Source of the DNA: Algoriphagus limi
GTDB taxonomy: Bacteria > Bacteroidota > Bacteroidia > Cytophagales > Cyclobacteriaceae
Length of the DNA stretch: 64,000 nt
NCBI RefSeq assembly: GCF_024919275.1
Contig: NZ_JANWGH010000001.1
Location: forward strand, 1,806,296 to 1,870,295
Direction of reading: 5' to 3'
Part shown: piece after piece, positions 1 to 64,000 of the stretch
How the letters are laid out: every line of letters starts with the position of its first letter
How positions within the stretch are numbered: position 1 is the stretch's first letter
The notes under the pieces: model-generated
Seen by the model: the letters and a program-made list of their open reading frames with translations, nothing else
What the model was told of the DNA's origin: nothing
The model's database searches: none
Position numbers and translations under genes: made by a program

Positions 1-730
1 TTCCTTCTAGGTTGTTCTTCTTGGTAACAATGTTGATTACACCGGAAGTACCTTCTGCATCGAATCTTGCAGATGGGGAGGTAATAACTTCAACTTCTTT
101 GATTTCATCTGCAGGAATCTGACGCAAAGCATCAGTGATGCTGCTAGCTGCGATAGCTGATGGGCGATTGTCGATTAGAACTGTAATGTTGCTACTTCCT
201 CGCATGGATACGTTTCCATCCAAATCCACAGAAAGCATTGGCACACGTCTTAGAACATCAGTAGCGTCACCACCAGCGACGGTTTTGTCATTTTCAGCCT
301 TGTAGATGGTTCGGTCTACGCGCTCTTCGATAAGTTCGCGCTGTCCTTGTACAGTCACTTCCTCCAATGCCAATCCTTCATCTGACATCAACAACTCTCC
401 TAAGTTGACATCTCCAGTTGGGTTAGTTACTTTGATTCCATCGACTACCAATGTTTCAAAACCTATAAAGGTCAATTGAAGTGTGTAATCTCCAGGTTCG
501 AAACCTGTGATAAAAAATTTACCGTCTCCGTCTGCAACAGCTCCGGCAAGACTTACATCGGCACCTTTTTTATATAAGGCTGCGGTCGCATACCCTACTG
601 GCTCACCGGATTTGGCGTCTTTCGCAACTCCAATGATTCGAGCGGGTTCCTTTTCAGTTTGCTGCGCAAATGCAGAAATTGATCCTGCAGCGAAAAAGAA
701 AACGATAATTAAATTGAGTAGTTTTTTCAT
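1..730 (-). CDS. TonB-dependent receptor, N-terminal part (3' end outside window)
   Basis: The frame is open from the ATG at 730 to the window edge, giving 243 codons of a longer gene. It begins with a signal peptide (MKKLLNLIIVFFFAAG... ending near SAFAQ). A carboxypeptidase-regulatory-like beta-sandwich follows at about residues 30-110 (RIIGVAKDAKSGEPVGYA, GDYTLQLTFIGFE). Next is a plug-domain start with VQGQRELIEERVDRTIY, DVLRRVPMLSVD and VSMRGSSNITVLIDNRPS, then the VINIVTKKN motif. This order is typical of Bacteroidota outer membrane receptors of the CarboxypepD_reg/beta-barrel_3 kind, which import or bind ligands with energy from TonB. The substrate cannot be told because the barrel is missing. 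It is divergent from the histidine kinase gene at 989, with about 260 bp between them. Confidence 0.88.
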   Translation of the reverse strand, partial: MKKLLNLIIVFFFAAGSISAFAQQTEKEPARIIGVAKDAKSGEPVGYATAALYKKGADVSLAGAVADGDGKFFITGFEPGDYTLQLTFIGFETLVVDGIKVTNPTGDVNLGELLMSDEGLALEEVTVQGQRELIEERVDRTIYKAENDKTVAGGDATDVLRRVPMLSVDLDGNVSMRGSSNITVLIDNRPSAIAASSITDALRQIPADEIKEVEVITSPSARFDAEGTSGVINIVTKKNNLEG

Positions 731-988
731 GATTTAGTCTTCAAATAGTGGGCTTTCTCCCCTTTTCTACCACAAAGCAACGGGCTTTGTTTCACATAAA
801 TCCATGCAATAGACCAAGCCCCTAGACTAATCGACAAAAACCCATTTTGGGTAGACAAATAGGGGCAAATCTGGAAAAGTGGGGTTTATCGGCCAAAAAG
901 TACTTTTGAGCGGTGAAATGTTTGGATTGGTAGATTATTCCTTCAAATTGGAGAAACTTTCTCTTAGTTTGTATTGAAAATCAAGGCT

Positions 989-2071
989 ATGCAGCTCGTC
1001 ACCCCCAGAAAAAACATATCCATACTCGTCCATATTTTGGGCTGGTTGATGCTAGGAGTGGTTTTACTCCTACTTTCCCCACTCTCTTGGAGAATGGGAG
1101 AAATCGACCTCCCGAATGAATATTGGTGGAAGCAGGCCTTTTTGGTGCTGTTGCTCTTATTCATCTTCTACACCAATCAATCATTCGTCGTTCCAAAGGT
1201 TCTGTTAAAAGGTAAAACATACACATACCTGATTATGGCGATTATCGGTGGGATTTTGTTTTACTATATCATTGTGTCTTTCGAGCAACTTATTCAGTAC
1301 CCGCTTCGAATGCATGAAACTTTTAGCCCTGATCGACCATTTGACCCTAAAAGAAGATGGATTCCTGGAGATGTTTTTCAGGAAATGTTGTATTTGCTTT
1401 CGGTTGGGTTAAGTACTTCTTTGGCTTTGGTGCAGAAATGGCAAAAAGACGAGGAGCATAGGCAGGAACTTGAAAAACAGCGAATTAAAACGGAGCTTTC
1501 CTACCTCAAGGCACAGATCAACCCGCATTTCTTTTTCAACACACTAAATAACATCTATTCCCTTACCAATCTGGATGTGAAAAAAGCGCAGGAGGCTTTG
1601 TTGAAGCTTTCCAGAATGATGCGCTATGTGCTGTATGAAAATCAAAAGGAAACGACACTTTTAAGTAAAGAAGTTGATTTCATCCGCGATTATATTGAGC
1701 TAATGAAAATGCGACTGACTGATAAAGTCAAGCTCCACATCCATTTGGATGAAGCAGAAGATCATCATATCATTGCTCCAATGCTATTGCTTCCTTTTTT
1801 GGAAAATTCATTCAAACACGGGATCAGTTCCCAAAAAGAGAGCGATATCTACATCAAGCTGGAAATCATGGGAAATACAGTCTTTTTTGAGACTAGAAAT
1901 CAAATTTTCCCTACTAATCCTGACAGTCCAGAGGCTAAAGAACATGGTATTGGTTTGGTCAATACGCAACGTCGATTGAGTTTACTTTATCCCGGCAAAC
2001 ATCGCCTGAAATTTGGGAAAGATGAGGAGAATCAGGAATATTACGTCAACCTGACTTTGAATCTCGAATGA
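989..2071 (+). CDS. LytS/YehU-type sensor histidine kinase
   Basis: A membrane sensor kinase of the His_kinase (LytS/YpdA) family, about 360 residues. Four hydrophobic segments fill the first 150 residues, followed by a short coiled region (KWQKDEEHRQELEKQRIKTEL). The phosphoacceptor motif is LKAQINPHFFFNTLNNIYSL. The ATP-binding part shows LLLPFLENSFKHG and later HGIGLVNTQRRL. Such kinases phosphorylate LytTR regulators, and the next gene is one, overlapping by 4 bp (ATGA), so the two are almost certainly co-translated partners. An in-frame TTG at 974 would add five residues; the ATG at 989 is preferred. The signal sensed is not evident. Confidence 0.93.
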   Translation: MQLVTPRKNISILVHILGWLMLGVVLLLLSPLSWRMGEIDLPNEYWWKQAFLVLLLLFIFYTNQSFVVPKVLLKGKTYTYLIMAIIGGILFYYIIVSFEQLIQYPLRMHETFSPDRPFDPKRRWIPGDVFQEMLYLLSVGLSTSLALVQKWQKDEEHRQELEKQRIKTELSYLKAQINPHFFFNTLNNIYSLTNLDVKKAQEALLKLSRMMRYVLYENQKETTLLSKEVDFIRDYIELMKMRLTDKVKLHIHLDEAEDHHIIAPMLLLPFLENSFKHGISSQKESDIYIKLEIMGNTVFFETRNQIFPTNPDSPEAKEHGIGLVNTQRRLSLLYPGKHRLKFGKDEENQEYYVNLTLNLE

Positions 2072-2811
2072 AACTCAAATGCATAGCGGTTGATGATGAG
2101 CCTCTTGCCCTGGATTTAGTTTGCAAATACATAGAGCAAACATCCTTTTTAGAATTAATCGGAAAGTTCACCAGTGCCATTGAAGCTTTGAGCTTTATCA
2201 ATCAGCATGAGGTCCAGTTGATCTTTATGGATATCCAAATGCCTGACTTGTCGGGTATGGAACTCGCACGAGTCTTGGATGGGAAGAAAAATTCCGATCA
2301 AACGCGTATCGTTTTTGCCACTGCCTACCATCAATTTGCAATTGAAGGATATAAGGTAGACGCTTTGGATTACCTTCTTAAGCCTTTTAGTTACGAGGAT
2401 TTTTTAAATGCTGCCACAAAAGCCTACAATTACTTCGAGCGTAGAAAAAATGCTCCTTCCGGAAAAGCAGAAAGTGCAGAAAAACCTTTGGAGTATATTT
2501 TCCTGAAAGTAGAATACCAACTGGTAAAAGTCATGCTTCAGGACATCATGTATGTGGAAGCGTACAAGGATTATGTCAAGGTTCATCTGAAATCCAAAAC
2601 CGCTCCCCTGCTTTCCCTAACAAGCTTGAAAAATATGGAGGAGTTGCTTCCAACTGATAAATTCATGCGTGTGCATCGCTCTTATATCGTTGGATTAGAT
2701 CATATTGAATCTGTTTCGAAAAACAGCATCCATGTTGGAAACCATGAGATTTCAATCGGAGATAATTACAAAGAGGCATTTTTGGCATTTATGAGCCGAT
2801 GGATGAGCTAG
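2068..2811 (+). CDS. LytTR-family response regulator
   Basis: Residues 1-120 form a CheY-like receiver: acidic pair D9-D10, phosphoacceptor D55 in FMDIQMPD, and the conserved Lys in DYLLKPF. Residues about 145-245 form a LytTR DNA-binding domain (IFLKVEYQLVKVMLQDIMYVEAY, RVHRSYIVGLDHI, ISIGDNYKEAF). It is the DNA-binding partner of the upstream kinase, whose stop it overlaps by 4 bp. In Bacteroidota such pairs often act on neighbouring or distant transport and envelope genes; whether it controls the divergent TonB receptor at 1-730 is only a guess. At 247 residues it is the usual family length. Confidence 0.95.
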   Translation: MKLKCIAVDDEPLALDLVCKYIEQTSFLELIGKFTSAIEALSFINQHEVQLIFMDIQMPDLSGMELARVLDGKKNSDQTRIVFATAYHQFAIEGYKVDALDYLLKPFSYEDFLNAATKAYNYFERRKNAPSGKAESAEKPLEYIFLKVEYQLVKVMLQDIMYVEAYKDYVKVHLKSKTAPLLSLTSLKNMEELLPTDKFMRVHRSYIVGLDHIESVSKNSIHVGNHEISIGDNYKEAFLAFMSRWMS

Positions 2812-2850
2812 TCCTGTAGACATTATTGGAACAGTTCAGTATTTTTAAAT

Positions 2851-3327
2851 ATGAATGAATCGCAAAAACACTTTATGCGTGAAGCCATCCGCTTGGCAAA
2901 AGAGGGAATGAAAGCTGGTAATGGAGGTCCTTTTGGCTGTGTGATTGTCAAAGACGGAAAGATCGTCGGCCAAGGCTCGAATATGGTCTTGAAAACCAAT
3001 GACCCAACCGCCCATGCAGAGGTAGTCGCTATCCGGGAAGCCTGCAAAACGCTTAATAACTTTCAATTGGAAGGTTGTGAGGTTTATACCTCTTGCGAAC
3101 CTTGCCCTATGTGTCTAGGAGCCATTTTTTGGGCTAGACCAGAGCGGGTATTTTATGCCGGCACCAAGGAAGATGCTGCAAATGTAGGCTTTGACGATGA
3201 TTTCATCTATCAGGAAATTGAATTGAAACCGTCCGATCGAAAAATCCCAATGATCTCTATTCTTCGGGAAGAAGTTTTGGAAGCTTTTGAGATTTGGAAA
3301 GAAAAAGGTGATAAGACCCTGTATTAA
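2851..3327 (+). CDS. guaD: guanine deaminase (cytidine deaminase-like fold)
   Basis: A 158-residue zinc-dependent deaminase. The zinc and catalytic motif is H55-A-E57, with C85 and C88 in the PCPMC motif. The segments NDPTAHAEVVAIREACK, YTSCEPCPMCLGAI, GFDDDFIYQEI and the tyrosine-ended C-terminus match the Bacillus subtilis GuaD type as remembered. That enzyme hydrolyses guanine to xanthine and ammonia in purine salvage. A tRNA adenosine deaminase (TadA) is the alternative, but TadA lacks the FDDxFIY segment. The gene sits 39 bp after the LytTR gene on the same strand and converges with ffh; it may share the upstream promoter, but nothing functional links them. Confidence 0.88.
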   Translation: MNESQKHFMREAIRLAKEGMKAGNGGPFGCVIVKDGKIVGQGSNMVLKTNDPTAHAEVVAIREACKTLNNFQLEGCEVYTSCEPCPMCLGAIFWARPERVFYAGTKEDAANVGFDDDFIYQEIELKPSDRKIPMISILREEVLEAFEIWKEKGDKTLY

Positions 3328-3335
3328 TCAAGAAA

Positions 3336-3355
3336 CCCGATCCATTCAGATCGGG
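3336..3355. terminator. hairpin between convergent guaD and ffh
   Basis: A perfect 7-bp stem (CCCGATC / GATCGGG) with a 6-base loop lies 9 bp after the guaD stop and 37 bp from the ffh stop. No strong T-run follows on either strand, so it is a weak intrinsic terminator candidate judged mainly by its place between convergent genes. Confidence 0.45.
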
Positions 3356-3391
3356 CTCATGATTAATTCCTAATTATTCATTCTTAATTCA

Positions 3392-4729
3392 TCATCTTTT
3401 TCCCATTCCCGGCATCATCCGGCTCATCGCAGCCTTGGCTCCTCCCATCTTATTCATTTGCTTCATTAGCTTGCGCATATCAGCAAATTGCTTCATCAGA
3501 TTATTCACTTCGGTAATATTTCTCCCTGATCCATTCGCAATCCGCTTTCTTCGGCTTCCATCAATTACATCAGGATTCTGACGCTCATACGGGGTCATGC
3601 TTCGGATAATCGCTTCGATTGGTTTGAAAGAATCATCATCAATATCCAATCCTTTCATAGCTTTTCCCATACCCGGGATCATTCCCATCAAATCCTTGAT
3701 ATTCCCCATCTTTTTGACTTGCTCCAATTGGGAAAGGAAATCTTCAAAATCAAAACTGTTCTTTCGGATTTTAGCGTTGATTCGCTTGGCTTCCTCTTCG
3801 TCAAAAGACTGCTGAGCGCGCTCTACCAAAGAGATTACGTCACCCATACCGAGAATTCGCTGAGCCATTCGATCTGGATGGAAGACATCCAGATTCTCCA
3901 TTTTCTCCCCAGTAGAGATAAACTTGATCGGCTTCTCCACCACGTGGCGAATGGAAATAGCAGCACCACCTCGGGTATCACCATCCAATTTGGTCAAAAC
4001 TACCCCGTCAAAATCCAATCGCTCGTCGAAGGTCTTGGCAGTATTCACTGCATCCTGACCAGTCATGGAGTCTACAACAAATAGCGTTTCAGAAGGATTG
4101 AGCGCTTTTTTCAATGCCTCAATCTCATTCATCATTTGCTCATCCACTGCCAGGCGACCGGCGGTATCGACAATGACTGTTTTCTTTCCGGTTTTCTTAG
4201 CATAGGCAATCGCATTATTGGCGATCTCGATTGCATTCTTGTTTTCCGGCTCGGCATAAACCTCCACACCAATCTGCTCACCAAGCACCTTCAACTGATC
4301 AATCGCAGCAGGTCGGTAGATATCACAAGCAACCAACAAAACTTGTCGTCCTTGCTTTTTTAAAAATGCTCCTAATTTTCCAGTGAAGGTGGTCTTACCA
4401 GAACCTTGCAAACCGGAAATCAAAATCACAGCAGGGTCACCGGTCAATTTGATATCAACCTTGGAGCCCCCCATGAGCTTGGTTAGCTCTTCCTGGGTGA
4501 TCTTCACCAATAATTGACCTGGAGAAACTGAGATCAATACATCCCGTCCCAGCGCTTCATTCTTGATTTTATCAGTGACTTCCTTGGCTACTTTATAGTT
4601 AACGTCAGCATCGATCAAGGCACGACGAATTTCCTTAACCGTGGTGGCAACGTTGATTTCGGTGATTTTCCCGGTTCCTTTAAGGGTTTTAAAAGCCCGA
4701 TCCAGCTTCAAACTTAAATTATCAAACAT
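3392..4729 (-). CDS. ffh: signal recognition particle protein Ffh (SRP54)
   Basis: Essential GTPase that binds signal sequences of nascent membrane proteins and delivers ribosomes to FtsY. The N-terminal helical bundle starts at MFDNLSLKLDRAFKTLKG. The G domain shows the P-loop GLQGSGKTTFTGK, DTAGRL and TKLDGD. The C-terminal M domain is methionine-rich (MGNIKDLMGMIPGMGKAMKG, MRKLMKQMNKMGGAKAAMSRMMPGMGKR). Length is 445 residues, normal for bacteria. The open frame extends 24 codons upstream of 4729, but that extension does not resemble the family and MFDNL is the usual start. It stands alone, convergent with guaD and divergent from the YfhO-like gene. Confidence 0.97.
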   Translation of the reverse strand: MFDNLSLKLDRAFKTLKGTGKITEINVATTVKEIRRALIDADVNYKVAKEVTDKIKNEALGRDVLISVSPGQLLVKITQEELTKLMGGSKVDIKLTGDPAVILISGLQGSGKTTFTGKLGAFLKKQGRQVLLVACDIYRPAAIDQLKVLGEQIGVEVYAEPENKNAIEIANNAIAYAKKTGKKTVIVDTAGRLAVDEQMMNEIEALKKALNPSETLFVVDSMTGQDAVNTAKTFDERLDFDGVVLTKLDGDTRGGAAISIRHVVEKPIKFISTGEKMENLDVFHPDRMAQRILGMGDVISLVERAQQSFDEEEAKRINAKIRKNSFDFEDFLSQLEQVKKMGNIKDLMGMIPGMGKAMKGLDIDDDSFKPIEAIIRSMTPYERQNPDVIDGSRRKRIANGSGRNITEVNNLMKQFADMRKLMKQMNKMGGAKAAMSRMMPGMGKR

Positions 4730-4876
4730 GTGATTTTCGCTATTTGCTGCAAAAGTAATGATTTTAGCGCCTGCACGAAAACTTAAAAGTCCTGAATCCA
4801 CCGTGAATTCGAGCCAATTTTAGCTTTTAATCACTAATTTGCGGACTTTCATTACAGAACGAAGAAAACTTCCTGC

Positions 4877-7282
4877 ATGAAGCTGAATTTTCAAAAAGAT
4901 CTACTCCCTCACTTACTGGGAATTCTCATTTTCTACCTCCTCATTGTTTTCTACTTTTCCCCTTTGGTATTTGACGGGAAAGTTATTTTCCAGGGAGATA
5001 TCCTACAGTGGGAAGGTTCGGCTAAAGAAGTCATGGACTATCGAGCAGAGACCGGAGAACAGGCACTTTGGACCAATTCCATGTTTGGAGGAATGCCCGC
5101 CTATTTTATCAGCTTGGAATTCCCGGGTGATATCACCAATGCTTTGGTATCTATCTTGACGCTGGGACTTCCGCATCCGATAAATGGACTGTTTTTCGGA
5201 ATGCTAGGAATGTATATTTTACTGCTCAGCTATAGAGTCCGGCCGCTATTTTCAATTGCAGGATCCATTGCTTTTTCCTTTAACACATTCAACTTACTTT
5301 CTTTAGAAGCTGGTCACAATGCCAAAATCTGGGCTGTATGTTTGATCCCATTAATTCTCGCGGGAATCCATTTAGCCTTTGAGAAAAAACGAATTCTGGG
5401 TGCTGCGCTTTTGGCTCTTGGTCTTTTACTTCAGCTCAAATTCAACCATTTACAAATCACCTATTACACGCTAATCGTCTCGGTAATTTATGTCTTGGTT
5501 CGATTGATAGTTGACTGGAAAAAAGACGGAGCGCTGGAAATAGGCAAAAGTCTAGGATTCTTGACAATGGGTGCCCTTTTGGCGGTTGGGGGAAATTTGG
5601 GAAGGCTAGCAGCTGCTTTGGAATACAGCCCTTATTCCACTCGTGGTGAGGCAACTCTTGAAACAGAATCAAGCGGTTTGGATCGAGAATATGCATTCTC
5701 CTGGTCCAACGGAAAGCTGGAAACACTCACGCTTTTAATCCCAGACTTTTATGGAGGAGGAAGCCAAACTCCCCTTCCTGAAAATTCCGCTTCTGAAAAA
5801 GCACTACGAGCTAACGGTATTGATGCCGGTCAAATCAATGGATTCGTAAAAGCTGCTCCTACTTACTGGGGTGATCAAACCTTCACCGGAGGCCCTATTT
5901 ATGGGGGAATAATTCTAGTCTTTTTAGCCATTTTAGGAATTTGGGCGGCTCCCAAAGAGGTCCTTTATGCCTTAGGGGGTATGATTTTATTCTCTATTCT
6001 CTTGAGTTGGGGGAAAAATCTCGCTTGGTTCAACTACCTACTTTTCGACATTCTTCCAGGTTACAATAAATTCCGGGCTGTTTCCATGGCTTTGGGAATA
6101 ACCTTGTTTGCGATTCCGGTTTTAGGAATGATTTCCTTGGAAAAACTCGTTCAAAAAGGAGAACTCAAACCACTTTATGTAGCTTCAGGCATTGTTGGGG
6201 GATTGCTCTTGATTTTGGCAGTGGCCTCAGGTGCTTTATTCAGATTTGAGGCTCCTGTGGACAGCAATCTTCCGGAATGGCTGGCAAATGCTTTGCAAAC
6301 AGATCGTAAATCCATGCTCACTTCCTCAGCTTGGAAAAGCTTAGGTTTTTTGGTGGTTTCTGGTGGTTTAGTCTTTTTAAATCTGAAGCAGAAAATATCT
6401 GACTGGGTTCTAGGTCTCGCTTTAATCGCCTTGATTTCTGTTGATCTTGTTTCCATCAATCGACGATACTTGAATAGTGAATCCTTTCAGGGAAACCCAT
6501 CCAGACAGTTTTTTGCTGAAACGCCAGCTGAAAAGGAAATTGAAAAAGACAAGGACTACTTTCGGGTTTTAAATCTTACCGAAGGCCTTACTCAAGGAGC
6601 TAGAACGAGCTATAGATTTGCTAGTTTGGGCGGATACCACGGAGCAAAATTACGTCGATACCAGGATCTGGTTGATTACCAATTACAGAATGAAATCCAG
6701 GATTTTATTACAAAAGCCCAGGAAGGAAACTTTGATTGGGATGGGATTGGAGTAATTAATATGCTCAATACCAAATATCTGATTGCAGGACAGGATGCAG
6801 GTGCCGTGTTTGAAAACCCACAAGCAAATGGTCCTGCATGGATCCCTTCTGAGATTATCCCTGTCAGCAGCAATGAGGAAGAAATCAAACTAGTCGGGGA
6901 AATCAATACCAAAACCCAAGCAACCGTAAATACAGAGGAATTTGGAAATATCTCGACTGGTGCTGGTCAGATAACTTTGGTGGATCACAATCCAAATGAA
7001 TTGAATTATCAAGCCCAAATGGATCAGGGAGGATTGGTTGTATTTTCTGAAATCCATTATCCAAAAGGATGGATTGCTAAGATTGACGGTAATGAAACTC
7101 CTATCCTTCGGGTCGATTATTTGCTACGCGGAATTGAAGTGCCTAGCGGAGCTCACAAAATTGAATTTTCTTTTGAGCCTTCCAGCTACTATGCTACCAA
7201 AACGCCTATGGTCATTTTCCAATATTTGATAGTGATCTCTTTGATAGGCGGAATATTCCTGACTTATAAAACCGAAGCTTAA
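4877..7282 (+). CDS. YfhO-family multispanning membrane protein
   Basis: An 801-residue inner membrane protein. A first transmembrane helix lies at about residues 12-32, followed by an extracytoplasmic stretch (FQGDILQWEGSAKEV, WTNSMFGGMPAYF). About ten more hydrophobic helices run to residue 560. A soluble C-terminal domain of about 220 residues follows, closed by a last helix near residues 775-795. The FGGMPAY motif and this architecture match the YfhO family. In Firmicutes YfhO-like proteins are linked to glycosylation of cell-wall polymers; in Bacteroidota the role is not settled. Glycosyltransferase-like activity on lipid-linked sugars is therefore an inference. The stop overlaps the start of the next gene (TAATG), suggesting co-translation with the methyltransferase. 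Confidence 0.82.
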   Translation: MKLNFQKDLLPHLLGILIFYLLIVFYFSPLVFDGKVIFQGDILQWEGSAKEVMDYRAETGEQALWTNSMFGGMPAYFISLEFPGDITNALVSILTLGLPHPINGLFFGMLGMYILLLSYRVRPLFSIAGSIAFSFNTFNLLSLEAGHNAKIWAVCLIPLILAGIHLAFEKKRILGAALLALGLLLQLKFNHLQITYYTLIVSVIYVLVRLIVDWKKDGALEIGKSLGFLTMGALLAVGGNLGRLAAALEYSPYSTRGEATLETESSGLDREYAFSWSNGKLETLTLLIPDFYGGGSQTPLPENSASEKALRANGIDAGQINGFVKAAPTYWGDQTFTGGPIYGGIILVFLAILGIWAAPKEVLYALGGMILFSILLSWGKNLAWFNYLLFDILPGYNKFRAVSMALGITLFAIPVLGMISLEKLVQKGELKPLYVASGIVGGLLLILAVASGALFRFEAPVDSNLPEWLANALQTDRKSMLTSSAWKSLGFLVVSGGLVFLNLKQKISDWVLGLALIALISVDLVSINRRYLNSESFQGNPSRQFFAETPAEKEIEKDKDYFRVLNLTEGLTQGARTSYRFASLGGYHGAKLRRYQDLVDYQLQNEIQDFITKAQEGNFDWDGIGVINMLNTKYLIAGQDAGAVFENPQANGPAWIPSEIIPVSSNEEEIKLVGEINTKTQATVNTEEFGNISTGAGQITLVDHNPNELNYQAQMDQGGLVVFSEIHYPKGWIAKIDGNETPILRVDYLLRGIEVPSGAHKIEFSFEPSSYYATKTPMVIFQYLIVISLIGGIFLTYKTEA

Positions 7283-8001
7283 TGCAAGAGGAAGACGAAA
7301 ATAAGGTAGTCAGCTTTTATGATCAGTTTGCTGAAAAGCAGGAAAAGACTGGAATCAATTCCCGTCACCTTTCCATCTTGGATAAGGTAGTTGCTGCTGG
7401 GCTTCAAGCACATCATCGTGTATTAGAGATAGGCTGTGGAATTGGAACTGTTTCTTCACTCCTTGCCAAGCAGGTAAGCAAAGGAGAAGTTCTGGCAGTA
7501 GATATTTCTCCGGAAAGTATTTCAAAAGCGCAAATCCTATGGAAAGATCAAACCAATCTGAAATTTGAGGTTTCGGATATGTCTGATTTTGACAAAGGAG
7601 ATCAAACCTTTGATTTTTTTGTGTTTCCTGATGTGCTTGAGCACATTCCAGTCGATCAGCATCAGGCCTTGTTCCAAAAAATCAAAAAACACTCACATTC
7701 TGATTCAGTGGTTTTCATCCATATTCCAGCACCTCGGTACCTGAAATGGATGATTGAAAACGAACCAGAAAAACTCCAAGTCATTGATCAACCTCTTGAT
7801 TCAGGTGACCTAATCAAAAGCCTTACTTTCGCGGGATTTTACTTGGAAAAGATGGAAACCTACTCAGTTTTCTATCAAGAAAAGGATTATCAATATTTTG
7901 TATTTCGGTCATCCAAACCCTTACAAAAATCCACTCCGCTCAGCAAATGGGAGGTGCTGAAAGAACGCATTCGAATCCGCCTGAAATACGGCCTAATTTA
8001 A
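7282..8001 (+). CDS. class I SAM-dependent methyltransferase
   Basis: A 239-residue soluble protein with a Rossmann-type methyltransferase core. Motif I is VLEIGCGIGTVSSLL (about residues 47-61). The acidic ribose-binding end of strand 2 is VLAVDISPESI, and a later strand carries FFVFPDVLEHIP, common in UbiE/Methyltransf_11-like enzymes. The substrate cannot be read from sequence. It starts on the stop codon of the YfhO-like gene and ends 5 bp before the SlyD-like gene, so it belongs to a three-gene operon. A role in modifying an envelope glycan or lipid with YfhO is possible but unproven. Confidence 0.88.
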   Translation: MQEEDENKVVSFYDQFAEKQEKTGINSRHLSILDKVVAAGLQAHHRVLEIGCGIGTVSSLLAKQVSKGEVLAVDISPESISKAQILWKDQTNLKFEVSDMSDFDKGDQTFDFFVFPDVLEHIPVDQHQALFQKIKKHSHSDSVVFIHIPAPRYLKWMIENEPEKLQVIDQPLDSGDLIKSLTFAGFYLEKMETYSVFYQEKDYQYFVFRSSKPLQKSTPLSKWEVLKERIRIRLKYGLI

Positions 8002-8006
8002 TAGCT

Positions 8007-8531
8007 ATGAAAATCGAAAATCAAACAGTCGTAGGATTGACTTACGAACTTAAAGTCAGCAAAGTCGAAGACGAAATTGAATCCGTCCCTTTCAGTGTGG
8101 AAGTTCGGGATGAAGAAGATCCTTTTTATTTCATTTTTAGACAAAGCGGCCTTCCTGAAAAATTTGAGGAATACCTAACCGGAAAGCAGGAAGGAGATTC
8201 ATTTGAGTTTGTTCTAAAAGTAGAAGAAGCTTATGGTGAAGCTGATGATGAATTATTGATCAACTTACCTAAATCCCAATTCACGAAAGAAAGGGGTTTT
8301 GAAGACAGCATGCTTCAAGAGGGTGAATTTCTTCCATTGATGGATGAAAATGGGTATCCTATGCAAGCAAAAGTACTGAAGGATTTTGGAGACACCCTTT
8401 TGTTAGATTTCAACCACCCTTTGGTTGGCTTTGATCTACATTTTGAAGGAAAGGTCCTGGAAGTTAGAGAAGCAACACCTGAAGAAATGGATCATGGACA
8501 TGTTCACGGAGAACATGGTGAGGATCATTAA
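8007..8531 (+). CDS. SlyD-like FKBP-type peptidyl-prolyl isomerase
   Basis: A 174-residue cytoplasmic protein with an FKBP fold interrupted by an insert-in-flap domain, as in SlyD. The FKBP part starts with VVGLTYELKV, contains GKQEGDSFEFVLKVEEAYGEADDELL, and returns with DFNHPLVGFDLHFEGKVLEVREAT. The last 14 residues are rich in His (HGHVHGEHGEDH), like the metal-binding tail of E. coli SlyD, so nickel or other divalent metal binding is likely. The open frame runs 20 codons further upstream inside the methyltransferase, but the ATG at 8007 gives the natural family start. It is the last gene of the YfhO operon. Confidence 0.88.
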   Translation: MKIENQTVVGLTYELKVSKVEDEIESVPFSVEVRDEEDPFYFIFRQSGLPEKFEEYLTGKQEGDSFEFVLKVEEAYGEADDELLINLPKSQFTKERGFEDSMLQEGEFLPLMDENGYPMQAKVLKDFGDTLLLDFNHPLVGFDLHFEGKVLEVREATPEEMDHGHVHGEHGEDH

Positions 8532-8545
8532 TTGAAAAATTCTTA

Positions 8546-8594
8546 TGTCAATCTGAGTAAAGTCGAGTATACTTCGACTTCGCTCAGGGTGACA
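8546..8594. repeat. imperfect palindrome, dispersed Bacteroidota type
   Basis: Two arms pair almost fully: the left starts TGTCAATCTGAGTAAAGTCG, and the right ends TTCGCTCAGGGTGACA, whose reverse complement is TGTCACCCTGAGCGAA. The sequence TGTCACCCTGAGCGAAGTCG is familiar from memory as a dispersed intergenic repeat in many Flavobacteriia and Cytophagia genomes. Here it sits between convergent genes (SlyD-like and ABC ATPase), where a transcript would fold into a long hairpin and could act as a bidirectional terminator or mRNA stabiliser. Confidence 0.75.
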
Positions 8595-8616
8595 CAAATG
8601 ATTTTGAAAAACTTTT

Positions 8617-9576
8617 TTAACTACTTAATTCCAGTTCTTTTTCCGCATCCCAATTCAAATAGACCCTATCGCCTACTTGATATTTTCTTAAAGGATCATC
8701 CACCTCCCAAATCATCCCACTTTCCTTTAATCGAATCTGCAGACTATTAAAGTGGACCAAAAACCGAGAATCCACTACATGTCCTAACAACGGCCCTCGG
8801 GTTCGCAATTTCACATCACTTGGTCTGAGATAGATATTTTCCTTACCAGGAATGGCATTGATGGGAGAAAACAGTCTAGCCACGTACTGATTTTTGGGGT
8901 TTTCACATAGGAATTTAGAATTCCCATGCTGAATGATTTTTCCTTTCTGGAGAATCAATAAATTATCAGTCAACCTCAAAGCATCATCGAGCTCATGCGT
9001 CACGAAAATCACGGTGGTTTTCCCCTGTTTGAAACTTTCCGCCAATTCTCCAATCAGTTGATGTGTTTGAATAGTATCAAGAGAAGAGAAAGGCTCATCC
9101 AAAAGCAAAACCTCAGGTTCAATCGCCATTGCGGAAGCAATAGCTACTTTTTGCTGCTGTCCGCCTGAAAGTTGACGAGGAAGGCGATCGGCCAACTTCT
9201 CCAGCCCAAATTGCTTTAAAAGTGATTTAACACGGTTTTTGGTATAATTTTTCTCGAATAACAAGAGCGGACGAGCGATATTTTCGGCAACCGTACTATT
9301 GGGAAATAATTGATAATCCTGATGGATGAGTTTAATTTCGTCATAACCTGCAACTAGCTTTTCAGCAGGATTTAGGATTTTTTGACCTTGAAGAAATACC
9401 TCTCCTGAATCCTGTTTTTCTAAACCTGCCAAAATTCGAAGCAAGGTGGATTTTCCAGAGCCACTTTCCCCTACAATGGCTAATTGGCCTCCTTCTTCCA
9501 ACTCCAATGAAAAATCATGTAATGCGATTTGCTTTTGGTAGGATTTTCTGATCCTGCGTACTGAAAAAAAACTCAT
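8617..9576 (-). CDS. ABC transporter ATP-binding protein with TOBE-like domain
   Basis: A 319-residue ATPase. Walker A is GESGSGKSTLL, the Q-loop region is KLIHQDYQLFP, the signature is LSGGQQQKVAIASA, Walker B is EVLLLDEPFSSLD, and the switch His is in FVTHELDD. After residue 240 a smaller beta domain (NIYLRPSDVKL, GHVVDSRFLVHFNSLQIRL, GDRVYLNW) looks like TOBE, typical of importers for iron, spermidine/putrescine, sulfate or molybdate. No permease or binding protein is encoded in the window, so the substrate is unknown and it probably works with components elsewhere. Its start overlaps the end of the MmcQ/YjbR gene by 4 bp. Confidence 0.9.
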   Translation of the reverse strand: MSFFSVRRIRKSYQKQIALHDFSLELEEGGQLAIVGESGSGKSTLLRILAGLEKQDSGEVFLQGQKILNPAEKLVAGYDEIKLIHQDYQLFPNSTVAENIARPLLLFEKNYTKNRVKSLLKQFGLEKLADRLPRQLSGGQQQKVAIASAMAIEPEVLLLDEPFSSLDTIQTHQLIGELAESFKQGKTTVIFVTHELDDALRLTDNLLILQKGKIIQHGNSKFLCENPKNQYVARLFSPINAIPGKENIYLRPSDVKLRTRGPLLGHVVDSRFLVHFNSLQIRLKESGMIWEVDDPLRKYQVGDRVYLNWDAEKELELSS

Positions 9577-9923
9577 GGTCTAATCTCGGCTTGTATTTTT
9601 TTAGGCAATGAGTCAAAGATCAATTCATAAGAATGATCTACCAAATCCAAAATCAATTTATCTGGAACATTTCCCTGGACGGAAACTGAATTCCACCATT
9701 TTTTATTCATGTGATAGCCTGGCGTAATCCCCGGATACCTTTCTCGAAGCTCCTCTGACTTTTCCGGATCACATTTCAAATTGATAAAATCAAAATTTTC
9801 GATGTCGGTGATTCCGAAAATTTTCCCACCTACCCTAAAACAAAGTGTATTGGCATCAAAAGGAGTGTCCTCTGAAGTTCCAGTTTTGGAAAGACAATAA
9901 TCGCGTAGGTAGGTTAGGGTCAT
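9573..9923 (-). CDS. MmcQ/YjbR family protein
   Basis: A 116-residue protein of the MmcQ/YjbR (DUF419) family, which has a CyaY-like fold and is thought to bind DNA. Recognisable parts are the N-terminal LRDYCLSKTGTSEDTPF, the CFRVGGKIFGITD strand pair, NLKCDPEKSEELRERYPGI, and the C-terminal KKWWNSVSV plus a helix (LILDLVDHSYELI). The length is usual for the family. Cellular role is unknown in general. It lies 5 bp after the DUF917 gene and overlaps the ABC ATPase gene by 4 bp, so the three are likely one transcript. Confidence 0.88.
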   Translation of the reverse strand: MTLTYLRDYCLSKTGTSEDTPFDANTLCFRVGGKIFGITDIENFDFINLKCDPEKSEELRERYPGITPGYHMNKKWWNSVSVQGNVPDKLILDLVDHSYELIFDSLPKKIQAEIRP

Positions 9924-9928
9924 CGGTT

Positions 9929-11098
9929 TTAGGAATAATTCTTTTTAATCAAGTCAGCCAATTGGTTAAACAAATCTCCTAAACCAATCAATTTTTGAGG
10001 TGGAACCGTCATGGAACCAGCGTATCCCATTTCATTGATCAATTCTTGAAAACCTTTGACGATACCTTGATTTTGCATTTGTTCAGGAGCCTGTACACGA
10101 ATGATGAAAAGTTCGTCCACGCTAGAAATTTCACCATTAGTCACCACTTTAAATTCCTTGGTGATCACACAAATCAAATCAGGAGCAATTGCCAAAGGTG
10201 CTGTTTCATCCGAAGAAAAGACGATCAGATTTTCGTTCTGATTGAGGATAGTGTACAATTTGTGCGTTTCGGTATCTGCGATGAGTGTTTTTCCATGATC
10301 AAATCCCCCATCTACGTTATCCAACGTATTAAGAACTTTTCCTTTACCAATTAACTCAGCCTGAAGAATATTTACTTGTTGTAGTGTTTGAGGGTCGGTT
10401 TCAACTCCATTTTGTAAGTTCTGGACCATTTTTCCCACCATCTGACTCAGCGTGATTGTGCCTGGAATCATAGCCTTTTCAAAAGCAGAAATCGGATTGG
10501 AAAACATCCCCAAACTGGCTGAATCCCCAAAATTTTCAATTTCCACGATGGGTCGTAGCATAGCATCCAAAACCCCAGCCCCTTCACAATTCACCAGCAC
10601 TGACTGGGGTTGATCATTGGTAATGACAGCAGGTGCTACATCCAAATTATTTGAGGCAAAGGTAGTCAGCTCAATCTGAGGCACCGCTCTTCTGGCTCCA
10701 TCCCCATCCAATACTACCAACTCTGGACAGGCAGCAGCTAGGACAAAGGGAACCATGGTGCTTTCAGGTCCTAATTCAATTGGCAAAACTGCCGTGGTCT
10801 TTTTACCTGTATATTTTTCCTGATGATCCGCCAAAAAATCATAAGCTGCTTTGATGGCGATACCTTGATTAGATTCAATCGCGGAAATCGCACCTATATC
10901 GCAGATTACCATGGCGAGGCTTGAAGGATCCAAACTCTCATCCGAAGCTTCAACCAAAGGCAGAGAGACGGATGGGTATTGCTTTTTCATTTGATCTAAA
11001 AACGCATAGCCTGTCTTAGTCATTCCTCCACCTCCACTCCCCAAAAAAGCAGTCCCTAGAATTATTTGCTCTAAATCTTCAAAGCCTAATTTTCTCAT
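9929..11098 (-). CDS. DUF917 family protein (S-methylthiohydantoin desulfurase-like)
   Basis: A 389-residue protein resembling the DUF917 family. The N-terminus carries a glycine-rich turn (ILGTAFLGSGGGGMTKTGY). Other conserved-looking parts are AMVICDIGAISA, VLPIELGPESTMVPFVLAA, VVLDGDGARRAVPQIELTTF and FDHGKTLIADTETHKL. Members are found near hydantoinase-type genes, and some are named S-methyl thiohydantoin desulfurase; the biochemical role here is an inference. It is the first gene of a minus-strand operon with MmcQ/YjbR and the ABC ATPase, and is divergent from the papain-like gene at 11173 across 74 A/T-rich bases. Confidence 0.72.
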   Translation of the reverse strand: MRKLGFEDLEQIILGTAFLGSGGGGMTKTGYAFLDQMKKQYPSVSLPLVEASDESLDPSSLAMVICDIGAISAIESNQGIAIKAAYDFLADHQEKYTGKKTTAVLPIELGPESTMVPFVLAAACPELVVLDGDGARRAVPQIELTTFASNNLDVAPAVITNDQPQSVLVNCEGAGVLDAMLRPIVEIENFGDSASLGMFSNPISAFEKAMIPGTITLSQMVGKMVQNLQNGVETDPQTLQQVNILQAELIGKGKVLNTLDNVDGGFDHGKTLIADTETHKLYTILNQNENLIVFSSDETAPLAIAPDLICVITKEFKVVTNGEISSVDELFIIRVQAPEQMQNQGIVKGFQELINEMGYAGSMTVPPQKLIGLGDLFNQLADLIKKNYS

Positions 11099-11172
11099 TT
11101 TGTGTTTTTTAATTAATAATAAGTATATTTTTAAACAGTTTTTGTGTATTTCTAATAATTAACTTTTGATTA

Positions 11173-11823
11173 ATGGACTGGAAAGTAAACTATGAGGAAG
11201 TCTCCTCCGATTTCAAAACAGGGGACGTAGTCCTCATGCATGGGGATTTTCCCATGAGTAAAATGATTCAATTTTTAGAAGGAAGTAAATGGACCCATTC
11301 GGGAATGCTCGTTTTGGCAAAAGACATTGGAAAAGAAGGCGTCTGGCCAGATGTTCTTTTTTGGGAGTCCAATAGTTTGACAAATCTTCCCTGCCTGATT
11401 ACGGGGAAATCAAAAACGGGCCCTATGCTCGTTCCCTTCAAGGAGCGCCTTCAGACCAATATGAATAATTACTACGACAGCATTTTTGCAGTACGTCCGA
11501 ATACCACTCCTATCGATCAGGATGCGCTAAAAAAACTGGTTGATTTTATGCCTACGGTCATGGATGCGACATTTCCTACTGATCTAAAAATGTGGTATGA
11601 AAACATTGAAGGCAGAAAGGAAGGAAAATTCTCAGGCCCGGCTCAAATCTTTTGTAGTGAATTGCTCACTATGACTTTTCAGGCAATGGGTGTTATGTCC
11701 AAAAATTGGGTGCCAAATGCTGCCAGACCTAAAGACTACTCTGCAGAGGGAACGATTCCATTCCTGAAAAGAGGTTTTCTGGAACCTGAAATCTATTTAA
11801 ATATTCCAAAGACAACGAAATAA
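11173..11823 (+). CDS. YiiX-like permuted papain-fold (NlpC/P60 superfamily) protein
   Basis: A 216-residue protein without signal peptide. GDVVLMHG is followed by the His of SKWTHSGMLVL (H42), and the Cys lies later in AQIFCSELLTMTF (C161). His before Cys is the order expected in the circularly permuted YiiX/YebB branch of the NlpC/P60 superfamily, which includes amidases and peptidases acting on peptidoglycan or lipid amides. Substrate is unknown. The stop codon overlaps the start of the adenylate cyclase gene (TAATG), so they are probably co-translated, an unusual partnership. Confidence 0.75.
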   Translation: MDWKVNYEEVSSDFKTGDVVLMHGDFPMSKMIQFLEGSKWTHSGMLVLAKDIGKEGVWPDVLFWESNSLTNLPCLITGKSKTGPMLVPFKERLQTNMNNYYDSIFAVRPNTTPIDQDALKKLVDFMPTVMDATFPTDLKMWYENIEGRKEGKFSGPAQIFCSELLTMTFQAMGVMSKNWVPNAARPKDYSAEGTIPFLKRGFLEPEIYLNIPKTTK

Positions 11824-13892
11824 TGCATAGGGGCAGGTTTGCAATCACCCTATTTTTCCCGATTCTGCTTCTGTGGCTTGGCAATTTTGTAAAAGCCGCA
11901 GAATTTCCTGCCATCGAAAAAGGGGTATTGGATCTCTCAAAATCAAATACCGACCCAAATGCCATTCTAACCTTGTCTGGTGATTGGGAATTTTTTTTTC
12001 AAAGATTCACTGACCAAATCCCCGGTAACGAAACAGGTCAATTCATTCAAGTTCCTGGAAACTGGGATGAAATTTCTCAGTTCAATTCTAATTATTCGGA
12101 AGGTTTTGGCACCTACCGACTTCAATTGAAAGGGCTGAATCCAGATCGTATTTATGGTTTAAAAATCCCTACAATTCATAGTGCAAGTCAGATTTGGATT
12201 GATGGAAAAATGCTAGCAAGCTTCGGGGATTTAGGACGTGAAAAATCAGAGGAAACTCCTCAAATCGCTGGACAACTTCTCTTTTTTAGCCCTGATAAAT
12301 CAGAAGCCGAAATATTTATTGAAGTCTCCAATTTTCATTTTTTCCAATCCGGAATTTGGTCTCCTATTTATTTTGGAGAGGAGCATGCAGTAATTTCTTT
12401 CGATCGCCAAAGTCGAATGTTTTCCTTTCTATTGGTTGGAGGTTTGATGATTATGGGTGTTTATCACCTGTTTTTGGCCTATATCCAACGGAGTTTTTTG
12501 GAAAGTCTCTTTTTTGGCTTAGCCTGTATTTTCCTCGCAATTCGAGAATTGGCAGGACCTGATGCGATTTTGATGGATTTATTTCCTTACCTGAGTCATG
12601 GAGTCTTGGTGAGGACGGTTTATTTGTGTTTAGGCTTGGCTTTCACCTTCCAAACCCTCTTTCTCTTTAGGCTTTTTCTTCCGTTTAAAAACCAATGGAT
12701 TTATAAAGTTCAATATATAATCATGGGCATATTTATCCTTGCGATACTTTTTCTTAATACCCGTGATGGAGCCATCTTTTTCAATTATTTCACCCTTTTC
12801 CTAGCTCCACCATTTATCCTGTTCACCTTATACATTGTAGTTCGGGCAGCCATTAAAAAGACCGAGGGCGCCTGGGTGTTTTTGGTGGGGCTTTTATTCT
12901 TTTATGGAGCCGCTTCCCACGATTATTTGATTAATTACCAAAGTGAGGGAGTAAACATGAGCTATTGGATGCCTTATGGTTTCTTCTTCTTTATCCTAAG
13001 TGAATCTGTAGTACTATCCATTCGATTTAATCGTGCTTTTCTTAATGAAGCCAAGCTATCAACTCAATTAGGACAGACTAATGAATCCCTAAAACGCTTT
13101 ATCCCAAGAGAGTTTTTGAAGCTCTTGGGGAAAAATGAAATCGTAGATGTCCAATTGGGTGATGCGGTATCCAAAGATATGACCGTGCTTTTTGCGGATG
13201 TAAGAAATTTCACCTCGCTTTCAGAAGGATTGAGTAGTAAAGAAACCTTTGAATTTGTCAATCGGCTATTAACCCGCACGGACCCTATCATTCGCAAAAA
13301 TCAAGGCTTTATAGATAAGTATATTGGAGATGCTGTTATGGCACTTTTTGCAAACAAACCTGATGATGCTATCCAAGCGGCACTCGAACTTCAGCGGGAA
13401 GTACAAAACAACAACCTGCTCTCCAATCAAAAAATAGGCATTGGTGTAGGTATTCATTACGGAAACCTCATTTTGGGAACCGTAGGTAGCAAATACCGGA
13501 TGGATGGAACCGTAATTTCTGATGCGGTGAATACAGCAAGCCGAATTGAGGAACTTACCAAGGTCTATAAATTGGATATTTTGATCTCTGAGGATTTGAA
13601 AAATCAGGTAGTTCATCCTGAGAAATTCCATTTTCGATTAATTGACACTTTGAATCTCCGAGGAAAGCGAAGCCAGAATTGTATTTATGAGGTATATGAT
13701 GATCCAGAAAAATACCCTCCAGGCTTTTTGGATCATTATGAAAAAGGAATGCAATTTTTCCGAAATGTGGACATTAAAGAAGCCAAAGTTCACTTGGATA
13801 AAGCGCTAAACCTCAAACCTGATGATGGCCCTTGTCAATATTTTTTAGAAAAATTGGCTGAATACTCCCGAGTGCAGCAAAATCTCGAATAA
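11823..13892 (+). CDS. 7TM-receptor adenylate cyclase (class III)
   Basis: A 689-residue membrane protein. A signal peptide (1-25) precedes an extracytoplasmic jelly-roll domain (about 45-190; LSGDWEFFF, VPGNWDE, FGTYRLQL, IWIDGK). Seven hydrophobic helices follow (about 197-400), together a 7TMR-DISM architecture, then a short linker and a class III cyclase domain (about 440-610). Metal-binding aspartates are D459 (FADVRNF) and D503 (KYIGDAVMALF). K499 and T563 fit the adenine-recognising positions, and N570 and R574 (AVNTASR) the transition-state pair, so cAMP production is likely. A short C-terminal helical repeat (GMQFFRNVDIKEAKVHLDKAL) looks TPR-like. The ligand is probably a sugar or peptide, not determinable here. 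Confidence 0.9.
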   Translation: MHRGRFAITLFFPILLLWLGNFVKAAEFPAIEKGVLDLSKSNTDPNAILTLSGDWEFFFQRFTDQIPGNETGQFIQVPGNWDEISQFNSNYSEGFGTYRLQLKGLNPDRIYGLKIPTIHSASQIWIDGKMLASFGDLGREKSEETPQIAGQLLFFSPDKSEAEIFIEVSNFHFFQSGIWSPIYFGEEHAVISFDRQSRMFSFLLVGGLMIMGVYHLFLAYIQRSFLESLFFGLACIFLAIRELAGPDAILMDLFPYLSHGVLVRTVYLCLGLAFTFQTLFLFRLFLPFKNQWIYKVQYIIMGIFILAILFLNTRDGAIFFNYFTLFLAPPFILFTLYIVVRAAIKKTEGAWVFLVGLLFFYGAASHDYLINYQSEGVNMSYWMPYGFFFFILSESVVLSIRFNRAFLNEAKLSTQLGQTNESLKRFIPREFLKLLGKNEIVDVQLGDAVSKDMTVLFADVRNFTSLSEGLSSKETFEFVNRLLTRTDPIIRKNQGFIDKYIGDAVMALFANKPDDAIQAALELQREVQNNNLLSNQKIGIGVGIHYGNLILGTVGSKYRMDGTVISDAVNTASRIEELTKVYKLDILISEDLKNQVVHPEKFHFRLIDTLNLRGKRSQNCIYEVYDDPEKYPPGFLDHYEKGMQFFRNVDIKEAKVHLDKALNLKPDDGPCQYFLEKLAEYSRVQQNLE

Positions 13893-14044
13893 CTAAGAAT
13901 TAAAAGTCCCTCCATTGATACTCTCAAGCCTTTTGATTTCAAGTAATTGAAAAATTAAGTACCAAAAACCTTGAAGTGATTAAGATCATTTTCATTTGAG
14001 AAATATTCGTTTATCTTGAGCCAATTCAGTTTAAATCCCAGTCC

Positions 14045-15184
14045 ATGATAATTGGCCTTTTAAAAGAACCCGAGGGTGAAAATCGGGTGGCACTACTTCC
14101 AGAGAGTGCCAAAGCACTCATCCAACTCCAAGTAGAAATCCTTGTCGAAACACATGCCGGAGAAGCTGCATTTGCCTCTGATGCCGACTATGAATCAGTA
14201 GGTGCAAAAATCGCCTTACGTAAGGATGCCTTGAAAGCAGACTTAATCCTCAGTATTAATCCACCTACGGAAGAAGAGCAGCAGGAACTTCAGGCAGGAC
14301 AGGTTTTGGTTTGCCTTTTTCAACCCCTTTCCAATAAGGACTTGGTCGACCGATTCCTGAGCCAGCGATTGACAACTTTCTCCATGGATAATGTACCACG
14401 AACAACCAGAGCTCAGGCTATGGATGTGCTTTCTTCCATGGCAACCGTAACTGGTTACAAGGCGGTTTTGCTTGCCGCATCCCATTCCCCAAGATTCTTC
14501 CCTATGTTTATGACCGCAGCAGGTAGCATCGTTCCCTCCAAACTTTTGGTCTTGGGAGCTGGTGTAGCAGGATTGCAAGCTATTGCAACTGCCCGCAGAC
14601 TAGGTGCAGTGGTGGAAGCTTTCGACGTTCGGGCAGCAGCTGAAGAAGAAGTAAAAAGCTTAGGCGCCAAATTTGTCAAAGTCGAAGGAGCAAAAGATGA
14701 AGCAAGCGCAGGAGGATATGCAGTCGAGCAAAGCGAAGAGTATAAAGCGAAACAACAAGCATTGATTCAGGAGCACGCCAAAAAATCAAACATTATCATT
14801 TGTACAGCTCAGATTCCAGGTAGAAAAGCGCCCGTTCTTATCACCAAAGAAACCGTGGAATCAATGGCTCCAGGCTCAGTGATTGTGGATCTGGCAGCTT
14901 CGACGGGAGGAAATTGCGAACTAACCGAAAACAATCAAATCACTCACATTCATGGTGTAACCATTATAGGAGACTCCAATCTTTCCTCCAGCATGCCAAT
15001 GGACGCCAGCAAAATGTATGGCAAAAACATGGTCAATTTCCTAAAACTCCTGATTGACAAGGAAGGAAATCTTCTCTTGAACTGGGAGGATGACATTGTA
15101 CAAAACACTTGCGTTACTCATGACGGAGCCATCCGAAGTGAACGCGTCAAAAATATCTTATACCCATCCGAAACCAAAGCCTAA
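14045..15184 (+). CDS. pntA: NAD(P) transhydrogenase subunit alpha, NAD-binding domain I
   Basis: First gene of a split, three-gene proton-translocating transhydrogenase, which uses the proton gradient to reduce NADP+ with NADH. It is 379 residues and covers domain I only. Seen are the AlaDH/PNT N-terminal start (LLKEPEGENRVALLPESAK), TRAQAMDVLSSMATVTGYKAV, and the NAD-binding GAGVAGLQAIATARRLGAVVEAFDVR (GxGxxG near residues 173-178). The C-terminus carries DLAASTGGNCELT and the mobile-loop region. Unlike E. coli PntA it stops before the membrane helices, which are in the next gene 2 bp downstream. This split form is common in Bacteroidota and Rhodospirillum (PntAA). Confidence 0.95.
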   Translation: MIIGLLKEPEGENRVALLPESAKALIQLQVEILVETHAGEAAFASDADYESVGAKIALRKDALKADLILSINPPTEEEQQELQAGQVLVCLFQPLSNKDLVDRFLSQRLTTFSMDNVPRTTRAQAMDVLSSMATVTGYKAVLLAASHSPRFFPMFMTAAGSIVPSKLLVLGAGVAGLQAIATARRLGAVVEAFDVRAAAEEEVKSLGAKFVKVEGAKDEASAGGYAVEQSEEYKAKQQALIQEHAKKSNIIICTAQIPGRKAPVLITKETVESMAPGSVIVDLAASTGGNCELTENNQITHIHGVTIIGDSNLSSSMPMDASKMYGKNMVNFLKLLIDKEGNLLLNWEDDIVQNTCVTHDGAIRSERVKNILYPSETKA

Positions 15185-15186
15185 TT

Positions 15187-15498
15187 ATGGAAGAAATTCT
15201 TAGCCTATTTTATGAGAATAGGGAATTCATATTCCTGATCATCGTATCCATATTCCTCGGGATTGAGGTGATTTCCAATGTTCCTGCCGTATTGCATACT
15301 CCTTTAATGTCCGGTGCTAATGCCATTCATGGAGTGGTAATCATTGGATCAATTATCATTATGCTACAAGCAGACCCTGGCAATTACTACGCCTTGGTTT
15401 TAGGTTTTCTAGCTGTAATTCTTGGAACCTTAAATGTGGTTGGCGGATTTGTGGTCACCAACCGGATGTTGGAAATGTTTAAGAAAAAATCGAAGTAA
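15187..15498 (+). CDS. pntAB: NAD(P) transhydrogenase subunit alpha part 2 (membrane)
   Basis: A 103-residue protein that is almost entirely membrane-embedded, with three or four hydrophobic helices (FIFLIIVSIFLGIEVISNVP, AIHGVVIIGSIIIML, ALVLGFLAVILGTLNVVGGF) and a basic tail (KKKSK). The motif VPAVLHTPLMSGANAIHGVV is characteristic of the membrane domain of PntA. It supplies part of the proton channel together with PntB. Placed between pntA (2 bp) and pntB (2 bp), so the three form a tight operon and a stoichiometric complex. Confidence 0.95.
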   Translation: MEEILSLFYENREFIFLIIVSIFLGIEVISNVPAVLHTPLMSGANAIHGVVIIGSIIIMLQADPGNYYALVLGFLAVILGTLNVVGGFVVTNRMLEMFKKKSK

Positions 15499-15500
15499 GC

Positions 15501-16913
15501 ATGGATACTAAATTACTCGGACTTAGCCTTCTAGAGCTTTCCTACATAGCTGCTTCGGTGACTTTTATTTTGGGCTTGAAAATGCTTTCCAGCCCTGATA
15601 AAGCTAGAAAGGGAAATCTTATTGCTGGATATGGAATGGGATTGGCCATCGCGGCCACCATATTATTTAAAGAAGAATTCAGCCCTGACAAATGGTTGAA
15701 TTACACCTTGATTCTCGCGGGATTGATAATTGGAACTGTCATTGGAGTCCGCATGGCACTCAAAGTAAAAATGACAGCCATGCCACAAATGGTTTCCTTT
15801 TTCAATGGCATGGGGGGAGCCTGTGCCGGTGTAATCTCGCTTGTAGAATTTGATCACCTTCGTCATGGAGGAGATGTTTCTACCGGAATGCTGATCGTTA
15901 TCTTATTAGGACTTATCATTGGCTCTGTTTCGTTCTCAGGCTCCATGATTGCCTATGGCAAACTGGAGGGAAAAATTGCTGACAAAGCACTTCCTGCGGG
16001 ACAAATCATCAATATTTTGCTATTGATCGCCATCTTTGGATTAGCTGGATTTTTGGCTATTTCCGGAAACTTGAGCATGCCTATGCTTTACGGCTTGCTT
16101 GCACTTTCATTGCTATATGGAGTATTATTTGTGATGCCTATTGGAGGAGCAGATATGCCAGTGGTGATCTCCCTCCTGAACAGCTTCACGGGTATGGCAG
16201 CTGCATTTGGCGGTTTCCTTTATGGAAATCAGGCCATGTTAACAGGTGGTATTTTGGTTGGTTCGGCCGGTACTATCTTGACCGTTTTGATGTGTACCGC
16301 CATGAATCGCTCCCTTACCAATGTGATCATTGGCTCTTTCGGAGGAGGAAATGCTGCTTCCGCTAAATCAGGAGAACAAGGAACGATCAAAGAAATTAGC
16401 GTGACCGATGCTGCAATTCTGTTAGCTTATGCGAATAAAGTAAGTGTGGTTCCGGGATATGGTTTGGCTGTTGCGCAAGCACAACATACCGTTCATAATT
16501 TGGAAAAACTATTGGAAGACAAGGGTGTAGAATTGACCTACGCCATCCATCCAGTTGCTGGTCGAATGCCTGGGCACATGAATGTGCTTTTGGCAGAAGC
16601 AGATGTTCCTTATCCAAAATTATTAGAAATGGAGGATGCCAATGAAGCAATGGCAAATACCGATGTGGTATTGGTTATTGGGGCAAATGACGTCGTCAAC
16701 CCAGCAGCTGAAAATGATCCTTCCAGCCCAATTTATGGAATGCCAGTGGTGAAGGTTTGGAATGCTAAAAACATTATTGTCTTGAAACGCTCCATGGGAA
16801 AAGGTTACGCAGGAATCGAAAACGAGCTTTTCTTCCATCCTAAAAATCGAATGCTTTTCGGAGATGCAAAGGATTCATTAGAAAAGCTTATTGCTGAATT
16901 GAAAAATCTTTAA
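15501..16913 (+). CDS. pntB: NAD(P) transhydrogenase subunit beta
   Basis: A 470-residue protein with about nine transmembrane helices (residues 5-270), including the MPQMVSFFNGMGGACAGVIS segment, and a C-terminal NADP(H)-binding domain III (about 290-470). Domain III shows VVPGYGLAVAQAQHTVHNL, HPVAGRMPGHMNVLLAEADVP, VVLVIGANDVVNPAA and VLKRSMGKGYAGIEN, all standard for PntB. With the two upstream genes it forms the complete NADPH-generating transhydrogenase. Followed by a strong hairpin terminator. Confidence 0.96.
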   Translation: MDTKLLGLSLLELSYIAASVTFILGLKMLSSPDKARKGNLIAGYGMGLAIAATILFKEEFSPDKWLNYTLILAGLIIGTVIGVRMALKVKMTAMPQMVSFFNGMGGACAGVISLVEFDHLRHGGDVSTGMLIVILLGLIIGSVSFSGSMIAYGKLEGKIADKALPAGQIINILLLIAIFGLAGFLAISGNLSMPMLYGLLALSLLYGVLFVMPIGGADMPVVISLLNSFTGMAAAFGGFLYGNQAMLTGGILVGSAGTILTVLMCTAMNRSLTNVIIGSFGGGNAASAKSGEQGTIKEISVTDAAILLAYANKVSVVPGYGLAVAQAQHTVHNLEKLLEDKGVELTYAIHPVAGRMPGHMNVLLAEADVPYPKLLEMEDANEAMANTDVVLVIGANDVVNPAAENDPSSPIYGMPVVKVWNAKNIIVLKRSMGKGYAGIENELFFHPKNRMLFGDAKDSLEKLIAELKNL

Positions 16914-16915
16914 AA

Positions 16916-16958
16916 ACAAAAAAGAGCCGATCCATTGAAATAGATCGGCTCTTCTTTT
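16916..16958. terminator. bidirectional intrinsic terminator after pntB
   Basis: An 11-bp perfect stem (AAGAGCCGATC / GATCGGCTCTT) with a 10-base loop is followed by a T-run on the plus strand and preceded by an A-run. It can therefore stop both the pnt operon and the opposing TMEM220 operon. Confidence 0.88.
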
Positions 16959-16970
16959 TGACTGTTGAAT

Positions 16971-17333
16971 TTACTTTTTCCAAGCTTTTATCAGGCCTGG
17001 CAACATCACCAAAGAAATAATCAAAAGACCAAAGGATTCACGACCTTCCTCCATTTCGGGAGTTTTCATCGTCAAATCTCCTTGCTCTATTTCCTGACTT
17101 ATCCAACTTGGAACAGAGTCAGGCCAATAATAAATCGCGCCTATCACACAGGCAACAACTACAATGGTCAATGGGTATTTGGGAAAAATCCCTTTGATTC
17201 CTCTCAAACAAAAAATGAATGCAACCGCATAAATGCTTACCCAGATTTCAGGGTCAGGATCATTGAATTGCCAGTAAGCAAATAAGACAAAAACCAAAGC
17301 CCAAAATCCGTAGAAGTATTTCCAGAAATTCAT
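16971..17333 (-). CDS. TMEM220-like small membrane protein
   Basis: A 120-residue protein with four predicted membrane helices (YGFWALVFVLFAYWQF, IWVSIYAVAFIFCLRG, YPLTIVVVACVIGAIYYW, FGLLIISLVMLPGL). The AYWQFNDPDPEIWVSIY segment is the hallmark of the transmembrane family 220, found in animals and Bacteroidota and of unknown function. It begins 10 bp after the subunit-3-like gene at 17344-17883 and is likely cotranscribed with it. No enzymatic motif is visible. Confidence 0.82.
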   Translation of the reverse strand: MNFWKYFYGFWALVFVLFAYWQFNDPDPEIWVSIYAVAFIFCLRGIKGIFPKYPLTIVVVACVIGAIYYWPDSVPSWISQEIEQGDLTMKTPEMEEGRESFGLLIISLVMLPGLIKAWKK

Positions 17334-17343
17334 AAAATCAAAT

Positions 17344-17883
17344 TTAAATCAATGTTTTGGTAGCGGGAACACAACCGGAGAATCCTCCCGCAGCTACTTT
17401 GTATCCATGGTAATTAACCATTACTTCCCGAACGGTAGTAAAGCCATAAATTGTTCGGGACTTCATGATATCAAAGAATTTATTCTCATTCTCATTATCT
17501 GAATTTGCTAATCCCAAAAGCAATTCTTCCCGTCGAGCCTGATCTGCATCCAGGAAGTCCGTTTTTCCTAATTGATCCAACTGATTTTTGATCAAATCCT
17601 GATCTTCTTTTTCATAGCAATGCTCAATGAAGCGGAGAAGAAACTTATCTGTGCCTGTACTCAAAGCTCCTATTGGTTTGGCATCAGGATTAGGCAAAAC
17701 TGGAGGAAGTCCTTCAGGAATGATGGTATCTGCAATAGCCGAAATAAGTTTTTCCTGCTTCAAAGTAAAAAAACCTTTGTGAGTCAACTGATCTACCAAT
17801 TGCCACTTCCAGTCGGCTAAGACCAATCCGGCTATCCCTATTCCTCCTGCCCCGAGTATTTTGAGTGATTTTCTTCGATCCAT
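17344..17883 (-). CDS. gluconate 2-dehydrogenase subunit 3-like protein (orphan)
   Basis: A 179-residue protein with a twin-arginine-like N-terminus (MDRRKSLKILGAGGIGIAGL) followed by the subunit 3 fold: FTLKQEKLISAIADTIIPE, TGTDKFLLRFIEHCY, and a C-terminal FFDIMKSRTIYGFTTVREVMVNYHGY. This family is the small subunit of membrane-bound GMC dehydrogenases and helps export or stabilise the FAD subunit. No GMC partner is adjacent here; the only one in the window is at 47713 and has its own subunit 3 at 49459. The partner may be elsewhere in the genome. It shares an operon with the TMEM220-like gene. Confidence 0.82.
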   Translation of the reverse strand: MDRRKSLKILGAGGIGIAGLVLADWKWQLVDQLTHKGFFTLKQEKLISAIADTIIPEGLPPVLPNPDAKPIGALSTGTDKFLLRFIEHCYEKEDQDLIKNQLDQLGKTDFLDADQARREELLLGLANSDNENENKFFDIMKSRTIYGFTTVREVMVNYHGYKVAAGGFSGCVPATKTLI

Positions 17884-17960
17884 CGTTCTAGATTGTTTCC
17901 GTTGAATTTAAGGGATTTGAGGCGAAGGACAAATAGTCATTCGTGTAAATTCGAAATGTC

Positions 17961-20294
17961 TTAGCGATCCTGGTAGTTGAGGCTAAAGCCGATTGAAAGG
18001 TAGGTTCGCAGCTTTTTATCAGTAGAATTCGACCCCAATCCTAAGGTAATCGGACCAAGAATTGACTGATAAGAAATGTCTGCCCCATATCCTAAAAGCG
18101 TATTCTGAGTAAAGGTATCCCGTCCAAGAACTTCTTCAATTGGAACTTGATCTGAGTATCCCAGCCAATTTATTCCACCTCTCAGGAATAATTTTTTAAT
18201 AGGGATGACTTGTAATTCCAACCCCATTTTTCCAAAGTTTTGAGCTGTAATTTCGGCATAATTTAGACCCCAAAATCGATTATCAATAAATCGAACCATT
18301 TGGTATCCTCCTATGAAAAAATTCCTGAAAGATTCACTTGATTGATTAGAAAGCGTAAGCCCTCCACCGATAAATGGTTTCAATTGGAACGACTGAGAAA
18401 TTGGAATCAATTTGGAATATCTTCCAAGTATGGTCAAGTAAGAATCTGGAGTTAAATCACTTACCAATTGATCTAATTGATCTTTTGTAAGAGGGAGTTG
18501 AATAGAACCAGCATCCAAATAAATCGTATCCACCCCCTTTTCCAGATTAATCTTTAGCCAGGTTTTGAATCGATATTCAGCTTCCAAGAGACCTTCGGCT
18601 CCACGAGTAGGGAAGTTTCTATCATCCTGAGAATTACGATAATATCTAGCTCTGGCACTTACGTAATTATCAATCCCATTTTTCACTCCATCAGGAAGAA
18701 TTTGATCAAACTGAATTTTGGACTCACTCAAATCGGAAATTAAGCCAATGTAAAATGCCTCTTTTAATGAATTGGTGGTGATCAGTTGTAATTCAGTGCG
18801 ATGGGTATTAAAAATATTTATTCGGGATAATTCTCCTTCATCGTAGCCCGGAAACTCCTGCTTGAGAAAATTGTATCTAAAGTTTAGAGCTACCTTTTTT
18901 TCTGAGCCTAAATACTTGTAATGATCAATTCGAAACTTTGGGTTTTTAGAAATATCAGCCACCAAAACAGTTCTAGAGGATTTACCAATCCAATTTCGAA
19001 TTGTCCAGTTGGCTAAAAGTCCTACTGAGAAAATATTGTCATAATGAAGAGCTGTTGAAAAAGTCGTTTTAGGTTTTTCAATCGTCCGAATACTCAGGTC
19101 AAACGCATTTTCCTCAGTGGGATTTAATGAATAATCAACCTTGTAGAATCCATTTACACCGAAAATATTTCGAACCCCCTCCTGCAAGTCATCCCTATCA
19201 ACAGTTTGGCCAGGAACAACGCCCAACTTGGATTCGATAAAATCATCTGAAAAAAGTCGGTTTCCTCTTACATCAACTGAATGGATTTTTAATTCTGGAG
19301 AAACTGGGCTTTCAATCTTCGTGAGATTTTTAACTCCTAGACTATCTGCCGTTCTTTTGAATTGCTCGAAAAATTCTTTCCCAACACTTTCTCCCAATTT
19401 CAGGATCGCATCATATTCTCCAAAACTTCCGGTAGAGTAAGGTCCCAAATCCGGCTTGATATAAATATCTGTATCCTCAATATTGACACTGGTTTTTCGA
19501 AGGGATTCAGCCATTGCTATCTGCATCAAAATACCTCCGAAACCTCCTAACTCTTCGATTTCCAAAAAGTCTTCATCAGACACGTTCACTCCGATCACGA
19601 AATCTGCCCCCATCAAGCGAACAATATCTACAGGAAAATTATTGACTACTCCACCATCTACTACCAGGGTAGAATCCAGATTAAAAGCGGTGAAAGCTGT
19701 AGGAATCGCAATACTTGAGCGTATGGCATCATGCAAATAGCCTTTATCAAACACTACTGGTTCTCCTGTCCTAACATCTGTTGCGATGCATCGAAAAGGG
19801 ATAGGAAACTCGTCAAAATCCTTGAATTGGGAAGCGGGGAATGTGTAATAATGCAATATTTCCGAAAGAACCTGTCCATGAATCAATCCGGAAGGTAAGG
19901 CCAGTTTTCCTTGATTGAAGGGAACTTCTAAAAGGTAGCGATTATAATATTCCTTTTCTTCGAAAGCAATATCCTTAAAATCCACCCGATTGGAAACGAC
20001 CAAATCCCAATTGGTAGAACGGATTATTTTTTCCAGATCATCAGCGCTGTAGCCGATTGCATACAGGCCTCCTATGACAGAACCCATACTAGTACCAACA
20101 ATATAATCTGGACGTAGACCGGCCTCTTCCATCGCCTTAATTATTCCCACATGGGCAATGCCTTTTGCCCCACCTCCACTTAGGACCAAACCAATACGGG
20201 CAGGCTTCTCGGAAGAAACCTGCCCAATTAGATAATGGCTACTTAAGAAAAGTAAAAGAAAGGAAAGAAAAACTTGGTACCGAAAGAAGGCCAT
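17961..20294 (-). CDS. patatin-like phospholipase with POTRA and Omp85-type barrel
   Basis: A 777-residue outer membrane protein. After a signal peptide (1-24) comes a patatin domain: oxyanion motif SGGGAKG (39-45), nucleophile S69 in GTSMGS, and catalytic D213 in VDGGVVNNFP. Next is a POTRA-like segment (about 335-410; IHSVDVRGNRLFSDDFIESKLG, YKVDYSLNP). A beta-barrel of the bacterial surface antigen/BamA type fills the rest and ends with FSLNYQDR. It resembles PlpD-like (type Vd) proteins, in which the barrel anchors a lipase; whether the patatin part is released or periplasmic is not known. It follows the M20 amidohydrolase gene by 9 bp in one operon. Confidence 0.93.
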   Translation of the reverse strand: MAFFRYQVFLSFLLLFLSSHYLIGQVSSEKPARIGLVLSGGGAKGIAHVGIIKAMEEAGLRPDYIVGTSMGSVIGGLYAIGYSADDLEKIIRSTNWDLVVSNRVDFKDIAFEEKEYYNRYLLEVPFNQGKLALPSGLIHGQVLSEILHYYTFPASQFKDFDEFPIPFRCIATDVRTGEPVVFDKGYLHDAIRSSIAIPTAFTAFNLDSTLVVDGGVVNNFPVDIVRLMGADFVIGVNVSDEDFLEIEELGGFGGILMQIAMAESLRKTSVNIEDTDIYIKPDLGPYSTGSFGEYDAILKLGESVGKEFFEQFKRTADSLGVKNLTKIESPVSPELKIHSVDVRGNRLFSDDFIESKLGVVPGQTVDRDDLQEGVRNIFGVNGFYKVDYSLNPTEENAFDLSIRTIEKPKTTFSTALHYDNIFSVGLLANWTIRNWIGKSSRTVLVADISKNPKFRIDHYKYLGSEKKVALNFRYNFLKQEFPGYDEGELSRINIFNTHRTELQLITTNSLKEAFYIGLISDLSESKIQFDQILPDGVKNGIDNYVSARARYYRNSQDDRNFPTRGAEGLLEAEYRFKTWLKINLEKGVDTIYLDAGSIQLPLTKDQLDQLVSDLTPDSYLTILGRYSKLIPISQSFQLKPFIGGGLTLSNQSSESFRNFFIGGYQMVRFIDNRFWGLNYAEITAQNFGKMGLELQVIPIKKLFLRGGINWLGYSDQVPIEEVLGRDTFTQNTLLGYGADISYQSILGPITLGLGSNSTDKKLRTYLSIGFSLNYQDR

Positions 20295-20303
20295 AGTAAT
20301 ATG

Positions 20304-21728
20304 TTATTTTCTATAATCTAAAGGAGCCTCTCTGTCACCTACCAAGGATTCATATTTGAAATTAGCACCTCTTCTTCGATCCAATTCTGCCTTAGCATCT
20401 TCAGCAAGCTTAGGGTTATTGAAAACGTCCAAAGCTGTCAAGGCCAAGGTTTTTGCAGCTACCATCATCCCTTTGATCCCAATACTAGTTCCACCTGCTG
20501 CCACTGCCTGCCAGGTGTGGGCACTTGTTCCAGGAACCCAAGTCGCAGTTCCTAATCCTGCGGTTGGAACCAACCAACTCACATCTCCTACGTCTGTAGA
20601 ACCTCCAGTTCCTTTTTCCTGTACTTTGAATGGTTCAATCTTTGCTGCCTCTTCTGAAGGATTAAGAGATAATTCCGGATAGCTTTTAATCAATTCTTCG
20701 GCAAATTTATTTTCCTCTTCATTGTAAATCACTCCACCAACCTGCTCAAGATTTTTTTGCATCACCCGTGCAAGGGTTTCATTTGGAAGCAAATTATACA
20801 CACCGTTGATAATTTCATATTCCATAGTGGTCTGAGTCCCCATTGCAGCGCCTTCGGCAGCTTTCACCATGCGATCAAAAATAGTCTTTACGACTGCCAC
20901 ATCAGGATGTCTCACATAATGATAAGACTCAGCAAATGCCGGCACCACATTGGGAGCTTCACCACCTCGAGTAATCACATAGTGCATTCGGGTCTCCTGA
21001 GGAACATGCTCCCGCATCAGGTTAACCATGAAATTCATAGCCTCTACCCCATCCAATGCTGATTTTCCTCGCTCAGGGGCTGCAGCTGCATGAGAGGCAA
21101 CTCCGTAAAAACGAAACTTGGTAGAAATATTTGCCAAGGAAGAATTTGCTCCCGCATTGTTCTTTGATCCAGGATGCCAATGCAACATCACATCCACATC
21201 ATCCATTAAACCAGCTCGGGCCATGTAAACTTTACCTCCCCCGCCTTCTTCAGCTGGCGTCCCGTAAACTCTAATTGTTCCTTGAGCACCGTTGGAAATC
21301 ATCCAATCTTTCACAGCGATACCCGCAGCCACAGAGGCAGTTCCAAATAAATGGTGTCCACATGCATGTCCAGCCCCGCCTTCTACCACAGCCTCACGAA
21401 AAGGTGATGCCTGCTGTGAGACGCCAGGCAAGGCATCAAATTCAGCCATAATGCCAATCACGGGATATCCTGATCCATATTCCGCAACAAAAGCAGTTGG
21501 AATATCTGCGACGCCAGCTTTCACCGAGAAACCGGCATCTGAAAGTGTTTTTTGAAGTAATGCAGAACTTTCGCTTTCCAGGTAACCCAATTCAGGGTTG
21601 GACCAGATTTGAAGAGCGATTTTAGAATATTCCTCGGTTTTAGAATCCAAGTCATCGATGACTGATTTTTCCTGAGCTTTCAGCCCTAAGGCCAGAAAAC
21701 AAAAGAAAAGAATGAATAGCTTTTTCAT
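20304..21728 (-). CDS. exported M20-family amidohydrolase (AbgB-like)
   Basis: A 474-residue secreted metal-dependent amidohydrolase. The signal peptide is MKKLFILFFCFLALGLKAQ. Metal-site motifs include EFDALPG, GHACGHHLFGTASVAAG, TPAEEGGGGK, MLHWHPGSKN and a C-terminal GTSAHTWQAVAAG. The lid/dimerisation region is VASHAAAAPERGKSALDGVEAMNFMVNLM. It resembles AbgB (aminobenzoyl-glutamate hydrolase subunit B) and indole-acetyl-amino-acid hydrolases, so it probably cleaves an N-acyl amino acid in the periplasm. The open frame starts 26 codons upstream, but the ATG at 21728 gives a clean signal peptide. First gene of an operon with the patatin gene. Confidence 0.9.
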   Translation of the reverse strand: MKKLFILFFCFLALGLKAQEKSVIDDLDSKTEEYSKIALQIWSNPELGYLESESSALLQKTLSDAGFSVKAGVADIPTAFVAEYGSGYPVIGIMAEFDALPGVSQQASPFREAVVEGGAGHACGHHLFGTASVAAGIAVKDWMISNGAQGTIRVYGTPAEEGGGGKVYMARAGLMDDVDVMLHWHPGSKNNAGANSSLANISTKFRFYGVASHAAAAPERGKSALDGVEAMNFMVNLMREHVPQETRMHYVITRGGEAPNVVPAFAESYHYVRHPDVAVVKTIFDRMVKAAEGAAMGTQTTMEYEIINGVYNLLPNETLARVMQKNLEQVGGVIYNEEENKFAEELIKSYPELSLNPSEEAAKIEPFKVQEKGTGGSTDVGDVSWLVPTAGLGTATWVPGTSAHTWQAVAAGGTSIGIKGMMVAAKTLALTALDVFNNPKLAEDAKAELDRRRGANFKYESLVGDREAPLDYRK

Positions 21729-21938
21729 AGTAAGGTGATTGTATTGATTAACTGTCTCCAATTTTTTGAAAATTAGAAGGAAAGTATCAGAGACCCAAAA
21801 TTTCAATGAAAATTTGGACTGAAACCAATCTCATAAAATAATATTTTTTCTATATGGATTTAATCTAAATTTTATTCCATTAGTATTTCATTTTTTGGTC
21901 ATTTATTGTATTTTTCAAAGAAATTAACCCTTCGTACT

Positions 21939-22922
21939 ATGAATAAGTTGTTTAAAGTTTTTTCTTGGGTCCTAGGAGCCCTCATTATTTTGCTCCTCAT
22001 AGGCTTTGTTTACATTCAAATGGCTTTCCCTTCCGTCTCGCCAGCTGAAGAACTAACCATTGACTATACGCAGGAGCGTATTGAGCGAGGTGCATACTTG
22101 GCCAACCACGTGACGGTTTGTATGGATTGTCACTCTGCAAGAGATTTCTCATTGTTTTCTGGCCCACCGACACCCGGAACCTTGGGAAGAGGCGGGGACC
22201 GATTCGACCATTCAATGGGTTTCCCCGGTGTTTTTTATGCTAAAAACATTACCCCCACAGGAATTTCTGATTACACAGATGGGGAGCTTTATCGTGTAAT
22301 TACAACCGGTGTGACTAATGACGGTAGAGCAATGTTCCCTTTGATGCCATACTTGTATTATGGAAAAATGGACCCAGAGGATATATACGACATCATTGCC
22401 TATATCCGGTCTTTGGATCCAATTTCCAGTGAAATTCCGGATTCAGAAGCAGACTTTCCAGTTAGTCTGATTTTAAAGACCATACCAAAAGACGGTGAAC
22501 CTCAAAAAAGACCTAGCCCAAGCGATCAAGTTGCTTACGGTGGGTATCTGGTAAATGCTTCCGGGTGTATAGAATGTCATACGCCCGTTGATGAACAAGG
22601 AATGATTATTCCGGATAAGGCTTTTTCGGGCGGGCGGCAATTCCAATTTCCTGATGGATCAGTAGTTGCCTCCAGTAATATCACAACCGATACAGAAACA
22701 GGAATTGGAAACTGGACTTCCGAACAATTTGTACAGCGATTCAAGCAATATACAGACTCATCCTATTTGACGAAAAAAGTTCAACCCGGAGAATTTAACA
22801 GCATCATGCCTTGGACGATGTATGCAGGAATGAAGACTGAAGATTTAGAAGCTATCTACGCGTACCTTCAAACATTATCTCCACAAAGCAATCGTGTGGT
22901 TCGCTTTACGGCAGCCAATTAG
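21939..22922 (+). CDS. dihaem c-type cytochrome
   Basis: A 327-residue periplasmic cytochrome anchored by an N-terminal helix (VLGALIILLLIGFVYIQ). Two haem-binding sites are seen: C61-M-D-C64-H65 and C210-I-E-C213-H214. Each is followed by a cytochrome c domain with likely Met ligands (GRAMFPLMPYLYYG, FNSIMPWTMYAG). The NITPTGI and NITTDTETGIGNWTSEQF repeats match cytochrome subunits of alcohol or nicotinate dehydrogenases. No dehydrogenase partner is adjacent; it may carry electrons from an enzyme encoded elsewhere. An upstream in-frame ATG at 21906 exists, but 21939 gives the better start. A strong terminator follows. Confidence 0.9.
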   Translation: MNKLFKVFSWVLGALIILLLIGFVYIQMAFPSVSPAEELTIDYTQERIERGAYLANHVTVCMDCHSARDFSLFSGPPTPGTLGRGGDRFDHSMGFPGVFYAKNITPTGISDYTDGELYRVITTGVTNDGRAMFPLMPYLYYGKMDPEDIYDIIAYIRSLDPISSEIPDSEADFPVSLILKTIPKDGEPQKRPSPSDQVAYGGYLVNASGCIECHTPVDEQGMIIPDKAFSGGRQFQFPDGSVVASSNITTDTETGIGNWTSEQFVQRFKQYTDSSYLTKKVQPGEFNSIMPWTMYAGMKTEDLEAIYAYLQTLSPQSNRVVRFTAAN

Positions 22923-22944
22923 AAACTAACTCTATTTATGAAGG

Positions 22945-22977
22945 ATCCTCACAACGAAATTGTGGGGATTTTTTTAT
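22945..22977 (+). terminator. intrinsic terminator after cytochrome c gene
   Basis: A 10-bp stem (ATCCTCACAA / TTGTGGGGAT, with one G-T pair) and a 5-base loop are followed at once by seven T residues. This is a clear Rho-independent terminator 22 bp after the cytochrome stop. Confidence 0.9.
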
Positions 22978-23102
22978 TGTGTGACCACGGTCACTAAATG
23001 TAGACAAATTCGATAGGTATCTTACAGGCAGATTGGAAGAAAACTTCCTTTTGCCCTCTGAGAAATTCACCAAACAACAGTACAATAAATCCAAAATTCT
23101 CC

Positions 23103-24773
23103 ATGAAATATTCCAGAAGGAAATTTATGTCCCAGCTGGGAGCCTTGGGAGCAGGGACAAGTCTATTGAGCCTTTCTCCACAAGTTGCAAAAGCTGAGGC
23201 AAAAAAATTAAACCCTAAATCATTTAAGCTTACCATCCTGCAGACTACCGACGTCCATTGTCAGATTCATCCCCATGATGAACTGTTTTGGGAAAATGGA
23301 AAATCAGTTTTCCGAAAAACGGGCGGTTATTCTCACTTGAAGACCTTCTTGGATAAAGAACGGGCAAAAGCTGAGCATTGCTTAATCATGGACACTGGAG
23401 ACATGTTCCAGGGTTCCGAGTTATCCGTAATGACTACGGGAGAGGCCATGGTTCCTATTCTAAATGAAATAGGCTATGACCTATACCTCCCTGGAAACTG
23501 GGAAGTAGTATATTACAAGCAGGCCATGCAGCACTTGTTAGGATCGCTTCACGCTCCAAAAATTTGTGCAAACATGTACCATGATCTTGGCGATGGAAAA
23601 CGCGGAGAGTTGATTTTCCCTCCCTACCATATTTGGACAGTGAATGGAGTTAAAATAGGTTTCTTGGGTTATACCGACCATTTGGTACCGCTTAGACAAT
23701 CACCTAATTATAGTAAAGGAATCATTTACACCAAACCAGAAGAAAATCTGGAGCACTATGTAGATGTACTTCGAAATCAGGAAAAATGCGCATTCGTAGC
23801 CATTATTGCCCACTTGGGACTTTCCCAACAGATTAATTTAGCTAACCTTCCTGAATGTGAAGGAGTCGATTACATCTTGGGTGGAGATACGCACGAGCGA
23901 GTTCGTAAACCTATTCAGGCCAAGTATGCAAAGGTGGTTGAACCTGGCGCATTTGGCTCTTTCGTAGGAAAATTAGAGCTGACCATTGAAGATGGAAAAG
24001 TTGTAAAAGATGATTATGAATTACTGGAAGTATCTTCAGAGGACAACAAACCTGACCCAGTAGTCGATCAAATCATCGCTCAAAACGAACTACCATTCCA
24101 AGAGGATATTTATCAAATCGCTGGATATAGTACAGTTCCTTTGTACCGCTATTTTGTGATCGAAAATCCAATTGACACGATGATTTTGGATGCCATTAGC
24201 TGGCAAGTTCCGGAAATTGACATCGTGCTTTCCAATGGATTCCGATTCTGTCCACCGAGAACTAGTCCTGATCAAACCGGAAATATTCCTATTACCAATG
24301 GATATATCTTCGATATGTTGCCTGTAGATTCTGTAATCAGAACAGGAAAAGTAACAGGTGCACAAATCTCAACTTGGCTTGAAAAAGAATTGAATAACGT
24401 ATTCGCCAAAGAAGCTTCCAAGCGTTTTGGAGGATGGGTGATCAAGTTCCGAGGAATGGAAGTAAAATTCCTTGCCTTTGGAGAAGAAGGAAAGCGTGTT
24501 CAATCTGTAACCGTACATGGTAAGCCTCTTGAAGCTGATCGAGTTTACAGCATTTGTGCATGCGAGCGAGATGGAGATCCAGACGATATGCTTTGTCGTA
24601 TGCGAGGCGTACAGGACACTAAAAACACGCAATTTACTCTGCACCATGCAGTTAAAAATTATCTGGCAGAAAATTCTCCAGTAACCCCAATACCTCCTAA
24701 ATCAGCTGTTGCTCTAGATGCACCAGCTACCTTGCTGACTCAGGTGTACGGAGTGGATTATGAGTTCAGATAA
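23103..24773 (+). CDS. Tat-exported metallophosphatase, 5'-nucleotidase/SoxB-like
   Basis: A 556-residue protein with a twin-arginine signal (SRRKFMSQLGALGAGTSLL, cleavage near residue 32). The metallophosphatase domain (about 40-320) has D50 and H52 in TTDVHCQ, D100 in MDTGDMFQGS, PGNWE at 130-134, the His of IIAHLGLSQQ, and GGDTHERV. A 5'-nucleotidase C-terminal domain follows (about 350-545; NPIDTMILDAI, LSNGFRF, NGYIFDMLPVDSVIRTGKVTG, YSICACERDGDP). In UshA-type nucleotidases the third motif is GNHE; here the His is Trp (W133), recalling the SoxB-like branch. So substrate assignment (nucleotides versus other esters or thiosulfate adducts) stays open. No sox genes are nearby. Confidence 0.83.
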   Translation: MKYSRRKFMSQLGALGAGTSLLSLSPQVAKAEAKKLNPKSFKLTILQTTDVHCQIHPHDELFWENGKSVFRKTGGYSHLKTFLDKERAKAEHCLIMDTGDMFQGSELSVMTTGEAMVPILNEIGYDLYLPGNWEVVYYKQAMQHLLGSLHAPKICANMYHDLGDGKRGELIFPPYHIWTVNGVKIGFLGYTDHLVPLRQSPNYSKGIIYTKPEENLEHYVDVLRNQEKCAFVAIIAHLGLSQQINLANLPECEGVDYILGGDTHERVRKPIQAKYAKVVEPGAFGSFVGKLELTIEDGKVVKDDYELLEVSSEDNKPDPVVDQIIAQNELPFQEDIYQIAGYSTVPLYRYFVIENPIDTMILDAISWQVPEIDIVLSNGFRFCPPRTSPDQTGNIPITNGYIFDMLPVDSVIRTGKVTGAQISTWLEKELNNVFAKEASKRFGGWVIKFRGMEVKFLAFGEEGKRVQSVTVHGKPLEADRVYSICACERDGDPDDMLCRMRGVQDTKNTQFTLHHAVKNYLAENSPVTPIPPKSAVALDAPATLLTQVYGVDYEFR

Positions 24774-24814
24774 ACCCCTTTCCAATAAGGATTGAGAAAA
24801 GTGTTTATTCACCG

Positions 24815-24846
24815 AAAAGCCGGCTAATTGCCGGCTTTTATTTTTT
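24815..24846. terminator. bidirectional terminator between metallophosphatase and XRE operons
   Basis: A 10-bp stem (AAAAGCCGGC / GCCGGCTTTT) with a 5-base loop is followed by a T-rich tail on the plus strand. Its right end overlaps the stop codon of the small membrane protein gene on the other strand, so it serves both convergent transcripts. Confidence 0.85.
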
Positions 24847-25017
24847 CAAGAAGACCAGAAAAGAAAGAACTCCCAAAGCCATCCCTCCACCTACACCCAC
24901 TGAGAGCCAAATCCCCATTTCACCTCGAATCATACTGATTGCTGTTCCTACCACTACTCCGATCAAAAGACCACCGGAAATAAACAAAGGCAGATATTGC
25001 TCCTTTTTATTTTTCAT
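24838..25017 (-). CDS. small membrane protein of the XRE operon
   Basis: A 59-residue protein with a charged N-terminus (MKNKKEQ) and two hydrophobic helices ([20 protein letters not shown] and [20 protein letters not shown]), ending in KK. No family is recognised with certainty. Its start (ATG at 25017, or 25020) overlaps the end of the XRE regulator gene by 11-14 bp, which makes translational coupling likely. It may respond to, or modulate, the same membrane signal as the other two operon members; that is inference. The frame stays open upstream to 25071, but the extension lies inside the regulator gene. Confidence 0.68.
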
Positions 25018-25207
25018 CATCAAAACTGAATAAGTCTTCCACGGATATTTCAAGGGTTTTGGCCAAATCAAAGGCTAGACGGAGGGAAGGGTTGTATTTA
25101 TTCTTCTCTAGAAACACAATAGTCTCTCTCCTCACATTGACTTTTTTTGCCAATTCCTCCTGTGTCATGCCAAGTTTTACCCGAAACTCTTTGATTCGAT
25201 TAGTCAT
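25007..25207 (-). CDS. XRE-family transcriptional regulator (YozG-like)
   Basis: A 66-residue protein made of little more than one helix-turn-helix domain: [56 protein letters not shown], read as successive short segments. The sequence is typical of the short Cro/CI-type regulators that sit next to small multi-helix membrane proteins in Firmicutes and Bacteroidota. Start overlaps the upstream membrane gene by 8 bp, and its end overlaps the downstream small gene. A perfect 19-bp inverted repeat just before the operon is the obvious candidate operator, implying autoregulation. Confidence 0.92.
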
Positions 25208-25592
25208 TAGACACTCCTCGAAAATGATTAAACACCCAGCTCAAGGCAAAAATTATAGCCATCCCCACAATACCAATTCCAATTAGTCGATCCTTATCGA
25301 AAGTAACTCTATCCTGCATGTAGAGAAGGAACACCCATAAATACAAAGAAATGTAATAGGATAAAGCGGCCGTTCTAACCATCACTTTTTTGGTTAACTC
25401 ATCCTCCTGCGGCTCGCCAGCTTTCCAACTTTTAATCCGCCTGACCAAAAGAAAAACAGCGAACACCAAAACCAATACAATTATCCCCAAATAAAGCCCT
25501 TCTCCATTTGCAAACCCTGAGTTGCTAAACCATAGGTAAAGGGTAGCTGCCACCATCAAAATCACAGCCGCCATTAAGATTATTCGTTTCAT
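25200..25592 (-). CDS. four-helix membrane protein, DUF2178-like
   Basis: A 130-residue protein with four hydrophobic helices. The central motif [22 protein letters not shown] between helices 2 and 3 resembles the PEDERT...K...A...AF(Y) signature of DUF2178/DUF3796-type proteins that pair with short XRE regulators. It is the first gene of a three-gene overlapping operon, the regulator starting 8 bp before its stop. The ATG at 25592 is preferred; an in-frame ATG at 25637 would place the whole 19-bp palindrome within the coding region. Function is unknown; a membrane partner controlling the regulator is the simplest inference. Confidence 0.78.
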
Positions 25593-25595
25593 AGC

Positions 25596-25638
25596 AATGT
25601 TAATTATTTCTAACACAATGTTAGAAATAATTAACATT
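25596..25638 (-). promoter_or_regulatory. perfect 19-bp inverted repeat at the XRE operon start
   Basis: The arms AATGTTAATTATTTCTAAC (25596-25614) and GTTAGAAATAATTAACATT (25620-25638) are exact reverse complements with a 5-base spacer. The repeat ends 3 bp before the ATG at 25592. It is a strong candidate operator for the operon's own XRE protein. As RNA it would also form a long A/U hairpin next to the start codon and could limit translation. It is not followed by a T-run suitable for termination. Confidence 0.75.
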
Positions 25639-25717
25639 ATTAAAAAAATATCTTCCTGATTTTTTAAAACTTTTGAATTGATATCAACAAATCACTACCA
25701 AAGTGCTTTTTTGAAAT

Positions 25718-27802
25718 ATGAACAAGTCGCATTTTCTACTATTTCTCCTCCTAGGAATTCTTTCTTGCCAAAGCGTCCTTCAGCCTTCTGATTGGGATAC
25801 CAAGCAGATTCAAATTGCACGAGATGAATTTGGTGTTCCTCACATATTTGGAAACACAGATGCAGATGTAGCATATGGTTTGGCATGGGCACATTCGGAG
25901 GATGACTTTAATACCATTCAACAAACACTATTAGCCGGGAAAGCCTTAGTCGGAAGAGTGTATGGAGCAGATGGAGCAGCGGTAGATTTTTTTGTTCACT
26001 TACTTGAAACCAGAAGAATTGCGAAAGAAAAATATGAAAACGCCTTCTCCGAAGAATTTCAGGCTGTTTTAGAAGGATATGCCGTAGGAATTAATGATTA
26101 TGCTGAAAGTCATCCTGATGAAATTTTATACAAGGGAGCCTTCCCTGTAAGTACTATCGACATTACTTCAGCCTATATTTTATCCTTGGCACAAATGTCA
26201 GGTGCCGATAGGGCGGTTCAACAAATTGTAAATGGAAAAGCCGGAAAAGTTCTTCCCGACCCCAACCCAAAAGGGTCAAACGCCATTGCAATTCACCCTT
26301 CTCGTACAGAGTCCGGAGAGAGTTTTTTAGCGATCAATTCCCACCAACCGCTAGAAGGACCTGTTTCTTGGTATGAGGCTCACCTCCATTCTAAAGAAGG
26401 CTGGAATATGCTGGGGGGGTTATTCCCCGGAGGTGCCATGATATTTCATGGAGTAAATGAAAATTTGGGGTGGGCACATACAGTGAATTTCCCAGACCTG
26501 CTCGACACTTACCAATTAGAAATCCATCCCGAAAATCCGAACTTATATCGAGTGAATGGTGATTGGCTGGAACTGGAAGAACGGACTGTATGGCTAAAAG
26601 TAAAATTATGGGACTTTTTGACCTTGCCTGTTCCCAAAAAAGTCTGGAAAAGCATTTATGGTCCTACCCTAGTGACAGAACAAGGGACATTTTCCATTCG
26701 ACTTGGGGCCTTAGATCGAATAGGTGCCCCAGAACAATGGTGGAGAATGAACAAGGCGAAAAATTTCTCCGAATGGAAAACTGCTATGGAAAGCTTACAA
26801 TTAACCAGTTTCAACACCGTGTATGCGGATAAATTTGACACCATTTTTTATGTCAGCAATGCAGTGCTTCCTAAGCGAAATCCAGTCTTTGACTATGAAG
26901 AAACTGTTCCGGGAAATACTTTGGATAGTTTTTGGGAGGATTATCATACTTTCGAGGAATTACCTCAGTACCTCAACCCTAGCTCAGGTTACCTTTTCAA
27001 CACCAACCATAGTCCATTCACAGGATCAGGATTGAAGGATAATTTATCTGCGGAAGACTTTCCTAAGGAAATGAGTTTCTCACTTAGAGAAAACAACCGG
27101 TCTGTCCGTTTCCGTGAAATAATGCCTGACTCTGGGATTATTTCTTGGGATGATTTTGAACGAATCAAATTTGACGATCAACTCCCAGAACAACTAGCCT
27201 TCCGAACCAATATGGATAGTTTATTCTTGTTGGATCCGGAAAAATACCCAGAGATTAAACCTCAAATCGAAGTTCTTCAACAATGGGACAAACGTGCCCC
27301 AATTGACTCTGAGGGTGCTGCTCTTTTTGCCTTTAGCTATTATTACTGGAGAGATAAATTCAATGAAACCGGAAGACCTTGGGAATCTACCTTGACCGAA
27401 GCTGAAGTTGTAGAAAGTTTGGAGGCGGCCAAGGCTCATTTTGAAATTAATTTTGGAAAAGAACTGATCCAACTTGGTGAATATCAAAAACTCGTACGGG
27501 GAGAAAAGGCGTTGCCTCTTTGGGGTCTAGATGACGTCATTACGGCCATGCGCTCCGAACCATGGGAAAATGGTATGCGAAAAGGAGCCCAGGGAGAATC
27601 TTATATTATGATGGTTCGATTTGGAGAGGGCCTTCCACAAATCGAAACCATCAATGTTTACGGAGCCAGTAATCGTCCAGAAAGCCCCCATTATGATGAT
27701 CAAATGGAGCGCTATCTAAAAAGGGAATTAAAGCCCATGACTTTGGATAAGGAAGCAGTATTGAAGCAAGCGGTCAGAGTCTATCATCCTGGAGAGGATT
27801 AA
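25718..27802 (+). CDS. penicillin acylase family lipoprotein (acylase)
   Basis: A 694-residue Ntn-hydrolase precursor with a lipoprotein signal (LLLGILSC, Cys at 17). The alpha-chain part begins QIARDEFGVPHIFGNTDADVAYGLAWAHSEDD. The catalytic N-terminal Ser of the beta chain is S187 in KGSNAIAI, where self-cleavage would occur between G186 and S187. It is followed by AINSHQPLEGPVSWYEAHL and HGVNENLGWAHTVNFPD, all typical of penicillin G acylases and acyl-homoserine-lactone acylases (PvdQ/QuiP). Substrate may be an N-acyl amide such as a homoserine lactone, but the sequence does not decide. It is alone, converging with the nitrilase gene at only 1 bp spacing. Confidence 0.93.
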   Translation: MNKSHFLLFLLLGILSCQSVLQPSDWDTKQIQIARDEFGVPHIFGNTDADVAYGLAWAHSEDDFNTIQQTLLAGKALVGRVYGADGAAVDFFVHLLETRRIAKEKYENAFSEEFQAVLEGYAVGINDYAESHPDEILYKGAFPVSTIDITSAYILSLAQMSGADRAVQQIVNGKAGKVLPDPNPKGSNAIAIHPSRTESGESFLAINSHQPLEGPVSWYEAHLHSKEGWNMLGGLFPGGAMIFHGVNENLGWAHTVNFPDLLDTYQLEIHPENPNLYRVNGDWLELEERTVWLKVKLWDFLTLPVPKKVWKSIYGPTLVTEQGTFSIRLGALDRIGAPEQWWRMNKAKNFSEWKTAMESLQLTSFNTVYADKFDTIFYVSNAVLPKRNPVFDYEETVPGNTLDSFWEDYHTFEELPQYLNPSSGYLFNTNHSPFTGSGLKDNLSAEDFPKEMSFSLRENNRSVRFREIMPDSGIISWDDFERIKFDDQLPEQLAFRTNMDSLFLLDPEKYPEIKPQIEVLQQWDKRAPIDSEGAALFAFSYYYWRDKFNETGRPWESTLTEAEVVESLEAAKAHFEINFGKELIQLGEYQKLVRGEKALPLWGLDDVITAMRSEPWENGMRKGAQGESYIMMVRFGEGLPQIETINVYGASNRPESPHYDDQMERYLKRELKPMTLDKEAVLKQAVRVYHPGED

Positions 27803-27803
27803 G

Positions 27804-28757
27804 TTATTGATTTAAAAACTCAACAGAACTTTGTCTTTTTCTATCTACTTGGAGTTTGAGAACATCCGGTCTGGAATAGTGCCCTACTGCATCGAAGTTT
27901 TGTCTTTCCTCCAAAACACGATTAAAATCCAAGGTTTCAATCAATAATCCTTCTTGGTTTATAACAGGTTCTAAAATCCATTTTCCATCTGGTCCGGCAA
28001 TGCAGCTTCCTCCGTCAGCCAAAACATCAGGGCAATTTTCCAAAATAAAATCCAAATGTGGAGTGTCCGTAAGAAAATCACTTTTCCGCATTGGGCTGCC
28101 TACGGATACCACGAAAGACCGACTCTCTTGAGCTATCATTCGGGTAATTAGTTCTGTATTTCGAACCGACCCTGGCCAAACAGCAATGTGAAGATTTTCG
28201 CCTTGCCCATAAAGTGAGGTACGTGCCAAAGGCATCCAGTTTTCCCAGCAATTAAGCCCTCCAACACGGAAACTTTTCAAATCATGAACCTGCAAGCCAT
28301 GCCCATCTCCTGGTGACCAAGTCAAGCGCTCATCGTATGTTGGTCTAAGTTTTCGATGAACTGAGCGGATTTCTCCCAATTCATTGATATAAACCAACGT
28401 ACAATAAAGGCTATGTCCTCCGCGATCAAGTGGTCGCTCAATAATCCCCAGGTAAACCGCAATTTTATTTTCTCTGGCTAAGATTTGGATTTCCTTCAAA
28501 TCCCCTTTCTCCAGCTGAACTGCATTTCTAGCATAGTGTGCATGGATCTCTTTTTGAATTTTATCATCCCAAGCAGAAGCATTGGTAATGGAAGTCCACC
28601 ATGGATACCCGGGCACCAAGCCCTCACCGAAGACAATCAATTCACAATTTTGATCTGCTGCCTCTTGAATAGACTTCTTAACTTTTTCAAGAGTAGCGAT
28701 TTTATCCAGCCATACCGGAGCGATTTGGGCCAAGGCAATTTTGAGTCGATTTTCCAT
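27804..28757 (-). CDS. nitrilase (carbon-nitrogen hydrolase)
   Basis: A 317-residue cytoplasmic enzyme with the Glu-Lys-Cys triad of the nitrilase superfamily: E45 in VFGEGLVPGYP, K136 in HRKLRPTYDER and C170 in GGLNCWENWMP. The CWEN sequence after the nucleophile, and HRKLxPTxxER, point to branch 1 (true nitrilases, R-CN to carboxylic acid plus ammonia) rather than amidases. The open frame extends five codons to a TTG at 28772; the ATG at 28757 is preferred. It lies downstream of the ROK gene terminator and converges with the acylase gene, so it appears to be a single-gene unit. Confidence 0.92.
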   Translation of the reverse strand: MENRLKIALAQIAPVWLDKIATLEKVKKSIQEAADQNCELIVFGEGLVPGYPWWTSITNASAWDDKIQKEIHAHYARNAVQLEKGDLKEIQILARENKIAVYLGIIERPLDRGGHSLYCTLVYINELGEIRSVHRKLRPTYDERLTWSPGDGHGLQVHDLKSFRVGGLNCWENWMPLARTSLYGQGENLHIAVWPGSVRNTELITRMIAQESRSFVVSVGSPMRKSDFLTDTPHLDFILENCPDVLADGGSCIAGPDGKWILEPVINQEGLLIETLDFNRVLEERQNFDAVGHYSRPDVLKLQVDRKRQSSVEFLNQ

Positions 28758-28790
28758 GTTCGAAGAAAGCAATTTTCAAGTCAATATTCC

Positions 28791-28816
28791 AAAAAAAACG
28801 GTCTCAATCGAGACCG
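28791..28816 (-). terminator. intrinsic terminator of the ROK operon
   Basis: A 7-bp stem (CGGTCTC / GAGACCG) with loop AATC; on the minus strand it is followed by eight T residues. It lies 34 bp after the ROK gene stop and upstream of the nitrilase start, separating the two transcripts. Confidence 0.85.
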
Positions 28817-28849
28817 CCTTTATTCTAATCACTAAACCAACTTTAATTT

Positions 28850-29710
28850 TTATGTATTGATAATTTCAGGTTCCACATCCACTAAAGCTACAGCACCATG
28901 AATGGCTGTTTCATCTAATTCGGAAAGCAGAATCTGCACATGCTCCAAAACAGTAGGATACGCAAAAGTTGAAAGAGATTTTTTTAAAGAAGCTTCGAAT
29001 AGCGGATAAGTTTTTCGAATTGATCCGCCTAGTACTATTGCCTCTGGAGCTAAGCCGAAAAGTATATGCTTGATCAATTCGCCTAAATGCGCCCCATATT
29101 CTTCAAAAGCTTTCAATGCTTCCGGATCTCCAGCTTTTGCTCTTTTGGCTAATTGTTTGGGCTTGGAGTCATAGTAGTAATGGAAAAACTTCCCGCTGCA
29201 ATAATGCTCAAAATTATGTTCGAGATAAGGTGCGCTGCACCATTCGCCTGCAGCAGAATAGACTCCAGAATATAGATGGCTGTTGATTACAATTCCAGCT
29301 CCTACGCCGGTTCCTAGAGTAATCCCAACTATATTTTTGAAGGGCTTCCCAACCCCAAATTTGTGAACACCTATTGCAAAGCAATTTGCGTCATTATTGA
29401 TGAAAATCGGTTTTGCGAAGCGCTCTTGAAGAAATTTAGCCAACTCCACATGTTGAAAGGCAGGAATATTGGCTAAACCCAAGACTTCGCCTTTTTCTAC
29501 ATCAACCAATCCGGGAATCCCGATACCAATCCCTGCAATGTCATAGCCCAAATAAGACTCAATAAATAAGGCTATTGTCTCCAAAATAAATTCTTTGGAT
29601 TCCTTAGCCGGAGTAGGAATAGACCGAATGTCCTCCAGATGTCCTTTAACAAGGACTCCACCTTTGATTCCTGTACCTCCTATATCAAGTCCCAGAATGG
29701 CTTTTTCCAT
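28850..29710 (-). CDS. ROK-family sugar kinase
   Basis: A 286-residue ASKHA-fold kinase. The phosphate-1 motif is LGLDIGGTGIKGGVL, the catalytic region GIGIGIPGLVD and INNDANCFAIG, phosphate-2 GITLGTGVGAGIV, and the adenosine motif EAIVLGGSI. The usual ROK zinc motif (CxCGxxGC) is absent; the matching place reads NFEHYCSGKFF, with a single Cys. So this is a zinc-less ROK variant, as in several Bacteroidota and polyphosphate-glucokinase-like proteins. It probably phosphorylates glucose or an amino sugar. The neighbouring NagB-PIG-L gene 61 bp upstream, on the same strand, suggests glucosamine or N-acetylglucosamine use. Confidence 0.88.
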   Translation of the reverse strand: MEKAILGLDIGGTGIKGGVLVKGHLEDIRSIPTPAKESKEFILETIALFIESYLGYDIAGIGIGIPGLVDVEKGEVLGLANIPAFQHVELAKFLQERFAKPIFINNDANCFAIGVHKFGVGKPFKNIVGITLGTGVGAGIVINSHLYSGVYSAAGEWCSAPYLEHNFEHYCSGKFFHYYYDSKPKQLAKRAKAGDPEALKAFEEYGAHLGELIKHILFGLAPEAIVLGGSIRKTYPLFEASLKKSLSTFAYPTVLEHVQILLSELDETAIHGAVALVDVEPEIINT

Positions 29711-29771
29711 GTGCTGAGGTTATTTGGTCAATTTAGGTTTATAGGTTTTTAAGCTCTTATTCTTCTATGGA

Positions 29772-32099
29772 TTAAATCATTCCTTCGATGGATTTTTCCA
29801 GCTCTCTTGCCGTAGCTAGAAACTCCTCCACATTCATATCACGGAAGAATATCAATCCGTGACTAGCACGTACCTTGGCGCGCTCATGCAAGTAGAAATA
29901 ATTTTTGCCCAAAAGAAGCTGAATATCATTTAGCTGACTCACCCAGATTCGCTTGGCAACCGTACTGAATTTACCATTGTGCGAATAACTTGGGAAAGAA
30001 GCATTTACTTGACTGAGGTAGCAGTTTGCGAAAGAATCCTCCATCACAGACATATCCCCAAGTGAAACCGGAACAACCACGTTGGCTTCATGCGGCTCGA
30101 ATTTAAACCAAACATTCCGATAGCCAATAATTCGTAGGTCGCTGATATCCTTTTCTTCACCCCATTTCTTCACAGCAGCTGCAGTTGCCTGAAGGACTTT
30201 GTAATGAGTATCAGGACCGGAACCTTCCGGATCGAGCGTTAAGCTAATTTTTGTTGGGTTAACTTTTCTGAACAATTCCACGATCGGTTCTACATCACGG
30301 GTTTTGTCCGGCTGTTCGGTAAAAATATCTCCAGTGTAAAAACCAAGGCGCAAATGGTGAACGTTTTTCACTTGAACACCAAAGTGAGCCCATACCAATT
30401 CCTCCTCAAACTCCCGGATCATTCCCTTCAACTTTTGGATTTTGGAAGGATTTTTCTCTCCATCATAAGACTTTCGAAGGATGCTAATCACATCATTGAT
30501 AGTCTCTCTCAGCTGAGTTTTATTCTTAATGCCATAAATAGTCACAAGTGCTCGGACCACCCGATGGCAAAGACCCCGCTTTCGGGCAGCTTCATTCTCA
30601 GAAGCTACATTAGTTAAGTAATGGTAAACATCCTTATCCGTCTTCAGACTATACCCCATCTCAAAGAAGTCCTCATAGTTTACCATTTGGATCTTGTTCT
30701 CATCCAGCAATTTCTTGGTATGATGCAGAGTTTCGATCACAAAGGAATTGGTAACAGCGGTAAAACCCGAAGTCAATACTGAAAAATGAGCTTCGTTTGT
30801 TGGCTCATGCAACTGATTGGTGATATGTGGTAGGATACCAAGTGAAATATCATCATGATGCGGTCCAGTATGAAGAAGTCGCTGATTCTTTTCCTGCTCC
30901 AATCCTCTTGCTAATTTGTCCTCCACACTTTTCATCACCTGACCGACTGTCTCCTCTGACAAATCAGGTATCAATTTGCAGTACTTATCCGCTTTCAAAT
31001 CGCTTAATTTCAAGCGATGACCATATTTATTGAGTCTCTTACAAAGTTCGATTACTGCCCTTTCTGTCTTTTCAAAAGTCCATTCGCCTTTTTGATAATA
31101 GGCATCTACTGAATCGGTCAATTTAACTGCAGCGCCTTTGGTCAAATAGAAGCGCCCATTTTTAAGCTTTTGAAGGACTGTGGCCGGATAGACATTATTC
31201 AACTTAGTCTCCAAAGAATCCTTCACTATTCCAGCCTTTGCCTCTCCAGCAGCAATGATAATCGCCACCGCCTCCGGATTATAAACAATGGTATCCAAAC
31301 CAATGGTAATCACTAATCGGTTTGCCGAAACCTCAATTCCACCTAGATCTCCGGCTGCAACAGCTTGAGTTTCAAAGTTGGTCTCCGTCAATCGCGTAAC
31401 AGAATAGATATGAGACCCACGGGTATTGAAGGCAATGTGACCATCCGGTCCGATACCTCCTAAGAAAAAGCCAATTCCACCCAAATCCCGGATTTTTTTC
31501 TCATAATCCGCACACCATTGATCGATCATATAGATGGATTCCTGCTGTAGCTTTTCCAAATCCGTCTCAGGATCACGGAATCGCAAAGACAAATCCACTT
31601 TCAAATCCGGGAAAATCTCACTGTAATGCTTTCCTTGAGCAAGTGGGATTTCATCTGAATTAATTAGGATGGCTTTCTCTTTGGAAAGACCAAAACCTTG
31701 GATGTAAAACTTATTGACGTAATCGTAGAAGCTGTTGTGCTGAGTAGAAGAGATGGGATAAAACTCATCAATTTGCACAAAAGTCAAATCCTTGAGAACC
31801 GGCTTTTTGGTATTTCCCAAACCATATTGCTCCCGGATTTCCTTTCCCTTTTTACTATCCCAATTATCCAATAAATATTGAGTCCATTTAATAAAAAACT
31901 CCGGCGTTTTTCCCGTAGGCAAACTGATTACGCCTTGAGGATTTTCAGCCGCCCATTCCAAAAAGCGACAAGCAGTCAATAATCCCAGTTTGGGAAAATT
32001 ATCAACCGTGAGGTAAGGAATCAGAGTAGAAATTTTTTCGACCCCGGATTCTTCGAGAAAGCGTTTCTCAACTTCTGATAGAGGATAGTTGCTGAGCAT
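29772..32099 (-). CDS. glucosamine-6-phosphate deaminase-PIG-L fusion protein
   Basis: A 775-residue two-domain protein. Residues about 40-330 form a NagB-like sugar isomerase: SLPTGKTP (59-66), catalytic-site IDEFYP (110-115) and GGIGPDGHIAFN with D219 and H221. It would convert glucosamine-6-phosphate to fructose-6-phosphate and ammonia. Residues about 400-690 form a PIG-L/LmbE-like domain with LLHTGPHHDDISLG (H414, D416, D417 as zinc and base positions) and DPEGSGPDTHYKVLQ. PIG-L proteins deacetylate N-acetylglucosamine derivatives, so the fusion might deacetylate and deaminate in sequence; this is inference. Similar fusions occur in other Bacteroidota. It is probably cotranscribed with the ROK kinase. 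Confidence 0.9.
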   Translation of the reverse strand: MLSNYPLSEVEKRFLEESGVEKISTLIPYLTVDNFPKLGLLTACRFLEWAAENPQGVISLPTGKTPEFFIKWTQYLLDNWDSKKGKEIREQYGLGNTKKPVLKDLTFVQIDEFYPISSTQHNSFYDYVNKFYIQGFGLSKEKAILINSDEIPLAQGKHYSEIFPDLKVDLSLRFRDPETDLEKLQQESIYMIDQWCADYEKKIRDLGGIGFFLGGIGPDGHIAFNTRGSHIYSVTRLTETNFETQAVAAGDLGGIEVSANRLVITIGLDTIVYNPEAVAIIIAAGEAKAGIVKDSLETKLNNVYPATVLQKLKNGRFYLTKGAAVKLTDSVDAYYQKGEWTFEKTERAVIELCKRLNKYGHRLKLSDLKADKYCKLIPDLSEETVGQVMKSVEDKLARGLEQEKNQRLLHTGPHHDDISLGILPHITNQLHEPTNEAHFSVLTSGFTAVTNSFVIETLHHTKKLLDENKIQMVNYEDFFEMGYSLKTDKDVYHYLTNVASENEAARKRGLCHRVVRALVTIYGIKNKTQLRETINDVISILRKSYDGEKNPSKIQKLKGMIREFEEELVWAHFGVQVKNVHHLRLGFYTGDIFTEQPDKTRDVEPIVELFRKVNPTKISLTLDPEGSGPDTHYKVLQATAAAVKKWGEEKDISDLRIIGYRNVWFKFEPHEANVVVPVSLGDMSVMEDSFANCYLSQVNASFPSYSHNGKFSTVAKRIWVSQLNDIQLLLGKNYFYLHERAKVRASHGLIFFRDMNVEEFLATARELEKSIEGMI

Positions 32100-32176
32100 A
32101 GTGTTTAAGCAGGTTTGCGTTAAGAAGGTTTATTGTACTACTCTCAAATTTTTATTTCCAAATAAAAACTAAAGCG

Positions 32177-32186
32177 CAATCGATTG
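32177..32186. promoter_or_regulatory. possible LacI-type operator upstream of NagB-PIG-L
   Basis: The perfect 10-bp palindrome CAATCGATTG lies about 78 bp before the fusion gene's start. A central CG flanked by AAT/ATT is the usual core of LacI-family operators. No LacI-type gene is in the window, and a 10-bp palindrome can occur by chance, so this is a weak call. Confidence 0.3.
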
Positions 32187-32303
32187 ACTTCCAAAATATA
32201 TTTTTTCTATCCAGCTTCTATAGAATTTTATTAGGAAATCGAATGGAATCACTTCAGTTTGTTTAATCAAACAAAATTAAAAAACTTTATTGAATAAAAA
32301 ATA

Positions 32304-32328
32304 ACTTTTATAAAATTTTTATAAAAGT
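32304..32328. terminator. A/T-rich 12-bp inverted repeat after the DUF294 gene
   Basis: The arms ACTTTTATAAAA and TTTTATAAAAGT are exact reverse complements around one T. The repeat is 18 bp beyond the stop of the DUF294 gene, and on the minus strand it is followed by a T-rich tract (ATTTTTTATTC). It is most likely a terminator of A/T-rich type, although a regulator site cannot be excluded. The surrounding 32100-32346 is very A/T-rich and shows no open frame of interest. Confidence 0.5.
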
Positions 32329-32346
32329 ATTCTTAATCAGAAAAAT

Positions 32347-33801
32347 TTATAGGCTCTTGGTAAATGAAATCCGCATTCTTGCTTGGAAATCCCTGATAAC
32401 TTTAAAAATCTCAATCAAGGTCACATTCTGAACTTTGGTAAGCTTTTCCATTCGGATCCAATTCAGGGGCTTGGAAGAACCTGCCAAGAGAAGTTCTGCC
32501 TGATTTTCTAAGCGCAAAGCCATCAGATAAGAAAATGCATGGATCAATTCCTGACATTCTGCATCTGAAAAGACGCCACGATCCTTCAATTTCAAAAGCC
32601 TCTCTAGGGTATTGGTTTCTTGAATTTGAAACTTCAAAGCATAGACCCGGGCAAGATCCACCATAGTTCTCATGGCATGTTTGAGATTGAATTGTTTCTC
32701 CCCATCGATTTTCTCTGTTCGGATTTGTCTGAAAAATGTTAAAGGCGGTTCATATTGGAGGGCATTATAGCCAAGGTTAATAAAGAATCTTTCAGGAGCC
32801 TTGTCTAACAATTGATTCATGTGCCGTTTTAAGTCATTCAGCAATTTTTCATCTCCAAAGATTGCCCGGCAATCAAAAAATGTAGCATAATTCATAGCAG
32901 TCTCTTGGGAAGCGTCAGAGATCCATGTTTCATAATTTCGCTTCCAATGAGAAAGTGAATGCGTCCATTTGGGATTCATTGCCATCAGCTCTCCCTCACA
33001 AAATACTATCCCGATTTGATCCAAAGCTGTGGATACGCGAGTGGCAAAATCAAGAAAATAAGCCCGAACTTTTTCACGCTGTTCATTAGCCTTATCCTCA
33101 TATATAATAGCATTGTCCTGATCTGTTTTAAGCGTCAATTCTCCTCTACCCTCACTTCCCAAAACAAAAAAGACAAACTTTGCTGGAGCAGGTCCTATTT
33201 CCTTTATGACCCGTTCAATAACCCGTTGGGCAATGGTATCTGCGACCGTAGTAATGATTTGATTTACGATACTTGCTTTCATCCCCCTACTTAGAAGCAA
33301 GTGAATGATTTCAGGCATACGCTGCCATTTTGCTCTGAGTTCGGGAATCTGCCGAGCTTCTTTTACGGATTGGATAAACATGAAGGGGCCTTGGCTTTGC
33401 TCAGTCAAGATTTTTGTCCGACTAATCCAGCCTTCAAAATGATCACCCTGTTTAACTAGTAGATATCGGGATTTAGTCTGAAACATAAGCATCAAAGCCT
33501 CCACCAAACTGGCTTCGGGATGAATCGAGACCATAGATGACTCCATGATTTCAACTACCGGTTTTTCAACAGAAAGACCTTTTGCTAAAACCTTATCTCT
33601 TAAGGTGATGTCTGTAATATAGCCTTGAATGTCTTCTTTAGACTCTCCAATAAATAGACAACTGACTTGCTCTTTGGCCATTTGGGCGGCACATTCTTGA
33701 ACAGAGCTAGTAGGCTTGGCCATTCGGAGATGCCGAAAATGAAGATCTCGAACTTGCTTGGAATAAAATTGATCTGAAATAAAGCCGGTGGTATTTTCCA
33801 T
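32347..33801 (-). CDS. CBS-domain DUF294 putative nucleotidyltransferase
   Basis: A 484-residue cytoplasmic protein. Two CBS motifs occupy about residues 22-140 (VQECAAQMAKEQVSCLFIGE, GYITDITLRDKV, LVEALMLMFQTKSRYLLVKQ). A nucleotidyltransferase-like DUF294 domain follows with LGSEGRGELTLKTDQDNAI, whose Asp pair fits the metal-binding positions of the Pol beta superfamily. A C-terminal helical DUF294_C domain ends the protein. Many family members have an N-terminal cyclic-nucleotide-binding domain; here only about 20 residues precede the CBS pair, so it is lacking. Role is probably regulatory. ATG at 33801 is preferred over an in-frame TTG at 33819. Divergent from gluconokinase with under 40 bp between. 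Confidence 0.85.
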   Translation of the reverse strand: MENTTGFISDQFYSKQVRDLHFRHLRMAKPTSSVQECAAQMAKEQVSCLFIGESKEDIQGYITDITLRDKVLAKGLSVEKPVVEIMESSMVSIHPEASLVEALMLMFQTKSRYLLVKQGDHFEGWISRTKILTEQSQGPFMFIQSVKEARQIPELRAKWQRMPEIIHLLLSRGMKASIVNQIITTVADTIAQRVIERVIKEIGPAPAKFVFFVLGSEGRGELTLKTDQDNAIIYEDKANEQREKVRAYFLDFATRVSTALDQIGIVFCEGELMAMNPKWTHSLSHWKRNYETWISDASQETAMNYATFFDCRAIFGDEKLLNDLKRHMNQLLDKAPERFFINLGYNALQYEPPLTFFRQIRTEKIDGEKQFNLKHAMRTMVDLARVYALKFQIQETNTLERLLKLKDRGVFSDAECQELIHAFSYLMALRLENQAELLLAGSSKPLNWIRMEKLTKVQNVTLIEIFKVIRDFQARMRISFTKSL

Positions 33802-33839
33802 CTTTCCCAAATTAACCAATCTTTGGGTTTTCTTCTATC

Positions 33840-34331
33840 ATGAAAAAATATAAGCTTATCATCATTACTGGAGTTTCGGGAACCGGAAAAACCACCTTAG
33901 GAACAGCTTTGTCCGAGAAATTAGGAATCCCTTTTTATGATGCAGACCATTTTCATCCTATAGAAAACATTGCCAAAATGAGCGCCGGTATACCGCTCAA
34001 TGATGAGGATCGAAAACCCTGGTTACAGTCTTTGGCTAACAAATTGGAAGAATCCAAGACATCAGGCGGTTGTGTTTTAGCCTGCTCAGCCCTAAAGGAA
34101 AGTTACCGAAAAATCCTTTCCATCGATCCTTCTATCCATTGGATTCATCTAAAAGGAGATCGGGATTTAATCTGGGAGCGAATGAAAGCCCGTAAAAACC
34201 ATTATATGAAGGCTGAAATGCTTGATTCCCAATTTGCCACTTGGGAGGAGCCGGATTATGGACACAAACTTTCCATTGCTCAGAGTCCTGAAGCCATGCT
34301 TGAGGAAGCATTGGATTTTTTAAAGAAATAG
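33840..34331 (+). CDS. gntK: gluconokinase
   Basis: A 163-residue P-loop kinase that phosphorylates gluconate to 6-phosphogluconate. The P-loop is GVSGTGKTT (11-19, K17), followed by FYDADHFHPIENIAKMSAGIPLNDEDRKPWL in two conserved parts, ACSALKESYRKIL and IHLKGDRDLIWERMKARKNHYM. This is the standard GntK/IdnK signature. Length is normal. It leads a same-strand group with an amidohydrolase and aldose 1-epimerase. The window also encodes gluconate-2-dehydrogenase-like subunits, but not next to it. Confidence 0.93.
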   Translation: MKKYKLIIITGVSGTGKTTLGTALSEKLGIPFYDADHFHPIENIAKMSAGIPLNDEDRKPWLQSLANKLEESKTSGGCVLACSALKESYRKILSIDPSIHWIHLKGDRDLIWERMKARKNHYMKAEMLDSQFATWEEPDYGHKLSIAQSPEAMLEEALDFLKK

Positions 34332-34402
34332 AAATTACAGGATCGGATTGGAATAGCGAATTCAAAGGGCGAAATTGAATTTCAAACCCTAATTAGCCTT
34401 CC

Positions 34403-35773
34403 ATGAAACGGATACGTTATTCACTCACCATTCTACTTTCATTTATTTTCATAAATCTTTTCGCTCAGGACGTTTTGGTCACGAATGTGAACATTGTGAC
34501 TATGGATGGAGAGGAAGTATTGGAAAATCACGCTGTCTTTGTGAAAGATGGAAAAATTGACAAAATCATTCCTCTGACTACTCAAACACCCCGAATGTCC
34601 CATGAAAACATGGTTGATGGTCAAGGAGCCTATATTTTTCCGGGATTAGCGGAATTTCACGCCCACCTTCCAGTAGCCAATGATGGCAGCACCCAACTTC
34701 AGGAGGAATCGCTTTGGCTATATCTCGCCAATGGTGTTCTTCGAATCCGAAGTATGCTGGGGCATCCTAGCCATGTAGAATTGAGAAAAAGGGTGAATGC
34801 GGGAGAAACCCCAGGGCCTCGGGTTTTTATTTCAGGGCCATCTTTCAATGGGAATTCGGTCAGCAATCCTGAGCAAGCCGCTCAAATGGTTAGAGATCAA
34901 AAAGAGGCAGGATACGACCATTTGAAAATCCACCCTGGAGTAGAATTGGATGAAATGTGGGCCATTTCAAAAACTGCCAAAGAAGTAGGAATTCCATTTG
35001 GAGGCCATGTACCATTAGCCGTTGGAATCCGAAATGCTTTGGCAAGCGGGTTTAAATCTGTCGAGCATATGGATGGCTATATGGAGGGCTTGTTGCCCGA
35101 TGATTTGGTTATCGACCCTACCACCTCTGGCCCCTTCAATTTGAATTTGGTGGGACAAGTTCAAATGGAAAAACTTGTTGATTTAATTGAACAAACCAAA
35201 GAGCAAGGAACCTACATTGCTCCGACACTTACGCTTTTTGATCGCTATTTCGGCTATATTCCAGCAGATGAATTCCGTCAGGCTCCTGAAATGAAATACC
35301 TTCCTGGACCACTTATTCAGCAATGGGTAAATACCAAAAAACAAATGGAGCGGGCCGGAATGCTGGAGAAAGAAATTGTAGCTCCCTACCTTCAATTCAG
35401 AAATCAACTTTTCATGGCCCTTCATGAAGCCGGGATCCCCATGATTATGGCCTCTGACTCCCCTCAGGTATTTAACGTACCTGGTTTTTCCATTCACCAT
35501 GAGATAGCCTTAATGTCCAAAGCGGGAATGTCCAATTATGAGATTTTGAAAACTGGTTCAGTCGAACCAGCCCGCTACATGGGGAAGGAGCAAGAATGGG
35601 GAATGATTCAGGAAGGAATGGCCGCCGATTTTGTCATGGTCAAAGAAAATCCATTGAAAAACTTAGAAACCATGCAAAAACCTTTGGGGGTAGTGATCCG
35701 AGGAGAGTGGATCAGTGGAGAAAAGCTTCAAGCTGAATTAGATAGAATTGAAAAAAATCACGAACGGAAATAA
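34403..35773 (+). CDS. exported amidohydrolase-family protein (imidazolonepropionase-like)
   Basis: A 456-residue metal-dependent hydrolase with a signal peptide (MKRIRYSLTILLSFIFINLFA). The first metal motif is FPGLAEFHAHLP (H86, H88). Later metal and catalytic positions are the His of FGGHVPLAV, SVEHMDGYMEG, and the Asp of MASDSPQVF. It ends with the composite beta-sandwich strand GMIQEGMAADFVMVKENPL. This arrangement is that of Xaa-Pro/imidazolonepropionase-like amidohydrolases common in Bacteroidota periplasms, often annotated as dipeptidases. True substrate is unknown. It is 11 bp from the aldose epimerase gene and likely cotranscribed. Confidence 0.88.
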   Translation: MKRIRYSLTILLSFIFINLFAQDVLVTNVNIVTMDGEEVLENHAVFVKDGKIDKIIPLTTQTPRMSHENMVDGQGAYIFPGLAEFHAHLPVANDGSTQLQEESLWLYLANGVLRIRSMLGHPSHVELRKRVNAGETPGPRVFISGPSFNGNSVSNPEQAAQMVRDQKEAGYDHLKIHPGVELDEMWAISKTAKEVGIPFGGHVPLAVGIRNALASGFKSVEHMDGYMEGLLPDDLVIDPTTSGPFNLNLVGQVQMEKLVDLIEQTKEQGTYIAPTLTLFDRYFGYIPADEFRQAPEMKYLPGPLIQQWVNTKKQMERAGMLEKEIVAPYLQFRNQLFMALHEAGIPMIMASDSPQVFNVPGFSIHHEIALMSKAGMSNYEILKTGSVEPARYMGKEQEWGMIQEGMAADFVMVKENPLKNLETMQKPLGVVIRGEWISGEKLQAELDRIEKNHERK

Positions 35774-35784
35774 GCAAAAAAACT

Positions 35785-36921
35785 ATGAAATCGAACATCG
35801 TACTTTACTTTCTATTTGCGGGATGCTTGGTTTCAGCTTGTTCCCAAAAATCAACCCAAGAACCCATGCGCGAAGAAATTGATCTGACAATAGAAGCAAA
35901 GCAGGTGGCTGAGCACCAAGGAAATCCAGTTTTTGAGTATTTGCTCGGAAATGGGACCATGCAAGTCGAGTTATCCAATTATGGAGGGCTTGTTTCCAAA
36001 ATCATAGTGCCGGATAAAAATGGAAAACTGGAAAATATTGCCCTGACGCTAGACCATGTGGAAGACTTTTTAACCAAGCCTAATCCTTTTTTCGGAGCAA
36101 CGGCAGGGCGAGTAGCCAACCGGATTGCCAATGCGGAATTCAGGCTTGACGGAACCACTTATACGTTGGCAAAGACAAATGGAAATAATCACCTCCATGG
36201 TGGAGTAGAAGGCTTTAACAAGAAAGTTTGGACTCCAGAGATATACTCAAATGATTCGGTTGTTGGAGTAAAGATGACCTATCTCAGCATAGATGGAGAG
36301 GAAGGCTACCCAGGGAATTTGGAAACTACGCTTTGGATGGAGTTGACAACTGATAATACCCTAAGAATTCGATTTGAAGCAATTACCGATAAAAAGACCA
36401 TCGTTAATCTCACAAACCATACTTATTTCAATTTGGGTGGGATGAAGCGAGATGTTTTGGATCATGAATTCCAGTTTTGGGCGGATTATTACACTCCGGT
36501 GGATGATGAATTAATTCCTACTGGTGAAGTAAAAGATGTTACCGGAACTCCCTTTGATTTCCGGAGCCCAAAAATTCTTGGGGACCAAATAGCAGCAAAT
36601 GGAGAAGGGTTTGACCATAACATGGTCATGAAATTGGAGAAATCACCTGAAATGAAGCACTTCGTTCAGGTTCGCCATCCCGAAACTGGCAGAATCATGG
36701 ATATGTACTCTGATAATACGGGTGTCCAATTTTATACCGCCAATTTCATTTCCAACTTCCCTGGTGCAGACGGAAAAACCTACGACAAGCATTGGGGTTT
36801 TTGCCTTGAATCTCAAAATTGGCCGGATGCAATCAATCATGAAAATTTCCCTAGTCCAATCTTAAATCCCGGGGAAAAATATGAGCATCAAATTGAGTAT
36901 AAATTCTCAGTTGAAAAATAA
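35785..36921 (+). CDS. galM: aldose 1-epimerase (mutarotase), lipoprotein
   Basis: A 378-residue lipoprotein (signal AGCLVSAC, Cys at 19) with a galactose mutarotase fold. Seen are LSNYGGLVSKIIVPDK, FFGATAGRVANRIANAEFRLDG, NGNNHLHGG, the catalytic His of NLTNHTYFNLGG, and the C-terminal catalytic Glu in FCLESQNWPDAINH. It interconverts alpha and beta anomers of hexoses such as galactose or glucose, here at the periplasmic face of a membrane. Such exported GalM proteins are common in polysaccharide-using Bacteroidota. A strong terminator follows the stop. Confidence 0.94.
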   Translation: MKSNIVLYFLFAGCLVSACSQKSTQEPMREEIDLTIEAKQVAEHQGNPVFEYLLGNGTMQVELSNYGGLVSKIIVPDKNGKLENIALTLDHVEDFLTKPNPFFGATAGRVANRIANAEFRLDGTTYTLAKTNGNNHLHGGVEGFNKKVWTPEIYSNDSVVGVKMTYLSIDGEEGYPGNLETTLWMELTTDNTLRIRFEAITDKKTIVNLTNHTYFNLGGMKRDVLDHEFQFWADYYTPVDDELIPTGEVKDVTGTPFDFRSPKILGDQIAANGEGFDHNMVMKLEKSPEMKHFVQVRHPETGRIMDMYSDNTGVQFYTANFISNFPGADGKTYDKHWGFCLESQNWPDAINHENFPSPILNPGEKYEHQIEYKFSVEK

Positions 36922-36925
36922 AAAA

Positions 36926-36955
36926 AAACCCTCCAGGTATAATTTGGAGGGTTTT
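36926..36955 (+). terminator. intrinsic terminator after galM
   Basis: A 10-bp stem (AAACCCTCCA / TGGAGGGTTT) with a 9-base loop, followed by a short T-run. The run of A before it means it may also stop the opposing lipoprotein gene. Confidence 0.87.
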
Positions 36956-36982
36956 TCATTGCAAATTTGATTTTATTAAAAT

Positions 36983-37813
36983 CTAATAAACCGTCAATTT
37001 GGGTCGCTCAATCAGCATGGATGAAACAAACTTATTGATTGTCCTAGAAGAGCCTCCCAAATTATTATAAACCCCAACAACGCGGGGGGTTATTACGGTT
37101 TGGTCATCATATAACTTTGCTTTGATCGTGCCCATCGCAAGTATGGCATTTTGGATGGTAGTAGGGTTGATTTCGCTCGGCATGGGAATAATTGATGATA
37201 TATTGTCACCGCTTATTCCCAAAGTTTGCACAGTAAGCGTTCCCGCAATTTTATTAGAAGAAGCCTGAGCCCCTATAGAAAATAAATTCCCTAGATCAAC
37301 CCCATTTTTATTAACTGTAATACTAGCGGTTAAGCGCAATCCAACTCCTACGTAAACAGGAACAACCGCATCCCCTTCATTCACTGAACGAATTATGGGA
37401 TCGTAGGAATTCTCTATCTCTGATTTTTCATAACGCGGAAGAACAGAAAAATCAGTCCCATCTTGATTCGTGTACTCAACCCTAAAAAAATCCGTACTGT
37501 ATTTGATATAATCTAGGATCACCACATAGTTGTGATGGGCTACTCCAATAGAACTTGTTCCAAAATTTAAAACTCCCTCATTGGTCACTTCTGCGATAGC
37601 AAGACGGATTGTTTCATCAGGCATAGCCCCGAGAAGGGTGGAATAATCAATTGTTTTTTGTCCTAGATTCTCTACCCAAACCGGCAATGGATCGACGGGA
37701 TGATAGCCGAAAGAACTGGCATTGGAAGAGTCTCCCAAGGTGGTAGGAACCTTGACCGAATTACAGCTGCCAAAAGCAATAAGTGAGACAAAAAGAAAAA
37801 GTGTTTTTTTCAT
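36983..37813 (-). CDS. lipoprotein of unknown function beside tail sheath gene
   Basis: A 276-residue protein with a clear lipoprotein signal (LIAFGSC, Cys at 17). The mature part is rich in beta-strand-like segments (VGVGLRLTASITVNKNGVDL, IAGTLTVQTLGISGDNIS) and ends with SMLIERPKLTVY. It also has a VAHHNYVVILDYIKY segment. No family was recognised. It lies 99 bp downstream of the sheath gene on the same strand, so the two may form an operon, which is the only clue to its role: possibly a surface or periplasmic anchor for the sheath-like protein. That is speculation. Confidence 0.75.
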   Translation of the reverse strand: MKKTLFLFVSLIAFGSCNSVKVPTTLGDSSNASSFGYHPVDPLPVWVENLGQKTIDYSTLLGAMPDETIRLAIAEVTNEGVLNFGTSSIGVAHHNYVVILDYIKYSTDFFRVEYTNQDGTDFSVLPRYEKSEIENSYDPIIRSVNEGDAVVPVYVGVGLRLTASITVNKNGVDLGNLFSIGAQASSNKIAGTLTVQTLGISGDNISSIIPMPSEINPTTIQNAILAMGTIKAKLYDDQTVITPRVVGVYNNLGGSSRTINKFVSSMLIERPKLTVY

Positions 37814-37912
37814 ATAGCTGGGATTAATGGATCAAAGTATCTATTTAACCCGCCATTTCCTAATTGGAAGCTTTCAATAAAACATAGGTGCTAAAATGGG
37901 TCATTTTTAAAA

Positions 37913-39385
37913 TCAAGGAGTTTCCATCTTCAAAGAGATTCGCAAGGTGATAAACTCAGCTGGCCTGACTAATGCCATCCCGATTTCAACGATTAACCTG
38001 CCCTCTAAAATATCTTGTGGTGTCATAGTTTTTCCCAGACCAACCTTAACAAAATAAGCATCTTTCGGAGTGGTGCCTGAAAATGCTCCCTGTCGCCATA
38101 GCCCCTGTAAAAACCCATCACAAGCACCTTTGATCTGCATCCAAGTATTGGCATCGTTCGGTTCAAAAACAAAAGCTTTCAACCCTCTTTTTATCGATTC
38201 CTCCACCATCAAATAGGTCCTTTTTACAGACACATATCGCCACTCATTATCATTCCCGGCTAAAGTTCTTCCACCCCAAACCACAACTCCCCTTCCTTGG
38301 AATTTGCGAATGGCATTAATGGATTTTCCAACTGGCCCTCCCTGATTTAAATCCTCTTGTTGGGCATTATTTAAAGCTACTGTAGGTTTTTCAAAACCAT
38401 TAATTGAATCTCCTGCAGGAGCTTTCCAAACTCCACGAGAAATATCAGTAGAAGAATAAACTCCTGCGACTGCTCCAGCGACAGGCGCAGCTTTTAGTTT
38501 CTTTGCCATAGCCTCTAAAATCTGCCGATAAGTAGGACTTGCTAGGACTAGCTGCTTATGCAAATCTTCATTTGTCATCCCACTCATGCTTAGAAAATCC
38601 TGAGCTCTTTGTTCGAGTAGAATGGACGAAAGTTCGATGGTAGGATCCAAATTTTCGAAACCGAGTGGAATTTGACTTTCAAAACGATCTACCCAAGGAT
38701 AATAAGCGGCTCCATAGCTCAAATCACGACTTCCGATTTCATTTCGAAATTGGTCTATGCAATCATTACTAGTATTTCGCTCCTCAAACCCATTGTAGAT
38801 ATCAAAAATGGAAAAGCGATTCCCTTCTTTTTTACAATGGCTTAGCATTTCTCTGTAGATATCGTGGCATTCTCTTCCCAAAGCAACCGCATCCGGAATT
38901 ACCAGAATACTAGGTTCGCGAAAATCTTCCAATGCTCGTAATCCTGAGGAGTTACTAATCCCCAACAACTCCTCTTTCTTAATAACAATTTCCTTTTCAC
39001 CAGCATAGGTCCCTACAGAAACGACATAGCAGGCTACACCTCCATTATTGAAAAAGTCATCGATGGCCTGAAAAAGGTAAGTTCTCTGATTCGGTTTTAA
39101 TTGTACACAAAGCGATCGATTAGCAATGGAAATTGAATTTGGATCTCCGCTACTAGCAGGAATCAGTTCAAACTTAGGAGTGTACTCTCCTCCATAATAA
39201 TCCTGAAATTCCAAAAAGGAATTTACCTTGGTTGGCTGATGTAAAAGGGATTGATTATTGGCCTCCGCCTTTTCGGTGTAGCCAATAAACGCAGGAATAG
39301 CAGTCTCCACCTGAGCAATAGAAAGTGACCGGAAACTCACTTCCTCCACATATACTCCAGGGGTCTTATAAATTTTTTTGGACAT
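37913..39385 (-). CDS. contractile phage tail sheath-like protein (solitary)
   Basis: A 490-residue protein with the hallmarks of a contractile tail sheath. The N-terminus YKTPGVYVEEVSFRSLSIAQVET is the usual PGVYxxE start, then TAIPAFIGYT. Other sheath features are GVACYVVSVG, the GAVAGVYSSTDISRGVWKAPAG motif, and the C-terminal domain with GRGVVVWGGRTLA, RYVSVKRTYLMVEESIKRGL, FVFEPND, a C-terminal helix/strand pair and FITLRISLKM. Both halves are present, so it looks intact. Sheaths normally come with tube, baseplate, spike and AAA genes in phages or contractile injection systems; none of these is seen for about 20 kb on either side. Only a lipoprotein gene follows. Confidence 0.88.
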   Translation of the reverse strand: MSKKIYKTPGVYVEEVSFRSLSIAQVETAIPAFIGYTEKAEANNQSLLHQPTKVNSFLEFQDYYGGEYTPKFELIPASSGDPNSISIANRSLCVQLKPNQRTYLFQAIDDFFNNGGVACYVVSVGTYAGEKEIVIKKEELLGISNSSGLRALEDFREPSILVIPDAVALGRECHDIYREMLSHCKKEGNRFSIFDIYNGFEERNTSNDCIDQFRNEIGSRDLSYGAAYYPWVDRFESQIPLGFENLDPTIELSSILLEQRAQDFLSMSGMTNEDLHKQLVLASPTYRQILEAMAKKLKAAPVAGAVAGVYSSTDISRGVWKAPAGDSINGFEKPTVALNNAQQEDLNQGGPVGKSINAIRKFQGRGVVVWGGRTLAGNDNEWRYVSVKRTYLMVEESIKRGLKAFVFEPNDANTWMQIKGACDGFLQGLWRQGAFSGTTPKDAYFVKVGLGKTMTPQDILEGRLIVEIGMALVRPAEFITLRISLKMETP

Positions 39386-39513
39386 ATTTTCTAGCTAAAA
39401 AATGAAGATTGAGAATAGAAGTTAACAATCTTTTTTAACTAGCTCATATTCAGTAAAAGCGAAACCTTATTAAGGTTTTTATTAAAAAGTAGAATTGATC
39501 AAAAAAACCAAAC

Positions 39514-40581
39514 CTAGGTTCCAGCTTTGTCTACTTCTATTATCAAAGCTTCCTTCAAACTGTTTGTATTTCCAAAAGAATCAGGGTTGAACTTATTATT
39601 ATTGCTTAGAATAATAATGGTTTTGTTCGTGTCAAGCATTCGGATCAAAACAGAATTAGCCCCTAATATGCCTCCTCTTCTTTCCATAAGTCTTGGTTGA
39701 GAGTCCGAAAAGGGATAATTGTAAGTCCAAACACTATACCCTGAGTAATTATATTCCGGATAAGATTTGTACATTAATTCTTTACTCTCATTGGAAAGAA
39801 TTTCCGAACTATACAATCCTTGATCAAGTTTCAAAAGATCTTCGGCGGTTGAATACATGCACCCGGCAGCATAAAAATTCTCGATAAAAAATAAGGGATC
39901 TGCCTGTCTAACCCCCTCTTTATTAAAGGAGAAAGAATAAGCAAAATCATCAGGGTAATTCCCTTTATCAAGGAAGCCTGTTTCATTCATTTCAAGATTT
40001 TCTAGAATTCGCTTTTGAACAGAATTTTCCCAAGTTTTTTGATCAATTTTTTCAATAATCAATCCCAGTAACACATAGTCGATATTTGCGTAATTGAACT
40101 CGCCAAATGTATGAGACTCGTTTTCAAGCGTCTTTTGGACAAACTCTTTTGGAGCAGTTGGAGCCAAATAAATCGCGTCATTCTCATTAGGTAAACCTGA
40201 AATATGAAGCAACAAATGATGGACAGTTATCCTATCTCCTTCAGGAATTTTGAAAGCAGGAAGTAATTCGTTCAGGCTGTCTGAAAGTTGAATTTTACCT
40301 TCTTCTACAAGTTGCAAGATGATAATGGCAGTAAAAAGTTTGGTAATTGATGCTATGCCAAATCTCGCGTTTATTGATGTGGGGACCTTCTTGTTTTCAT
40401 CCTTGAATCCAAAAGCCTGATGATAAACTATTTCTCCATTTTCAGCGATTAAAACTGTCCCTTCAAAGGAATCATTTTCCACGGCTTGTTTTACAATAGC
40501 ATCGATAGATTCAGGATTTACTTGAGAAATGGCTTGAATTCCAAATAGGAATAAGAAGAAAAAAGGGAGTGTTTTTGCCAT
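39514..40581 (-). CDS. exported serine hydrolase, beta-lactamase class C/PBP4-like
   Basis: A 355-residue protein with signal peptide (MAKTLPFFFLFLFGIQAISQ). The SxxK motif is S78-I-T-K81 in GIASITKLFTAI, followed by HHLLLHISGLPN and the YxN motif in FNYANIDYVLLG. The third motif region is RRGGILGANSVLIRM, where the usual HxG/KTG is replaced by RGG or GIL. This is the class C beta-lactamase/D-alanyl-D-alanine carboxypeptidase/esterase group. True lactamase activity is unlikely to be inferable. It is upstream of the sheath gene on the same strand by 128 bp, probably a separate unit. Confidence 0.88.
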   Translation of the reverse strand: MAKTLPFFFLFLFGIQAISQVNPESIDAIVKQAVENDSFEGTVLIAENGEIVYHQAFGFKDENKKVPTSINARFGIASITKLFTAIIILQLVEEGKIQLSDSLNELLPAFKIPEGDRITVHHLLLHISGLPNENDAIYLAPTAPKEFVQKTLENESHTFGEFNYANIDYVLLGLIIEKIDQKTWENSVQKRILENLEMNETGFLDKGNYPDDFAYSFSFNKEGVRQADPLFFIENFYAAGCMYSTAEDLLKLDQGLYSSEILSNESKELMYKSYPEYNYSGYSVWTYNYPFSDSQPRLMERRGGILGANSVLIRMLDTNKTIIILSNNNKFNPDSFGNTNSLKEALIIEVDKAGT

Positions 40582-40644
40582 GATCTATCTTGTTTATAGT
40601 TATCTAATAAAAATTTAATTATCACAAATGTTACTAACCCATTA

Positions 40645-42141
40645 TCATGGCAATAGATTTGTCACCGCCTCCTGTGCCTCCTCAAAATTCTGAAAAGCAC
40701 AAATTACAGCCTCAAAATCATTCAATTCTCCCAAATACTTTAATGCCAAGGGATTTCCAAAATGAATTAAAATACAAGACTTGCTTTGAGATAGATTTTT
40801 AATTTCTTCCAATTCAGCTTCTCCCATCCCGAATTTGTTCAAAGGTTTGTGACTTGGGACAAAAACCGAAATCAATACATTTTCAGTCTGATCAATTCCT
40901 ACAAATTCATAATCTAGCATTTCGGAAAATCGGCTTTTTTGAGAAGTAAAATACTCCCTAAATCCTAGTTTACCAGCCTTTGCTAAATCACTGAGCTTAT
41001 CGATATCAATCTTTCCGGAAATTACGGACACATAATTTCGAGCAAGTTCTTTTTGCAATTGATGATGAGCTTTCCAATCAAATTTTGGTACTGAGATGGG
41101 CATATAATCCAAAACACCCAATTGCTTCTTGAGATCCATAATTTTTTGGAAAACCATATCCACTTCTTCCTCTGACGCTTTTAAGGAAATCTTTTGAATC
41201 CCTTCCTTCACATGATCTGAAAAACACAAGAGATCATTTCCTGCATGAAAAGCCCGCCACTCCAATTCTCCAGGTTCCGGAAAATGATTCGCTACCGCTT
41301 TCATATTCAAGGCATCGGAAACAACCAAACCCTTAAATCCCATTTTGCCTTTCAAAAAATCGGTGATAATCTCTCGGCTGATACTTGCGGGAGTTTCTTT
41401 TCCTCCACACAAGGCTGGCACAGCCAGATGCCCCACCATGATAAGTTCCACGCCTCGATCGATTCCATATTGAAATGGGAGTAATTCTTCGGATTCCAGT
41501 TCTTCCAATGATTTATGGAGTACTGGCAGACCCAAATGAGAATCAACTGCTGTATCACCATGACCCGGGAAATGCTTCAGACAAGCTCCAATTCTTGCTT
41601 TTTTCATTCCTGAATAAGATGCAAAAGCGAGTTGGGCTACTTTTTCGGCATCATTCCCAAAGGAACGATAGCCAATCACAGGGTTATTCGGATTGGTATT
41701 TACATCAGCACAGGGAGCAAAATTCAGATGAATTCCCGCACCTTTCAGATCCAAACCCATTCGGAACCCAACCTCTTCAACCCATTTATCAGCATCTTGC
41801 TGCAAAGCACCCAAGGTAATAGCAAAAGGATATTGAGGTGTATTCTCAATCCGCATAGCCAAACCATATTCCGCATCTATACAGATCAGTAAGGGCACTT
41901 TGGATACAGCCTGAAAACGATTGATCAATTGGACCATTTTCTCTAATGTCCCACTGACATCCAGGACTTCTGCCCTACTCTCAAAATTGGCGGCTGCAGA
42001 ATGCCGGCTATGAAAAAATGTTAAGCTCCCAATTTCCTCTTCTTGAATTAAACGCTCAAGTTCCTGATGATTTTCCTCAGTATCATGTACAAAGGCAGCA
42101 GGTGAAAAGCATTGAGCGATTTTTTGTTTTTTGGAGAGCAT
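40645..42141 (-). CDS. nagZ: glycoside hydrolase family 3, NagZ-like beta-N-acetylhexosaminidase
   Basis: A 498-residue cytoplasmic GH3 enzyme without signal peptide. It shows ICIDAEYGLAMRI, the NFAPCADVNTNPNNPVIGYRSFG stretch (in two parts), and the NagZ-specific acid/base loop KHFPGHGDT (189-197). The nucleophile is D276 in LVVSDALNM. NagZ removes N-acetylglucosamine from muropeptides during peptidoglycan recycling. The C-terminal part, about 150 residues (from about 350 on), is longer than in E. coli NagZ and resembles the second domain of larger GH3 proteins. It follows the ybbP gene by 65 bp with a hairpin between. Confidence 0.85.
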   Translation of the reverse strand: MLSKKQKIAQCFSPAAFVHDTEENHQELERLIQEEEIGSLTFFHSRHSAAANFESRAEVLDVSGTLEKMVQLINRFQAVSKVPLLICIDAEYGLAMRIENTPQYPFAITLGALQQDADKWVEEVGFRMGLDLKGAGIHLNFAPCADVNTNPNNPVIGYRSFGNDAEKVAQLAFASYSGMKKARIGACLKHFPGHGDTAVDSHLGLPVLHKSLEELESEELLPFQYGIDRGVELIMVGHLAVPALCGGKETPASISREIITDFLKGKMGFKGLVVSDALNMKAVANHFPEPGELEWRAFHAGNDLLCFSDHVKEGIQKISLKASEEEVDMVFQKIMDLKKQLGVLDYMPISVPKFDWKAHHQLQKELARNYVSVISGKIDIDKLSDLAKAGKLGFREYFTSQKSRFSEMLDYEFVGIDQTENVLISVFVPSHKPLNKFGMGEAELEEIKNLSQSKSCILIHFGNPLALKYLGELNDFEAVICAFQNFEEAQEAVTNLLP

Positions 42142-42163
42142 GGGAAGCGCTGATTGATAAAAA

Positions 42164-42192
42164 GAAAAGCGAAATTATTCATTCCGCTTTTC
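42164..42192 (-). terminator. hairpin terminator after ybbP
   Basis: Near-perfect 12-bp stem (GAAAAGCGAAAT / ATTCCGCTTTTC, one mismatch) with a 5-base loop; on the minus strand it is followed by a T-rich tract (CTTTTTATC). It lies between the ybbP stop and the nagZ start on the same strand. Confidence 0.7.
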
Positions 42193-42206
42193 CAATCTAC
42201 AATTTA

Positions 42207-44738
42207 TCATCCATTTCCTCTTAAAATCTCCATCGGAGGTTGATTGATGATCTTATGCCCATTCAGCCAACCTAGAATTATGGTCAAGCCTGTAATTCCT
42301 ACATACAAAATTAAGGCCTCGGTCCAAGCCGGTCTGAAACTCATTTCAAAGACAAACAAACTCAAAAGCCAAGTTGCTATAAAGGATAAAAGAATTCCTG
42401 AAAGAGAGGCCAAACTTCCTAAGAAGAAGTATTCCAGGGTGTTGATTTTTTTCACAGTACCAGAAGATGCCCCCAAAGTACGAAGCAGAATACTCTCCCG
42501 CATTCGCTGATATTTACTGATGATCAGAGAACTGATCAATACCAGAATCCCGGTAGCAATACTAAAGAAGGCCATAAACTGAATCACAAATGAGATTTTG
42601 CTTAGGATATCTTCCAAGGTCTCCACGATCACACCCAAGTTGATAACTGAGATGTTGGGAAATTCCCGAACAACCTCGGATTGAATCTCAGCGGATTCCC
42701 TGTCATTTTTAGTACGGGTAATGATCACATGGAATTTGGGTGCCTGCTCCAAAACTCCATTCGGAAATAGCACAATAAAATTGGTGGAAACCTGATTAAA
42801 TTTCACATTTCGAAAGCTTCCGATGTAAGTTTTGATCGGTCTACCTTGGACATTGAATTCAATCTCATCCCCTATTTTCAGGTTATTTCCCTCTGCGAAA
42901 CTGGTAGATAAGCTCACAAAAATAGAATCACCTCTTGCTCCCACAGGGATAAGCTCTCCCTCCACTAGCGTTTCCGTTTCAATCAAGGTATCTCGATAGG
43001 TAACCCGATATTCTCGGTTATACATCCAGCGAGAATAGTCTTCCTCATCAGGCAATTCTTCATTTTCCCTTTTATCGATCCCATTGATCTCATTGAGTTG
43101 CATGGTCACAATAGGAACTTCCTGAATTATCCGAAGCCCTCTGCTAGTAACTTTTTCTTTCACAGCTTCCAGTTGGGGCGTTTGAATATCAAACATCAAC
43201 AAATTCGGTTGATCCTCCTTATCTGCAAATCGAGCTTCTTCCAGCAATTGATTTTGGAGGAAAAATAAGGTACTGATCATTGCTGTTCCCAAACCAATTG
43301 TAGCAATCAAAGAGATGGTTTGGTTATTTGGACGATAAAGATTTGCCAGTGCTTGCCGAATGGTGTAGCGTAAGGAAATGGGCAAAAACTTACGAACAGC
43401 CCACATAATCAATTGGCCCACTCCCCACAGAATACCAAAAGCAAAAATCACAAAGCCAGTAAAACCTATGGCCAATGGGAGAGAATTCAATAAGTAAAAG
43501 CTGAATCCCCAAATGAAAAGTATAACACCTACTACTACAGCCCATCGATATGGATCTCGGAGTATAGTCGAATCCGCAGTCTCAGGACGAAGGGTAGCCA
43601 TAGGCGAAACATTTCGAACTTTCAGTAATGGTAACAAGGCGAACAAAACTGAAACGAATAAGCCTGTAATAATCCCGAAAGCAATGGATATCCAAGAAAC
43701 CCCAACTGTCACTTCCACAGGAAGAAACTCATCAAAGACAGCAGGAAGGATGAATTGAAGCAGAGTTCCCAAAACAGAACCCATAATAGCTCCAAATAAG
43801 CCCATCACTAGAATCTCAAACAAATAAATCAGGAGTACATCCCTGGACGAAACTCCGAGACATCTTAGGACAGCTACAGATGCTAATTTTTCTTTTACAA
43901 AAACATTAACTGCTGAAGCTACTCCCACACAACCTAATAAAAGTGCAATGAATGCTACAAGACTTAAGAAATTGGAAAGATTCTCAAAGGATCTACCGGT
44001 TGATCTTTTCCGATCTTCCACGGTATCTGCGTCAATTCGTTCGATTTCCCATTCATCCTCAAATGGCTCAATCAATGCCTCCACATCCGAGCCTTCTGCA
44101 AATTGAAAATAGTGATTGTATTCTACCCTACTTCCATATTGGACTAGACCTGTTTCCTCCAAATAATCCATGGGAATATAAACCGCAGGGGCAACTGTTG
44201 CAGTGATTCCTGTTTGTCCAGGAACTCCTTGCAGTTCTCCGACGATTTCAAACTCCACATTTCCCACCTTGATATAATCCCCTACTTCTGCATTAAATTG
44301 GGCCATTAGGATTTTTTCAACCAAGGCTTTTTTTCCTCCTGACCGGAAATTCTGGTCCCCGGAAGCCGGAATGGTTTCCAAAAATCCATAAAAAGGAAAG
44401 TCTCCTTCTAATGCTCGCACTTGCGTCAAACGGCTCGCACCAGTTTCGGGAAATGCAACCATGGAAGCGAAATTCACTTCAGATGCCATTTGGGTTGCCA
44501 TTGAGTCAATCGGCTGTTCACCAATTGGCTTATTATTCTCCAATACCAAATCAGCCCCCAAAAGCTCCTTGGCCTGATTATCAATATCGGCAGTCAAATT
44601 ATCCCCGAAACTGCTAATCGCTACCAAAGCGGCAATCCCCACCACAATGGAACTCACAAAAAGCATCAGTCGAGAAATATTTTTCCGGAAATCCCGGAAA
44701 GCCATTTTCAAAATCCAAGCAAAATCAGGCATGGGCAT
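42207..44738 (-). CDS. ybbP: FtsX-like ABC permease, YbbP type
   Basis: An 843-residue inner membrane protein. An N-terminal helix (ISRLMLFVSSIVVGIAALVAISS) is followed by a MacB-like periplasmic domain. The first FtsX core has three helices (FLSLVAFIALLLGCVGVASA, ILVMGLFGAIMGSVLG, ISIAFGIITGLFVSVLFALL). A second helix pair, a second periplasmic domain (about 520-700) and a second FtsX core end near ILGWLNGHKI. Double FtsX with this length matches YbbP, which with YbbA forms an efflux-type or extraction ABC system of poorly known substrate. The ATG at 44738 (or 44732) overlaps the end of ybbA by 14 (or 8) bp; the upstream frame extension lies inside ybbA. Confidence 0.88.
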   Translation of the reverse strand: MPMPDFAWILKMAFRDFRKNISRLMLFVSSIVVGIAALVAISSFGDNLTADIDNQAKELLGADLVLENNKPIGEQPIDSMATQMASEVNFASMVAFPETGASRLTQVRALEGDFPFYGFLETIPASGDQNFRSGGKKALVEKILMAQFNAEVGDYIKVGNVEFEIVGELQGVPGQTGITATVAPAVYIPMDYLEETGLVQYGSRVEYNHYFQFAEGSDVEALIEPFEDEWEIERIDADTVEDRKRSTGRSFENLSNFLSLVAFIALLLGCVGVASAVNVFVKEKLASVAVLRCLGVSSRDVLLIYLFEILVMGLFGAIMGSVLGTLLQFILPAVFDEFLPVEVTVGVSWISIAFGIITGLFVSVLFALLPLLKVRNVSPMATLRPETADSTILRDPYRWAVVVGVILFIWGFSFYLLNSLPLAIGFTGFVIFAFGILWGVGQLIMWAVRKFLPISLRYTIRQALANLYRPNNQTISLIATIGLGTAMISTLFFLQNQLLEEARFADKEDQPNLLMFDIQTPQLEAVKEKVTSRGLRIIQEVPIVTMQLNEINGIDKRENEELPDEEDYSRWMYNREYRVTYRDTLIETETLVEGELIPVGARGDSIFVSLSTSFAEGNNLKIGDEIEFNVQGRPIKTYIGSFRNVKFNQVSTNFIVLFPNGVLEQAPKFHVIITRTKNDRESAEIQSEVVREFPNISVINLGVIVETLEDILSKISFVIQFMAFFSIATGILVLISSLIISKYQRMRESILLRTLGASSGTVKKINTLEYFFLGSLASLSGILLSFIATWLLSLFVFEMSFRPAWTEALILYVGITGLTIILGWLNGHKIINQPPMEILRGNG

Positions 44739-45402
44739 CCTCCTGTATTTTTCCTCCTTTGATATGAATGATTCGTTGAGTTTTGGTCGCGAGCTCCGGA
44801 TCATGAGTCACCAAAACGAGTGTAGTTCCTTTCTCTTTATTCAAGTCAAAAATCAACTTTTCGATCATATCGCCTGTTTCGGTATCCAAATTCCCCGTTG
44901 GTTCATCGGCAAAAAGAATTTTAGGTTCATTAGCAAAAGCTCTTGCGATGGAAACCCGCTGTTGTTCTCCTCCTGACAATTGAGTAGGATAATGAGTAGC
45001 CCGGTCGCCTAGACCGACTTTTTTCAATAGTTCTAATGCTTTTTCCCGGGCATCTTTACGTTTTTTCAGTTCCAAAGGAACCATCACATTTTCCAATGCG
45101 GTCAATGTCGGCAGCAATTGAAAATTCTGAAAAATGAAACCTACATCTTGATTTCTAACAGCAGCCCGTTCATCTTCAGAAAGCCTTTCTAATGCTTTTC
45201 CATTCAATTGGACTGATCCTTTTGAAGCAGAATCTAAACCGGCACAAAGCCCCAATAAGGTGGTCTTTCCACTACCAGAAGGTCCAACAATGGCTAAGGT
45301 TTCCCCTGCTTCTATATCGAAATTCACCTGATCCAAAACAGTCAGGCTTCTATTTCCACTTTTATAAGTTTTACCCAGATCTTTTACTGAAAGAATATGC
45401 AT
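44725..45402 (-). CDS. ybbA: ABC transporter ATPase, YbbA/LolD type
   Basis: A 225-residue ATPase. Walker A is GPSGSGKTTLLG, Q-loop FIFQNFQLLPTLTALENV, signature LSGGEQQRVSIARA, Walker B ILFADEPTGNLD and switch LVTHDPELA. The ADEPTGNLD sequence is typical of the MacB/LolD/FtsE/YbbA group that drives mechanotransmission through FtsX-like permeases. It is coupled by overlap to the permease gene. It is divergent from the tesA-like gene 218 bp away, the same gene set found next to each other in E. coli (tesA, ybbA, ybbP). Confidence 0.9.
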   Translation of the reverse strand: MHILSVKDLGKTYKSGNRSLTVLDQVNFDIEAGETLAIVGPSGSGKTTLLGLCAGLDSASKGSVQLNGKALERLSEDERAAVRNQDVGFIFQNFQLLPTLTALENVMVPLELKKRKDAREKALELLKKVGLGDRATHYPTQLSGGEQQRVSIARAFANEPKILFADEPTGNLDTETGDMIEKLIFDLNKEKGTTLVLVTHDPELATKTQRIIHIKGGKIQEDAHA

Positions 45403-45507
45403 GAAATAAATTGTGTTAATTGGAGAACTTGAAGCTTAAAACGCATCCACCTTTCAATGGTTAGAAAATACCGAAGAAAATTCGGTGATCGGTATGAAAG
45501 TAAACCA

Positions 45508-45533
45508 TTTATTGTAGAAAATTGTACAATAAA
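45508..45533. promoter_or_regulatory. 9-bp inverted repeat in the ybbA/tesA divergent region
   Basis: The arms TTTATTGTA (45508-45516) and TACAATAAA (45525-45533) are exact reverse complements with an 8-base spacer, giving a 17-bp centre-to-centre spacing suited to a dimeric regulator. It lies roughly midway between the two divergent starts. No regulator is known; a chance palindrome cannot be ruled out in A/T-rich DNA. Confidence 0.4.
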
Positions 45534-45620
45534 CTGTTCAGCGGTTAAAATCAGTTCCTGAATTGACTTAGACAGGAAACATTTCTGCCGAAAAAGACAT
45601 TAATAGCAACAAAAAGAAAA

Positions 45621-46310
45621 ATGAAAACCTTCAAATCGATCTCTATACTTTCTTTAATTCTTATTTCCTTTTTGACATTTAGCTGCGGTGATAACCAAGC
45701 TAAGAAAGAAGAAGTCAAGGATACAGAACAAACCTCATCTTCGGTTGAAGCACCCAAGCAGACCATTCTATTTTTCGGGAACAGTTTGACAGCCGGATAT
45801 GGAATTGATAAAGAAGATGCCTTTGCCGGACTAGTTCAGCAAAGAATCGACAGCTTGGGATTGGATTACCGGGTGATCAACGGAGGATTGAGTGGAGAAA
45901 CTACAGCAGGAGGATTGAGTAGATTGGATTGGTTTTTAGAAGATGAACCGGCCATTTTTGTCCTCGAACTTGGAGGGAATGACGGACTTCGCGGCATCCT
46001 ACTCAGCGAGACAAAAAGTAACTTGGAAAAGATCATCGATAAGGTTCGTGCAAAATATCCGAATACCCATATCATCTTAGCAGGAATGCAAATTCCACCC
46101 AATATGGGACAGGAATACACTGACGAATTTAAGGAAATCTACCCTCAAGTGGCTAAGGAGAAAAATGTAACACTGATTCCCTTCTTATTGGAGGGAGTAG
46201 CAGGGGACCCAGCACTCAACCTACCAGACGGAATCCACCCAACAGAAGAAGGACATCAAATCGTTTTTGAGACCGTTTGGCCTTTTATTGAGGAGTTAGT
46301 GAAGTTATAA
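45621..46310 (+). CDS. tesA: SGNH arylesterase/lysophospholipase, TesA-like lipoprotein
   Basis: A 229-residue lipoprotein (LISFLTFSC, Cys at 22) with the SGNH hydrolase blocks: block I FFGNSLTAGYG with S55, block III ELGGNDGLRG, and block V DGIHPTEEGHQ with the Asp-His pair. It resembles E. coli TesA (thioesterase I/protease I/lysophospholipase L1), here membrane-anchored instead of free. It is divergent from ybbA-ybbP as in E. coli. The last 33 codons are repeated, in diverged form, about 1.3 kb downstream (47505-47606), with a 42-bp stretch (46250-46291) identical in both. Confidence 0.92.
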   Translation: MKTFKSISILSLILISFLTFSCGDNQAKKEEVKDTEQTSSSVEAPKQTILFFGNSLTAGYGIDKEDAFAGLVQQRIDSLGLDYRVINGGLSGETTAGGLSRLDWFLEDEPAIFVLELGGNDGLRGILLSETKSNLEKIIDKVRAKYPNTHIILAGMQIPPNMGQEYTDEFKEIYPQVAKEKNVTLIPFLLEGVAGDPALNLPDGIHPTEEGHQIVFETVWPFIEELVKL

Positions 46311-46420
46311 CTTTTAAACATTCTTGATTACCTATTCAAATAATAAAGTTCATTCTTATCTTATTTAAGAAGAAAAGATGAATTCAAATAATTCAATTTT
46401 TTGAATTAAATCCCAAAATC

Positions 46421-47278
46421 TTAACTTCTTTTAAAAAGTATTGAAAACAAAATAACAAACTCTCTCCTAAGAGTATAAAGCATCGATCTAACTAGCAATG
46501 TAAGATCCTTATGTATATATCGAAACAAATACCAATTGCTTTTATACAATAGTCTATTGTTTTTTAACCTATGCTGACTTTGATACACTCCATTTGAATG
46601 AATTCGGTAGTATGAGGTATAATCAGGAATAGCTATTATATCACCTTTATTTTTCTGAAATGCAAAAAGAGATCTATCTAAAACTACTGGTTTAGAAATA
46701 ATAGGGTTTTGAAGAAAATCTCTCATAAAATTACGCATCATCCATCCTGAAATATGCCCCAAATAGTTATTTCTCTTAAGCTCGTTTTTTGAAAAAAGGT
46801 GAAAACTTTCTGGTAGTTGAAGTTGTCCCTTTTTACCATTTATCAACGTGTTAGAAATACAAAGAGAAACATTCTGGTATTTTTCTAATATCTCTACTTG
46901 CTTTTGAAGTTTATACTTATCAATCCAAAAATCATCTCCATCACAGATACATATAAATTTTCCTCTTGCACTTCCATAAAGACCTAGATGATTAAGTCTT
47001 CCTGATTTTCTTCCAAACATTGATATTTTCTCTTTCCCATTCCTTAAAAATAATCGAATTTTATCTTGATTATCTTTTGCATAACTTATGCAAAGTTCTC
47101 GAGTACCATCATTACTGTCATCCTCACCGATAAGAATTTCATATGGAAATATCGTTTCTTGATTTAGGACACTATTTAAACATTCCTCTATATATTTAAC
47201 ATGTTGATAAGCAGGAATTAATACTGAAACGATTGGTTGAATTAAGTTTACAGGCTTGCCTACACCTAAGAACTCCAT
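46421..47278 (-). CDS. glycosyltransferase family 2
   Basis: A 285-residue GT-A fold transferase. The start is PIVSVLIPAYQHVKYIEECLNSVLNQ (in two segments), then nucleotide-sugar binding EILIGEDDSNDGTRE and the metal-binding DxD in ICICDGDDFWIDKYKLQKQ. The C-terminal part has basic and hydrophobic stretches (LLVRSMLYTLRREFVILF) that may contact the membrane. Donor and acceptor are unknown. The gene is markedly more A/T-rich than its neighbours and is isolated between intact tesA and a broken tesA 3' copy, without other polysaccharide genes. This suggests a recently acquired cassette. Confidence 0.9.
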   Translation of the reverse strand: MEFLGVGKPVNLIQPIVSVLIPAYQHVKYIEECLNSVLNQETIFPYEILIGEDDSNDGTRELCISYAKDNQDKIRLFLRNGKEKISMFGRKSGRLNHLGLYGSARGKFICICDGDDFWIDKYKLQKQVEILEKYQNVSLCISNTLINGKKGQLQLPESFHLFSKNELKRNNYLGHISGWMMRNFMRDFLQNPIISKPVVLDRSLFAFQKNKGDIIAIPDYTSYYRIHSNGVYQSQHRLKNNRLLYKSNWYLFRYIHKDLTLLVRSMLYTLRREFVILFSILFKRS

Positions 47279-47303
47279 TTACAATAATTTTATAAGGTTA
47301 GCC

Positions 47304-47486
47304 TCATTTAAAGGGGATTGTGTTTTCTTCGAGATAATCCTTTTGAAGTGGTAAAAACACATGATTAAATACTATATCAAATAAACAATCATTTTTATTA
47401 TAAAAAAAAGTCAAACCAAATAAATTGTTAATCCTGATCAAAGGCACCTTATTATTTAAAATTAAGCAATCCCCATTAATATACAT
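47304..47486 (-). CDS. possible small protein or remnant in the A/T-rich cassette
   Basis: A 60-codon frame starting at an ATG (47486) and ending 25 bp before the glycosyltransferase start, same strand. It contains RINNLFGLTFFYNKNDCLFDIVF and FLPLQKDYLEENTIPFK. No family is recognised; it might be a fragment of another carbohydrate-related gene carried by the cassette or a chance frame in A/T-rich DNA. It starts almost exactly at the left limit of the tesA remnant. Confidence 0.3.
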   Translation of the reverse strand: MYINGDCLILNNKVPLIRINNLFGLTFFYNKNDCLFDIVFNHVFLPLQKDYLEENTIPFK

Positions 47487-47504
47487 TAACCCTAAGTATT
47501 TGAA

Positions 47505-47606
47505 AACCCCGCTCTCAATTTACAGGACAGAATTCATCCTACAGAAGGAGGACATCAAATCGTTTTTGAGACCGTTTGGCCTTTTATTGAAGAGTTAATC
47601 AAGTAA
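47505..47606 (+). pseudogene. truncated 3' remnant of a second tesA copy
   Basis: Thirty-three codons plus a stop line up with the end of intact tesA (46206-46304) without gaps: 84 of 99 bases match. The core 47549-47590 is identical for 42 bp. In the last 26 codons four differences are synonymous and three change the residue (Gly to Arg, Glu to Gly, Val to Ile). Upstream of 47505 the frame meets stops and homology fades. It retains block V (DRIHPTEGGHQ) but no start or catalytic serine. The pattern is that of a diverged allele or paralogue cut by the cassette. Confidence 0.85.
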
Positions 47607-47610
47607 AAAT

Positions 47611-47678
47611 GAAAGAACCCTCTTCTAGTTTTTAATTATTCCTTTTGAAAAAGGAGGTCTTTCGTTATCTATTTTTTT
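47611..47678 (+). terminator. imperfect hairpin with T-run after tesA remnant
   Basis: GAAAGAACCCTCTT and AAGGAGGTCTTTC can pair with small bulges, and a run of seven T follows soon after. This looks like the original tesA terminator left behind next to the remnant, before the GMC gene. Confidence 0.4.
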
Positions 47679-47712
47679 ACCCTATCTTTTCAACTTAATT
47701 AAAATTTTAAAA

Positions 47713-49455
47713 ATGAGTTTTCAAATCAAAGAAAACGCAGACTCTTATGATGTTATCATTGTTGGGTCTGGAGCGGGAGGCGGAATGGCTTCCAAAGTCC
47801 TTTCGGAAGCTGGGCTTTCCGTTGCCGTAGTAGAAGCTGGAGGTGATTTTGATCCAGCCAAAGACGAAGACCGAACCCAACTGAGACCACCATGGGAATC
47901 ACCTCGAAGAGGTGCAGGAACACGAATCCGTCCTTTTGGTGACTTTGACGCCGCAATTGGAGGATGGGATATAGACGGGGAACCTTATACCCGAAAAAAC
48001 GGAACTCAATTCGACTGGTTCCGCTCCAGAATGGTCGGTGGCCGAACCAATCACTGGGGAAGAATTTCCCTTCGTTTTGGACCAAATGATTTTAAAAGAG
48101 GTAGCATAGACGGCCTAGGTGATGACTGGCCAATCGGATATGATGACCTTAAACCTTACTATGACAGAGTCGATAAACTAATTGGAGTTTTTGGAACCAA
48201 GGAGGGAATCTATAACGAACCTGATGGATTTTTCCTTCCTCCACCAAAGCCGAGACTTCACGAACTTTTCATCAAAAAAGGAGCTGATAGTGCGGGAATT
48301 CCTATGATTCCTTCCCGTCTTTCTATGCTTACCCGTCCTATCAATAATGAGCGAGGAGTTTGCTTTTTCTGTAATCAATGTAACCGTGCTTGTCAGATTT
48401 ATGCTGATTTTTCAGCTGGTACCTGTCTAGTACATCCAGCCATGAAAAAAGGAAAAGTTGACCTCTACACCTACTCCATGGTTCGTAAAGTAACTACCGA
48501 TGATCATGGAAATGCCACGGGGGTTTCTTTCGTCTCCAAAGTGGATATGAAAGAATACAAGCTTCGCTCAAGAGTAGTTGTGCTTGGAGCCTCCGCCTGT
48601 GAATCAGCCCGTATCATGATGAACTCAAAATCAAAAACTTTCCCGAACGGGATAGGCGCTGATTCTGGAGTGCTGGGAAGATACTTACACGATTCTACTG
48701 GAGCTGACAGAATGGGCATCATGCCTGACCTGATCGATAGAGAGCGATACAATGAGGATGGCGTTGGTGGTATGCACATGTACACACCTTGGTGGCTGGA
48801 CAATAAGAAACTTGACTTTGCCCGTGGCTATCACATCGAATACTGGGGCGGAATGGGACAGCCCGCTTATGGCACAGGCATGAGTATGGATAGCATGCGT
48901 CAGTACATCAAAGATGAATTCGGAAATCCAAGTCCAAACGGAGGCTATGGTGAAGGTTTGAAAAAAGATATTCGCCGAATCTATGGATCTACTTTGGGAA
49001 TGTCAGGTCGAGGAGAAAGTATTCCACAATACGATAATTACTGCGAAATTGATCCGAATGTAGTCGATAAGTATGGTATTCCTGTCCTTCGATTCAACTA
49101 TAATTGGACTGACCAGGAAATCAAACAGGCCAAGCATATGCAGGATACCTTTGAAGAAATTCTGACGAATGCAGGAGCTATCTTACTAGGAAAGAAACCA
49201 GGACCAGAAACCAAGTACGGGTTAGCCGCTCCTGGACGAATTATTCACGAAGTAGGTACTACCCGAATGGGAAATGACCGCAGTTCCTCAGTAGTTAATT
49301 CCAATTGCCAAGTCCACGACTGCAAAAATCTTTTTGTGGTAGATGCCGGACCATTCGTCTCTCAAGCAGATAAAAACCCAACTTGGACCATTTTGGCTCT
49401 TTCTTGGAGAACTTCAGATTACATTGTTGAGCAATTGAAACAAAAAAACATCTAA
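47713..49455 (+). CDS. GMC oxidoreductase, FAD/iron-sulfur dehydrogenase large subunit
   Basis: A 580-residue flavoprotein. The FAD-binding fold starts at [18 protein letters not shown] (about 13-30), with [10 protein letters not shown] and [11 protein letters not shown] cysteine cluster [11 protein letters not shown] places Cys at 217, 220, 223 and 227, as in the three-subunit gluconate, sorbitol and glucose dehydrogenases that carry a [3Fe-4S] centre. The C-terminal GMC part has HEVGTTRMG (active-site His region) and [13 protein letters not shown]. It oxidises a sugar or sugar acid and passes electrons on. The following gene (3 bp) is its small subunit 3. No cytochrome subunit is adjacent. 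It has no signal peptide, so export probably relies on subunit 3. Confidence 0.92.
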
Positions 49456-49458
49456 GCC

Positions 49459-50163
49459 ATGAACAGAAGAGAAAACCTCAAATTATTGTTTACAGGCTCT
49501 CTGGGGGCGGGCTTGTTGATGACAGGGTGCGAACCGGAAGAACAGGTTGTTTCGGGACAACTATTCGAAGGAGGAACACCTGGAGGGCGAACCGAGGAAG
49601 AAAAAATTCGGGATGCAAAATTACTTGCCGATTCATTTTTTACGGAGGAGGAACGGAAAAAACTGGACACCTTAGTAGATATCATCATGCCAGCAGATTC
49701 CGAATCTCCGGCAGCGACCGAACTGAAAGTGACTGACTTCATTGATTTCATGATGCTGGATCAACCTAGTTACCAAACCCCCATGCGAGGTGGTTTGATG
49801 TGGTTGGACTTTGAAGCAGATGAAAAATTCGGAAAAACTTTCAATGAGCTTTCCAAAGATCAGGTGATTGAAATCGTGGAATTAGTAGCTTGGCCTGACA
49901 AATCCGACCCCGCCTATGAGGGAGGCGTTCGATGGTTTAATTTACTGAGAAACCTAACCTGCACTGGCTATTTTACCACAGAAGCTGGATGGAAATACAT
50001 GGGTTATAAAGGAAACACCCCTAATGTTTGGGATGGAATTCCTCAGGATGTTCTTGATAAACATGGCCTTTCCAACCCACCTCAATATGCAAACCTTTAC
50101 CTGAAACCCGAAGATCGGGGGAAAGTCGTTGAATGGGACGATGAAGGAAATATCATCGGATAA
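49459..50163 (+). CDS. gluconate 2-dehydrogenase subunit 3, Tat lipoprotein
   Basis: A 234-residue protein with a twin-arginine-type N-terminus (MNRRENLKLLFTGSLGAGLL) and a lipobox (LMTGC, Cys at 24), suggesting folded export followed by lipid anchoring. The body has LADSFFTEEERKKLDTLVDIIMPAD, typical of subunit 3, and ends with GWKYMGYKGNTPNVWDG and NLYLKPEDRG. It should hitch-hike the FAD subunit encoded 3 bp upstream across the inner membrane. A good terminator follows. Longer than the orphan copy at 17344-17883 by 55 residues. Confidence 0.92.
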   Translation: MNRRENLKLLFTGSLGAGLLMTGCEPEEQVVSGQLFEGGTPGGRTEEEKIRDAKLLADSFFTEEERKKLDTLVDIIMPADSESPAATELKVTDFIDFMMLDQPSYQTPMRGGLMWLDFEADEKFGKTFNELSKDQVIEIVELVAWPDKSDPAYEGGVRWFNLLRNLTCTGYFTTEAGWKYMGYKGNTPNVWDGIPQDVLDKHGLSNPPQYANLYLKPEDRGKVVEWDDEGNIIG

Positions 50164-50169
50164 ATCAAA

Positions 50170-50200
50170 AAAATCCACAAATCGAAACTGTGGATTTTTT
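50170..50200 (+). terminator. intrinsic terminator after GMC operon
   Basis: The stem AAAATCCACA / TGTGGATTTT, 10 bp, with a 9-base loop, runs straight into a T-rich tail. Confidence 0.85.
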
Positions 50201-50325
50201 ATTTCGTTGTATTTTTCAAAACCCAATTATTTTAAAATAATATTTTGGCTATAGCCTCTTAACCTACATTTTGAAATTTTCGGCTATCCAATTTTACCTC
50301 AACCCTTTCTTTAAATCAATAATAA

Positions 50326-51537
50326 ATGTCAGAATTGAAAACCTCCATTTTTAAGCGAATCTCCTTTTTCCTCCTGTTAGCAGCTTTATTTGCATGTGGA
50401 GAAAATTCAAAGATCGAAGAAGTATCCCAAACCGAAAATTCATTTGAACTGGTCCTGACAGATTCACTAGATTATCAATTACTCGGCGATCCGATTTTTG
50501 CAGATGTCAGTTCAGACGGGAGCCAAGTTTTAATTTACGATTATGCATCCAGTGAAATCATTTCACTAGATCAGGATGGAAATCTCCTCGGTAAATTCTC
50601 CAAAACGGAAGACACCCCCGATGCTTATGGATTTATGATGGAACTTCCGGGTTTTTTGGGGAATGATCGAGTAGTAGTTAGTGGTCTGCGTGGGATTTTT
50701 ATTTATGATTTAGAAGGAAACCTAATTAGCAAAATCGATCATCCAGAGGACTTGGGAGGCGCGATTTTTATGCCTATTACTGGAAAATCTATCGAGACCG
50801 TTTCTAATCAAGGAGAGGAGTTTTTGATTGCAAAATCAGTCAGATCCAGAAATACCTTTCCTGGAGAGCAGGCTTTTTATGATAGATATCGAGCCATAGA
50901 GTGGATTGATGTAAAAACAGGGGAATCCAAAGACATTATTCCCTTCGAGGAGGGTAGTATCTTCAAAAACGGAAAAGGATACATTGAAAGCGACTACACG
51001 CCAGCCTATGAATGGATTTCCGATAAGCTTTATACAAGTCTGGGTGGTGAACCCAAACTTCGGGTCTATTCGCTTACTGATGATGAACCATTGCTGGACA
51101 CTACTATCAATCTGAACATCCCTGATTTTAGAGAATTGCCGATTCGAGAAAGAAATGAATTTGCCGAAGGTAGCTTGACGGTGGACGGAAGTACACCTGC
51201 TATTCGAAATATTCATCAAGTAGGCAATTTCATTTTAGTTCATTATTATGCAGGAATGGATCCAGATAAAACCAAAGAAGCAGAAGAGCTTTGGATGTCT
51301 GGGAATGAGGAAGAGGCCGGTCAACTTTTTGAGCAGCTCGAAAAAGAGGTAAGAAAAGGCTTCGTGATTTTTGATCTAAAAACCCTAAAACAATTAGGAG
51401 ATATCACTTTGCCTTCAGGTGTGGAAACCAGCGGTTTTCTTGCAGCAGACGAATTTCTTTGGTTCCAAAAAGCCCCTTCTGAGGAAATAGAAGAAGATTT
51501 TGTTAGGATCTATAAATATAAATTAAACCAACCATGA
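50326..51537 (+). CDS. beta-propeller-like lipoprotein, first of a tandem pair
   Basis: A 403-residue lipoprotein (LLAALFAC, Cys at 24). The mature part has repeated beta blade-like segments with D-G turns (FADVSSDGSQVLIYDYASSEII, LDQDGNLLGKFSK, IFIYDLEGNLISKI, GFVIFDLKTLKQLGDITL). It looks like a six-bladed propeller of the kind common in Bacteroidota (6-bladed or DUF4221-like groups). The family assignment is uncertain and no function is known. The next gene starts 4 bp before its stop and encodes a diverged paralogue with the same layout, so the pair arose by tandem duplication and is co-translated. Confidence 0.75.
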   Translation: MSELKTSIFKRISFFLLLAALFACGENSKIEEVSQTENSFELVLTDSLDYQLLGDPIFADVSSDGSQVLIYDYASSEIISLDQDGNLLGKFSKTEDTPDAYGFMMELPGFLGNDRVVVSGLRGIFIYDLEGNLISKIDHPEDLGGAIFMPITGKSIETVSNQGEEFLIAKSVRSRNTFPGEQAFYDRYRAIEWIDVKTGESKDIIPFEEGSIFKNGKGYIESDYTPAYEWISDKLYTSLGGEPKLRVYSLTDDEPLLDTTINLNIPDFRELPIRERNEFAEGSLTVDGSTPAIRNIHQVGNFILVHYYAGMDPDKTKEAEELWMSGNEEEAGQLFEQLEKEVRKGFVIFDLKTLKQLGDITLPSGVETSGFLAADEFLWFQKAPSEEIEEDFVRIYKYKLNQP

Positions 51538-52700
51538 GAAACTCTTTATTCTTTTTTATGGCAGGAATAGTATTTTTTCTTGCCTGTAGTGAAAAAGCAT
51601 CTGAAGTCCCGAACAAACCCCTATCGGATCAAAACCTGAAATTCGAAATATACGATTCTCTGATGGTGGATTACCTTGGCAATCTTACGCTGATGGATAT
51701 CAGCCCAAATGGTGAAAATTACCTCCTTATTGACCAAAACACAGATACCATTTTCGTCACAGATTTCAAGGGAAAAATCATACACAAATACTATCGCAGT
51801 GGCGATGATCCAGAATCAATCCAAGGAAACCGTACAGGATTGGGTAAATTCCTAGACAATGAATCCATTCTTATTCCAGGCAGTCAAGGAATCGTCACCT
51901 ATGAATTATCGGGCAATCTCAAGAAGGTATATAAACCTGAGTTCACTGGAATGTCCAGTTTTGTAGTCCCTTTCAATCAAGTTCACTGGGTATCGAACCA
52001 AAAAGTCTATGTATACCTTCCGGGAAGACACAGTGATTTAGCTCAACAAGGTTTAGCATTTCAAAAGGAATCTACTCAGCTGGAGGTTTTAGATTTGAAT
52101 ACTGAAAAATTCGAACCAGCGATTCCTTTTCCAAAAGAGTCCAAGTACAGTAGTGAAACGCAGGAATTTGGGAGTCTAGACTTTTATCCAACTTTTAATG
52201 TTTCTGGAGATTCCTTATATATCTTATTCCGAAACGAACCCAAACTACTCACGTATCACTTATCAAATTTAGAGACGCCAGTAAGTGCTAAAAACATCCC
52301 ATACGTTGAATTTATAGAACGAAAAACTAGTGAAGAACCAGCTAGTGGAGGATTTAATATTCGTGATTTTTTCTTGGGGGTAAACCTCTCGCTTTTCCCC
52401 ACCGAAGACGGAAAATTTTTAATCCAATACCTAAGAGGGTTGACGGAAGAGGAGGCTGATGAAGTAATAAATGCTGAAGGCACTGACTTTAATAAAATGT
52501 TTGAAGAAGCTGAAAAATTAAATGATGGTGGATTTATTCTCTTTGATGGTACACAAGTGAGTCCTATTATCGAAAAACCTGAAATCTTAGGAACGCTCAG
52601 TAAGTATGTGTCCAATGATGAAATCTGGTTTTCCCTGAATTTTGAAGAAGCTGAAAATGACTATTCGGTTATTTACAAAACCCGTCTCGTCACTCAGTAA
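51534..52700 (+). CDS. beta-propeller-like lipoprotein, second of a tandem pair
   Basis: A 388-residue lipoprotein (GIVFFLAC, Cys at 18). It parallels the preceding protein along its length: LTLMDISPNGENYLLIDQNTDTI matches FADVSSDGSQVLIYDYASSEI, GSQGIVTYELSGNL matches GLRGIFIYDLEGNL, and the ends DYSVIYKTRL and DFVRIYKYKL correspond. Both carry an acidic helix insert (FNKMFEEAEKLNDGGFILFD here) before the last blade. Function is unknown. It overlaps its paralogue by 4 bp, and no clear terminator lies between it and the Asp-box gene 93 bp downstream. Confidence 0.75.
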   Translation: MRNSLFFFMAGIVFFLACSEKASEVPNKPLSDQNLKFEIYDSLMVDYLGNLTLMDISPNGENYLLIDQNTDTIFVTDFKGKIIHKYYRSGDDPESIQGNRTGLGKFLDNESILIPGSQGIVTYELSGNLKKVYKPEFTGMSSFVVPFNQVHWVSNQKVYVYLPGRHSDLAQQGLAFQKESTQLEVLDLNTEKFEPAIPFPKESKYSSETQEFGSLDFYPTFNVSGDSLYILFRNEPKLLTYHLSNLETPVSAKNIPYVEFIERKTSEEPASGGFNIRDFFLGVNLSLFPTEDGKFLIQYLRGLTEEEADEVINAEGTDFNKMFEEAEKLNDGGFILFDGTQVSPIIEKPEILGTLSKYVSNDEIWFSLNFEEAENDYSVIYKTRLVTQ

Positions 52701-52793
52701 ATACCATTTAAATATCGGGATTCCCTTTTGCGGGCAAAGCCAATCGGTTTTGCCCGCTATTGTTTATATTTCATCCTGATCAATCAAAATTCT

Positions 52794-55298
52794 ATGAAAA
52801 AATCATCGACCTTCCTTATATGGGCTGCAGCAGGACTAATTAGCTTGGGTACTGTTCAAGCCCAAGACGTCAAGCCCACCACCGAAAAAGAATTGGTGGC
52901 TGCTGTTGAAAAACACCGGGAAATGCTGGCCAATACTCCCCTAAAAAGCTTCAAAGCCAGAAACATTGGACCAACCAATATGTCAGGGCGAATTGTGGAT
53001 ATTGAAGTAGCTCAAAACCCAAATACCTTCTACATCGCCGCCGCTTCTGGTGGGGTCTGGAAAACAGAAGATAACGGGCAATCCTTTACTCCTATTTTTG
53101 ATCATCAAGGTGCACTAGGGATTGGTGACATGGCTCTCTCCCCTTCAGACAATAATATCCTTTGGGTGGGAACAGGAGAAAACAATTCCAGCCGATCCAC
53201 CTATGCAGGCTCAGGTGTTTATAAATCCACCGATGCCGGAAAAACCTGGCAGTTTATGGGGTTACCTCACTCTCAGCACATCGGCCAAATCCAAATTCAC
53301 CCTACCAACCCAGATATTGTTTGGGTAGGGTCCATGGGAAGCCTTTACTCTCAAAACAAAGAACGAGGCTTATACATGACCACTGATGGTGGGAAGTCTT
53401 GGAAAAAAGTCCTTTACATTGACGACAACACTGGAATAATCGACATAAAAGTTCATCCAGAAAACCCAGACATTCTTCTTGCCGCTTCTTGGGAGCGCTA
53501 CAGACAAGCTCATGATTTCATAGGAAATGGTGAGGGTTCGGCTATTTGGCGATCTGAGGATGGAGGAAAAACCTGGAAAAAAGCAGTAGTAGGTTTCCCT
53601 CAAAATGAATTTGTGGGACGAATAGGATTTGACTTTGCTCAAAGCAATCCAAACATTGTCTATGCTCTTCACGATAATCAAGGCCTTTCTGACAGAGAAC
53701 CACAGCAACCTCGAAGAAGAGGACAGCAGGAGGAAAACCCGCTGAAATTCGAAGATTTCAAGGAAATGTCTGTAGAGGAAGCATTAGGTTTGGAGGAGGA
53801 TCGTCTGAATTCTTTTCTGCGAAGAAATCAATTTGCCTCCAAATACACTGCAGCCGAAATCAAGCGGCAGCTTAAAACAGGAAAAATCACTACCGCTCAA
53901 ATCGCCGATTACAACAAAGAAGCAAACGATGCAAACGCGGCTCTAACCAATATGTCCATCATCGGAGCAGAAGTATTCCGATCTGAAGACGCTGGAATAT
54001 CTTGGAAAAAAGTATCTGAGTCTGATTTAAGCCGATTGTACAATACCTATGGGTATTATTTCGGTGAAGTGCGCGTCAATACTGAAAATGAAGATGAAAT
54101 CTTTGTTTTGGGTGTTCCATTGCTCGTATCAAGAGATGGAGGAAAGAATTTCTCCCGAACCGACTCGGTTGGAAGACCTCACTCGGATCATCAATCCATG
54201 TGGATCAATCCAAAAGATGGCAAACACATTTTGCTGGGAAATGATGGAGGTCTTTACCGAAGCTATGGTGGTGGTGCTATTTGGGATCATTTGAATACCC
54301 AAATGCCGATTTCCCAATTTTATTCCATCATGACCGATAATGCATCTCCGTACAATGTATATGGAGGAATGCAAGATAATGGGGTTTGGTTTGGAAGCTC
54401 TAAAAATGATCCAGCTGACCGATGGGAATCGCTTATGGGAGGCGACGGTATGGTCGTGGCAGTAGATACTCGGGACAATAATATTGTCTATACCGGATTC
54501 CAGTTTGGAAACTATTTCCGAATCGACAAAGCTTCAGGAGACAGACGAAGAATCACCCCTGGACATGATATCGGTAATGACCCTAACCGCTGGAATTGGA
54601 GAACACCAGCACGTCTTAGCCATCATAATCAGGACATCATTTACATGGGTTCTCAATACGTTTATCAAAGCTTGGATCAAGGAAGCACTTGGATGACGAT
54701 TTCTCCCGACTTGACAAAAAATGAAAAAAGCGGAAATGTCCCTTTTGCTACTTTGACTGTGATCGAAGAATCTCCCTTTGAGTTCGGAACTTTGTATGCC
54801 GGAACAGACGATGGAAATGTCTGGATTACCCGTAATAATGGAGGTAATTGGGAGTCTTTGAATGCAGGTCTTCCAGAAGATCGATGGGTTAGTTCCATTG
54901 CTCCATCCAAGCATCAGGAAGGCGTAGTTTATATCACGCTTAACGGCTATAGATACGATGAATTCAAAACCTATGTCTTCAAAAGTACCAACTATGGAAA
55001 GACTTGGACTTCTATCAAAGGAAATCTTCCAGAAGAGTCCACCAATATCATCGTAGAAGACCACACTAACCCAAGCATTCTGTATTTAGGAACAGACCAT
55101 GGATTGTATGTTAGTATGGATGGTGGAAACAATTGGAACCTATTCCAGGGAGAAATTCCGAATGTAGCCATCTATGATATGGTGATTCAGGAACGTGAAA
55201 ATGATCTCGTGATCGGAACACACGGACGAAGCGTTTACATTGTGGAATTGGAACAGATCCATGAACTCGCTACTCCGACCCAAAAAGTAATGGATTAA
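52794..55298 (+). CDS. Asp-box (BNR/sortilin-like) beta-propeller protein
   Basis: An exported 834-residue protein with a signal peptide (FLIWAAAGLISLGTVQAQ). At least ten Asp-box motifs are visible (for example KTEDNGQSF, KSTDAGKTW, MTTDGGKSW, RSEDGGKTW, RSEDAGISW, VSRDGGKNF, QSLDQGSTW, ITRNNGGNW, KSTNYGKTW, VSMDGGNNW). These mark sortilin/VPS10- or xyloglucanase-type propellers, probably two ten- or seven-bladed rings. Such proteins are often annotated as glycosyl hydrolases, but no catalytic residues can be assigned. An insertion rich in charged residues (about 325-390) separates two halves. The frame extends 22 codons upstream of 52794; the ATG there gives the signal peptide. Confidence 0.85.
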   Translation: MKKSSTFLIWAAAGLISLGTVQAQDVKPTTEKELVAAVEKHREMLANTPLKSFKARNIGPTNMSGRIVDIEVAQNPNTFYIAAASGGVWKTEDNGQSFTPIFDHQGALGIGDMALSPSDNNILWVGTGENNSSRSTYAGSGVYKSTDAGKTWQFMGLPHSQHIGQIQIHPTNPDIVWVGSMGSLYSQNKERGLYMTTDGGKSWKKVLYIDDNTGIIDIKVHPENPDILLAASWERYRQAHDFIGNGEGSAIWRSEDGGKTWKKAVVGFPQNEFVGRIGFDFAQSNPNIVYALHDNQGLSDREPQQPRRRGQQEENPLKFEDFKEMSVEEALGLEEDRLNSFLRRNQFASKYTAAEIKRQLKTGKITTAQIADYNKEANDANAALTNMSIIGAEVFRSEDAGISWKKVSESDLSRLYNTYGYYFGEVRVNTENEDEIFVLGVPLLVSRDGGKNFSRTDSVGRPHSDHQSMWINPKDGKHILLGNDGGLYRSYGGGAIWDHLNTQMPISQFYSIMTDNASPYNVYGGMQDNGVWFGSSKNDPADRWESLMGGDGMVVAVDTRDNNIVYTGFQFGNYFRIDKASGDRRRITPGHDIGNDPNRWNWRTPARLSHHNQDIIYMGSQYVYQSLDQGSTWMTISPDLTKNEKSGNVPFATLTVIEESPFEFGTLYAGTDDGNVWITRNNGGNWESLNAGLPEDRWVSSIAPSKHQEGVVYITLNGYRYDEFKTYVFKSTNYGKTWTSIKGNLPEESTNIIVEDHTNPSILYLGTDHGLYVSMDGGNNWNLFQGEIPNVAIYDMVIQERENDLVIGTHGRSVYIVELEQIHELATPTQKVMD

Positions 55299-55305
55299 GA
55301 ATCAG

Positions 55306-55335
55306 AAAGGCTGACCAAATGGTCAGCCTTTTTTA
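55306..55335. terminator. bidirectional terminator after the Asp-box gene
   Basis: An 11-bp perfect stem (AAAGGCTGACC / GGTCAGCCTTT) with a 4-base loop AAAT and a T-run. It ends 2 bp before the stop of the opposing outer membrane protein gene and can serve both. Confidence 0.9.
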
Positions 55336-55336
55336 T

Positions 55337-55930
55337 TTAAAATACTTTAAACCCAACAGACAAAATCCATTGATTAAGCCTGTTATCTGTAGTAAAGGTC
55401 GAGATATTATCCGTTAAATTACTCAAGCCTCCTTCGTACTTGGCATCGATATAAAGATTGCCGATATCGAATCCGATTCCTGCCTGATATCCCAAAGTTG
55501 CCTTTTTGAAATCTGCATCAATCACGGTTCCAACCGAATTTTCCAGATTTGAATCAATATTAATTGAGGCTATTGGCCCAGCTTGAATTCGAAGGAATTT
55601 TAGAAATTTCACTCCTACCATTACAGGTAAATCAATTCGATTGAAATCTGCCTGATATTCTTCTGTACCATTATTCCCCTGCAAACCCACGCTAAATTGA
55701 CCTGAAGTTTGAGTAAAAAGCAATTCAGGTTGAACAAAGAAGCCGGCACCACCGACCCTTGCGAATACCCCAAGGTGATAGCCTGTTTGCGCATCTTGAG
55801 GAACAAATTCAGTAGACTTGAAATCTAATTTGGAACTACTTAATCCAGCTTTAATTCCAACTCCAAAATTCTGAGAATAGCCTGCTATTGCTATCCCGAA
55901 TACAACTAAAAACAAGGTTAATTTTTTCAT
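55337..55930 (-). CDS. small outer membrane beta-barrel protein (PorT-like)
   Basis: A 197-residue exported protein: signal peptide MKKLTLFLVVFGIAIAGYSQ, then alternating amphipathic strands typical of an eight-stranded barrel (FGVGIKAGLSSSKLDFKS, YHLGVFARVGGAGFFVQPEL, LPVMVGVKFLKFLRIQAGPI, YQAGIGFDIGNLYIDAKYE) and a C-terminal aromatic strand WILSVGFKVF. This fits the OMP_b-brl_2/PorT-like family abundant in Bacteroidota; specific function unknown. An ATG two codons upstream (55936) is an equal start candidate. Single gene unit. Confidence 0.88.
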   Translation of the reverse strand: MKKLTLFLVVFGIAIAGYSQNFGVGIKAGLSSSKLDFKSTEFVPQDAQTGYHLGVFARVGGAGFFVQPELLFTQTSGQFSVGLQGNNGTEEYQADFNRIDLPVMVGVKFLKFLRIQAGPIASINIDSNLENSVGTVIDADFKKATLGYQAGIGFDIGNLYIDAKYEGGLSNLTDNISTFTTDNRLNQWILSVGFKVF

Positions 55931-56006
55931 AGGCATTTTGTTTTTTGAGTATTCTAAACGTCAAAACATCGAAATATGTACAAGAAGAAGTGGAAAAAAC
56001 TACCGA

Positions 56007-56378
56007 TCAGTTGACTTGAAACTTGGCTTTTTCCTGCGCCAATAATCTCAAATCCGAAAAATCAGATGGTTTTGGAACTAGGGAATCAAATGGGATTTTG
56101 GTTATTTCTCGGTAATAATTCACATCTCCTGAAGTAAATCCAATTACTGGGATACTTTTGGTTTTTCCATTAGATTTTAACTTGGCTAAAAGCTCCACTC
56201 CATCCATTACAGGCATACTGATATCGGTCAATATCACATGAAAGTCTGTACTGGATTTTAAAACCTGCAAAGCTTCTTGCCCATTTTTTGCAGTCACGAC
56301 CGTATCTTCGGAGGTTTCAAAAATTCGCTTGAGAATCAAAAGATGAAGTACATCATCATCAACCAAAAGTACCCGCAT
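56007..56378 (-). CDS. single-domain CheY-like response regulator
   Basis: A 123-residue receiver without output domain. It has the acidic cluster LLVDDDVLH (7-9), phosphoacceptor D52 in ILTDISMPVMDG, Ser/Thr in IGFTSGD and Lys in LVPKPSDF. It is a stand-alone signalling protein, perhaps a partner of a hybrid kinase elsewhere. No kinase gene is near. It lies after the sodium symporter terminator on the same strand. Confidence 0.92.
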   Translation of the reverse strand: MRVLLVDDDVLHLLILKRIFETSEDTVVTAKNGQEALQVLKSSTDFHVILTDISMPVMDGVELLAKLKSNGKTKSIPVIGFTSGDVNYYREITKIPFDSLVPKPSDFSDLRLLAQEKAKFQVN

Positions 56379-56450
56379 AGTTTCAAAATTAGGTTCTTGT
56401 TTTTCAACTGAAATAATCGTTCCAAAAAATTAAAAAGCAACAAAAACCCA

Positions 56451-56482
56451 TAAAAAAAGGCTGTCTTTTTAGAAAGACAGCC
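56451..56482 (-). terminator. intrinsic terminator of the sodium symporter gene
   Basis: A 10-bp stem (GGCTGTCTTT / AAAGACAGCC) with loop TTAG; on the minus strand it is followed by seven T residues. It lies 26 bp after the symporter stop. Confidence 0.9.
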
Positions 56483-56507
56483 CTTAAATCGAGTATGTGG
56501 TCGAATT

Positions 56508-57893
56508 TTATGCAGCTTGAGGAGCTCCAAACAATCCTACCATATTCAATATCAACAAGATGATGACGATTGGACAAACCCACTTGATAAAGAAGATCCA
56601 GCCTTTTCTATAAACGCCCTGAAACTTAGGAGCACCCATTGCTAATTCATCAGCAAAGTCACCAATTTTCTGAGCCCATCCTGTGTAAAGAGAAAGCATC
56701 AAACAGATCACAATCACCGCGAATGTTCCGAAGATAAAGTCCATTGCCCCGAAGAAACCTTCGATTGGATTGCTCAAGAAATTAAATCGAATCTCTGCAA
56801 AGAAGTTACCTGGAATAGAAGACAAAGCAGATGGAATAGACATCAACATGGCAGCGATACCCACTACCCAAGTGGCTTTGGTTCTGTTCCTCTTCCTATC
56901 GTCAATTAGATACGAAACCGGTACTTCCAACATGGAAATAGTAGAAGTCAAAGCCGCTACCATCAATAGTAGGAAGAACAATGCTCCAATTACACTTCCA
57001 CCAGGCATTGCATCAAATACGCGAGGCAACACATCAAAAACCAATGCAGGACCTGCTGCAGGGTCTTTTCCTGGCAACAAGGCAAACAAGGCTGGGAATA
57101 CCATCAAACCACCTAAAAGAGCAACCATGGTATCCATACCCGCAATCCATCCTGAGGACTGAATAATGTTAGATTCTTTAGGCAAATACGAACCGAAAGT
57201 AATCATCAAACCCCATCCTACAGACATGGAGAAGAAAGCCTGACCCAGTGCCTGAAGAATTACCGTTCCATTAATTTTTGAGAAATCAGGATTCAAATAA
57301 TACTGAATACCAGCTTCTGCACCCTCCAAAGTCACGGATCTTCCAGCAATGAAAATGATGATGATAAACAGAATTGGCATCAAGAATTTTGCTGCCTTCT
57401 CAATTCCTCCGGAAACACCTCCCAATACAATCAGGATGGTGATTAAAATGAAGAAAAAGGTAAGAGGAATTACATACAATGGGGTTTGTACAAAATCCTC
57501 GAAATTCACTGGAATATTGATGATTTCTGTAACAATGTAACCCACTGTCCATCCGGCAATTACCGAGTAGTAGCTAAAAACAAAAAAACAGACCATCACA
57601 CAAAGGACGCCTGCTAATTGCCAGAATTTATTACCCCCTGTATCTCGGATCGCTCCAATTGGGTTTTTACCGGATTTTCTACCCAATGCGATTTCATTGA
57701 AAAGCAAAGGCAAACCAATGAAAAGAACACAAATCAGGTAAACAAAAACGAAGGCTCCTCCTCCATTTTCACCTGTGAGGTAAGGGAATCTCCAAATATT
57801 TCCTAAGCCTACTGCTGAACCAGCGGCTGCCATGATGAACCCTAGACTAGAGCCAAATTGTCCCCTAGAATCAGGACTTGCACTTACTGCCAT
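56508..57893 (-). CDS. sodium-dependent transporter, NSS (SNF) family
   Basis: A 461-residue membrane protein with about twelve helices and the LeuT-type beginning FIMAAAGSAVGLGNIWRFPYL followed by GENGGGAFVFVYL, which bear the sodium and substrate sites in helix 1. Other conserved parts are the unwound helix 6 region (GQAFFSMSVGWGLMITFGSYL) and the helix 8 segment MVAALTSTISMLEVPVSYL. It imports an amino acid or similar small molecule together with Na+. The substrate is not clear. The helix count and length are normal for bacterial members. Confidence 0.95.
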   Translation of the reverse strand: MAVSASPDSRGQFGSSLGFIMAAAGSAVGLGNIWRFPYLTGENGGGAFVFVYLICVLFIGLPLLFNEIALGRKSGKNPIGAIRDTGGNKFWQLAGVLCVMVCFFVFSYYSVIAGWTVGYIVTEIINIPVNFEDFVQTPLYVIPLTFFFILITILIVLGGVSGGIEKAAKFLMPILFIIIIFIAGRSVTLEGAEAGIQYYLNPDFSKINGTVILQALGQAFFSMSVGWGLMITFGSYLPKESNIIQSSGWIAGMDTMVALLGGLMVFPALFALLPGKDPAAGPALVFDVLPRVFDAMPGGSVIGALFFLLLMVAALTSTISMLEVPVSYLIDDRKRNRTKATWVVGIAAMLMSIPSALSSIPGNFFAEIRFNFLSNPIEGFFGAMDFIFGTFAVIVICLMLSLYTGWAQKIGDFADELAMGAPKFQGVYRKGWIFFIKWVCPIVIILLILNMVGLFGAPQAA

Positions 57894-57933
57894 AGATAAT
57901 GCGAATGTTAAATTTTTGGGAAATAACTGCTTT

Positions 57934-58854
57934 TTAAGAGCTGGCTAAGATAATTTGTTTTGCCAAAATACCAATTGCCGCTCGGAAAGTTTTCGGCTCA
58001 AAACCCAACTCCTTTCGGGCTTTTTCAATGATAAACCCTGTTCGAAGAGGTCTTTTGGCCGGCTGAACAAATCGGGTAGAGTCTGATTCTTGAATAAGAC
58101 TTTTATCCAATCCAAAGAAATCGGCTGTCTGCATTGCCATTTGAAAAGGAGTCAAAAAATCGGGCCCAGAAATATTGAAAACACCTTCCGCTCCCTTCTC
58201 AGCGATCAAAATACACCCCTCGGCTAAGTCCTCAGCTAAGGTTGGGGTTCGATATTGGTCATTAACCACTTGGATAGTTTTTCCATTCTCCAAACTCTCC
58301 TTTACCCAAAGAACAATGTTTGTCCGGCTCAAGCCAGGAGAAATCCCAAATACCAAAACGGTGCGGGCAATTGCCCATTTTAAGCCTGATTGCTTTACTA
58401 ATTCTTCGGCTTCCAATTTGGTTTGCCCATAATAATTAACAGGCGCTGGGGACTCCTCTTCAGTTAAAGGGCCTTTTTCTCCTGAAAAAATGAAATCGGT
58501 AGAAACGAATATAAAATGAGGTTTGAAGCTTTGGGAAGCTTCCAAAAGGTACTTTGTAGCCAGAACATTTGCACGATAGCATTCCTCTTGATTTTGCTCA
58601 CAGACATCCACATGGGTCATCGCTGCTCCATGGATAATGATATCCGGCTTGTATTTCTCAAGGGTCTGCTTTACCGCTTCTTCATCCTCAATATCCAATG
58701 AAACATACTCAAAGCCACCCTCTTTTAATCGACAAGGTCCACGTCCACTTCCGATGATTTCAAAATTATCTTTCTCAAGAAGCCGATGAATGAGTTTTTG
58801 GCCAAGCAGTCCATTGACTCCAGTTATGAAGATGCGTTGTCTATTTTTCATCAT
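57934..58854 (-). CDS. SDR-family sugar nucleotide reductase (RmlD-like)
   Basis: A 306-residue extended short-chain dehydrogenase. Rossmann motif FITGVNGLLGQKLIHRLL near the start; HGAAMTHVDVCEQN; FVSTDFIFSGEKGPLTEEESPAPVNYYGQTKLEAEEL, which holds the Ser/Tyr-x3-Lys (YYGQTK) site; and ARTVLVFG. It resembles dTDP-4-dehydrorhamnose reductase (RmlD) but has no other rhamnose genes around, so the substrate is uncertain. The start ATG (58854 or 58851) overlaps the cyclophilin gene stop by 11-14 bp. It is the last gene of the operon. Confidence 0.85.
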   Translation of the reverse strand: MMKNRQRIFITGVNGLLGQKLIHRLLEKDNFEIIGSGRGPCRLKEGGFEYVSLDIEDEEAVKQTLEKYKPDIIIHGAAMTHVDVCEQNQEECYRANVLATKYLLEASQSFKPHFIFVSTDFIFSGEKGPLTEEESPAPVNYYGQTKLEAEELVKQSGLKWAIARTVLVFGISPGLSRTNIVLWVKESLENGKTIQVVNDQYRTPTLAEDLAEGCILIAEKGAEGVFNISGPDFLTPFQMAMQTADFFGLDKSLIQESDSTRFVQPAKRPLRTGFIIEKARKELGFEPKTFRAAIGILAKQIILASS

Positions 58855-59686
58855 CCAATCGGTATCCAAATTCACGTTCGATTTGAGCTGGACTCATTTT
58901 TTCTACTCGAACTGTCATATAAATTGGTTCAATAGGCTTGTCTCTTGCTGCACGAGGCTCTTGGGCAATTTTTTCTGCGACTTCCAACCCTTGAATCACC
59001 TCGCCAAAAACTGTATACTCTCCATCCAAATGCGGAGTGCCTCCAACGGTGGTGTAGGCTTCCAATTGTTCTGCGGTCATATCCTTGGTCAGTTTAAGAT
59101 TGAGTGATTGCTCGATTTCATCACGTTTGGATAGAATCAATCTAGTCAAGGAATCAAATTCCTGTCGTTCATACAGGCTGCTGTAAGCCTGCCGAAGGGA
59201 ATCTTGACTTTGCAATTGAACATATTGCATGAACTCGGCCTGAAGCTTTTCCATATCTGTTGTCAGTGCCAACTCATCATAAACTTCACCCAAAACAATA
59301 TAAAACTGGGAGCCACTTGACCTTCTCTCTGGATTGATAGAGTTACCCTGTCTTGCTGCTGCGATCATTCCTTTTTTATGGAAATGATTTGGGCGAATTT
59401 CGGCAGGAAGGGTAGGCCATTCCTCAGCAGGTATATTTTCTTTGGTGAATACATCGCCACCCTGTACCATGAAGTTGGGGATAACGCGATGAAATTCCGT
59501 AGAATCAAACCGACCTGCTTCAGCTAATTCTATAAAATTGGACTTGTGTACAGGTGTGTCATCAAAAAGTACCGCTACGATTTCCCCATAGCGAGTGTCA
59601 ATCCGAACGACTTGTTCTTTTTGCCCTGCGCAACCCAAAAAGCCCACCAAAATCAAGGCCCAAAGCAAATTCAGTTTTCCTCTCAT
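58841..59686 (-). CDS. cyclophilin-type peptidyl-prolyl isomerase lipoprotein with inserted domain
   Basis: A 281-residue lipoprotein (LVGFLGC, Cys at 19). The cyclophilin domain begins at VVRIDTRYGEIVAVLFDDTPVHKSNF and includes FHRVIPNFMVQGGD and SSGSQFYIVLG. It then breaks off at about residue 136 and resumes at 212 with GGTPHLDGEYTVFGEVIQG. The 75-residue insert (about 137-211) is highly charged and helical (LQAEFMQYVQLQSQDSLRQA, LILSKRDEIEQSLNLKL). It should assist folding of envelope proteins. It overlaps hemC by 4 bp and the SDR gene downstream. Confidence 0.9.
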   Translation of the reverse strand: MRGKLNLLWALILVGFLGCAGQKEQVVRIDTRYGEIVAVLFDDTPVHKSNFIELAEAGRFDSTEFHRVIPNFMVQGGDVFTKENIPAEEWPTLPAEIRPNHFHKKGMIAAARQGNSINPERRSSGSQFYIVLGEVYDELALTTDMEKLQAEFMQYVQLQSQDSLRQAYSSLYERQEFDSLTRLILSKRDEIEQSLNLKLTKDMTAEQLEAYTTVGGTPHLDGEYTVFGEVIQGLEVAEKIAQEPRAARDKPIEPIYMTVRVEKMSPAQIEREFGYRLDDEK

Positions 59687-60618
59687 GCGTTTAATTTTGA
59701 CTTAATATCCACTAATATTTCTTTTCCTCCAGCGTCTAGAACCTGCTGTGCTAACTGTTCTCCTAGCTTTTCAGGATCCTCTTTCTTGCCTTCCACTTCA
59801 ATACAAATTCTTTGTTGTCCATCTAGGCTTACGATTCCCCCTTTCAGTTGGATTTTACCTTCTTTTTCAGAAGCCAATGCAAAAACAGGAATGCTACATC
59901 CTCCTTCTAGCATCCGAAGATAAGCCCGCTCCGCTCGAAGCATGTAGGAAGTGTTTAAATCATTGCAAGCCTCCACTATCTGCTCCCGGATAGCAGAATC
60001 AAGTTTATTTGAAGATTCAATAGCAACAGATCCCTGCCCAACGGCTGGAATAAATTCCTCCAAGGAAAGATTTTCTACAATCCTATCATCATAACCCATT
60101 CGGTGAACTCCAGCATAGGCCAGCAAAAGCGCATCGCATAAACCTTCCTCCATTTTGCGGATTCGGGTTTGGAGATTACCACGAACCTCCACCGTCTTGA
60201 TATGGGGGTAAAAATGCTTGAGTGTGGCTACCCGACGAGTGGAGGAGGTGCCTAAAACCAAGGGTTTTTCAGGGTTTTTCAAAGAAATTCCCTTCTGACT
60301 TGAAAGCAGTACATCGTGAGCCTTTTCCCGCTTGGTGAATGCGATTATTTCGAATTCCTCCGGCAAATCGGATTGCATATCCTTTGCTGAATGCACGGCA
60401 ATGTCAATTCTACCGTCTAACAGTTGATCTTCCAACTCTTGAGTAAAAACACCCTTGCTTCCAATCTTTGAAATTGAAACATCCAAAATCTGATCACCCT
60501 TGGTATCGATTATAACGATTTCAGATTCCAAGCCGGCATTTTTCAACAAATCCTGGACATGATAAGCTTGCCATAGGGCGAGCTTACTTCCTCTCGTTCC
60601 AATTTTAATTTTTCTCAT
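59683..60618 (-). CDS. hemC: porphobilinogen deaminase (hydroxymethylbilane synthase)
   Basis: A 311-residue haem biosynthesis enzyme that joins four porphobilinogens into hydroxymethylbilane. It starts [14 protein letters not shown], has [25 protein letters not shown] with catalytic D80, the [10 protein letters not shown] and [12 protein letters not shown] substrate-binding arginines, and C241 in [12 protein letters not shown] for the dipyrromethane cofactor. Length is normal. Overlaps rimK by 4 bp upstream and the cyclophilin gene by 4 bp downstream, an operon mixing haem synthesis with folding and modification functions. Confidence 0.97.
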
Positions 60619-61523
60619 TGCTCTGCTCCCCTTTTAGGAGACTTCTTCTGCACTCCCTCTTCAATAAATTTTATAATTGCTCCAGCGATATCAATTCCTG
60701 TCGCTTTTTCAATTCCTTCCAAACCCGGAGAACTATTCACCTCCAAAATCAAAGGTCCTCGGGAAGATTGCAACATATCCACTCCAGCAACATCCAAACC
60801 CAAAGCTTTAGCAGCTCCTAAGGCAGCGGCACGCTCAGCTCGACTCAATTTGATAACCGTCGCCTTTCCTCCTCGATGTAAATTGGAACGAAACTCTCCT
60901 TCAGCTCCCTGTCGCTTCATCGCACCAACTACTTTTCCATTCACTACAAAGGCACGGATATCAGCACCTTTTGCTTCTTTGATGAATTCCTGAACGATGA
61001 TTCTAGCTTTTAACCCATGAAAAGCCTCAATCACAGATTGACCAGCCTTTTTGGTTTCTGCCAAAACCACACCCAAACCCTGAGTGCCCTCCAATAATTT
61101 GATAATAAGCGGAGCACCACCTACATGCTCGATAATTTGCTTTTCTCCTCCTTTGGAGAAATTGGTGAATGCAGTTTTAGGCATCCCTAGACCCGCACGG
61201 GAAAGAATCTGCAAGCTTCTAAGCTTATCCCTGCTTCGTACAATAGCTTGGGAATTATTGGCTGAAAAAGCCCCCATCAATTCAAATTGCCGAACTACTG
61301 CAGTTCCATAGAAAGTCACTGAAGCACCAATTCTTGGAATAATCGCATCGATATCGGTCAGTTTCTGACCTTTAAAAATGATAGAAGGCCCCTCCTGCTC
61401 GATAATAAGATCACAGATACTGTGGTCAACCACCAAAGCCTCATGACCGGCAGCTTTAATCGCCTCGACTAGCCTTCGGGTTGAGTATAAATTTGAGTTT
61501 CGTGAAAGTACCGCGATCTTCAT
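60615..61523 (-). CDS. rimK: RimK-type ATP-grasp glutamate ligase
   Basis: A 302-residue ligase. An N-terminal pre-ATP-grasp domain ([24 protein letters not shown]) leads to the ATP-grasp fold with [45 protein letters not shown] and the metal-binding [18 protein letters not shown]. This is the RimK family, which adds glutamates to the C-terminus of ribosomal protein S6 in E. coli; LysX-type relatives modify other substrates. The neighbouring RimK-associated protease gene overlaps by 4 bp. Target in this organism is unproven. Confidence 0.94.
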
Positions 61524-61972
61524 AGTGAAGCGTTATTATAGTTTTTTGAAAGATTAATTTGATCTACATCCACTAGGAATCGACCTTTTAAGATTTTCCT
61601 TCCTAAGAGGATGGCATTCTTCATTTTTGAGCGGTCTGTGAGGGTAAATTCCGCAATATAAACCTCACCTGCCAGATGAATTTCTGTTTCGATCAGGTAG
61701 CGAATTTCTGCCTGTCCAAAGGAATTTTTGACTTTTTTCTCTCGAAAATTCTCAAACACCAATTCCTCTCCGGTGAATTTTCGATGCCCCGGCATTAGTA
61801 TTTCGAATACAAGCTGATTCTTACCTTCCCGATTTTCTACCCGGATATTTTCAGCATGAATAGCACTGGTATAGGCTCCCGTATCCACTTTAGCCCAAAC
61901 CTTGGAAAGGTGCAGTCCGGGAAGACTGATTCTTTCCTTTCGACCGATGATTTTTTTAGGCTGCTTTTGCAT
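61520..61972 (-). CDS. RimK/LysX-associated retropepsin-like aspartic protease
   Basis: A 150-residue protein of the family long called ATP-dependent zinc protease (PF05618). It begins with [13 protein letters not shown] and has the D-T-G-A motif in [19 protein letters not shown], the retropepsin-like catalytic motif. Later parts are [36 protein letters not shown] and GRFLVDVD. The family always sits beside rimK-like ligases, suggesting it reverses or regulates the glutamate addition. It overlaps rimK by 4 bp and holB by 17 bp. Confidence 0.9.
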
Positions 61973-63104
61973 TTCTACCTAGTAACTTCAAAATATCCAT
62001 CGAAAGGTCTGTAAAAATCAGCTTCGGATTCCCATTTCGGTCTATATGATAAATCGCTTGATTGAATTTTTCATAAAGTTCACCCGCAGCTTCCTCGTCT
62101 AAGACATGGGTAGCGATCTTATGTACAAAATCCCTGTCTTCCCCTTGGGTTCGAAGCAACTGCTCCAAATTGGCGTTTTGGAGTAAAATCTCCCGGGCCA
62201 CATTTAAGCCTGTTTGGAAAATTGATCGCTGAAAGTCGAGATCTGTTTTTTGGAATTTTTCTGCCAAATCAAAGATTTCTCCGTATCTCCTCATTCCACA
62301 AAGCCTAAACCAATCACGGATCCAGATCACTTGCCTATCCTCCACCTGATCAACCATTCGCAAAGCAACTCGAATATTTCCATCCGCAATCATGGAAATC
62401 TGCTTAGCCACTTGCTCATCACATTTCCCGCTTTCCACCAGATACTCCTGAATCTCTTCATCGGAAAATGCACGAACATTAATTTTTTGAGTTCGGGAAA
62501 GGATGGTGGTCAAAAGCTGATCCGGTTGACTGGTCACCAACATAAAGATGGTTCCCGGCTGAGGCTCTTCCAGTATTTTCAAAAGAGCATTGGAAGCCTC
62601 AATATTGAGATACTCCACACCCCAGATCATCATGATTTTATAGCTTCCTTCAAAAGAAGATAGCGAAAGGGAACGGATTACTTCCCGAGCCGCACCAACT
62701 GAAATATTGAGTTTCTTTTTCTCGAAATGATTCAAATGGATGAAATCCTGAACATTTCCATAAGTCTGATGCAAACAGAATTCCCGAAAATTGGCTACCA
62801 ATTTGGCATTGATTTCATCTGCCCTTTTTTCTTCTTCTTTAGTAAGACTGACGCGGGGAAATACAAAATTGAAATCGGGCACGACTAGTTTGGCCATCCG
62901 CTGACAAGAACTACAAGTGCCACAGGAATCATCCTCCGTACGATTTTCACAGTAGAGATAAGTCGCCAAAGCCAATGGCATGGCCAAAGAGGCGGAACCT
63001 TCCGGCCCATGAAATAACAGAGCGTGCGCTAGGTGATTCTGCTGAACCGCCTGAGTGAGCCGCTCTTTAGTTTCTTTTAATCCTGGGATTTGTGCAAACT
63101 GCAT
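61956..63104 (-). CDS. holB: DNA polymerase III subunit delta'
   Basis: A 382-residue clamp-loader subunit. The AAA+ fold starts with QIPGLKETKERLTQAVQQNHLAHALLFHGPEGSA (in two parts). The P-loop place (33-40) reads GPEGSASL, without the usual Lys, as expected for the non-hydrolysing delta' subunit. A zinc-binding module has C52, C61, C64 and C67 (CGTCSSC). The switch region is EASNALLKILEEPQPGTIFMLVTSQPDQLLTTILSRTQKI, read as several standard pieces including the SRT/C motif. It overlaps the protease gene by 17 bp and follows the GlmU-like gene by 18 bp. Confidence 0.93.
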   Translation of the reverse strand: MQFAQIPGLKETKERLTQAVQQNHLAHALLFHGPEGSASLAMPLALATYLYCENRTEDDSCGTCSSCQRMAKLVVPDFNFVFPRVSLTKEEEKRADEINAKLVANFREFCLHQTYGNVQDFIHLNHFEKKKLNISVGAAREVIRSLSLSSFEGSYKIMMIWGVEYLNIEASNALLKILEEPQPGTIFMLVTSQPDQLLTTILSRTQKINVRAFSDEEIQEYLVESGKCDEQVAKQISMIADGNIRVALRMVDQVEDRQVIWIRDWFRLCGMRRYGEIFDLAEKFQKTDLDFQRSIFQTGLNVAREILLQNANLEQLLRTQGEDRDFVHKIATHVLDEEAAGELYEKFNQAIYHIDRNGNPKLIFTDLSMDILKLLGRNAKAA

Positions 63105-63122
63105 GCTTTTCGCGTCAAGGGA

Positions 63123-64000
63123 TTATTTTTCCCAAATTCTATAGTTCTTGGTTAAATCAAAAACTTTACGGAGCATTTCTTCCTCCACATTATCCCAAGC
63201 AACTTTTCGTCTTGCCATTACAGCTTGGGCTGTTTGTTCAAATTTCGGGAATTGAAAGGTTGAAAAACCTGCTGCTCCGCCCCAAGCAAAAGATGGAATG
63301 AAATTTCTTGGAAAACCATCCCCAAAAATATTCGCGCCAACACCCACCACTGTCCCTGTATTGAACATGGTGTTGATTCCGCATTTGGAGTGATCTCCCA
63401 TCATTAAACCACAAAACTGAAGACCTGTATTTGAAAAGCCTCCTCGGACATAATCCCAGAGTTTAACTGGTGCATAATTATTTTTCAGGTTAGAGGTATT
63501 GGTATCTGCTCCAAGATTGCACCACTCCCCAATTACCGAGTTGCCTAGGAATCCTTCATGTCCTTTATTTGAATAGCCAAAAATCACCGAATTGGAAATT
63601 TCCCCCCCAACTTTAGAATGCGGTCCAACAGTCGTGTCACCTCTTAATTTGGCTCCCATATTTACCGTAGAACCCTCACACAATGCAAAAGGACCTCGAA
63701 TCAACGAGCCTTCCTGAATTTCGGTGTTTTTCCCAATGTAAATCGGACCATTTTCAGCATTCAGAACCGCTGCTCGAATTACAGCTCCCTCTTCGATGAA
63801 AATATTTTCAGGAGCATATACTTTGGTATGAGGATCCGAAATAGGCTGACTTTTTCTTCCCTGAGTCAACAAGTCAAAATCTCGCTTAATCTCTTTTCCA
63901 TTATGCTGAAAAATCTCCCAGGTTTTGGAAATTAATTGAGGTTCCAAATCAACTTGTACAGCCTCCTTTTGAGTAGCAGCGCTTAAATTCTTTTCAGTCT
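63123..64000 (-). CDS. GlmU-like sugar nucleotidyltransferase, C-terminal part (5' end outside window)
   Basis: The frame is open from the stop at 63123 to the window end, giving 292 codons with no start seen: the first apparent start at 63947 is an internal TTG, and the frame upstream continues (EKNLSAATQKEAVQVDLEP) without a stop. The visible part is a left-handed beta-helix: IFIEEGAVIRAAVLNAENGPIYIGKN, EGSLIRGPFALCEGSTVNMGAKLRGD, VIGEWCNLGADTNTSNLKNNY. It ends with FSTFQFPKFEQTAQAVMARRKV and a helix. This matches Bacteroidota GlmU-related proteins of about 400 residues, which carry an N-terminal nucleotidyltransferase domain that would lie beyond 64000. First visible gene of the operon. 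Confidence 0.88.
   Translation of the reverse strand, partial: TEKNLSAATQKEAVQVDLEPQLISKTWEIFQHNGKEIKRDFDLLTQGRKSQPISDPHTKVYAPENIFIEEGAVIRAAVLNAENGPIYIGKNTEIQEGSLIRGPFALCEGSTVNMGAKLRGDTTVGPHSKVGGEISNSVIFGYSNKGHEGFLGNSVIGEWCNLGADTNTSNLKNNYAPVKLWDYVRGGFSNTGLQFCGLMMGDHSKCGINTMFNTGTVVGVGANIFGDGFPRNFIPSFAWGGAAGFSTFQFPKFEQTAQAVMARRKVAWDNVEEEMLRKVFDLTKNYRIWEK

Follow-up and report, generated by a model that had tools for sequence, protein, structure and literature searches.

The interval between tesA, an esterase gene, and a neighbouring GMC oxidoreductase gene reads as a cassette hot spot in this genus. In the 64,000-nt stretch analysed here (the window), a sugar-related cassette probably arrived by homologous recombination through tesA and left the native tesA end stranded downstream of the cargo. 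Related species have nothing or different genes at this position, which suggests that it is a site where genes are swapped by recombination within the end of tesA. The features of the window locus are collected in Table 1.

Table 1. Features of the tesA–GMC locus in the window, in window coordinates
Feature	Position	Strand	Evidence or remark
ABC transporter ATP-binding gene, conserved left neighbour	44725..45402	-	PF00005, 130 bits; beside tesA in most fetched loci
Intact tesA-like GDSL esterase, 229 aa; native body and cassette-linked tail, as read here	45621..46310	+	PF13472, 107 bits
42-bp core, copy 1, likely crossover tract	46250..46291	+	identical to 47549-47590; permutation p 0.0017 / 0.009
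EELVKL tail of the intact tesA, interpreted as incoming	46292..46310	+	no good match in panel
GT2 glycosyltransferase (GT), 285 aa, only recognised cargo gene	46421..47278	-	PF00535, 73.9 bits
A/T-rich DNA between GT start and remnant	47279..47504	.	one 60-aa ORF, 47304-47486, minus strand
tesA remnant ahead of the core, interpreted as a foreign allele	47505..47548	+	12/44 bases differ from intact copy
42-bp core, copy 2	47549..47590	+	identical to copy 1
End of the native tesA (EELIK, with its stop at 47606), plus intergenic DNA to GMC	47591..47712	+	best match is the G035 empty site (L073)
GMC oxidoreductase, conserved right neighbour	47713..49455	+	PF05199 and PF00732; after tesA in most fetched loci

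To place the window among its relatives, 72 genomes of the genus were searched, and the neighbourhood of tesA was fetched from each of the 68 with an orthologous copy. Excluded before counting were G034, G044 and G060, which had no tesA match, and G047, which had weak matches only; the tesA of G041, split across two contigs (L054, L055), was counted once. The order ABC transporter, tesA, GMC oxidoreductase is kept in most of the 68 genomes. GMC is absent at the site in L040, L041, L052, L060, L067 and L068, and in some loci the upstream genes fall outside the fetched stretch or beyond the contig end. The site is empty in 47 genomes, with 61–278 bp after tesA, and carries varied cargo in 20; in the remaining one, G036, the contig ends 73 bp past tesA. 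A GT-type sugar cassette, or part of one, occupies the site in 13 genomes, different cargo with a longer duplicate of the tesA 3′ end at its edge in two (G069, G038), and a PIN gene (G007, G002, G053) or PIN relic (G003, G008) in five. These are the empty sites and the different cargo at one place that the initial annotation, in proposing a comparison of this interval among relatives, had predicted for an insertion hot spot.

The fullest sugar cassette comprises a PylC-like ATP-grasp protein, a NeuD-like acyltransferase, the GT2 glycosyltransferase and a BKACE protein, with a sugar-transfer ATP-grasp protein and a PLP enzyme on the opposite strand. Among the 13 carriers the window holds the GT alone, and G040 has only an ATP-grasp gene before its contig ends. 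At E ≤ 1e-30 the genus contains 23 GT matches, 12 at tesA and 11 elsewhere. Away from tesA, relatives of NeuD, GT and BKACE lie together at L107, L110, L112, L113 and L114, so the three genes appear to form a stable unit there.

Between the two copies of the tesA 3′ end the window holds A/T-rich DNA with a single glycosyltransferase gene on the opposite strand, exactly as first annotated. The GT, at 73.9 bits, exceeds the Pfam cut-off for Glycos_transf_2 (23.3 bits), and no NCBIfam model matched it at its own cut-off. A check of GC content and codon use had been suggested at the same time; run per gene, it ranks the GT lowest of the 48 window genes both in GC (0.301; mean 0.416, sd 0.027) and in GC3 (0.210; mean 0.378, sd 0.044), a composition that marks the gene as foreign. 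Identity to the GTs of the 11 other carriers at the tesA site is 50–57%. A donor was not found among the 72 genomes of the genus, where the best match reached 58% identity, and at E ≤ 1e-70 the best match outside the genus in 245 genomes of the family was only 46% identical. A scan of a collection of genome contigs returned three distant loci at 28–37% identity.

Relics of other cassette genes in the window interval were sought and none was credible, with no match at E ≤ 1e-3 with composition statistics on; one candidate, a NeuD match on the opposite strand (E 3e-4), was lost under these settings and rejected. Integrases were likewise missing from the scanned insert proteins, in line with the first impression from the sequence; the scan took in a part of all insert ORFs, and in the window it covered the GT, with the 60-aa ORF outside it. 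A defence-protein library gave zero matches to ten cassette proteins.

The intact frame and conserved family match, taken by themselves, favour a functional GT in the window. Elsewhere, in the recent pairs G012–G011 and G025–G051, dN/dS values of 0.07–0.26 for GT, BKACE and NeuD indicate that these genes are probably functional. Judged by the enzymes that accompany the GT at other loci, it may attach a sugar, further decorated with acyl groups or amino acids, to a glycan of the cell surface, which the cargo would thereby alter.

The repeat that bounds the window insert, 46207–46310 against 47506–47609 at 85% identity, is the sole plus-strand repeat detected in the window at E ≤ 1e-8. Over the last 33 tesA codons (46206–46304 and 47505–47603), 84 of 99 bases match, and 9 of the 15 mismatches fall at third codon positions; the 84/99 repeat with an identical 42-bp core between diverged flanks had been reported in the initial annotation and holds. 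Such a clean run of 42 nt amid 15 mismatches has a permutation p of 0.0017, or 0.009 when sites are weighted by their variability in the 67 other genomes, and is unlikely to have arisen by chance, although as evidence for a crossover these values are moderate. Nor can the run be put down to constraint, because the core is almost as variable as the 44 bases that precede it: the 67 other genomes diverge from the intact copy by a mean of 0.255 in the core versus 0.276 in those bases. The longest clean run between any of these 67 tesA genes and the intact window copy is 26.

Both copies appear to be mosaics. The body of the intact tesA (45621–46205) is 87.8% identical to that of the sister genome G017, lies between flanks at 86.6% and 88.9%, and by this measure is native. 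Its tail with the next ~100 bases reaches a best panel score of 48, versus 134 for the tail of the remnant. The remnant tail and the 106 bp that follow match the empty locus of G035, which identifies this tail as native to an empty site. When the window flanks are joined at the core they yield a 228-residue tesA, and an alignment of the joined sequence with the G035 locus spans 793 nt (78.4% identity, two gap letters). The stretch behind the remnant had been taken for an imperfect terminator marking the original tesA end; its fold is no better than that of shuffled sequences (z −0.44), a weak point of that annotation, but it does align with native intergenic DNA of an empty relative.

The start of the remnant differs from G017 at 15 of 44 bases, where the intact copy differs at 5. 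At 9 of the 12 sites that distinguish it from the intact copy it carries a base present in at least 5 of the 67 other tesA genes, and at 3 a base present in none (p 0.0006 when sites and bases are both drawn at random, 0.033 when the sites are kept). The start therefore probably derives from a foreign tesA that was functional, with slight decay afterwards. A native body, a foreign tail, a foreign remnant start and a native remnant end together fit one crossover inside the core. The dS between remnant and intact copy, 0.69, is close to the 0.72 between the window and G017 tesA genes. G017 carries a different, fuller cassette and no remnant; this speaks against our reading, as it leaves some doubt about which state the two genomes started from.

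The clearest case of cassette transfer comes from another pair, G012 and G011, in which the switch to cassette DNA can be placed inside the last tesA codons. The two genomes are 96.4% identical over 2471 bp beginning in the last 25 bases of tesA, and 63–82% identical in most 100-base windows of tesA and its upstream region, lower between genes. There G012 is mostly 91–99% like G023 and G024 (few windows at 70–86%), both of which are empty and have a tesA tail different from that of G012. The cassette genes of G012 and G011 have dS values of 0.06–0.24, and those of ABC and tesA are saturated. Behind the G011 cassette, near the contig end, lies a 70-aa ORF (L084:143-355), presumably a transposase fragment.

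Similar discordance is seen more widely. Across 12 carriers (G040 left out; the G011 contig lacks GMC), GT identity shows no correlation with GMC identity (rho −0.07, p 0.60), and tesA identity does follow it (rho 0.70). GT identity is weakly tied to ABC identity (rho 0.34, p 0.006), which counts against the explanation we favour. The window and G017 share 98% of residues in ABC and 99% in GMC versus 52% in the GT.

We propose the following course of events. DNA from another species, in which a glycan-modification cassette adjoined the 3′ end of tesA, would have recombined with the resident tesA inside the shared 42-bp tract. The resident gene would have retained its body and gained the cassette-linked tail, and its old native tail, with the DNA behind it, would have ended up on the far side of the cassette, with a fragment of the foreign tesA in front of it. 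For a single crossover in the core to have made the window arrangement, the donor would have to be circular or to carry a pre-existing repeat. The gene itself would still work. The DNA may have been delivered by natural transformation; comEC and dprA family genes are present in the genome, and they occur in 10 and 11 of 14 control genomes, respectively, which makes them too widespread to be proof of competence. That a resident and an incoming tesA allele recombined within the core had been among the readings first offered for this locus, and it gains support from the empty sites, the other cargo and the tails that switch together with the cassette.

A less likely alternative is homology-facilitated illegitimate recombination, with homology on the left only and a non-homologous joint at codon 196 on the right, so that the remnant would be resident throughout and the core a product of later conversion or chance. 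The remnant does start abruptly, and duplicates of the tesA end behind cargo differ in length among the three genomes that have them: 99 bp in the window, 386 bp at 99% identity in G038 and 518 bp at 84% identity in G069, the latter two following other proteins. Displacement of this kind has also been proposed for T6SS effector loci (PMC5361080). Against it, the remnant start is not resident-like, being three times as different from G017 as the intact copy is, and most of its differences are variants found in tesA alleles of other species. The foreign start is short, however, and its 44 bp had no donor in the panel, which leaves some weight with an illegitimate joint followed by gene conversion. 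If three sites before the core have decayed, it is also slightly odd that none of its 42 bases has, and this may mean later gene conversion.

The other two duplicates add limited detail on where a crossover might lie. In G069 the copies show the pattern of the window, two mismatch-free tracts (44 and 48 nt) within otherwise diverged sequence and 70 of 90 mismatches at third positions, and a quadrant test did not separate them into host and donor; in G038 the near-identity of the copies makes a crossover point unreadable. The inserts of G038 and G069 (L053:5349-9165 and L052:10234-12264) have in common proteins without a Pfam or NCBIfam match, which we guess may be of an immunity type, and one such pair has a dS of 0.146. 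Five G038 insert proteins matched no NCBIfam family, and four of them, compared also with Pfam, had no match there.

Under a more ambitious reading, which we consider doubtful, the tesA-end repeats would turn the cassette into a mobile unit that depends on RecA and needs no integrase. A crossover between the cores would release a circle of 1,299 bp and leave behind the 228-residue tesA with its native end, and any tesA that has a similar core could then take up the circle again. Were this so, a gene end would serve as a homologous landing site that is repaired on both entry and exit.

A tandem duplication of tesA, with decay of the second copy and independent insertion of the GT between the two, was also suggested at the outset and now appears very improbable. 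Both window 3′ ends are of the EEL type, as in G017, G035 and G036, which would suit such an origin, but the fetched stretches of the 68 genomes hold no second full tesA. Moreover, duplicates accompany 3 of 18 filled intervals and none of the 47 empty ones, a 16-nt chance match in L034 aside; the search required both interval ends and so covered neither the filled sites of G011 (L084) and G040 (L057) nor G036 (L074).

Elements that carry an integrase can restore the 3′ end of a gene and leave a short direct repeat at the far side, and here too tesA regains its end next to the insert, which is bordered by a short identical repeat. A small integrative element with its attachment site in the tesA 3′ end, its integrase lost or never present, as the initial annotation had also considered, is nonetheless hardly tenable, given scanned insert proteins without an integrase, a repeat of such variable length, and a repeat flank of diverged coding sequence that resembles a tesA allele in the arm before the core.

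The proposed homologous recombination through tesA brings the locus close to the minimal mobile element (MME), described in Neisseria as two conserved genes between which whole-gene cassettes are exchanged by homologous recombination without mobility genes (PMC3082526). Here tesA and GMC form the conserved pair, adjacent or flanking in most of the 68 genomes, with sugar cassettes, PIN genes, other proteins or nothing between them, as compared across species and not strains. Recombination in the flank is seen in the G012–G011 switch inside tesA, and for the window it would be of the same kind. MMEs also spread by natural transformation, for which the comEC and dprA family genes are weak evidence here. 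The tesA site differs in being seen between species, in another phylum-level group, and in that three genomes keep a duplicate of the left gene's 3′ end behind the cargo. On this comparison the locus is MME-like, a new place and not a new kind, and the retained direct repeat is its unusual feature. For T6SS effector and Rhs loci it is likewise proposed that incoming DNA is anchored in a shared part of a gene and that the old end persists downstream as a remnant (PMC5361080); at tesA, however, the gene in common encodes an esterase and stays almost complete, and what is inserted is a separate set of genes with no toxin tip. Our search of the open-licence literature found no description of the tesA–GMC locus.

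The site offers a countable case of accessory genes that lack mobility genes and yet spread from species to species: a single position in 68 genomes is found empty, filled or decayed, and a switch point could be mapped within a coding gene. Footprints like the stranded tesA end could be looked for at the ends of other genes as a way to discover more such hot spots. The site's cargo of sugar-modifying enzymes, a PIN gene and other proteins is as expected where surface or conflict traits are swapped.

Elsewhere in the window, to the right of the GMC region, two neighbouring genes (50326–52700) are 26% identical to each other; the first has no Pfam match, and relatives differ in the number of such genes they carry.
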